Positions 1 to 34,393 of a stretch of DNA of 34,393 nucleotides are shown piece by piece. The notes under the pieces were generated by a model that worked only from the letters and a program-made list of their open reading frames with translations, was not told the origin of the DNA and did not search any database. Each line of letters opens with the position of its first letter. Position 1 is the stretch's first letter. This DNA comes from Pseudonocardiales bacterium (GTDB lineage Bacteria > Actinomycetota > Actinomycetes > Mycobacteriales > Pseudonocardiaceae). Both the position numbers and the translations under genes were made by a program. The stretch is from contig QHBY01000082.1 of assembly GCA_003244245.1 (NCBI GenBank), positions 19,633 to 54,025 of the forward strand. The letters are read 5' to 3'.

Positions 1-57
1 CCTGCCTTGCGGTAGGTGTTGGGCGACCGCCAAGTCGACCCAAGACAGGGGACCGCT

Positions 58-1344
58 ATGAACAAGTACCAGAAGAACACGACGAGCGCGAAGGCACCGG
101 TGCTGCCTGAAGCAGTGTCGGTGGTGATGGCTGAGCTGGCCGGTGATGTGCAGGAGGGTCTGCTGGCCATGGCAGTGGGCACCGGGCTGCAGGTGATGGC
201 CGCGATGATGAACGCCGACGTGGAGGCGGTGTGCGGACCGCGAGGCAAGCACGACCCAGCCCGCACCGCGACCCGGCACGGCAGTGAGGACGGCTCGGTG
301 ACCCTGGGTGGGCGTCGGGTGCCGGTGACCCGCCCGCGTATGCGAGCCACGGATGGTTCGGGCGAGTTGCCGGTCGAGTCCTATGAGCTGTTCTCCTCCA
401 CCGAGGTGCTGGGCAGGATGGCGATGGCCCGCATGCTCGCCGGCCTGTCGACGCGCCGCTACCCGGTCGGACTGGAACCGGTCGGACAGCGCGTCGAAGC
501 CTCCGCTCGGTCGACGAGCAAGTCCGCGGTGAGCAGGCGGTTCGTCGCGGCGACCGAGACCGCGCTGGGCGAGTTGCTCGCCGCCGAACTGTCCGGGCTG
601 GATCTGGTGGCGTTGATGCTCGACGGCGTGCACTTCGGCGAGCACCTGTGCGTGGTCGCCCTGGGTATCGGCATCGACGGCGTCAAGCACCCACTCGGGC
701 TGGCCGAAGGCAGTACGGAGAACACCAGCGTGGTCACCGATCTGCTGAGCGGGCTGCGGGATCGCGGTCTGGACACCACACGGCCGATCTTCATCGGTCT
801 CGACGGCGGCAAGGCGTTGCGGGCCGCGGTGGTGCGTGTGTTCGACCACCCCGTGATCGGTCGCTGCCAACTCCACAAGTTGCGCAACGTCGCCGACAAG
901 CTGCCCGATCACCTGGCCACGACAGTGACCAAGCGGATGCGGGCGGCCTACCACGCCGAGTCCGCGCTCATCGCCCAGGCGCAGCTCGAGGCATTGGCCA
1001 AAGAGCTCGAACGCACCCACCCCGGCGCCGCCGGCAGCCTGCGCGAAGGCCTGGCCGAGACGCTGACCGTGCTACGCCTGAACGTGCCGCCCACCCTCGC
1101 GCGCACGCTGCGCTCGACCAACAGCATCGAGTCGATGATCTCCATCGCACGCAACCACTCCAGCAACGTGAAGAACTGGCAGAACGGCACCATGGCGCTG
1201 CGCTGGTGCGCCGCCGGCATGATCGAAGCCCGCAGCCAGTTCCGCCGCGTCAACGGCCACCTGCACCTGCCAGCACTCCGCATCGCGCTCGATGAGCATG
1301 TCGCCGCCGAAACTGATGCTCCTATCTGCCGTCAAGCGGCATGA
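58..1344 (+). CDS. IS256-family (mutator type) transposase; native C-terminus displaced by IS110 insertion after codon 1312-1314
   Basis: Motifs such as MLDGVHFGEHLCVVALGIGIDGVKHPLGLAEGSTEN and LRSTNSIESMISIARNHSSNVKNWQNGTMALRW typical of IS256 transposases. ATG at 58 after the track ORF start at 16. The last ten codons read into IS110 sequence. Confidence 0.88.
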   Translation: MNKYQKNTTSAKAPVLPEAVSVVMAELAGDVQEGLLAMAVGTGLQVMAAMMNADVEAVCGPRGKHDPARTATRHGSEDGSVTLGGRRVPVTRPRMRATDGSGELPVESYELFSSTEVLGRMAMARMLAGLSTRRYPVGLEPVGQRVEASARSTSKSAVSRRFVAATETALGELLAAELSGLDLVALMLDGVHFGEHLCVVALGIGIDGVKHPLGLAEGSTENTSVVTDLLSGLRDRGLDTTRPIFIGLDGGKALRAAVVRVFDHPVIGRCQLHKLRNVADKLPDHLATTVTKRMRAAYHAESALIAQAQLEALAKELERTHPGAAGSLREGLAETLTVLRLNVPPTLARTLRSTNSIESMISIARNHSSNVKNWQNGTMALRWCAAGMIEARSQFRRVNGHLHLPALRIALDEHVAAETDAPICRQAA

Positions 1345-2543
1345 AGCCATCGGCGGTATTGGTCGGCGAGGGTGTCGTCTCGTCGCAGGCCGCGCTCGAG
1401 TTCGGAGATAACGCTCGGCCAGACAGCGAAGTGGTTCGCTGCTGCGGTCAGCGTGAGGTTCTTCCTCTGGCGCAGTGGCCGGAGGTCGTCGACGGCGGGG
1501 ACGGTGATCGGGGTGGCGAGGTAGCGGAAGATCTCACGGGCGATGGCTCGTTTGAGTTTGCGTTGGACCTCTTTGCTGGACAGGCCTTTGGCGCGTTGGG
1601 CGGCGACGTAGGCGCGGGTGCGCGGGTCGCTGCTCATGCGGACCAGGGCGATGCGGTGCAGGGCGCCGTTGGCGGCGCGGTCGCCGCCGCGGTTGAGCCG
1701 GTGGCGCACGGTCTTGCCCGATGAGGCGGGGATGGGACTGGCGCCGCAGAGCGCGGCGAAGGCGGCTTCGGAGCGGAACCGGTCGGGGTTGCCGCCGGCG
1801 GTGATCAGCAGCTGGGCTGCGGTGTCCGGTCCGACTCCGTAGGCGCCGCGCAGGCCGGGATTGGCTGCGGTGACGAGTTGGTCGAGGTGCTTGCCGAGCT
1901 GTTCGTGTTCGTCCTTGAGTTGTTGGCAGCGGGCCGCGAGTGTCTTCAACGACACGAGCACGGCCTGTTCGGCGGCCGGACGGGTGGTGGTGATCCGCAT
2001 CCTGGCCAGGGCGTTGATCCGCTTCTCGCCGGCCAGAGCCCGGTATTTCTCGCGGATGTCGGCCGGGGCGACGACGAGTTGGTGGAAGATCTGCACCATC
2101 GCCGCGGTGCGGGCCTTCATCGCCGAGCGGCGGGCGTTGTGCAGGGCACGGATGCCCTCGACCACGCTGGCGTCCTTGACCGGCGTCACCCGGTGCATCG
2201 AGGCGGCGGCGCGGGCAGTTTGGTAGGCGTCGATCGGGTCGGACTTGCCCAGCCGTCGCCGCTCAGCCCGGTCCGGGCGCATTACCTCCACCACGACCAG
2301 GCCGTCAGCCAGCGCGGCTCGTGCGATGCCGGCGCCATAGGACGACGAGCCCTCGATCCCGATCGCGATCAGCTCGCCGAGGCTGGCCAAGAACGCCAGC
2401 GCACGCCGATAACCGCTTGGGGTGGTGGGGAACTCGCGATCGTCGAGGTCTCGGCCGCGGTCGCTGACCGCGGCCACGTGAATCGTCGCGTCGTGGGTGT
2501 CCACGCCACCGAACACCTGCTCGGACTCGCTGGGAAATGTCAT
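1332..2543 (-). CDS. IS110-family transposase (RuvC-like DEDD recombinase) with C-terminal HTH-like extension
   Basis: FGGVDTHDATIHVAAV N-terminus; GVGPDTAAQLLITAGGNPDRFRSEAAFAALCGASPIPASSGKTVRHRLNRGGDRAANGALHRIALVRM Tnp20-type C-domain. ATG at 2543 chosen over 2561. Confidence 0.93.
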   Translation of the reverse strand: MTFPSESEQVFGGVDTHDATIHVAAVSDRGRDLDDREFPTTPSGYRRALAFLASLGELIAIGIEGSSSYGAGIARAALADGLVVVEVMRPDRAERRRLGKSDPIDAYQTARAAASMHRVTPVKDASVVEGIRALHNARRSAMKARTAAMVQIFHQLVVAPADIREKYRALAGEKRINALARMRITTTRPAAEQAVLVSLKTLAARCQQLKDEHEQLGKHLDQLVTAANPGLRGAYGVGPDTAAQLLITAGGNPDRFRSEAAFAALCGASPIPASSGKTVRHRLNRGGDRAANGALHRIALVRMSSDPRTRAYVAAQRAKGLSSKEVQRKLKRAIAREIFRYLATPITVPAVDDLRPLRQRKNLTLTAAANHFAVWPSVISELERGLRRDDTLADQYRRWLHAA

Positions 2544-2763
2544 GCTGGACCTGCCTTCCATGCGGAGGGTCAGACGTCAGCCGGGTCGGGCAGACAGGAC
2601 AGTAATGAGGCGCTCGCCAAGCTCTTATTAGGTCATGTCCGCCCGGCTGACGCCCGCTTTGCGGAGCCCCGACCGGCCGGGCACAACAATTCGAAGACAA
2701 CCCAGCAGGGCGTCAGTCGGAGACACCGAGCCACGACCGATCGAGACCGCTTCGATCATTACT
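2544..2763 (-). ncRNA. Candidate IS110 bridge RNA region (5' non-coding end of the element)
   Basis: Nested inverted repeats GTCAGCCGGG (2576-2585)/CCCGGCTGAC (2642-2651) and GACAGGAC (2593-2600)/GTCATGTC (2632-2639) around hairpin GGCGCTCGCC (2609-2618). Loop arms match the IS ends. Confidence 0.6.
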
Positions 2764-2805
2764 GTCGGTACCGTCCGTCATGATGACAACGTGATCGCCG
2801 CCTGA
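2764..2805 (+). pseudogene. 3' remnant of the interrupted IS256 transposase gene (VGTVRHDDNVIAA*)
   Basis: In-frame continuation of 58-1314 when IS110 is removed, ending at TGA 2803-2805. Confidence 0.65.
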
Positions 2806-3114
2806 CGATCACGAGGACCGCCACCGAAGTTCAACGGGAAGCGGGACAACCTCACCGTTCGGGAAGGGGCCGAAAAGGACCTGAACGACGGGCACCTCGC
2901 CGGCGGCCTACTTCACTCGACGGGCGAGGGCTGGAAACGGAACGCGCCAGCGTCACCGCGCCAGTCCCCGACCCAACCAACCTCGATCTGCCACACCGCC
3001 AGTCGCACTAGCCGTCGCCGGCAACTCTGCCGCCGAAGATTGAGTAGTCGCGGCCACACCAAAACGCAGGCGCGCCGTCGCTCGCCGGCCCGACGGTAGG
3101 CGCGCGCCAGGGCG

Positions 3115-3143
3115 TTGACAAGCCGAGACGTCAGCAATACATT
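3115..3143 (+). promoter_or_regulatory. Sigma70-like promoter for the first liv operon: TTGACA-17 bp-TACATT
   Basis: Perfect -35 at 3115-3120, 17-bp spacer, -10 TACATT at 3138-3143, about 40 bp upstream of the livH start at 3185. Confidence 0.5.
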
Positions 3144-3184
3144 ACCGAGACTACGCCAGGATATGAGGGACGAACGGACGGATC

Positions 3185-4060
3185 ATGCAGCAGGTGGTGA
3201 ACGGTCTCGCGCTTGGCAGCCAGTACGCGCTGTTTGCGGTCGGGTTCACCCTCGTCCTGGGGGTGCTCGATGTGTTGAACCTTTCTCACGTCGCGGTGTT
3301 TACCGCAGGCGCATACGTCACGTACCTCATGTCGAGCCACGGCGTCCCGATCGTGCTCGCAATTGCCATCGCCGTGGTGGCTTGCTCGGGACTGGGCATC
3401 CTCGTTGAGAGGATCGGATTTCGGCCACTACGCGGAAGAAGCAACGAAGGCATCTCCGCGCTCGTGAGCGGCGTGGCAGTCGCACTCATCCTCGAGGCGA
3501 TCATTCTCGCAAAGTTCGGCCCAAACGCCCTGAACTTCGGCAGAAAAACGTACCCGACGGCCCCCGTGCAACTGGCGTCGGATGTGCTAATAACTCCTCT
3601 CCAGCTGGTAACGATCGGGTCGGCTATCGGGCTGACCGTTCTCCTTCAGTGGACTCTGAAATTCACCACATTCGGTCGGCAGGTACGGGCTGTCGCCGAG
3701 AACGCCGAAGCGGCAGCACTGTTAGGCGTACGCGTGCAGAGCGTCTACATTTGGACGTTCGCGATAGCCAGCGCGTCAGGAGCTTTCGCCGGCGCACTCT
3801 TTGCGATGCAGTTCAACGGCCTCACCCCCGATCTCGGGGATAGCGTGCAGCTCAAGGGCCTGGCAGCGATCATCTTGGGAGGTATGGGATCCATCTCAGG
3901 ATCGCTATGCGCAGGCATCATGCTCGGTTTCGTCGAGGTCCTTACGGTCCAATTCGTCGGATCGCAATGGAAGGACCTCGCTGCCTTCCTAGTGTTATTC
4001 GTCGTGCTGTTAGTCAGGCCGAGAGGGCTTCTCGGGCTCCCCACGGTCCGACAGGCGTGA
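3185..4060 (+). CDS. livH: Branched-chain amino acid-type ABC transporter permease (LivH-like)
   Basis: MQQVVNGLALGSQYALFAVGFTLVLGVLDVLNLSHVAVF; multiple TM segments; ILGGMGSISGSLCAGIMLG motif typical of LivH. Confidence 0.92.
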   Translation: MQQVVNGLALGSQYALFAVGFTLVLGVLDVLNLSHVAVFTAGAYVTYLMSSHGVPIVLAIAIAVVACSGLGILVERIGFRPLRGRSNEGISALVSGVAVALILEAIILAKFGPNALNFGRKTYPTAPVQLASDVLITPLQLVTIGSAIGLTVLLQWTLKFTTFGRQVRAVAENAEAAALLGVRVQSVYIWTFAIASASGAFAGALFAMQFNGLTPDLGDSVQLKGLAAIILGGMGSISGSLCAGIMLGFVEVLTVQFVGSQWKDLAAFLVLFVVLLVRPRGLLGLPTVRQA

Positions 4061-4061
4061 A

Positions 4062-5720
4062 ATGAACACACTGAGCATAAACCTGTACATACCAGGGCTG
4101 AGCGCGTATCAGGATCAAGTCGCGAACGTCGGCATCAGCTCGCTATACGCACTGTCGCTGTACACCGTGATAAAGTCGGGGCAGTTCTCGCTCGCTCATC
4201 TTGCATTCGGAGCCATCGGAGCCTACACCGGCGCCCTTCTCGCTATCAAGACTGGGCTCCCGTTCGTGGCAGCAGTCGCACTCGCTGTCGCGGCCTCGAC
4301 AATGGCCGCCCTGCTTCTTGGCTTAGTGACCTCACGCCTCAGGTATGTGTTCCTGGCGATTGCGACGGTAGGGTTCGCCGAAGCGGTCCGAATCATCGCC
4401 ACCAATCTGACTAGCGTCACTGGTGGCTCCCTCGGACTGAACGGCATCCCGCGTCAGGTGGGGCCGGTATCCATATGGCTCGTAGTCGCTCTCGCAGCCT
4501 GGTTCCTACATCGTCTTAACATTTCGCGGGCTGGCCGCGCGATCGCCGCAGTCGGAGCGGACGAGGTAGCCGCACGGAGTCAAGGAATCAATGTCTCCGC
4601 CACAAAGCTCTTCGCCATGGGCGTGTCTGGCGCCCTCGGTGGTGCGGCCGGCAGCCTCGCCGTCTTCAACGAGTACCACGTCGATCCAACGCAGTTCGCG
4701 CTGGCCCCAACACTGATGGTGCTCGTCTACGTCATTGTCGGCGGCGTCGACTCCGTCCTAGGACCGATCCTTGGCACAATCCTCATCAGCCTCATCCCGA
4801 ACCTGATTCGCGCGGTCGGCTACGGCTCCGGGTGGATCGCATCCGCCCTCCAGGGCGCAGTGATGCTTGCCGTAATCATCTTCCTCCCGAACGGGCTGTC
4901 GGGACGGCTCCCAAAACGCTCCTCGAAGCTCGTGCCCTCAGTCGAACGCGCAGACGACGCCACACCCCTCGGAATCACCGTCCGTAACCTCACCGTCTCA
5001 TTCGGTGGCGTGCACGCTGTCCAAAACTTCGACATGGACATGAAGCCAGGAGAGGTGCTCGGCATCGTCGGACCCAACGGCGCCGGCAAAACCACACTCA
5101 TCAACGCCGTCTCCGGGGTCGTACGAGCGAACTCGGGAACCGTCCACATGGACGGCGTCGATGTCACAAACCAAGGCGCGAACCGCATGGCTCGCGCCGG
5201 CGTCGCGCGGACTTTCCAGAATCTGCGGCTCTTCGAGCGTATGTCCGCACTCGACAACGCACTTGTAGGCACGCACCGTCTAGCGCGCGAGGACTTCATA
5301 TCTACCCAATTGATTCGGCCAAAAGCCCGCAGGCAACGCGCCGGGCTTGTGGCGCGCGCAAGCGGCGCAATCGAGCTCGTTGGACTGGCGGCCCGTGCGA
5401 GCACACCAGCCGGACAACTCGCCTACGGCGAGCGCCGACGCGTCGAGATAGCTCGAGCCCTCTCCTCGAACCCCGGATTGATAATCCTGGACGAGCCCGT
5501 CGCAGGCATGAACGCGTCCGAGGTCGCCACGATGTCGAAGCTGGTCCGCGAGATAGCTAACGCCGGCCGGACCGTCGTCGTGATCGAGCACAACCTCGGG
5601 TTCGTACGCGAAACCTGCAACCGAGTAATCGTGCTAGCAAGCGGCAAGCTGTTAGCCGACGGCGAATACGCGGAGATCATCTCCAACAAGAACGTTGTAG
5701 AGGCGTACCTCGGTGCTTGA
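4062..5720 (+). CDS. Fused LivM-type permease / LivG-type ATP-binding protein
   Basis: N-terminal ~290 aa polytopic permease; C-terminal ABC domain with Walker A GPNGAGKTT, signature LAYGERRRVEIARAL and Walker B LIILDEPVAGMN in one uninterrupted ORF. Confidence 0.92.
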   Translation: MNTLSINLYIPGLSAYQDQVANVGISSLYALSLYTVIKSGQFSLAHLAFGAIGAYTGALLAIKTGLPFVAAVALAVAASTMAALLLGLVTSRLRYVFLAIATVGFAEAVRIIATNLTSVTGGSLGLNGIPRQVGPVSIWLVVALAAWFLHRLNISRAGRAIAAVGADEVAARSQGINVSATKLFAMGVSGALGGAAGSLAVFNEYHVDPTQFALAPTLMVLVYVIVGGVDSVLGPILGTILISLIPNLIRAVGYGSGWIASALQGAVMLAVIIFLPNGLSGRLPKRSSKLVPSVERADDATPLGITVRNLTVSFGGVHAVQNFDMDMKPGEVLGIVGPNGAGKTTLINAVSGVVRANSGTVHMDGVDVTNQGANRMARAGVARTFQNLRLFERMSALDNALVGTHRLAREDFISTQLIRPKARRQRAGLVARASGAIELVGLAARASTPAGQLAYGERRRVEIARALSSNPGLIILDEPVAGMNASEVATMSKLVREIANAGRTVVVIEHNLGFVRETCNRVIVLASGKLLADGEYAEIISNKNVVEAYLGA

Positions 5721-6405
5721 GATCTGCGAGTTGTCCATAGATTATCCCGGCCGAGGCCGGGCGCTAGACAGCGTCAGTCTGACAGTCATGCCTAGAACAC
5801 TGACGTGCATCGTCGGAGCCAACGGTGCCGGAAAGACCTCACTGATGCGAGCCATCTCCGGGGTGCAGCGTCCCTCCGTCGGCGCTATAAAGCTGGACGG
5901 CAAAGACATAACGCGCTGGTCCACAGCGAGGCGTGTACGCGCTGGCATCGTTCTCGTACCGGAAGGGCGCGGTGTACTCCCGCGCATGACAGTCGAGGAC
6001 AACCTACGTCTAGTTGGCGGTGACTCTGCCGACGTACTTCACCGATTCCCCAACCTGGCCACGCGCCTTCGTGTACCCGCAAGCAATCTCAGCGGCGGTG
6101 AGCAACAGATGCTCGCGATAGCGCGAGCGCTAATGCTGAGACCCTCCTACTTGCTCCTGGACGAGCCATCAATGGGACTGAGCCCCGCGTTGTGCGATCA
6201 AGTCTTTCGCTTGATCGCAGAGCTGCGTGCAGACGGGATCACGATCCTGCTCGTCGAGCAAAATGCAGTGAAGGCTCTCTCCATGTCGGATAGCAGTCTG
6301 GTTCTTGAAACAGGAAGGAACGTCCTATTTGGACGGGGGCCGGAACTGCTCGAAAACCAAGCCGTCATCGACGCCTATCTCGGAGGACCGATGACGGCAT
6401 CGTAG
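5713..6405 (+). CDS. livF: Branched-chain amino acid-type ABC transporter ATP-binding protein (LivF-like)
   Basis: Walker A GANGAGKTS; signature NLSGGEQQMLAIARALMLRPSYLLLDEPSMGLSP. Confidence 0.93.
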   Translation: MLEICELSIDYPGRGRALDSVSLTVMPRTLTCIVGANGAGKTSLMRAISGVQRPSVGAIKLDGKDITRWSTARRVRAGIVLVPEGRGVLPRMTVEDNLRLVGGDSADVLHRFPNLATRLRVPASNLSGGEQQMLAIARALMLRPSYLLLDEPSMGLSPALCDQVFRLIAELRADGITILLVEQNAVKALSMSDSSLVLETGRNVLFGRGPELLENQAVIDAYLGGPMTAS

Positions 6406-6461
6406 TCCAAATGCCTCCAGGCAATCGATCCTCTGGAGGTAACCGAACAACAGGAGGCGAA

Positions 6462-7601
6462 ATGCGTCACAGCTCGAAGGCGGTGGCTATAGCACTAATG
6501 CTTGGCATGCTGGCAATCTCTGGGTGCAGTTCAAGTGGTTCTGGTTCATCCAGTTCCAATACGGTCAACGTCGGGGTGATTGTGAGCCTGAGCGGCAAGT
6601 CAGCACCGTATGGGCAGTCGCAAAAGAATGGATTGACGCTGGCCAAAGATGACATCAATAAGGCAAACACCATACCCGGAAAGAAGATTTCGCTCAAGTT
6701 CGTTGATGACCAGTCGGACGTCCACCAGTCCGTGTCGCTCATCGATCAACTCATTAATTCAGACAAGGTCTCAACCGTCATCGGGCCCACGTCGTCCACA
6801 AGCGACCAGACGACCGGACCAATCGCCCAAAGCACCAAGGTACCCGTGCTCTATGTGTCCTCGTCCTCGACTAAAGGCATCACCAGCGTCGGCAACTACA
6901 TTTGGCGATGCTCGCTCAACGACGATCAGCTGGTCCCGCAGGAGGTATCTGCCGCGCAACGTAAGCTGGGCATCCGGTCTGCTGTTTTGATATACGCCTC
7001 CGACGATGCTTCCACCACATCGGCAGCGAACGCTATGAAAACGGCGATGGCATCGGCCGGAATTCACGTCCTGAAGACTCTGACCTTCGCGTCGTCAGAC
7101 AAAGACTTCTCCGGCCAGCTCACAGTAGCCAAGGGACTGCATCCTGACGCATTGTTCGTTTCAGCCGTTCCCGAGGGCGGCACAGGTCTACTCACTCAGG
7201 CGCGGTCGCTGGGACTCAGTCAGCCGGTGATCGCTGGCAACGGCTTCAACAGCCCACTCATCATCAGCGGAGCTGGGCCTGCGGCGGACGGCGTATTCGT
7301 CGGAGCAGCTTGGAGTGACCAGTCAAGCCTGCCAGCCTCGACCGCGTTTGTGCAGGAGTACAAAGCCCGCTACGGCTCCAAGCCAGACCAATTTGCTGCT
7401 CAGGCATACGCAGGCGCATACATCATCGCAAACGCCGCCAAAATCGGCGGCAACAGCAGATCGGGCATCTTGAAGGGTTTCAAGAACACGAAGGATCTCC
7501 CCACAGTACTGGGCAATTTCAACTTCACCCAGACACGCGATGCGGACTATTCCGCAGTCCTCCTGGAAGTGAAGGGCGGCTCGTTCACGCTAGCCGGCTA
7601 G
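6462..7601 (+). CDS. ABC transporter substrate-binding lipoprotein (LivJ/LivK-like)
   Basis: Signal peptide with lipobox LAISGC; NVGVIVSLSGKSAPYGQSQKNGLTLAKDDIN typical of periplasmic binding protein type 1. ATG at 6462 preferred over track start 6411. Confidence 0.9.
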   Translation: MRHSSKAVAIALMLGMLAISGCSSSGSGSSSSNTVNVGVIVSLSGKSAPYGQSQKNGLTLAKDDINKANTIPGKKISLKFVDDQSDVHQSVSLIDQLINSDKVSTVIGPTSSTSDQTTGPIAQSTKVPVLYVSSSSTKGITSVGNYIWRCSLNDDQLVPQEVSAAQRKLGIRSAVLIYASDDASTTSAANAMKTAMASAGIHVLKTLTFASSDKDFSGQLTVAKGLHPDALFVSAVPEGGTGLLTQARSLGLSQPVIAGNGFNSPLIISGAGPAADGVFVGAAWSDQSSLPASTAFVQEYKARYGSKPDQFAAQAYAGAYIIANAAKIGGNSRSGILKGFKNTKDLPTVLGNFNFTQTRDADYSAVLLEVKGGSFTLAG

Positions 7602-7681
7602 GCCTGATCAGATCGCCGCGCCGCCCGCGCGCATTCGAGAGCGCCGGGCGGCTCGCAGATACCAGAGAGGCGGCGTACGAG

Positions 7682-8533
7682 ATGCGTGTGTCCTTCGAGA
7701 CGGTCAACGGCGTGCACACACGGATCCTCGCAGCCGGCGATGGCCCGGACAGCCTCATCGCGATCCATGGTGGCGGGCTCACCGCAGACGTGTATGTACG
7801 CAACTTGGACGCGCTGGGTCGTGATCGGCTTGTGCTCGCCCCTGATCTGCCGAACTCCGGCTTCAGCGGTGAGTTGCCGGGCGCAGGTCCGTTCCTTCCG
7901 CGGTTACGGGACTTCCTACTCGAATTTGCTGACAGGTTCGCATCGGGTCGCTGCGCGCTCCTGGGCAACTCGCTCGGTGCCCAGATGGCGGTTCTTTTGC
8001 ACCTGGCGGATCCAGTGCGATTCGGGGAATTAGTACTGACGCCATCCGCCACCGCCTTTCACGAAGGCAAGCAGCTTCAGACGGCGCTACAAGACACGCT
8101 CTCGCGAAGTATGCCAGCGACGGGCAGCGCGATCGACATGAGACGCGAGTTCGAGGGCCTCCGCTACCTCTGCCCCTCCCTCACGGACGCTAGCGACATC
8201 CTCACGTCCTTGGCGACGGCCCACGCATTGCCCCATTACGGCCCAAGACTTCGGTCGATGCTCCTTGATCTCACAGACCTGTCCCGTAACGGCGAGTACT
8301 ACGTAGCCGATCGCCTGGCGGAGATCACCGCGCGAGTACTAATAGTTTGGGGTCGCCGAGATCCCCGCACTGTGTACTCCGACATTCAATCTCGGGTAGC
8401 ACATCTGCAAAACACTGCGATGGTCACATTCGACGATGCAGGGCACATGCCGTTCCTGGAGGACCCGGACCGTTTCAACCGGACCGTGGCGGCGTTTCTC
8501 GTCTCGGTCGGCGGCACCGCGCCTACCATCTAA
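7682..8533 (+). CDS. Alpha/beta hydrolase
   Basis: IHGGGLTADVYVRNLDALGRDRLVLAPDLPNSGFS; nucleophile elbow LLGNSLGAQMAV; C-terminal DDAGHMPFLEDPDRFNRTVAAFL. Confidence 0.88.
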   Translation: MRVSFETVNGVHTRILAAGDGPDSLIAIHGGGLTADVYVRNLDALGRDRLVLAPDLPNSGFSGELPGAGPFLPRLRDFLLEFADRFASGRCALLGNSLGAQMAVLLHLADPVRFGELVLTPSATAFHEGKQLQTALQDTLSRSMPATGSAIDMRREFEGLRYLCPSLTDASDILTSLATAHALPHYGPRLRSMLLDLTDLSRNGEYYVADRLAEITARVLIVWGRRDPRTVYSDIQSRVAHLQNTAMVTFDDAGHMPFLEDPDRFNRTVAAFLVSVGGTAPTI

Positions 8534-8583
8534 GCCTCGATCCGTGGACAGGTAGCCGCTGCTCGGCGCGTTGATCACGTGAA

Positions 8584-8649
8584 AGTGCCTTCTGGATCGG
8601 AAGAATCGGGAGTGTCGAGTTCCTGATCCGGTCCGAGCCAAAAGGCACT
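8584..8649 (+). promoter_or_regulatory. Long imperfect hairpin sequestering the RBS of the IS1380 transposase (copy 1)
   Basis: AGTGCCTT/AAGGCACT, GGATCGG/CCGGTCC (one GU) and ATCGGGA/TCCTGAT (one GU) nested arms. AAAAGG RBS candidate is in the 3' arm just before GTG 8654. Confidence 0.6.
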
Positions 8650-8653
8650 GATA

Positions 8654-10045
8654 GTGAAGCTACCTGATGTGTGGACGCGGGCTACGCCGATCTTCGATGA
8701 CGACAACCTGGTGTCATTTGCGGGCTTGGTGCCGGTGATGGCGCTCGCGGAGCGGGCGGGCCTGTCCGAGCTGATCGGTGAGCGGGTCCGGTTCCGGTCC
8801 ACGAAAGTCGCCTCGGCGGGGGTGAACCCGGCCGGGAAGCTGACTTCGATCATCGCCGGGATGGCCACGGGCGCGGACTGTATCGACGACCTGGAGGTGA
8901 TCCGCGCCGGCGGGATGAAGCAGATCTTCGGCGGGGTTTACGCGGCGGCGACGTTGGGCCAGCTGCTGCGCGAGTTCAGCCACGGCCACAGCCTGCAGCT
9001 GGCCTCGGTGGCGCGGGCGCATCTGGTCAACCTCGTGCAGCACAGCGATCTGCTGCCCGGCCTGCACCGGCAGGCCTATGTGGACATCGACTCGGTGCTG
9101 CGCCCGGTCTACGGACACCACAAGCAGGGCGCCTCCTACGGACACACCAAGATCGCCGGCAAGCAGATCCTGCGCAAGGGCCTGTCGCCGCTGATCACCA
9201 CGATCAGCACCGAGACCGGTGCACCGGTGGTGGCCGGGATCCGGTTGCGGGCCGGACGAGCGGGTTCGGGCAAGGGTGCGGCGACGATGGTCGCGGACGC
9301 GATCCGCACTGCCCGGTCGGCCGGCGCCACCGGCGAGGTTCTGGTGCGTGGTGACTCGGCCTACGGCTCGGGCGCCGTGGTCAACGCCTGCGTTGCTGCT
9401 GGTGCCCGGTTCTCGCTTGTGCTCACCAAAAACCCGGCAGTGGCCCGCGCCATCGCCTCGATCGGCGAGGATGAGTGGAGCCCGGTGCACTACCCCGGCG
9501 CGGTCACCGACCCCGACACCGGCGAGTTGATCTCCGACGCGCAAGTCGCCGAAGTGCCCTTCACCGCGTTTGCAAGCACGAAGACACCGGCGACCGCCCG
9601 GCTGATCGTGCGCAGGGTTCGTGACCGCGCCAGGACCGAGGAGTTGTTCCCGGTCTGGCGCCACCATCCGTTCTTCACCAACAGCATCGAGTCGACCTCG
9701 GCCGCGGATATCATCCACCGTCGTCACGCGATCATCGAGACCGTGCACTCCGATCTGATCGACGGCCCGCTGTCCGGCATGCCCTCCGGGCGGTTCGCCG
9801 CCAACAGTGCGTGGGCGATCTGCGCCGCGATCTGTCACAACTTGCTGCGCGCCGCCGGCACGGTGATCGGCGGCGCGCATGCCGTGGCCCGCGGCGCCAC
9901 CCTGCGCCGCCAGATCGTGACCGTCCCGGCCCGGCTCGCCCGTCCGGCTCGCCGCCGCGTGCTGCATCTACCCGCGCACTGGCCCTGGGCCGACCAATGG
10001 AGCACCCTCTGGAACGCCGGGACCGGGCCACCAGCCACGGTCTGA
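8654..10045 (+). CDS. IS1380-family transposase
   Basis: IFDDDNLVSFAGLVPVMALAERAGLSELIGERV, YVDIDSVLRPVYGHHKQGASYGHTKIAGKQI and RHAIIETVHSDLIDGPLSGMPSGRFAANSAW. Confidence 0.95.
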   Translation: MKLPDVWTRATPIFDDDNLVSFAGLVPVMALAERAGLSELIGERVRFRSTKVASAGVNPAGKLTSIIAGMATGADCIDDLEVIRAGGMKQIFGGVYAAATLGQLLREFSHGHSLQLASVARAHLVNLVQHSDLLPGLHRQAYVDIDSVLRPVYGHHKQGASYGHTKIAGKQILRKGLSPLITTISTETGAPVVAGIRLRAGRAGSGKGAATMVADAIRTARSAGATGEVLVRGDSAYGSGAVVNACVAAGARFSLVLTKNPAVARAIASIGEDEWSPVHYPGAVTDPDTGELISDAQVAEVPFTAFASTKTPATARLIVRRVRDRARTEELFPVWRHHPFFTNSIESTSAADIIHRRHAIIETVHSDLIDGPLSGMPSGRFAANSAWAICAAICHNLLRAAGTVIGGAHAVARGATLRRQIVTVPARLARPARRRVLHLPAHWPWADQWSTLWNAGTGPPATV

Positions 10046-10240
10046 ACCATCCACCATCCACCGCCCACCGGGCACGACCGGAACCACCGTGGAACAGCTG
10101 GGCAGACCAGCAGCCTGAACACGCCCACCCCCAGTCGAAGATCAACTACACAACTACAAGATCACCCAGGCCATCGATCCACGGATCGAGGCTAAGGGCG
10201 CATCATTGACAGACAGTTCGGCGCGTTCCAACATTTGTGC

Positions 10241-10453
10241 ATGCCGCAGCTTGCGATCGTGGCGATCCTCACCGTCGCCGCCCTTACCACTGTGGACCTT
10301 CCATTGGCGGCATCGGCCTTTGGCGCGCTTGTGCTCTTTGTGTGGGCACCCCTCGTGATCTCTCGGCCGGCAGCCGACCTGATCGTCAAACGGCTGAAGA
10401 ATACGGTGAATGCGTCGTTCGCGGACTGGCAGGACGAGTACTCCAGGCTGTAG
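10241..10453 (+). CDS. Small hypothetical membrane protein
   Basis: Hydrophobic stretch AIVAILTVAALTTVDLPLAASAFGALVLFVWAPLVI followed by charged tail. Start uncertain (GTG 10235 or ATG 10241). Confidence 0.3.
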   Translation: MPQLAIVAILTVAALTTVDLPLAASAFGALVLFVWAPLVISRPAADLIVKRLKNTVNASFADWQDEYSRL

Positions 10454-10740
10454 CGGCCACCAAGGGTCGGCAAGGTCGTGATCTTGGGTGTGTAGTCGGG
10501 TGAACACGCCGGTGATGGTGCAGACGCGGACGGGCACGGCGCCGCTTGTGATCATGAAGGTAGCGCTACACCGTCGCGGTCATCTCGGCTGCGATCTCGG
10601 AGCGGCTCATGAACTGCCTCCGGAGGCCTCAACCAATTTGGCGTCAGTCGTGCTTCGTCCAGACCTCTCAGGCGTTGAGATAGCAGCATTGCATCATCAA
10701 TATTCTACCGCTACTCTGATGACCTACGGCGGGAGCGCAC

Positions 10741-11772
10741 ATGGATGTTTTGGCACTGACCGGCGACGGAATCGGCCCGGAGGTGATGGCTTCGGCGTTG
10801 ACTGTGGTTGGCGAGCTTGACCTCGGATGGAATGTTGATCTCCGACCGGATGTCAACAGCAGTACGTGGCTTGAGACTGGGAGCGCGCTTCCGGACGATC
10901 TCATCCGCGATATTCAGGGCGGCGCATACGGCGCGATCCTGTTCGGCGCAGTTGGTGATCCGCGTGCCCCGGAGGGTGTTGTTGAGCGCCATATCCTGCT
11001 ACGTTTGCGTTTCGTTCTTGATCTTGGCCTTAATATTCGTCCCCTACGCCTGCCGCGAGGGGTCTCCTCGCCGCTGGCCAGTGGCGCGCGCATTGACGCG
11101 GTGGTTGTCCGGGAGAACACCGAGGGCGCCTATTCGGGTCTCGGAGGTCTGATGCGATCCGGCCAGCCGATGGAGACGGCGGTCACGGTGTCCGTCACGA
11201 CACGCTTCGGCGTTGAGCGGGCTTTGCGTCATGCGGTGTCCTTGGCCGAGCGTCGATCTGGTCGATTGACACTCGTGCATAAGGCGAACGTCCTTCAAGA
11301 CGAGGGCGGTCTCTGGCGGCGGGTTGCCGAAGAGGTCGCGAGTGGTATTCCCGGCGTCACGTTGAGCTACCAGCACGCTGATCTGGCTGCGATGCGGCTG
11401 ATGCTCGATCCCGAGTCGTATGACGTCATCGTGACTGACAACCTGTTCGGTGACTTGCTTACGGACCTGGGCGCGGGGTTGAGCGGTGGCATTGGGCTTG
11501 CGCCATCGGCCAATATCAATCCGGCCAGTGGCCTCGCGCTTTTCGAACCGGTTCATGGATCGGCACCGGATATAGCTGGCCGCGGCGTAGCGAATCCACT
11601 TGCCATGATTCGGTGTGTCGGGCTGGCGGCCGAGCACGTCGGCCAGGCGGGCGCGGCGGCCGTCATTGAAGCTGCCACCGACGCCGTTGCAGTTGACACA
11701 GACCGCCGATCCACAGCGGAAATCACCGACGCTGTGCTTGCCGCATTGAGTTTCGATCGTCAAATCGTCTAA
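10741..11772 (+). CDS. leuB: 3-isopropylmalate dehydrogenase family protein (LeuB-like; beta-decarboxylating dehydrogenase)
   Basis: LTGDGIGPEVM; VVRENTEGAYSGLGG; VHKANVLQ; YDVIVTDNLFGDLLTDLGAGLSGGIGLAPSANI; EPVHGSAPDIAGRGVANPLAMI. Confidence 0.9.
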   Translation: MDVLALTGDGIGPEVMASALTVVGELDLGWNVDLRPDVNSSTWLETGSALPDDLIRDIQGGAYGAILFGAVGDPRAPEGVVERHILLRLRFVLDLGLNIRPLRLPRGVSSPLASGARIDAVVVRENTEGAYSGLGGLMRSGQPMETAVTVSVTTRFGVERALRHAVSLAERRSGRLTLVHKANVLQDEGGLWRRVAEEVASGIPGVTLSYQHADLAAMRLMLDPESYDVIVTDNLFGDLLTDLGAGLSGGIGLAPSANINPASGLALFEPVHGSAPDIAGRGVANPLAMIRCVGLAAEHVGQAGAAAVIEAATDAVAVDTDRRSTAEITDAVLAALSFDRQIV

Positions 11773-11845
11773 CTGCACCGCTCATACGCCGCGGTTAGCC
11801 GCGAAACCCTTGTCGCGAAGGCGCCGGGGACGGAAGGAAAGCGAC

Positions 11846-12526
11846 GTGGACTACGGAAAAGCCTTCACGGGCCTAGTGACGTGCGACTTGTCTGATGCTT
11901 GCGACGCGCTAGGTGTGCGGTCGGTGACGAGTGGCTCACCTAAGCCCATCTACTCGCCCTGTCGTCCAGTGTGCGGACCAGTCGTCACCCTGGACCTCGA
12001 GGTAGGTGCTGAAGGTTCGGTGGTGATCGGAACGTTGGAGGCCATCGTTTCTGCGGCGGCCGGCAGCGTGATAGTAATTAGTGCGAACGGACATGATGAG
12101 CTGAACACGTGGGGATCGATCGCGGGCAATGTCGCTGTTCAGGAACGCATGGGCGGGGTCGTGATCGATGGGGCGACACGAGATGTCCAGAACATGCGCG
12201 AACTGGACTTACCGACGTACGCAACCGGCACCGCGGTGGCTAGCGTCCGAGGGCGTATCGGGATGAAATCGTACAACGAGCCCATCACCTTTGCAGGCAA
12301 CTCTATCCAGCCGGGATGGATTGTCGCTGCCGACGAGAACGGGGTCGTGTTCTTTCCCGCCGATAGAGCCCGCGACATTTTCCATCACGCCTACAGGGTG
12401 GCCGCATTGGAGCATAAGACCGTCCAAGCGATCCGTCACGGAGCGGACGCGGTCGAGATACACAAGGCGATGCGCTACGACGCGAGCTGGACTGACCAGC
12501 TCGCCGACGACACCTTAGGCGGCTGA
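11846..12526 (+). CDS. RraA-like protein (HMG/CHA aldolase - RraA fold)
   Basis: FTGLVTCDLSDACDALG; GSIAGNVAVQERMGGVVIDGATRDVQNM; PGWIVAADENGVVFFPADRA. GTG 11846 preceded by GGAAGG. Confidence 0.85.
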   Translation: MDYGKAFTGLVTCDLSDACDALGVRSVTSGSPKPIYSPCRPVCGPVVTLDLEVGAEGSVVIGTLEAIVSAAAGSVIVISANGHDELNTWGSIAGNVAVQERMGGVVIDGATRDVQNMRELDLPTYATGTAVASVRGRIGMKSYNEPITFAGNSIQPGWIVAADENGVVFFPADRARDIFHHAYRVAALEHKTVQAIRHGADAVEIHKAMRYDASWTDQLADDTLGG

Positions 12527-12527
12527 A

Positions 12528-13529
12528 GTGGCGCGAGTCGTTCTTTGGCGACCAATGTATGACAGTCGTGGTGCCTCGCTACTGGAGAAGGAGGGTCACA
12601 CGGTGAGCGTCGTCGACTCTTCCGATCCGGTGGAAGTCAGGCAAGCACTGGTCGGTGCTCACGCGCTCTGGGTGAGGACCCCCGAGCGTGTGACGGCGGA
12701 GATACTGGAATCGGGCACTGAACTGGTGGTAGTTAGCACTTCCGGGTTCGGCACCGACAACGTCGATCTTGACGCGGCAACCCGGTTGGGTGTCCTGGTC
12801 GTGAATCATCCGGGCTTTGGCCGGATTCCAGTTGCCGAGCACACCATCCTGCTGCTGCTAGCTGTCGCGAAGCGTCTGGTCTGGTCAGACGGTGCCACTC
12901 GAGACGCGACGGCGTGGGACCGCCGGACAGACCTGCAGCTTTTCGAGCTGGAAGGCAAGAGTGTCGGCATCGTCGGGCTGGGTTTCATCGGTTCCGAAGT
13001 TGCCCGCAAACTCAGCGTCGGCTTCGGTTGCAATGTCATCGGCTACGACCCGGCAGTCGACCGGCGAGTCGTCCATCTGAGCGGCGCGCGGCTCGTTGGC
13101 GGCTTGGACGAATTGCTTGCCGAGTCCGACCTGCTGTGTCTATGCCCAGAACTCAACGACGATTCGCGGGGCATGATCGGCGCACGTGAACTGGCGCTTC
13201 TGCCGCGGGGCGCGGTAGTGGTCAACACTTCCCGCGGTCAGGTCTTGGACTTGGACGCATTGGGTCAGGCGTTGGACTCGGGTCAGGTGTCGGCGGCTGG
13301 CCTCGATGTCGTCTATCCCGAGCCGCTGCCTCAAGATCACCCGCTCCTGTCCGACCCCCGGGTCACGATCACTCCTCACACTGCTGGACTCTCGGTCGAG
13401 ACGAGCGCGCGCTTGGCGCAGTCTGCGGGCGAACAGATCAATTCCGCTTTGCACGGACGAGACCCCGCATATCCGGTCAACCCGCAAGCATGGACCGGCC
13501 CGTTGGCACGCCGCCCCCAGAAGGTTTGA
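12528..13529 (+). CDS. D-isomer-specific 2-hydroxyacid dehydrogenase (NAD-binding)
   Basis: GKSVGIVGLGFIGSEVARKL Rossmann motif; NTSRGQVLDLDALGQALDSGQVSAAGLDVVYPEPLPQDHPLLSDPRVTITPHTAG. Confidence 0.93.
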   Translation: MARVVLWRPMYDSRGASLLEKEGHTVSVVDSSDPVEVRQALVGAHALWVRTPERVTAEILESGTELVVVSTSGFGTDNVDLDAATRLGVLVVNHPGFGRIPVAEHTILLLLAVAKRLVWSDGATRDATAWDRRTDLQLFELEGKSVGIVGLGFIGSEVARKLSVGFGCNVIGYDPAVDRRVVHLSGARLVGGLDELLAESDLLCLCPELNDDSRGMIGARELALLPRGAVVVNTSRGQVLDLDALGQALDSGQVSAAGLDVVYPEPLPQDHPLLSDPRVTITPHTAGLSVETSARLAQSAGEQINSALHGRDPAYPVNPQAWTGPLARRPQKV

Positions 13530-13535
13530 ACCGAC

Positions 13536-14672
13536 GTGGCTTCGGAATCGCCAACGATCCTCCGCGAGGCCAGCGAAGGGCCGCCCAGCGGGTCGGACCG
13601 CAATAGGACCGACCTGCCTTCAGGCGCGCTGCAAATCTTGCGGCCAGATGGCACGCTCCTGCCCGGGAGTGAGGTGCCGTTGACCGACGCTCAGGCCGTC
13701 GAGGCCTATCGGTGGATGTCGATGTCGAAGGCGGTGGACGAGCGGGCGTTCACCATGCAACGCCAAGGGCGCCTGGGCACGTTCTCGCCCACCCGTGGAC
13801 AGGAGGCTTCGGTCGTTGGTTCGGCGCTCGCGCTCACTGTCGGCAAGGACTGGGTGGTTCCGCAGTATCGCGAGCTTGGCGCGGTCCTGATGCATGGCCT
13901 GCCGCTGGAGCAATGGTTTTGCTACTGGATGGGGAATATGACCGGCGGATGGATCCCCGAATCTGTTCGCGTTTTACCGGTGCAGATCGCATTGGCAGCG
14001 CAGATCCCCCACGCTGTCGGCTTGGCTTGGGGGCGCCGCCTGCTGGGCACTGATGAGACGACCATCGTTTACTTCGGTGACGGCGCGTCCTCTGAGGGAG
14101 ACTTTCACGAAGCCGCGAATTTCGCGGGCGTGGTGGATGCGCCCGTCATCTTGTTCCTGCAGAACAACGGATGGGCGATCAGCACGCCGCGTAGCCGACA
14201 AAGCGCTGCGAAGACACTCGCCTCCCGGGCAGAGGGGTATGGAATGCCAGGCGTCATCGTTGATGGCAATGATGTGATGGCTGTCTATGCGGCCACACGC
14301 GACGCCGTGGCCCGTGCGCGGCGGGGGGAGGGTCCCACGCTGATCGAATCGATGACCTATCGGCTCGGACCGCATAACACCGCGGATGACCACACCCGCT
14401 ACGTCGACGCGGATGACTTCGAGGCGTCCAAGGCCCTGGACCCGCTGCCACGTATGTACAGCTATCTCTTATCCGCTGGGCTGTGGGACGAGCGACGGGA
14501 ATCCGAGCTTGCCGAGGAACTGACCAAGTTGGCTCAGGATGCCGCGGAGGCTGCGGAGAAGCGGCGCCCGCAGGCGCGTCAAGTCTTCGACCACGTCTAT
14601 GCGACTCCGCCCAGCCGGCTCATTCGTCAAGCCGAGAACTTACTTGGCCCCAACGTTTTTCCGACGAGTTGA
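13536..14672 (+). CDS. Thiamine-dependent 2-oxoacid dehydrogenase E1 component, alpha subunit (pyruvate or branched-chain type)
   Basis: ThDP motif GDGASSEGDFHEAANFAGVVDAPVILFLQNN; QGRLGTFSPTRGQEA; YRLGPHNTADD. Confidence 0.93.
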   Translation: MASESPTILREASEGPPSGSDRNRTDLPSGALQILRPDGTLLPGSEVPLTDAQAVEAYRWMSMSKAVDERAFTMQRQGRLGTFSPTRGQEASVVGSALALTVGKDWVVPQYRELGAVLMHGLPLEQWFCYWMGNMTGGWIPESVRVLPVQIALAAQIPHAVGLAWGRRLLGTDETTIVYFGDGASSEGDFHEAANFAGVVDAPVILFLQNNGWAISTPRSRQSAAKTLASRAEGYGMPGVIVDGNDVMAVYAATRDAVARARRGEGPTLIESMTYRLGPHNTADDHTRYVDADDFEASKALDPLPRMYSYLLSAGLWDERRESELAEELTKLAQDAAEAAEKRRPQARQVFDHVYATPPSRLIRQAENLLGPNVFPTS

Positions 14673-14679
14673 GCCGTCC

Positions 14680-15657
14680 GTGCCGGTGAAGAACATGATC
14701 GAGGCGATCAATACTGCGCTATTTGATGAGATGCGATCCGACCCGCGGGTGATGGTTCTCGGCGAGGACGTCGGCGCCCTCGGTGGGGTATTTCGTGCCA
14801 CGGAGGGGCTTCAACGGGAGTACGGCGCGCAGCGGGTCGTGGATACCCCGTTGGCCGAAGCCGGGATAATTGGAGCGTCGGTTGGTTTGGCCGTTGCCGG
14901 GCTGGTGCCCGTGCCGGAGATGCAGTTTCTCGGGTTCGCGCATCAGGCATATCACCAGATCGCTGACCAGGTGGCGCGCTTTCGGTTCCGGTCACAAGGT
15001 CGATTCGGATTGCAGATCACTATCCGCGCGCCTTTCGGAGGCGGCGTTCGCACTCCTGAACTGCATGCCGATGCTCTGGAGGCGCAGTTTGCTGCCTGTC
15101 CGGGGCTGAAAGTGGTAGCGCCGGCGACACCGGCTGATGCCTACGGAATGCTCATTAGTGCGATCCGTGATCCGGACCCCGTGCTGTTTCTTGAGCCTTT
15201 ACGGGGGTACCGGCTCGTCAAAGGCGAGGTGCCCAACGACTTGGCCGCAACAACCTTAGGCACGGCTCGACGATCGCGAGAGGGGAGCGATATCACCGTC
15301 ATCGCTTGGAGCGCGGCGGTGCAGCTGGCCGAACAGGCAGCCGAGCGCGCAGCGCAGGAAGGGATCAGCGTCGCGGTTCTCGATCTACGAAGTCTTGTTC
15401 CGCTCGACGTTGCCGGCATCGCGGAGGCCGTCATCCAGACGGGTCGGGCCGTCGTTGTCCAGGAGGCGCCCCAGAGCGGGGGTTTCGCGTCCGAAGTCGT
15501 CGCCACCATCATCGAGGAGGCGTTCTACAACTTGGAGGCGCCGGTATTGCGGGTCAGTGCGCCAGATGCCCCTTACCCGCTACCCGGGGTTGAGCACCAC
15601 TACTTGCCTTCGGTTGAGCGACTTCTCGATGCGATCCGACGCACAGTGCAGTCGTGA
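14680..15657 (+). CDS. 2-oxoacid dehydrogenase E1 component, beta subunit
   Basis: MIEAINTALFDEMRSDPRVMVLGEDVGALGGVFRATEGLQ; VDTPLAEAGIIGASVGLAVAGLVPVPEMQF. GTG 14680 chosen because the track start (14539) overlaps E1alpha. Confidence 0.92.
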   Translation: MPVKNMIEAINTALFDEMRSDPRVMVLGEDVGALGGVFRATEGLQREYGAQRVVDTPLAEAGIIGASVGLAVAGLVPVPEMQFLGFAHQAYHQIADQVARFRFRSQGRFGLQITIRAPFGGGVRTPELHADALEAQFAACPGLKVVAPATPADAYGMLISAIRDPDPVLFLEPLRGYRLVKGEVPNDLAATTLGTARRSREGSDITVIAWSAAVQLAEQAAERAAQEGISVAVLDLRSLVPLDVAGIAEAVIQTGRAVVVQEAPQSGGFASEVVATIIEEAFYNLEAPVLRVSAPDAPYPLPGVEHHYLPSVERLLDAIRRTVQS

Positions 15658-16952
15658 CGATGTCGTCGTTCTTGCTTCCCGACGTGGGTGAGGGGCTAGA
15701 CGAAGCCCGCGTCGTACGGTGGCTCGCGGCACCGGGTGACATGGTGGTCGCGGATCAGCCAATCGCCGAGATAGAAACCGCGAAGGCCGTCGTAGAAATA
15801 CCCGTGCCCGTCGGCGGCAAAGTCTTGACGCTCGGCGCAGCCGAAGGTGACACCCTCGCGGTGGGTGCCGTCTTGGCGACGATTGAGCTCGACGATGTGC
15901 CCACCCCCTCAGCCTTCGGGGCGGCTTCGCCTATCCACGACGTCGGTTCCGACGCTGTTTCCACCGCGTCGAGTCCCCATGCTTTCGAGCAGGTCGCCGA
16001 CTTCGCCGGCGCAACGTCGAAACCCGAAGTAGCGACGGGCCGCGGCCGCGCGGCACTACGTCCAGCAGCGAGCCCGGTCGTGCGCCAGTACGCCCGCACG
16101 GTGGGAATCGATCTGACCGGCATGATCGGCACCGGGCCCAACGCCCGAATCCGCCGTGAGGATGTCCAAGCCGCAGCGGCCAATGCAGCAGAGTTGGCAA
16201 GGAACGAGCCGCACGTCAACGGCCCCGCACCCGGCGAGGAGCGCGCGGCGGCAGATGCTCGTTCAGGCATCCCGTTCAAGGGGGTTCGACGCGAAATTGC
16301 CAAATCGACGACTCAAACATGGCAGACGGTGCCGCACATTTTCGACTGGCGCATCGCCAATGCATCTGAACTACTTCGGCTTCGGCTCCAACTTCGGGCA
16401 GCACGCCCGGAACTGGCGTCCCTGAGCGTATTTGCGCTCCTGGCGAGAATCGCGATGACCGCGTTGCATCGGCATCCGATCCTCAACGCGACCCTTGATG
16501 AACAGGCCGCGAGCATCACAATGCACGACCACATCAACCTCGGGATCGCCACTGCCGGACCAACTGGCCTCGTCGTCCCCGTGCTAAAGGACGCCTACGC
16601 CTGCGATCTCGCGCAGCTCGCTGACGCGCTTCGTCGGCTAGTCCAGGCGGCGCAGGACCGACGGTTGCGGCCGCAGGATCTCGCCGGCGGAACGTTCACG
16701 ATCAACAACTTGGGCACGCTGGGAGCGACTTTCGGATCGCCGCTCCTGCGCGTGGGGGAATCCGGTACCGCCGCGTTCGGGAAAATTCAGGACGGCGTCA
16801 TCGCACAGGACGGTCAACCTGTGGTTGTTCCCACCATCGGTGTAACGCTGTGCGGCGATCATCGTGTACTTGACGGCGCCGATCTATGCAGTTTCGCCAA
16901 CACCGTCGTGGAGCTCATCGAACACCCCAACTTGCTGCTGGCGGGTATGTAA
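15654..16952 (+). CDS. Dihydrolipoamide acyltransferase (E2) of a 2-oxoacid dehydrogenase complex
   Basis: Lipoyl motif IAEIETAKAVVEIPVPVGG; peripheral subunit-binding region; catalytic GDHRVLDGAD. Confidence 0.94.
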   Translation: MTMSSFLLPDVGEGLDEARVVRWLAAPGDMVVADQPIAEIETAKAVVEIPVPVGGKVLTLGAAEGDTLAVGAVLATIELDDVPTPSAFGAASPIHDVGSDAVSTASSPHAFEQVADFAGATSKPEVATGRGRAALRPAASPVVRQYARTVGIDLTGMIGTGPNARIRREDVQAAAANAAELARNEPHVNGPAPGEERAAADARSGIPFKGVRREIAKSTTQTWQTVPHIFDWRIANASELLRLRLQLRAARPELASLSVFALLARIAMTALHRHPILNATLDEQAASITMHDHINLGIATAGPTGLVVPVLKDAYACDLAQLADALRRLVQAAQDRRLRPQDLAGGTFTINNLGTLGATFGSPLLRVGESGTAAFGKIQDGVIAQDGQPVVVPTIGVTLCGDHRVLDGADLCSFANTVVELIEHPNLLLAGM

Positions 16953-16976
16953 TGCCGCGGCCTGGAAGTAGGCCTC

Positions 16977-18377
16977 ATGGTCGTCGGTGAGATCGCCGAG
17001 GCCGCAGACTTCATCGTGATTGGTGGAGGACCAGGTGGATACATGGCCGCACTGCGGGCGGCCCAGCTCGGCGCTGACGTGCTTCTGGTTGAACGCGGCG
17101 GACCTCCGTACCTGGGCGGAACGTGCCTGCATGTCGGCTGCATCCCCTCGAAGTCATTGATCGAGTTGTCACGCCTGTGCCAGAGCGCCCGCACCTCGGC
17201 GCACCGTGGTCTGGTAGCCGACTTAGTCGTGGACCTCGCGGCGTTCCAACAGCACCGCGACGACGTGGTCAAGCGTCTGTGCCGCGGCATCAGCGCCCTG
17301 CTGAGACGGCGAAGAGTGCGCGTCATCACCGGAGAGGCATTCTTCAACCGGCCGGACAGGATCGCCGTCCGCCACGACAACCAGGTCAGCTTTTTCGACT
17401 TTCACCGCGCCGTGATAGCCACGGGGAGCAGAGCGAGGCAAAGCGACGTACTACCCGTGGACGGCACCCGGACGCTGGACTCCAGCGGAGCATTGGCGCT
17501 GACCTCACTGCCGCCGCGACTCAGCGTCGTCGGCGGGGACTACATCGGGATGGAAATCGCAACGGCGTTCGCCGCTCTCGGGTCGGTCGTGACCGTCCTG
17601 CACGACGGCACCCCGCTGTTCCCAGGTATCGACGCAGACCTGTTGTCGCCTGTCCATCGACGGCTGGAGCGATTGGGCGTCACCGTCCTGCCCGACAGCA
17701 CAGTGTGTGGACGCGACGATGACGTCCTGCACGCCCGGACACCGAAGGGTGCCGTTGAGGTCGGCACGGACGTAACCGTCGTGTCGCTCGGCCGGCAACC
17801 GAACACCGATGAGATTGGACTGCACCTAGCCGATGTCGCCGTGGACACGGACGGCTTCATCTCGACCGACACCCAGTGTCTGGTCCGCCCTGGCCTCGCC
17901 GCGGTGGGCGATGTCACCCAAGGCCCCGCCCTCGCACACAAGGCCTACGCGCAGGCCCTCGTCGCAGCCGAGTCACTGTGCGGACGCCCTGCAAGTTTTC
18001 AACCGTACGCGATCCCCGTCGCCATCTTCACTGATCCGGAAATCGCGTCGGTCGGCATGACCGCCGAGCAAGCGCGCGACGCCGGAGCGGGCATACAGGT
18101 GGTCAATTTCCCACTATCGGCATTGGGCCGCGCCGCCACCGTGAACGCATCCGACGGCTTCTGCAGGCTCGTAGTCGACCAGGAGCAGGACCGGATCCTC
18201 GGAGCGCAGATCGTCGCGCCGCAGGCGTCGGACCTTATTGCTGAGGTCGGGCTTGCAATCGAAATGGCGGCAAGCCCGCACGACCTCGCCGCGACCGTCC
18301 ACGCACACCCCACCATGTCCGAAGGTTTGTACGAAGCGGCGTCGCTAGCTGCGGGTGTCCCACTGCACGTCCCGTAG
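16977..18377 (+). CDS. lpdA: Dihydrolipoyl dehydrogenase (E3)
   Basis: FAD motif VIGGGPGGYMAALRAAQLG; redox pair GGTCLHVGCIPSKSLIE; C-terminal VHAHPTMSEGLYEAA. Confidence 0.94.
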   Translation: MVVGEIAEAADFIVIGGGPGGYMAALRAAQLGADVLLVERGGPPYLGGTCLHVGCIPSKSLIELSRLCQSARTSAHRGLVADLVVDLAAFQQHRDDVVKRLCRGISALLRRRRVRVITGEAFFNRPDRIAVRHDNQVSFFDFHRAVIATGSRARQSDVLPVDGTRTLDSSGALALTSLPPRLSVVGGDYIGMEIATAFAALGSVVTVLHDGTPLFPGIDADLLSPVHRRLERLGVTVLPDSTVCGRDDDVLHARTPKGAVEVGTDVTVVSLGRQPNTDEIGLHLADVAVDTDGFISTDTQCLVRPGLAAVGDVTQGPALAHKAYAQALVAAESLCGRPASFQPYAIPVAIFTDPEIASVGMTAEQARDAGAGIQVVNFPLSALGRAATVNASDGFCRLVVDQEQDRILGAQIVAPQASDLIAEVGLAIEMAASPHDLAATVHAHPTMSEGLYEAASLAAGVPLHVP

Positions 18378-18429
18378 ACGATTCGCCGCCGCGGCGCTGA
18401 CCCATTCTCCGAGGGCCGTAGGGATCTGA

Positions 18430-20422
18430 CCCGACTTCCGCAGATGGTAGGCATGCGTTGACCTGAGTTGTCGGCGTTTGCTGGGCTGTATGGGGTTGGT
18501 CGTGGTCGGGGCGTGTTACTACACGCCGACGCTGCCGCTGTTCAGTTGCTGGTGTGGATGGTGAAGTCCAGGAACCGGGGCGGGTCGGGCAACTTCAGCG
18601 CGGCGAGGATGGTCTGTTGTGCGCTGGTGAGTGCGGAGCGTTGCGCGACCTGTCCGTCGCCGGTGGCGAGGGTGACCAGGTGGAGGCGGTCCAGTTCGTG
18701 GCGGACGTTGCGCCAGGTGTCGCCGGTGGTGTTCTCCACGACGCGGATGAGCAGCAGCGCGAGCCAGCACAGTTGGATGTGGGCGCGGATGCGGTCCTCG
18801 CGGTAGTGGAACACCGGCCGCAGTCCGAGGCTGCTTTTCATGTCGCGCCAGCCTGCTTCCACGGCCAGCAGTTGCTTGTAGGCCGCGGCCAGGTCCTGCG
18901 GTGTCAGGGTCTGGTCGCTGGTGCGTAGCAGCCACTTGCCGTCCAGGTGTTTCTCGCCGGCGATGCCGGCCTTGTCGATGCGCAGCAGCCCGGTGTTGGT
19001 GCGGCGCAGGTAGCGGCGCAGCCCGGGCTTGGCCTTCAGCGAACCGACCAGCTCATCACGCCGGCGGGCGGTCCAGGCGTCCGATCCGGTGATCAACCCG
19101 GACAGGTGCTCGACGAGGCGCTGCCGGACTGCCTCATCCCGCTGGGCGGCTTCGGGGTTGTGGCACACGACGAAGCGTTGCGCGCGTGCTCCGGTGGTGT
19201 CGCCGCCGGCGGCGACGGTGACTTCCTTGACGCGCAGGTTCCCGGCGACGGTCTTGTAGCGGCCCGGTCGGGCCAGTGCGGCGGCGGCCTCACCGTTGGT
19301 GTGGCGCAGTTTCTCGGCGTGGATGTAGTGCCCGCCGCCGCGGGTCAGGTAGGCCCGGTTGGTCGCGGAGGCGAAGCCGCGGTCGGCGACCCAGACCAGC
19401 CGGCGCAGGTTCCAGGCCCCGAGGTCGTCTTTGATGCGGCGGATGATCGGCTGGTCACCGGTGTTACCGGGGAAGGTCCAGCAGCGCACCGGGATGCCGT
19501 CGCGGGTGACGGCCATCGCGATGATCACCTGCGGCAGGTCGCCTCGGTGGTCTTTGGAGTTGCCCCAGGTGCGGGTCGCAGACTCGGCCGGCGGCACATC
19601 CTGGTCACCGGCATCCGGATCCTCAGCCAGATCGGCCAACGCGTCGGCGCCGTCGAGTTCCCAGTAGGTGGAGGTGGTGTCGATGAACACGATGTCCAGG
19701 TCGAGGTTCAGCAGGTGCGCGACGGAGGAAAAGATCTCTGAAGCGATCCGCTCCAGCGCCTGCAGCAGGAAGTCCATCCCCCGGTAGGCCTGATCATCAC
19801 CGAGTGCGGTGAGCCCGTCGATGGCGACCCGTTCGGCCACCCACCGGCAACAGGCCAGCTTCGATCCCGGTTCCAGGGCCCGTTGGGCGACCATCGCGAA
19901 CACCGTCCGCTCGGCCACCACGGGGTCGAGTTTGCGGCCGGCCGCAGCCTGCCGCAGCGCAGCCCCGATACCCAGCCGGCCCCACAGCGCGTCCAGCGTC
20001 CACGTCCCGCCCAGCCGGCGCGAGTCCAGGACCTCCACCTCGGCGCCGGACGCCGCCGCGAGCGCCTCGCCCGGATCCAGGAAGCGGGAGATCGAGGACA
20101 CCAACCGCGCCAACGCCTCGCGATCGACGGTCTCGGCACGGCCGAAGTTGTGGATCACGCTCGCCGTGGACACCCCGGTCTCCGGGTGGCGACTGTTGTG
20201 CGCCAACTGCAGGTACCGCACCACCGACCCGTCCCGATTGGTCCGCCGCGTCTCCCGCAGGTACATGCCCACCAGTTAAGCCGCCAGATCAGTCACTGTC
20301 GAGCGACACGCCCAGAGTCGTGTGCCTACACGATTTCGCTCCATCTACACCGTCACCCCAGCAAACACGGGCCATCCGGCGCTGATCAAGCCCGAAAATG
20401 CCTACCAACTGCGGAAGTCAGG
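18430..20422 (-). mobile_element. IS1634-family insertion sequence, ~1993 bp, 25-bp IRs (2 mismatches), 5-bp TSD TCTGA
   Basis: CCCGACTTCCGCAGATGGTAGGCAT at 18430-18454 vs right end reverse complement CCTGACTTCCGCAGTTGGTAGGCAT; TCTGA at 18425-18429 and 20423-20427. Confidence 0.88.
18542..20272 (-). CDS. IS1634-family transposase
   Basis: MYLRETRRTNRDGSVVRYLQLAHNSRHPETGVSTASVIHNFGRAE; DIVFIDTTSTYWEL; GIPVRCWTFPGNTGDQ; DGKWLLRTSDQTLTPQDLAAAYKQLLAVEAGWRDMKSSL. Confidence 0.95.
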   Translation of the reverse strand: MGMYLRETRRTNRDGSVVRYLQLAHNSRHPETGVSTASVIHNFGRAETVDREALARLVSSISRFLDPGEALAAASGAEVEVLDSRRLGGTWTLDALWGRLGIGAALRQAAAGRKLDPVVAERTVFAMVAQRALEPGSKLACCRWVAERVAIDGLTALGDDQAYRGMDFLLQALERIASEIFSSVAHLLNLDLDIVFIDTTSTYWELDGADALADLAEDPDAGDQDVPPAESATRTWGNSKDHRGDLPQVIIAMAVTRDGIPVRCWTFPGNTGDQPIIRRIKDDLGAWNLRRLVWVADRGFASATNRAYLTRGGGHYIHAEKLRHTNGEAAAALARPGRYKTVAGNLRVKEVTVAAGGDTTGARAQRFVVCHNPEAAQRDEAVRQRLVEHLSGLITGSDAWTARRRDELVGSLKAKPGLRRYLRRTNTGLLRIDKAGIAGEKHLDGKWLLRTSDQTLTPQDLAAAYKQLLAVEAGWRDMKSSLGLRPVFHYREDRIRAHIQLCWLALLLIRVVENTTGDTWRNVRHELDRLHLVTLATGDGQVAQRSALTSAQQTILAALKLPDPPRFLDFTIHTSN

Positions 20423-20618
20423 TCTGAGATGGGCCGCGGCGTTCAGCCGTCTGGTCTGGGGGACCAGCGGGCCATCGGTGCGCGGCTGTCCTGGCGCCGT
20501 CAGGAGGTGTTTCCGCCGCCGGCCGTGGCACGCCCAATATGACGACGAGGTTTCGGCTGCGTGCCGGTATGTCAGCGCAAGACCTTGCCAAGGTAGCCCA
20601 TGGATGCGAAAGTACACG

Positions 20619-20640
20619 CGTACAACGGTCGTACATCGGT
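20619..20640. repeat. Two tandem 11-bp direct repeats CGTACAACGGT/CGTACATCGGT (operator-like)
   Basis: Directly adjacent units with one mismatch, 47 bp upstream of the livH2 start. Confidence 0.5.
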
Positions 20641-20686
20641 CAGACACTGGCGATAGATGGACAAGATAGGAGGCGGGTGCGATCGC

Positions 20687-21562
20687 ATGCTCGCCCAGCT
20701 TGAGCTCGCCGTTGGTTTCGGACTGGTCACCAGCGCGATTGTGTGTCTGGCCGCCGTTGGCTTGAGCCTGCAGTTCGGAATCACCAACTATGTGAACTTC
20801 GCTTTCGGTGAGGTTCTGGCACTAGGCGCCTACTTCACGTTGTTGATCCGGCAGGCTGTACCGAGTTTCTGGGCCGCCGCGGCGCTTGCGGTCCTAGCCA
20901 CTGGAATCGCTGCGGTCGGCCTCAACCGCCTGCTGCTGCAGCCGTTCGTCAACAGGCGCGCCAGCACACTGTCGATGCTGATCGTCACCTTCGCACTGTC
21001 GCTGATCCTGCAGAGCGCTATTCAGGGTTTCGCGGGTCCGGACTTCCGGTCCTTTGGTCTTGCCCCTTCGCACGGGTACAGCTTCGCGGGCTTGCGCTTC
21101 ACGGCACGACAGATTGCGGTGATCGTCATTGCCGCCGTGGCAATGGTCGCGCTGCATCTCACGCTGACACGAACGTGGCTCGGAAAAGCAATGCGCGCCG
21201 TCTCTGATGACCGGGACCTGGCTCGGGTATGCGGCATCCGCAGTCGCCGCATCACTGACTACACCTGGCTGATCACCGGACTGTTCGGCGGAGCCGCAGG
21301 AATCTTCCTCGCCCTCAGCATTGACAACTTCTCACCGTACTTCGGGTCGGAATTTTTGTTCGTCGTCTTCGCCGCCGTAATCCTCGGCGGGATCGGACGT
21401 CCCTACGGGGCGATGGCCGGCGCGCTGCTTGTCGGGCTCTCAACCGAGGTGTCCGCGGTGTTCATCAACCCCGCATACAAGGAGGCCGTCGCCTTCGCCA
21501 TCGGAGTCATCGTTCTGCTGTTCAAACCAAATGGTCTGTTCAATATCCGCGGAAAGGCCTGA
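20687..21562 (+). CDS. livH: Branched-chain amino acid-type ABC transporter permease (LivH-like), second system
   Basis: VCLAAVGLSLQFGITNYVNFAFGEVLALGAYFTLL; AVILGGIGRPYGAMAGALLVG. Confidence 0.92.
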   Translation: MLAQLELAVGFGLVTSAIVCLAAVGLSLQFGITNYVNFAFGEVLALGAYFTLLIRQAVPSFWAAAALAVLATGIAAVGLNRLLLQPFVNRRASTLSMLIVTFALSLILQSAIQGFAGPDFRSFGLAPSHGYSFAGLRFTARQIAVIVIAAVAMVALHLTLTRTWLGKAMRAVSDDRDLARVCGIRSRRITDYTWLITGLFGGAAGIFLALSIDNFSPYFGSEFLFVVFAAVILGGIGRPYGAMAGALLVGLSTEVSAVFINPAYKEAVAFAIGVIVLLFKPNGLFNIRGKA

Positions 21563-21563
21563 C

Positions 21564-22571
21564 GTGGTGATCGACTGGCTATACGTCGTCTCTATCGCCG
21601 TGTACTTCGTGATCTACAACGTGCTGGGTTGGGGCCTGAATATCCAATTCGGCATCGCGGGTCTACTCAACTTCACCTACATTACCTTCGTCGCGGCCGG
21701 AGCATACTTCGCCGGCGTCGCCGCCTTGCCGCCCGCACGTGGCGGTATCAGCCAGACGACTTACATCCTCGGATGGAACTTGCCGTTCCCGATGGACATG
21801 GCCGTCGGCGCCGCCGCGGCCGGCTTGCTGGGAGTACTCGTCGGGTTCGTCGCACTGCGCAAGCTGCGCAGCGATTACCAGGCGATCGTGACAGTCTCCG
21901 TGGGGGCGGTGGCGTTCGTTATCGTCAGTAACAACCGCAGCTTATTCAATGGCAGCGACGGCATACAAGGCGTACCTCGCCCACTCGACAAAGCTCTCGG
22001 CGGCCTGGACGATCAAACATTTCAGTACGTTTTCCTTGCTCTGATCACCGCGATAGCACTGGTGCTGTGGTGGATTGCGTACCGCGTTCATCGTTCCCCC
22101 TATGGTCGCATCCTTCGTGCGATCCGCGACGACGAAGATGCCGTGGCCAGCCTCGGGAAAAACGTCTATCGATACAAAATGAGCGCATTCGTCCTTGGCA
22201 GCGTCTACGCGGGAATCGGCGGCGCCATGTTCATCGAGTTCATCGGAACGTGGAACCCAAGCGGATGGGGATCGGCCGAAACATTTCTGATCTTCTCCGC
22301 AGTGATCGTGGGCGGTCGCGGCAACAACTTAGGCGTCGTGGTCGGGGCCCTTCTGATTCCTATCTTGTTTACTGAGGCGACACGCTACATTCCCGCTATT
22401 CCCGGACAACCCAATCTGATCTCCAGCCTCCGAGGACTGATCATCGGCGTCTTGGTTATCGGGACCATGTGGTGGCGTCCGCAGGGTATTCTGCCCGAAA
22501 GACGGCGACGATTCACGCTGCCGCTCGTCCCAACGGCTTCCCGTGCACTCGCAGAGGAGGTTGGGGCGTGA
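21564..22571 (+). CDS. livM: Branched-chain amino acid-type ABC transporter permease (LivM-like), second system
   Basis: LGWGLNIQFGIAGLLNFTYITFVAAGAYFAGV; VGGRGNNLGVVVGALLIPILF. GTG 21564 right after the livH stop. Confidence 0.92.
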   Translation: MVIDWLYVVSIAVYFVIYNVLGWGLNIQFGIAGLLNFTYITFVAAGAYFAGVAALPPARGGISQTTYILGWNLPFPMDMAVGAAAAGLLGVLVGFVALRKLRSDYQAIVTVSVGAVAFVIVSNNRSLFNGSDGIQGVPRPLDKALGGLDDQTFQYVFLALITAIALVLWWIAYRVHRSPYGRILRAIRDDEDAVASLGKNVYRYKMSAFVLGSVYAGIGGAMFIEFIGTWNPSGWGSAETFLIFSAVIVGGRGNNLGVVVGALLIPILFTEATRYIPAIPGQPNLISSLRGLIIGVLVIGTMWWRPQGILPERRRRFTLPLVPTASRALAEEVGA

Positions 22572-23401
22572 CGTCCCCTGACCGGCTGGAGGCAGAGCAG
22601 TCACGTCGCGGTTCGCTAATTCGCGAGGATCGAGGGCGGTCGCCGTTGCTCACCATCTCGGCATTGAACAAGTCCTACGGTGGCGTACGCGCTGTTCGGA
22701 ACGCATCATTCTCGGTGCGTGTCAACGCGATTACGGGCTTGATTGGTCCGAATGGCGCTGGCAAGAGCACGACCGTTGACCTCACCTCAGGCATGCAACC
22801 ACCGGACAGCGGGACGATTACTTTTGACGGCGCCGATGTAACCCGATTACCTATCGACAAAAAAGCGCGTGCCGGGATCGTCAGGACGTTTCAACACTCG
22901 CGCGAATTTTCGGGTCTCACGGTTCTGGAAAACATGCTCGTAGCCCCGCTGGCCCAGCCGGGATCCAGACTACTGCGGGGAGTGCTAGGTGGTGCTGCGG
23001 TTCGGTCGCGGGAGAAGGACCTGGTCGCTACTGCTTTGGACCTACTCCAGCGTTTCAATCTCGCCCGATACGCCAACTCCCTTGCCGGCAACCTCAGCGG
23101 TGGCCAGAAGCGGCTCTTGGAGGTCGCTCGGGCGTTGATGACCCGGCCGAAGTTGCTGATCCTTGACGAGCCGATGAGTGGGGTAAACCCGGTCCTCGCG
23201 GATCAGCTCGCCGAGCAGATCTGCCGCATTGTCCAGGACGGTGTCACCGTTCTGCTTATCGAACACAACCTTCAGTTCGTCGAGCGCCTGTGTCCGCACA
23301 TCATCGTGATGGCACAGGGAGCGGTCCTCGCCGAAGGCGACATGGATTCTCTGCGAGACAACGAACAGGTGCTTTCCGCCTATCTGGGAACCCAGCGATG
23401 A
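22568..23401 (+). CDS. livG: ABC transporter ATP-binding protein (LivG-like), second system
   Basis: Walker A GPNGAGKST; NLSGGQKRLLEVARALMTRPKLLILDEPMSGVNP. GTGA start/stop overlap with livM. Confidence 0.93.
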   Translation: MTSPDRLEAEQSRRGSLIREDRGRSPLLTISALNKSYGGVRAVRNASFSVRVNAITGLIGPNGAGKSTTVDLTSGMQPPDSGTITFDGADVTRLPIDKKARAGIVRTFQHSREFSGLTVLENMLVAPLAQPGSRLLRGVLGGAAVRSREKDLVATALDLLQRFNLARYANSLAGNLSGGQKRLLEVARALMTRPKLLILDEPMSGVNPVLADQLAEQICRIVQDGVTVLLIEHNLQFVERLCPHIIVMAQGAVLAEGDMDSLRDNEQVLSAYLGTQR

Positions 23402-24096
23402 GCGGCCTCGAGGTCAAGGACCTAACCGCGGGTTACGGCGCGGAACCAATCATCCGCAACGTCAACTTCCGGGTGGATTCAGCGCAGACCGTCGCGATTG
23501 TGGGGCCCAACGGCGCGGGCAAGTCAACCTTCCTTAAGGCGGTCCTGAGCCTGCTCCCGAAATCCTCCGGCCACGTGCGCGTCGGGGAGCGTGACGTCAC
23601 CGGAGTCCCCACTGAGCTGCTCGCCTCCTACGGGCTGGGCTACGTGCCTCAGGTTCACAACGTCTTTGCGCAGATGTCCGTGCAGGAAAACCTCGAAGTG
23701 GGCTCCTTCCTGCGACGCAAGGACATGCCCGCGCGGATCGACCGGATCTGGACTCTGTTCCCGGACCTAAAGGCGGCTCGCAAGCGCCCGGCAGGCACGT
23801 TGAGCGGTGGCCAGCGCAACATGCTGGCAGTGGGCCGCGCGCTAATCACCGAACCGGACGTTGTCATCCTCGACGAGCCGACAGCTGGCATCTCACCGCT
23901 GCTCGTCAACGCCTTCTGGAGTCATATACAAATCATCAAGTCTTCGGGCGTCGCGGTGGTCGTAGTGGAACAAAATGTGGGTCGCGCACTGGAGGAATGC
24001 GACTGGGTCTATGTGCTAGTGGACGGAACCAACAGAGTGGACGGACCTCCGTCAACTCTCACCGAACGAGAAGTCTCGCGAATTTTTCTCCAATAG
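23398..24096 (+). CDS. livF: ABC transporter ATP-binding protein (LivF-like), second system
   Basis: Walker A GPNGAGKST; TLSGGQRNMLAVGRALITEPDVVILDEPTAGISP. ATGA overlap with livG. Confidence 0.93.
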   Translation: MSGLEVKDLTAGYGAEPIIRNVNFRVDSAQTVAIVGPNGAGKSTFLKAVLSLLPKSSGHVRVGERDVTGVPTELLASYGLGYVPQVHNVFAQMSVQENLEVGSFLRRKDMPARIDRIWTLFPDLKAARKRPAGTLSGGQRNMLAVGRALITEPDVVILDEPTAGISPLLVNAFWSHIQIIKSSGVAVVVVEQNVGRALEECDWVYVLVDGTNRVDGPPSTLTEREVSRIFLQ

Positions 24097-24149
24097 TGGC
24101 GACACTGGGAAACGCGAATCAACTCGTCCCATCAGAAAAGGGCAGTCAA

Positions 24150-25436
24150 TTGAGCAACCAGAAGAGGTTGATCGGGGCAGTAGCCCTCGTCCTGGCACTC
24201 GCCACTACGTCGGCATGCACCTCAAAAAAGAACAGCGGCGGCGCGGGCAGCGGAAAACCTTCGGGCGGCGCGGGCAGCGGGAAAACCTCGGGCGGCGCAC
24301 TGACAGTGGGTGCGCTACTTCCCCTGAGCGGAACCAAATCCTTTTACGGCAACTGGGTTGTGCAGGGAACGACAGTCGCGGTGAAAGTCGTGAACGATTC
24401 AGGTGGAGTTCTTGGTCACAAGCTCAACCTCGTCACCGAGGACGACGCGGGGGACCCTGCTGATGCAATCCCGGCGTTCCGTAAGCTCGAAGCCCAGAAA
24501 CCAACTTTCGTCATCGGCCCAACGTCGCTGACCGTCGGAGCCGTCATCAACTCCTTCGACCCGAACCACCTTCCCGCCTTCGTCGTAGGTGGCACTGCGG
24601 CATTGGACGACATGCAACACAAATATGTCTACCGCACCACACCATCTGACACGACTCAGGGCGCAGCAATGGCATACTACGCCCACAACAAGGGGTACAA
24701 GAATGCCGCGCTCCTGTTCGAATCTACGAGCTCGGCGCAGACCCTCGTCAAACCGATCACTGACGAATTCACTAAACTTGGTGGCACGGTTGTCAAGAAC
24801 ATTCAGCTCGTCCCACATGTCAGCTCATACCGCACCGAATTGTCTGCGTTGAAGAACTCGCATCCCGACGTCGTCTTCTTGCAAGCAGACAGCCAAACAT
24901 CCGGTACCTTGTTCAGTCAGTTGAGCGAACTAGGCGGACTGAACGTCCCGTTCATCGGCAGCGATGCTACGGGCGACCCCGCGTACGCGAAGGCGATCAC
25001 CTGCGGTGTTGCTCGATCGCAGCTGATCGCCATGACGAGTGGTACCCCAGTCGGGCCAGGCCACGACAACTATGCCGCGGCGTTCAAGGCACAATATCCA
25101 GGAAAAGCCCTGCCAGCAGCAGCTGACAACGCCTACGATGCGGTCTTGATCGCATCGCTCGCCATGACTATCGCCAAATCCACCGACCCGCAGGTATGGG
25201 TGGATTCCATCTCTAAGGTGTCTACCAAGGGTGCAACGGTGGTCTACTCCTACAAGGATGCGCTGGCCGCGGTCCGGGCCGGCAAGGCCATTGACTTCCA
25301 GGGGGCAACCGGGCCGGATGACTTCAACGCCAGCCACAACGTCGTCGGCGGCTGGGCTGCCGCCAAGTTCGACAAGACCTGCCAGAACCTCAACGTTGTC
25401 CAGCAAATCACCGCAGCACAGATCGAAGCTAGTTAG
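24150..25436 (+). CDS. ABC transporter substrate-binding lipoprotein, second system
   Basis: Signal peptide with lipobox TTSAC; LTVGALLPLSGTKSFYGNWVVQGTTVAVKVVNDSGGVLGHKLNLV. TTG start at 24150 likely. Confidence 0.88.
   Translation: MSNQKRLIGAVALVLALATTSACTSKKNSGGAGSGKPSGGAGSGKTSGGALTVGALLPLSGTKSFYGNWVVQGTTVAVKVVNDSGGVLGHKLNLVTEDDAGDPADAIPAFRKLEAQKPTFVIGPTSLTVGAVINSFDPNHLPAFVVGGTAALDDMQHKYVYRTTPSDTTQGAAMAYYAHNKGYKNAALLFESTSSAQTLVKPITDEFTKLGGTVVKNIQLVPHVSSYRTELSALKNSHPDVVFLQADSQTSGTLFSQLSELGGLNVPFIGSDATGDPAYAKAITCGVARSQLIAMTSGTPVGPGHDNYAAAFKAQYPGKALPAAADNAYDAVLIASLAMTIAKSTDPQVWVDSISKVSTKGATVVYSYKDALAAVRAGKAIDFQGATGPDDFNASHNVVGGWAAAKFDKTCQNLNVVQQITAAQIEAS
24237..24290 (+). repeat. 27-bp tandem duplication encoding the GGAGSGK(P/T)S linker of the lipoprotein
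   Basis: GGCGGCGCGGGCAGCGGAAAACCTTCG followed by GGCGGCGCGGGCAGCGGGAAAACCTCG. Confidence 0.8.
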
Positions 25437-25463
25437 GCCCGCCAGCAGGCGACGGTCCGGACG

Positions 25464-25486
25464 CCGCGGCGTGCCCCACGCCGCGG
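25464..25486 (+). terminator. GC-rich hairpin downstream of the second liv operon
   Basis: CCGCGGCGTG-CCC-CACGCCGCGG perfect 10-bp stem, 27 bp after the SBP stop. No T-tract. Confidence 0.5.
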
Positions 25487-25705
25487 GTCCGAGCCGGATG
25501 CTGGGTGTTGAACGGCACCACGCTTGAGGACGGGGCGGTGGTGGAGCGGCGTTGGCCGCGATGATGGTCACAGGGGCTGCCTGCGGGTGGCCCCTTGTTC
25601 GTGTGCGACGACAGGCTGATCACGTTCTGGAAAGCGCAACGGCCCTCCCCATTCCTTGGCCGGACGGGAGGGCCGGTGCTTGGTGCAATGGAGGCACCCG
25701 TGGTC

Positions 25706-26305
25706 ATGGTAGGCAGCGACGTTGTCGAGGTCGAACGGCGTCTTCGGGCTGGTGAGCTGTTGTGCCCGTGCGGCGGCGGGCTGGCGCCGTGGGGACACGC
25801 GCGGGAGCGATCTGTTCGCGGTGTTGGTGAGCTTCGGCCACGTCGTGCCCGGTGCGGGTCGTGCCTGGTGACGCATGTGCTGCTGGCGGTGTCGTGTCTG
25901 CTGCGCCGGGCTGATGGCGGCGATGTGGTGGGCGCGGCGCTGCGGGCCAAGGCCGCCGGTGCGGGTCACCGCACGATCGCCGAGCAGTTGGAGCGGCCGG
26001 TGTCGACGGTGCGTGGCTGGCTGCGTGCGTTCGCTCGTAACGCCGAGACGGCGCGGGCGCTGTTGACGGCGCTGCTGGTGCAGCTCGACCCGCTTGCCGG
26101 GCCGCTGCCGGCCCATCAGGGCGTGGTGGCCGATGCGGTCGAGGCGGTCGGTGCCTGTGCTGCGGCGGCCCGCCGCCGCCTCGGGGTGGTGGGCGCGGTG
26201 TCGCCGTGGCAGCTCGCCGCGGCGGTCACCGGCGGCCGGCTGCTCGCGCCGACGCTGTCGGCGGTGTCGATCAACACGAGCCGGCCCTTGGGCAACGCCG
26301 GTTGA
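25706..26305 (+). CDS. Transposon-associated Zn-ribbon/helix-turn-helix protein (DUF6431-like)
   Basis: CPCGGGLAPWG...RRARCGSC cysteine pattern; GHRTIAEQLERPVSTVRGWLRAF HTH. Start uncertain (GTG 25700/ATG 25706 after GGAGG; ATG 25688). Confidence 0.7.
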   Translation: MVGSDVVEVERRLRAGELLCPCGGGLAPWGHARERSVRGVGELRPRRARCGSCLVTHVLLAVSCLLRRADGGDVVGAALRAKAAGAGHRTIAEQLERPVSTVRGWLRAFARNAETARALLTALLVQLDPLAGPLPAHQGVVADAVEAVGACAAAARRRLGVVGAVSPWQLAAAVTGGRLLAPTLSAVSINTSRPLGNAG

Positions 26306-26358
26306 GCAACGACGCTCGCGACTCGTAGGCATTTTCTCGAGTCGCGAAGGAGAAGTAG

Positions 26359-27780
26359 GTGGCGTTCAGCCATGACGAAGAACGGGTGCGGGCCGAACGG
26401 TCCCGCGCCGTCGGCCTGTTCAGGTATTCGCTGATCAGCGAGCCGGCCAACCCCAAGCTGTCGACCAGGCAGCGAGGCCGCCTGGTCCGGGCCATCGCCG
26501 AGCGGGAACACGACGGCCCGTTCGGGCAGCCGGTGCGGGTCTCGCGGCCCACGCTGGACCGGTGGCTGCGCGACTGGCGCCGCGGCGGCTTCGACGCCCT
26601 GGTCCCGGCGCCGCCGAAGGTGTCACCACGCACGCCGGGCGAGGTGCTGGACCTGGCGGTCGCGTTGAAGACGGAGGTGCCCGAGCGGACAGCGGTGCAG
26701 ATCGCGGCGATCCTGCGCGCCCACTCGGGGTGGTCACCGGACGAACGGACCCTGCAACGCCACTTCGTGCGCCTGGAGCTGTCGACGCGGCCGAACGGGT
26801 TGCCGCCGCAGGCGTTCGGCCGGTTCGAGGCCGACGCGCCGAACCAACGCTGGACCGGCGACGCGCTGCACGGCCCCACCGTCAACGGCCGCAAAGCGAT
26901 CCTGTTCGCGTTCATCGACGACCACAGTCGCCTGCTGGCGGGGTATCGGTGGGCCCGCCGGGAGGACACCGTGCGGCTGGAAGCCGCGCTGCACAACGGT
27001 CTGGCCGCCCGCGGCATCCCCGATTCCCTCTATATGGACAACGGATCGGCGATGATCGACAAGCAGCTGCAGCGGGCCTGCGCGTGCCTGGGCATCCGCA
27101 TCGTCCACTCCCGCCCCGGCCAGCCGGCCGGCCGGGGAAAGATCGAAAGATTCTTCCGCACCGTGCGGGAACAGTTCCTCGTCGAGATCGGATCGGGCCG
27201 CGAGCTGGAGGACATGACCCAGCTGAACACGCTGTTCACCGCCTGGGTCGAAACGGTCTATCACCGTCGCGAACATTCCGAGACCGCTCAGCCGCCGATC
27301 CAGCGGTGGTCGGTCATCAGCCCGCGGATGCCGTCCACGGCACAGCTGCACGAGGCTTTCCTCTGGTCCGAATGGCGGACCGTCACAAAAACGAGCACCG
27401 TCGGGCTGCACGGAAACAAGTACGAGGTCGACGCCGTCCTGGTCGGCCGCAAGGTCGAGCTCGTGTTCGACCCGTTCGACCTCACCCGCATCGAGGTCCG
27501 CTGGCACGGACGCTCGATGGGCCAAGCGGTGCCGCACGTCATCGGCCGGCACGTCCACGCAAAAGCCCGACCCGACGACACGACAGCGTCGGCGCCGGCG
27601 CCGACCGGGATCGACTACCTGCACCTGGTCGAGGCGCAGCACACCGCCGAGCTGGCCGAACGCGTGCAGTACTCCCAACTGCGAGACGACCAACTGCCTG
27701 ACCAGGCCGTCCCCGACGGACACATCCATGGCCAGCTCCCGCTGCCCGACACCGGCCAGACGAGCGAGGTGTCGACATGA
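26359..27780 (+). CDS. DDE transposase/integrase (Mu/TniA/TnsB-like rve core with Mu-C-like beta-barrel)
   Basis: WTGDALHGP (D), YMDNGSAMIDK (D), GRGKIERFFRTVREQF (E); C-terminal NKYEVDAVLVGRKVELVFDPFDLTRIEVRWHG. Confidence 0.9.
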   Translation: MAFSHDEERVRAERSRAVGLFRYSLISEPANPKLSTRQRGRLVRAIAEREHDGPFGQPVRVSRPTLDRWLRDWRRGGFDALVPAPPKVSPRTPGEVLDLAVALKTEVPERTAVQIAAILRAHSGWSPDERTLQRHFVRLELSTRPNGLPPQAFGRFEADAPNQRWTGDALHGPTVNGRKAILFAFIDDHSRLLAGYRWARREDTVRLEAALHNGLAARGIPDSLYMDNGSAMIDKQLQRACACLGIRIVHSRPGQPAGRGKIERFFRTVREQFLVEIGSGRELEDMTQLNTLFTAWVETVYHRREHSETAQPPIQRWSVISPRMPSTAQLHEAFLWSEWRTVTKTSTVGLHGNKYEVDAVLVGRKVELVFDPFDLTRIEVRWHGRSMGQAVPHVIGRHVHAKARPDDTTASAPAPTGIDYLHLVEAQHTAELAERVQYSQLRDDQLPDQAVPDGHIHGQLPLPDTGQTSEVST

Positions 27781-28589
27781 TCGAGAAACTGAAATCCCAG
27801 TACGGATTCACCAAGACCCCGTTCGGGCGGGGGCTTGCGCCGCAGATGCTGCACCGCCACAGCGCCCACGCCGAAGCGGTCGCCCGCATCGACTGGTGCA
27901 TCAGCGAACGAGGCCTCGGCGTCGTCACCGGCGAAGTCGGCGCCGGAAAGACCGTCGCCGTCCGGGCCGCCCTGGCCGGGCTGGACACCTCGCGGAACAC
28001 GGTGATCTACCTCGGCAACCCTGCCGTCGGCGGCCGCGGCCTCTACGGCTGCATCGTCACCGCCCTCGGCGGCACCCCTCGCTTCCACAAGGCGGCGTTG
28101 ATCCCGCAGACGATGGACCTGCTCGCCGCCGAGGAACACGAGCGGGGACGCAACACCACGGTCGTGCTCGACGAGGCGCACCTGCTGGGAGCCGACCAAC
28201 TCGAAGAGCTGAGGCTGCTCACGAACAGCGAAATGGACAGCCACTCGCCGTTCGCCTGCCTGCTCGTCGGACAGCCCACGCTGCGCAGGCGGATCAAGCT
28301 CGGCACCTTCGCCGCGCTCGACCAGCGGATCACGCTGCGTTACGCGATGAACGGGATGACCGACAAAGAGACCGCGAGCTACATCGCCCACCACCTGAAG
28401 CTGGCAGGCCGCTCAGACACCCTATTCAGCGACGACGCCGTCGCGCTGATCCACCAGGTCTCCCGCGGCCTACCCAGAGCGGTGAACAACCTCGCCGTCC
28501 AATCCCTCGTCGCCGCCTACGCCGGCAAGAAGGCGATAGTCGACGAATCGTCCGCCCGCGCCGCCGTCACCGAAGTCACGTCAGAGTGA
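27777..28589 (+). CDS. AAA+ ATPase, ExeA/TniB-like transposition helper
   Basis: YGFTKTPFGRGL; Walker A GEVGAGKT; Walker B TVVLDEAHLLG; sensor region LVGQPTLRRR. ATGA overlap with the transposase. Confidence 0.92.
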   Translation: MIEKLKSQYGFTKTPFGRGLAPQMLHRHSAHAEAVARIDWCISERGLGVVTGEVGAGKTVAVRAALAGLDTSRNTVIYLGNPAVGGRGLYGCIVTALGGTPRFHKAALIPQTMDLLAAEEHERGRNTTVVLDEAHLLGADQLEELRLLTNSEMDSHSPFACLLVGQPTLRRRIKLGTFAALDQRITLRYAMNGMTDKETASYIAHHLKLAGRSDTLFSDDAVALIHQVSRGLPRAVNNLAVQSLVAAYAGKKAIVDESSARAAVTEVTSE

Positions 28590-28636
28590 CGACGACCGCG
28601 ACACCCTGACGAGCAAGACGACAACACGAACACCAA

Positions 28637-28661
28637 GCCCCGCCGGCTACGCCGGCGGGGC
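28637..28661. repeat. Perfect 11-bp-stem hairpin inside the right end of the three-gene transposon
   Basis: GCCCCGCCGGC-TAC-GCCGGCGGGGC; counterpart at the left end is AGGGGC...GCCCCT at 25572-25595. Confidence 0.75.
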
Positions 28662-28847
28662 CCCTTCATGCCAACCCGTCGTCAGCACCACAAACGACGC
28701 CGACATCCTCATACAGAGCGTCGGTCAACACTGGGACGCCGCGCTTCGTGATGGCAACCAACGAGCCGGGAGTCCGGATGGCCGGTTGCGGTCCGAGCAA
28801 TAAACGGCTGCTATTCTGCTGAAGTCTTACCGGATGGAGGGAGCGGG

Positions 28848-29600
28848 GTGACGCACGCGGACGGCGTTCAGCTCGATCGGAGCGGCCGAAGCTCGCTGCC
28901 TGGAGGTCGCCGGAAACAGAGTCCTCGCGGCGCCTCTGGGGCCACCGCTCCGGAAGCGGTTCCCAGACTCGCCGACATGGCCTATACGGCCATTGGTGCG
29001 CTGATCTCAGACACTCTCGAGCCAGGCGCCTTGCTGTCTGAGGCTGACCTTGCCGCGCAACTCGGAGTCTCGAAGACGCCTGTTCGAGAAGCGTTACGGC
29101 GCCTCGCGTCTGAAGGGCTTGTCTCGCCGATCGCGCACGTCGGTTACGTCATCCCGCAGCTGACCTACCGCGATATACGCGAAGGATTCGAAGTTCGAGA
29201 GGCCATCGAGGGCCGAGCCGCCGCCCTAGCTTGCGAGCAGATGATCGACGAGCGGCTGGCCGCCCTCGTCCATGTCTTCGCCCAGGGCGTTGCGGAGCTG
29301 AACGGTGACACAGACCACGACTTGACGGTCATGAGACGGCTTAACGACCTCCTGCACGAGACGGTCCTCGAGTGTGCAGATAACTTTCGGTTCAACCAGA
29401 TACTGGCCGGAGTCCGCAACCAAGTACACAGGGCGATCCGGGCGTACGTGCAAAACGACTACGGTCGATATGAGGCCTCGTTGCTGGAACATCGTGCGAT
29501 CGTCGACGCCCTAGAGCGACGAGACGTGGCAGGCGCCGAAGCGGCCATGCGCAGCCACGTGCAGTCCATCGCCAGCCACGTCCTGAAGCGCTACAGGTAG
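28848..29600 (+). CDS. GntR-family transcriptional regulator (FadR/FCD type)
   Basis: LADMAYTAIGALISDTLEPGALLSEADLAAQLGVSKTPVREALRRLASEGLV wHTH plus FCD effector domain. GTG start after GGAGGGAG. Confidence 0.93.
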   Translation: MTHADGVQLDRSGRSSLPGGRRKQSPRGASGATAPEAVPRLADMAYTAIGALISDTLEPGALLSEADLAAQLGVSKTPVREALRRLASEGLVSPIAHVGYVIPQLTYRDIREGFEVREAIEGRAAALACEQMIDERLAALVHVFAQGVAELNGDTDHDLTVMRRLNDLLHETVLECADNFRFNQILAGVRNQVHRAIRAYVQNDYGRYEASLLEHRAIVDALERRDVAGAEAAMRSHVQSIASHVLKRYR

Positions 29601-29612
29601 CGGGACGAGTCG

Positions 29613-30329
29613 CTACACGGTCGTCCACCACGTGCTGAGCTTGGCCGCCGCCCGAACCACCGTCTCGCCCATGCGACGCACCGCATCCATGCCCATCCGT
29701 TCTATCGGACCGGACACCGAAATTGCGGCCACAACCGTGCCACCGACCATCACCGGAGCACTGACTGACGCCACGCCCGGAGCGCGTTCGGCCATGCTCA
29801 CGAAATAACCTGACTCGGTGCTCGCTCCTCGCAGCGCCTTGCCGCCGCTACCCCGCCCTAGAGGAAGCAGCGACCCGACCGGGACACTAGTTCTCAGTTC
29901 ATACATGCTCTCTACGGCGGCCAAGCACATTCGCCGCTGGCCTCGACGCACGAACAATTGCGCTGATTCGCCAGTGGCATCGCGAAGTTCGACGAGCAAC
30001 GGCTGCGCCCGCAACGCCGCCCCGCGAGGAGCCAACCGAGGCCCGGCACTGAGCAGCCCATCAGCTGAGCGAGCGAGGAAACCGTGCCCGATCAGTGCAG
30101 CAACGATGCGGTATGTGGTTGCCCGAGACACCCCCGACTCAGCGACCAGTTCCGTCATGCGCCTGGGTCGCAGATCGCATAGGTCCAAAAAGACGACGAC
30201 CTTCTCGAGTATCCCGATGGAACCCACCTCAGCAGGCCCCGCCGCCAATCGCGTTCTTCCGGACTGCGTCGAGCCTGGTGATGAGATCACCTTCTCAGTA
30301 TATGAGCAGTCTATCGAGAACGTTGCCAA
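29613..30329 (-). CDS. IclR-family transcriptional regulator, NdgR/LtbR-like
   Basis: MTELVAESGVSRATTYRIVAALIGHGFL HTH; LRDATGESAQLFVRRGQRRMCLAAVES; ERAPGVASVSAPV...ISVSGPIER. A GTG at 30227 is an alternative, possibly better start. Confidence 0.88.
   Translation of the reverse strand: MATFSIDCSYTEKVISSPGSTQSGRTRLAAGPAEVGSIGILEKVVVFLDLCDLRPRRMTELVAESGVSRATTYRIVAALIGHGFLARSADGLLSAGPRLAPRGAALRAQPLLVELRDATGESAQLFVRRGQRRMCLAAVESMYELRTSVPVGSLLPLGRGSGGKALRGASTESGYFVSMAERAPGVASVSAPVMVGGTVVAAISVSGPIERMGMDAVRRMGETVVRAAAKLSTWWTTV
30282..30306. promoter_or_regulatory. Overlapping dyads TGAGA-N6-TCTCA and CTCA-N5-TGAG, candidate IclR operator upstream of leuC
   Basis: Read directly: TGAGATCACCTTCTCAGTATATGAG. 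Confidence 0.35.
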
Positions 30330-30393
30330 CCCCGGGCGGAGAAGTCACGCTGAAACGATTGGCGCTTCGGCGACGAACTGATGGGCGGCCACG

Positions 30394-31791
30394 GTGACGA
30401 GCACTCTGTCTCAGAAGGTATGGGATCGACATGTTGTGCGACGGGTGGAGGGGGAGACCGATCTGATTTGGATCGATCTGCACCTCATCCACGAAGTCAC
30501 CAGCCCGCAGGCTTTCGACGGCTTACGCGAAGCCAGCCGGCGCCTGTACCGACCCGACCTCACAGTCGGCACGATGGACCACGACATCCCGACCGGCGCG
30601 CCAGGGACACCCATTGAGGATCCAGTGGCCGCCGAACAGGTCCGCCGGATGTACGCGAACTGCGCGGAGTTCGACGTGCGCCTGTACCCGCTCGGTGACC
30701 CCGGACAGGGCATCGTTCACGTCATCGCGCCACAACTCGGACTGACGCAGCCCGGAATGACCGTGGTCTGTGGAGACAGCCACACCAGCACCCACGGCGC
30801 ATTCGGGGCAGTGGCCTTCGGGATCGGCACAAGCCAGGTCGAGCATGTGATGGCGACTCAAACGCTGCCCCAGGCCCGCCCCCTTGCCGCAGCCGTCGAT
30901 CTAGAGGGTCAATGCGATCAATCCGTGACAGCCAAGGACGTCGCTTTGGCGATCATGCGAGAGCTCGGCACCGACGGAGGAAACGGCAGCATCGTCGAGT
31001 ACCGCGGCGACGCGGTGCGCGCCTTGACAATGGAAGGGCGAATGACGCTGTGCAACATGAGCATCGAAGCAGGCGCCCGTGCCGGAATGGTCGCCCCAGA
31101 TGACACGACGTACACCTACCTCGAAGGCCGGCCCCATGCACCCAAGGGATCTCTCTGGGAACGTGCACTAGAGGACTGGCGCACGCTGTACACGGATGAG
31201 AACGCAGCATTCGACCGCGTCTTCACCCTCGACGCAAGCCGCATCCGACCGAGCGCAACATGGGGTACCAATCCCTCACAGTCGGTTTCGCTGGACGGCA
31301 CCGTGCCAGACCCATCCAGTTTCTCCGACCCTGATGAGCGCAACGCCGCCGGCCGGGCGCTTGAATACATGGATCTTCAACCCGGTACCGCACTCGCCGA
31401 TGTGGCCCTCGATGTTGTCTTCATTGGGTCATGCACCAACGGCCGACTTGAGGACCTTCGCGCGGCAGCGGATGTTATTCGCGGCCGCCGGGTGTCTTCA
31501 ACCGTCCGCGCCCTCGTTGTGCCGGGCAGCGCGCTCGTGAAGATCCAGGCGGAGCAGGAAGGCTTAGATGAGGTATTCACCCGCGCCGGATTCGAATGGC
31601 GCCAACCCGGCTGCTCCATGTGCGTAGCCATGAACGGAGACATCGTCCCCCCCGGGAAGCGAAGCGCATCAACGTCGAACCGGAACTTCGAAGGTCGCCA
31701 AGGCCAAGGGGCCCGAACCCACCTAGTGAGCCCAGCAGTGGCGGCGGCGTCGGCGGTAACCGGTCGCCTCACGGCGCCGCAGGACCTCTAG
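30394..31791 (+). CDS. leuC: 3-isopropylmalate dehydratase, large subunit
   Basis: VWDRHVV...[79 protein letters not shown] cluster ligand. Confidence 0.96.
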
Positions 31792-31825
31792 CTAGCGCGG
31801 ACAACTCAGCGAACCGAGGCAAACC

Positions 31826-32431
31826 ATGCAAACCTTCCGCGAAGTAACCGCTACGGCAGTCCCCATCGACCGTGCAAACATCGACACCGACGCCGTACTA
31901 CCTGCTATCTACATGAAGCGCGTCACCCGCTCAGGTTACGGCGACGTCCTATTCCTCGAGTGGAAGAAGGACCCGAACTTCGTGCTAAACAGGCCCGAGT
32001 ATCAAGGTGCGTCGATCCTAATCACTGGTCCGAATTTCGGCTGCGGCAGCTCGCGCGAACATGCTCCATGGGCACTACGCGACGGCGGGTTCCGCGCCAT
32101 CATCAGCCCGAGCTTCGCAGACATTTTCCGCGGCAACTGCCTACGAAACGGGCTGTTGCCTGTCATCCTGCCAGAGGCTCAAGTCCACACGCTCATGCAG
32201 ACCGTCGAAGCCGATCCCGCCACGACAATCACGATCGATCTCGTCTCTAGAGAAGTCCGCTGTCCCCGGATCGACCTGATCGCAAAATTCTCCCTCGATG
32301 ACCACAACCGCACCCGTCTCCTTGAGGGGCTCGATGACATCGACCTGACTATGCGTCACATGGACGACATTCGCCGCTACGAAGCCTCACGATCCGAATG
32401 GATGCCTTCCGATACGGTAGGCAGCAACTGA
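31826..32431 (+). CDS. leuD: 3-isopropylmalate dehydratase, small subunit
   Basis: IDRANIDTDAVLPAIYMKRV; GPNFGCGSSREHAPWALRDGGFRAIISPSFADIFRGNCLRNGLLPV. Confidence 0.96.
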   Translation: MQTFREVTATAVPIDRANIDTDAVLPAIYMKRVTRSGYGDVLFLEWKKDPNFVLNRPEYQGASILITGPNFGCGSSREHAPWALRDGGFRAIISPSFADIFRGNCLRNGLLPVILPEAQVHTLMQTVEADPATTITIDLVSREVRCPRIDLIAKFSLDDHNRTRLLEGLDDIDLTMRHMDDIRRYEASRSEWMPSDTVGSN

Positions 32432-32570
32432 CCAGCGCGTAGGTAGGAAGGTCCAGTTCCCAGCCGGCCGGGCCGCGCACCCAAAGGAGCAGAGCGGTGG
32501 GACTTCACAGCAGCGGGTACCTCCGCTGGCGGGTGCCGGTCACCGCTTCAGTCACAGACCGGGGTGCGAC

Positions 32571-32786
32571 TTGGCGTTGATCATGATCGTTGCAACAATC
32601 AGCGCGGCTGCTCTGTGGGGACTGTCGGCGGCATCTGTCATATTTGCCAGGACGCGCGACGTTATCCAGCGTTGGCGGCTTCGTACGGAAGCCAAGAACC
32701 TTGAATCCGTGCGCAGCCCTCGAGCGTATGAATGGGTAGTCGAAGGGGATCTCTCCGCCTACCCGCGACCAGCGGATCCCAGCTAA
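32571..32786 (+). CDS. Small hypothetical membrane protein
   Basis: N-terminal hydrophobic LIMIVATISAAALWGLSAASVIFA then charged tail; TTG start. Weak. Confidence 0.3.
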   Translation: MALIMIVATISAAALWGLSAASVIFARTRDVIQRWRLRTEAKNLESVRSPRAYEWVVEGDLSAYPRPADPS

Positions 32787-32844
32787 CGAGTAAGCCCGGA
32801 TCCACCGTGCCGCTTGGTGTGGTTGGCGCGTCGTAACGCACGAA

Positions 32845-32906
32845 TGTCCTTCTGGGCAAGGACGATTGGACTTGTTGAAGGCCCCAATCGACCGCCCGGA
32901 AGGACA
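32845..32906 (+). promoter_or_regulatory. Long hairpin sequestering the RBS of the IS1380 transposase (copy 2)
   Basis: TGTCCTTCTGGGC/GCCCGGAAGGACA (13 bp, one GU) and CGATTGG/CCAATCG, 14-nt loop. GGAAGG RBS candidate (32898-32903) in the 3' arm, GTG start 32915. Confidence 0.65.
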
Positions 32907-32914
32907 CCCGTTAG

Positions 32915-34246
32915 GTGCGAGCATCTCATGATCTGAGCCGTGTGTCAGTCAGCTTCGACGAGCCGAATCTGGTGCCGTTCGCGGGTCTGTTGCCTGCGTC
33001 GGTGTTGGCGCAGCGGATCGGGTTATCGGAGCTCGTCGACGAGCGGCTGAGCCTGGCTCGGCATGGCGCGAACAGCGGCGTGAAGGCGTTGAGCGTGATC
33101 GGGTCGATGCTCGCCGGTGGCGACAGCATCGACGACACTGCGTTGCTGCGGGCGGGCGCGTTGCCGCGACTGTTCGACGCCACGCGGGCGCCGTCGACGA
33201 TCGGCACCTGGCTGCGGGACTTCAAATGGCACAACGTGCGCCAGCTTGACGCGGTCTCCCGCGAGTTGTTGGCGCGGCAGTGGGCTGCCGGAGCCGGGCC
33301 GACGGACCTGACCGCGCCGATGATGCTCGATGTCGACTCCACGATCGTGCCGGTGTTCGGGCGCGGCAAGCAGGGCGCGGCGTTCGGCTACACGAAGATC
33401 CGTGGTTACCACCCGCAGCTGGCCACCGTCGCCGAAACCGGACAAGTAGTGTTCTGCCGACTGCGTGGCGGCGCCGCCGGTGCGGCCCGCGGCGCGAAGA
33501 GCTTCCTGACCGAGACGTTCAGCCGGGTCCGGCACGCCGGCGCGAGCGGGCAGCTGACGCTACGCGCCGACTCCGCGTTCTACTCCAAAGCGGTGCTGGG
33601 CACCGCAGCCAAGTTCGACGTGCGTTTCTCGATAACCGCCCGGCAGGATAAGAAGGTCCGGGCCGCGATCGAGGCCATCGAGGAAGCGGCGTGGACCCCG
33701 ATCCCGTACTGGCTGTCCACCCCCGACGTGTCCGGCGCCGATGTCGCCGAGACCAGCTACACCGCCTTCGCCGGCACCAAGCAGGCGATGACGGTGCGGC
33801 TGGTCGTGCGCCGGGTGCGCCCGACACCGGGCTCGCAGCTCGCCTTGTTCACGACCTGGGACTACCACGCGTTCGTCACTGACCGCGAGGGCGACATGCT
33901 CCAGCTCGAGGCCGAGCACCGCCGCCACGCGATCGTCGAACAGTCGATCGCCGAACTGAAATCAGCGGGCCTTGCCCATCTGCCCTCCGGTCAGTTCATG
34001 GCCAATGCCGCCTGGCTTGCCCTCACCGTGATGGCGCACAACCTCTCCCGTGCCGTCGGGCTACTCGCCGGCGACACCCTGCATCGGGCCACCGCCGCCA
34101 CCCTGCGCCGGGCTGTGTTCACTGTCCCCGGCCGACTCGTGCGCTCGGGCCGCCAATTACGTCTGCGACTACCCCAAGATTGGCCCTGGGCCGAACACTT
34201 CGGCAGGGCTCTGGACGCGATCATCGCGATCCCGCAACGCTGCTGA
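32915..34246 (+). CDS. IS1380-family transposase (second, divergent copy)
   Basis: SFDEPNLVPFAGLLPASVLAQRIGLSELVDERL; MLDVDSTIVPVFGRGKQGAAFGYTKIRGYHPQLATVAETGQ; RHAIVEQSIAELKSAGLAHLPSGQFMANAAW. Confidence 0.95.
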   Translation: MRASHDLSRVSVSFDEPNLVPFAGLLPASVLAQRIGLSELVDERLSLARHGANSGVKALSVIGSMLAGGDSIDDTALLRAGALPRLFDATRAPSTIGTWLRDFKWHNVRQLDAVSRELLARQWAAGAGPTDLTAPMMLDVDSTIVPVFGRGKQGAAFGYTKIRGYHPQLATVAETGQVVFCRLRGGAAGAARGAKSFLTETFSRVRHAGASGQLTLRADSAFYSKAVLGTAAKFDVRFSITARQDKKVRAAIEAIEEAAWTPIPYWLSTPDVSGADVAETSYTAFAGTKQAMTVRLVVRRVRPTPGSQLALFTTWDYHAFVTDREGDMLQLEAEHRRHAIVEQSIAELKSAGLAHLPSGQFMANAAWLALTVMAHNLSRAVGLLAGDTLHRATAATLRRAVFTVPGRLVRSGRQLRLRLPQDWPWAEHFGRALDAIIAIPQRC

Positions 34247-34393
34247 ACAACATCACCACCGACCCGACGACCGAGGAGCTTCGGAGAAGCCGGCAGACCG
34301 GCCGCCCAGTTATGTCATGGGCACCGCTGCGCCACCCATAAAGATCAAAGACCAACACCCTTGATCAACTCATAGTCGTCCGGTGGATCCGGG

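Follow-up and report, generated by a model that had tools for sequence, protein, structure and literature searches.

The window, that is, the whole stretch of 34,393 nt that was analyzed, contains about 220 nt of non-coding DNA (2544-2762) directly upstream of an IS110-type recombinase gene. A preliminary description had proposed that this segment encodes the donor-binding loop of a bridge RNA with guides for the ends of the element. The locus thus raised the questions of whether the segment encodes a bridge RNA, how far this RNA extends, and which donor and target sequences it would specify.

Ends, core, and recombinase of the element

An intact IS110-family element of 1449 bp, including one copy of a CA core, was found at 1316-2764 (-). 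It interrupts an IS256/Mutator-family transposase gene within its 3' end. Excision of 1316-2764 with retention of one core copy restored a frame of 432 aa, the end of which matches uninterrupted relatives across the junction. The joined flanks and one uninterrupted relative (L145) could be aligned over 160 bp, and because this empty-site alignment has no gaps and one core copy, the element ends are exact and no target sequence was duplicated. The same genome also holds an uninterrupted paralogue (L151). The features of the element and of the interrupted gene are as follows.

1316-2764 (-), complete IS110-family element, delimited by the ungapped alignment of the joined flanks to an uninterrupted relative
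58-1315 (+), 5' part of the interrupted IS256/Mutator-family transposase gene, holding the right target (PF00872, restored frame, empty sites)
2765-2805 (+), 3' remainder of that gene, holding the left target (GGTACCGA in element sense; restored frame, empty sites)
2756-2764 (-), left-end junction, core CA plus right donor GTAATGA (sequence)
1314-1325 (-), right-end junction, left donor ATAGGAGCAT plus core CA, near-invariant in the family
1332-2543 (-), IS110 recombinase of 403 aa, DEDD_Tnp_IS110 plus Transposase_20 (Pfam, NCBIfam, AlphaFold model)
1335-1490 (-), C-terminal XRE-type helix-turn-helix (HTH) domain, residues about 352-403 (PF13560 HTH_31, model)

The preliminary description had taken AG as the core. 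This assignment had to be replaced by CA (1314-1315 and 2763-2764), which is exactly what other family copies share. Across copies, the left junction reads GACA followed by the left end (LE), and the right junction reads the right end (RE) with ATCA followed by the flank, so that CA is the common core. The AG/CAG overlap in the window is accidental, the following G being shared by chance. CA was common to both junctions in most copies read, in place of the CT of an IS621-like core.

Unequal cores were observed in one sublineage (L122, L131, L143 (Pseudoclavibacter, three copies), L126, L130, L136, L138, L139, and L142). Its left junctions read GACG/TTGA or similar and its right junctions ATCA in every copy, that is, CG on the left and CA on the right. 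The right donor guide of these copies matches CG, and the right target guide mostly ends in TG. This suggests that the core of the donor may differ from that of the target.

The recombinase contains the domains PF01548 (E=4.2e-16) and PF02371 (E=5.5e-20) and scored above the cut-off of NCBIfam NF033542, "IS110 family RNA-guided transposase". D15, E64, D102, and D105 are invariant in the family and align with IS621. The AlphaFold model has a mean pLDDT of 84 and matches the structures of the IS621 and ISCro4 synaptic complexes with E values of about 1e-12. The DEDD RuvC-like and Transposase_20 domains, a long left end, a short right end (<20 nt from stop codon to core), and insertion without duplication together place the element in the IS110 group. 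Weaker fold matches of the model were Nop56/58 and TIGR-Tas proteins, and these agree with weak sequence matches of the recombinase (1335-2543 (-)) to Nop (PF01798, E=0.0023) and to TIGR-Tas (NF052498, E=2.9e-8, below cut-off).

The element belongs to an actinobacterial clade of IS110s in which the recombinase carries an additional C-terminal domain, lacking in most sister IS110s; for this domain the AlphaFold model has four helices at residues 355-402. The window fragment matched PF13560 HTH_31 with E=1.3e-4, below the Pfam cut-off, and the domain was found in 13 of the 14 clade members scanned (best E=2.2e-6). A profile of the C-terminal region matched the readable full-length members with at least 53% identity as well as three Micrococcaceae proteins with 44-48%. 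No match of this profile was obtained in other, more distant IS110s, which as a rule end near 345-370 aa, and the HTH domain is absent from IS621 (328 aa) and ISCro4 (341 aa).

Structure of the RNA

The stems, loop arms, and hairpin that had been identified by eye are all present in transposase sense. The outer stem of the donor-binding loop (DBL), GTCAGCCGGG/CCCGGCTGAC, is located at 2642-2651 and 2576-2585, the inner stem GACATGAC/GTCCTGTC contains one T.C mismatch, and the central hairpin GGCGAGCGCC lies at 2609-2618. The minimum-free-energy structure of 2544-2763 (-) contains these stems. Compared with dinucleotide shuffles the fold had a z of -2.5, and 3 of 200 shuffles folded as well, which is a modest signal when taken alone. 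The donor-binding loop is real, but the RNA reaches to about 2750, and a second, target-binding loop (TBL) at 2663-2748 had been overlooked. The structural elements of the RNA are the following.

About 2576-2750 (-), bridge RNA, target-binding loop followed by donor-binding loop (fold, covariation, covariance model)
2730-2748 (-), 5' arm of the TBL stem, two-sided changes in 15 of 17 pairs
2663-2682 (-), 3' arm of the TBL stem (covariation)
2696-2714 (-), TBL central hairpin (GACGCCC TGCT GGGTTGTC), 99% of cells paired, two-sided changes in 2 of 7 pairs
2642-2651 (-), 5' arm of the DBL outer stem, two-sided changes in 8 of 10 pairs, 76% of cells paired
2576-2585 (-), 3' arm of the DBL outer stem (covariation)
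2632-2640 (-), 5' arm of the DBL inner stem (GGACATGAC), 99% paired and almost invariant
2609-2618 (-), DBL central hairpin, both modelled pairs change on both sides

Relatives were gathered from class, order, and family searches, from plasmids, and from genome contigs. An alignment query of the genome contigs led to 80 loci; a query with the single protein gave no match in these contigs. Viral contigs contained one distant relative only, and no matching family was found in Rfam at gathering scores. For the analysis of covariation, 24 RNAs with less than 85% pairwise identity were aligned without structural input. The stems covary in these 24 diverse homologues: 27 of the 43 pairs change on both sides, with 111 such cells versus 35 in shuffles. 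The covariation score was 0.41, compared with 0.17 for shuffled alignments and at most 0.13 when the structure was slid, and 90.8% of the cells were paired versus at most 49% in the slid structures. The near-invariant inner stem of the donor-binding loop neither supports nor contradicts the structure.

A covariance model of the donor loop only was built from 22 close-clade sequences, and it matches the window at 2574-2652 (-). Outside the training set, full-length matches were found a short distance upstream of most IS110 recombinases, on the strand of the recombinase gene; the 38 matches at 38 loci are not a success rate, as these loci had been preselected for an earlier match. No match of the model was found at L002, L005, L007, L022, and the short L029. 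In three clade members (L066, L108, and L112) the usual TGACC...AT 5' arm of the donor loop is replaced, e.g., by GAACAAGTC before AGGAGC, and the score drops to 22-34 bits though the recombinases are 60-64% identical. Two further donor-loop matches in the genome of the window (G000:C287:17625-17705, E 1.6e-8, and G000:C369:1161-1242, E 1.5e-7) adjoin other IS110 recombinases, so that several bridge RNA systems coexist in this genome.

Donor guides, target guides, and a putative junction promoter

The two internal loops contain the following guides.

2600-2608 (-), right donor guide (RDG, UCAUUACUG), exact reverse complement of core plus LE at 2756-2764, covaries with LE
2619-2628 (-), putative left donor guide (LDG, AUAAGAGCUU), identical to RE ATAGGAGCAT at 8 of 10 positions
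2598-2599 (-), UC as putative handshake guide for GA at target positions 6-7, to which it is complementary; conserved, role modelled on IS621
2716-2725 (-), left target guide (LTG, UGUCUCCGAC), covaries with the left flank
2687-2692 (-), right target guide (RTG, GAAUUG), would pair with CAGTTT via two G.U wobbles; covaries with the right flank

The 3' loop arm TCATTACTG at 2600-2608 had been described as the exact reverse complement of the donor junction, and its complement CAGTAATGA was indeed found at 2756-2764. The 9-mer CAGTAATGA/TCATTACTG occurs at only these two places in 34 kb, compared with 0.08 occurrences expected from shuffles. The RDG changes together with LE. With their own LE, the guides paired at 7.21 of 9 positions versus 6.40 with the LE of other copies (z=7.6), and 0 of 20,000 permutations were as good; the guide-DNA permutations, here and below, count each distinct pair as independent and are not corrected for relatedness. 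Compensatory variants include TCATTACTG/CAGTAATGA, CCCTGACTG/CAGTCATAG, and CTCGATG/CATCGATG, and in distant lineages the LE sequences CGTTGA, CGGTAA, CTGTGA, and CACTCA are matched by the RDG sequences TCAACG, TTACCG, TCACAG, and TGAGTG, respectively.

The 5' loop arm matches RE partially, as had been noted, but at 8 of 10 positions (ATAAGAGCTT versus ATAGGAGCAT) and not at 8 of 11. Of eleven distinct LDG-RE pairs, ten agreed at 6-8 of 8 positions, and the remaining one has a shorter guide, which is unsuited to the fixed alignment. RE is near-invariant (ATAGGAGCATCA), GAGC is common to LDG and RE in most of the family, and the LDG of the window mismatches RE at 2 of 8 positions. Directly after the RDG, UC was present in all 77 members of the family whose donor loop was readable, and the targets carry GA at positions 6-7. 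The handshake guides of IS621 pair after strand exchange (PMC11208158), and by analogy UC would be the handshake guide here.

The target guides covary with the genomic flanks. For the LTG, pairing with the own left flank was 8.15 of 11 versus 6.57 with others (z=10.3; 0 of 20,000 permutations, 52 distinct pairs), and position 9 never pairs with the LTG. For the RTG, the values were 4.71 of 8 with the own right flank and 3.79 with others (z=6.8; 0 of 20,000 permutations, 48 distinct pairs), the signal being confined to the core plus roughly the next three to four bases. The match of the window copy to its target is moderate, with 6 of 10 identities on the left and four of six Watson-Crick pairs plus two wobbles on the right. 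Either the site is imperfect or the guides have drifted since insertion. The best target predicted from the guides is TCTCCGACAATTC, and the natural site is GTACCGACAGTTT.

The element ends also contain two promoter-like boxes.

1330-1335 (-), -35-like box TTGACG, which shares bases with the recombinase stop codon; TTGAC is at the same place in most reconstructed junctions
2756-2761 (-), -10-like box TAATGA; in the reconstructed RE-LE junction, its distance from TTGACG is 17 bp

When RE and LE are joined, 17 bp separate TTGACG from the downstream TAATGA, and the two boxes meet only in the circular form. Among 55 distinct reconstructed RE-LE junctions, TTGAC recurs at that place in most. IS621 builds its promoter likewise at the RE-LE junction (PMC11208158), and the junction is a putative promoter also here. 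In most of the clade, the -35-like TTGAC is made from the recombinase stop codon and its neighbours.

Taken together, we estimate a probability of about 94% that this segment represents the bridge RNA of an IS110-family element that looks active. In the model that we propose, the circular form, expression, RNA binding, catalysis, handshake pairing, and the role of the LDG are carried over from IS621. Excision would yield a circle with the promoter TTGACG-17-TAATGA at its RE-LE junction, from which the bridge RNA and the recombinase would be transcribed. In the donor-binding loop, the left guide would pair with RE, and the right guide with CA plus LE. The DEDD recombinase would then exchange strands at the shared CA, and the circle would be inserted without target duplication.

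It might be argued that the RNA is a relic, i.e., that the element is immobile and its guides are fossil, since there is one copy in the genome and the target guides fit the present site imperfectly. We regard this as improbable in view of the open frame of 403 aa with the conserved residues of the family, the intact stems, the exact RDG-LE match, and the intact putative promoter at the junction. A second close copy was not found, and the next IS110s have at most 54% identity; as this is one fragmented genome and the copy is single, activity in this host is not readable from copy number. It is very improbable that the hairpins control transposase expression as a transcriptional attenuator or mRNA leader and are unrelated to target choice, as a stable fold directly upstream of the transposase start would allow, because an attenuator does not predict loop arms that covary with the element end and the genomic flanks, and the orders LTG-hairpin-RTG and LDG-hairpin-RDG are those of IS621.

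The system resembles IS621 of E. coli (PMC11208160, PMC11208158) in the LE-encoded RNA with a target-binding and then a donor-binding loop, in the predicted pairing of left guides with bottom strands and of right guides with top strands, in the RE-LE junction promoter (here a promoter-like sequence), in the DEDD/Tnp fold, and in the dinucleotide core without target duplication. It differs in that the core is CA instead of CT, that the recombinase has a C-terminal helix-turn-helix of about 50 aa, and that the right donor guide pairs contiguously, whereas that of IS621 pairs discontiguously. The recombinase fold is shared with ISCro4 (structure 9t56), but the ISCro4 chain of 341 aa lacks the C-terminal HTH and is only about 21% identical. 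As in ISEc21/seekRNA (PMC11187229), the upstream non-coding region would give rise to an RNA whose target-matching segments follow the same order, and ISEc21 also targets the transposase gene of another IS family. In contrast to the target matching in a short RNA reported for ISEc21, both donor and target loops are supported here.

PafBC promoters as probable targets of the clade

The PafBC (RecA-NDp) promoters of actinobacteria are DNA-damage promoters (PMC8151990, PMC6789036) with the motif TGTCGG/TGTCAG-N10-TANNNT (PMC8151990). This motif, with the exact spacing, matches the insertion target of the clade. In the reverse complement of the left targets, TGTCRG followed by TANNNT at offset 16 from the core was found at 29 of 64 distinct insertions, compared with a mean of 0.03 at other offsets. 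The relaxed sequence xANNNT was present at offset 16 in 49 of the 64. Start codons follow at a fixed distance: in 34 cases ATG or GTG was located at offset 28 or 29, versus 0-4 at other offsets. Among insertions with TGTCRGTG, 17 of 38 have the -10 element, versus 2 of 84 TGTCRGTG sites elsewhere in the fetched loci (Fisher P 1.3e-8); part of the enrichment over this background may be due to the RTG reading the preceding TTG, and part to the survival of harmless insertions. In a pattern search of eight genomes the motif occurred 8-67 times per genome, and with the spacing changed by three it occurred 0-2 times.

The guides of the clade are confined to the motif, with GAC plus CA invariant and the next bases C and then C/T. 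They read the motif but not the -10 element. The guide of the window, CCGAC (= TGTCGG), fits the clade. IS110s without the HTH domain had PafBC-type targets in 0 of 22 cases (P 2e-5), although some of their left ends, placed by RDG match alone, may be misplaced. Targeting of PafBC promoters by all IS110s of the wider family was therefore rejected. The genes downstream of ten hand-picked, illustrative insertions include those for an Lhr helicase, an NAD-dependent DNA ligase, an exonuclease III-type protein, an RNase_T exonuclease, an AlkZ-like glycosylase, a WGR protein, and a DUF222-HNH protein, and others without a repair role.

We consider it quite probable that the clade targets PafBC DNA-damage promoters via the bridge RNA. 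With target guides set to TGTCRG, copies would land directly upstream and leave the motif intact. A wider proposal is that the HTH-fused clade is programmed onto these promoters, inserts 5' of the -26 motif so that promoter and gene are kept working, and uses the HTH domain to help find the promoter; in this full form it is tentative and rather unlikely. The enrichment could instead reflect survivorship, with insertion at any matching site and tolerance just upstream of promoters. Insertion leaves TGTCRG-N10-TANNNT and the gene intact, and selection would remove insertions inside genes, so that we give this explanation a credible chance at somewhat below even odds. However, the guides themselves are restricted to the motif, and IS110s without the HTH domain, under the same filter, had 0 of 22 such sites.

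The clade differs from IS621 in having target guides that match a promoter motif of the host, and from ISEc21 in that its usual target is a promoter. In the literature searched, with most subscription papers, preprints, and supplementary tables lying outside the search, no link between PafBC promoters and insertion sequences and no description of an HTH-fused CA-core clade with PafBC-directed guides were found. The surveys of 2024 may contain these RNAs among their predictions. What seems to be new is the clade, with a CA core, a recombinase fused to an HTH domain, and target guides directed at PafBC promoters. For an actinobacterial IS110 lineage that has this core and an additional DNA-binding domain, a donor code and a target code are thereby supported by sequence, and bridge-RNA tools from this group were not found in the literature searched. 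If the result for the clade is true, it represents an RNA-guided transposon with guides fixed on a host stress promoter, a target site with about 8 to 67 occurrences per genome, which seems to be insertion-tolerant. This opens the questions of whether evolution drives the guides of IS110 elements to harmless sites with many copies and whether RNA-guided target choice can be sharpened by an additional domain in the protein.

Location of the window copy in a PafBC promoter was ruled out: this copy lies within an IS256-type coding sequence, at its 3' end, with TGTCGG-N10-CATGAT. In four other clade copies (L074, L109, L125, and L137), the left flank apparently belongs to IS256-family transposase genes and there to the conserved ITD stretch (GATCACCGA). 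This stretch would be a second recurrent target of the clade, and the window copy lies elsewhere in an IS256-type gene.
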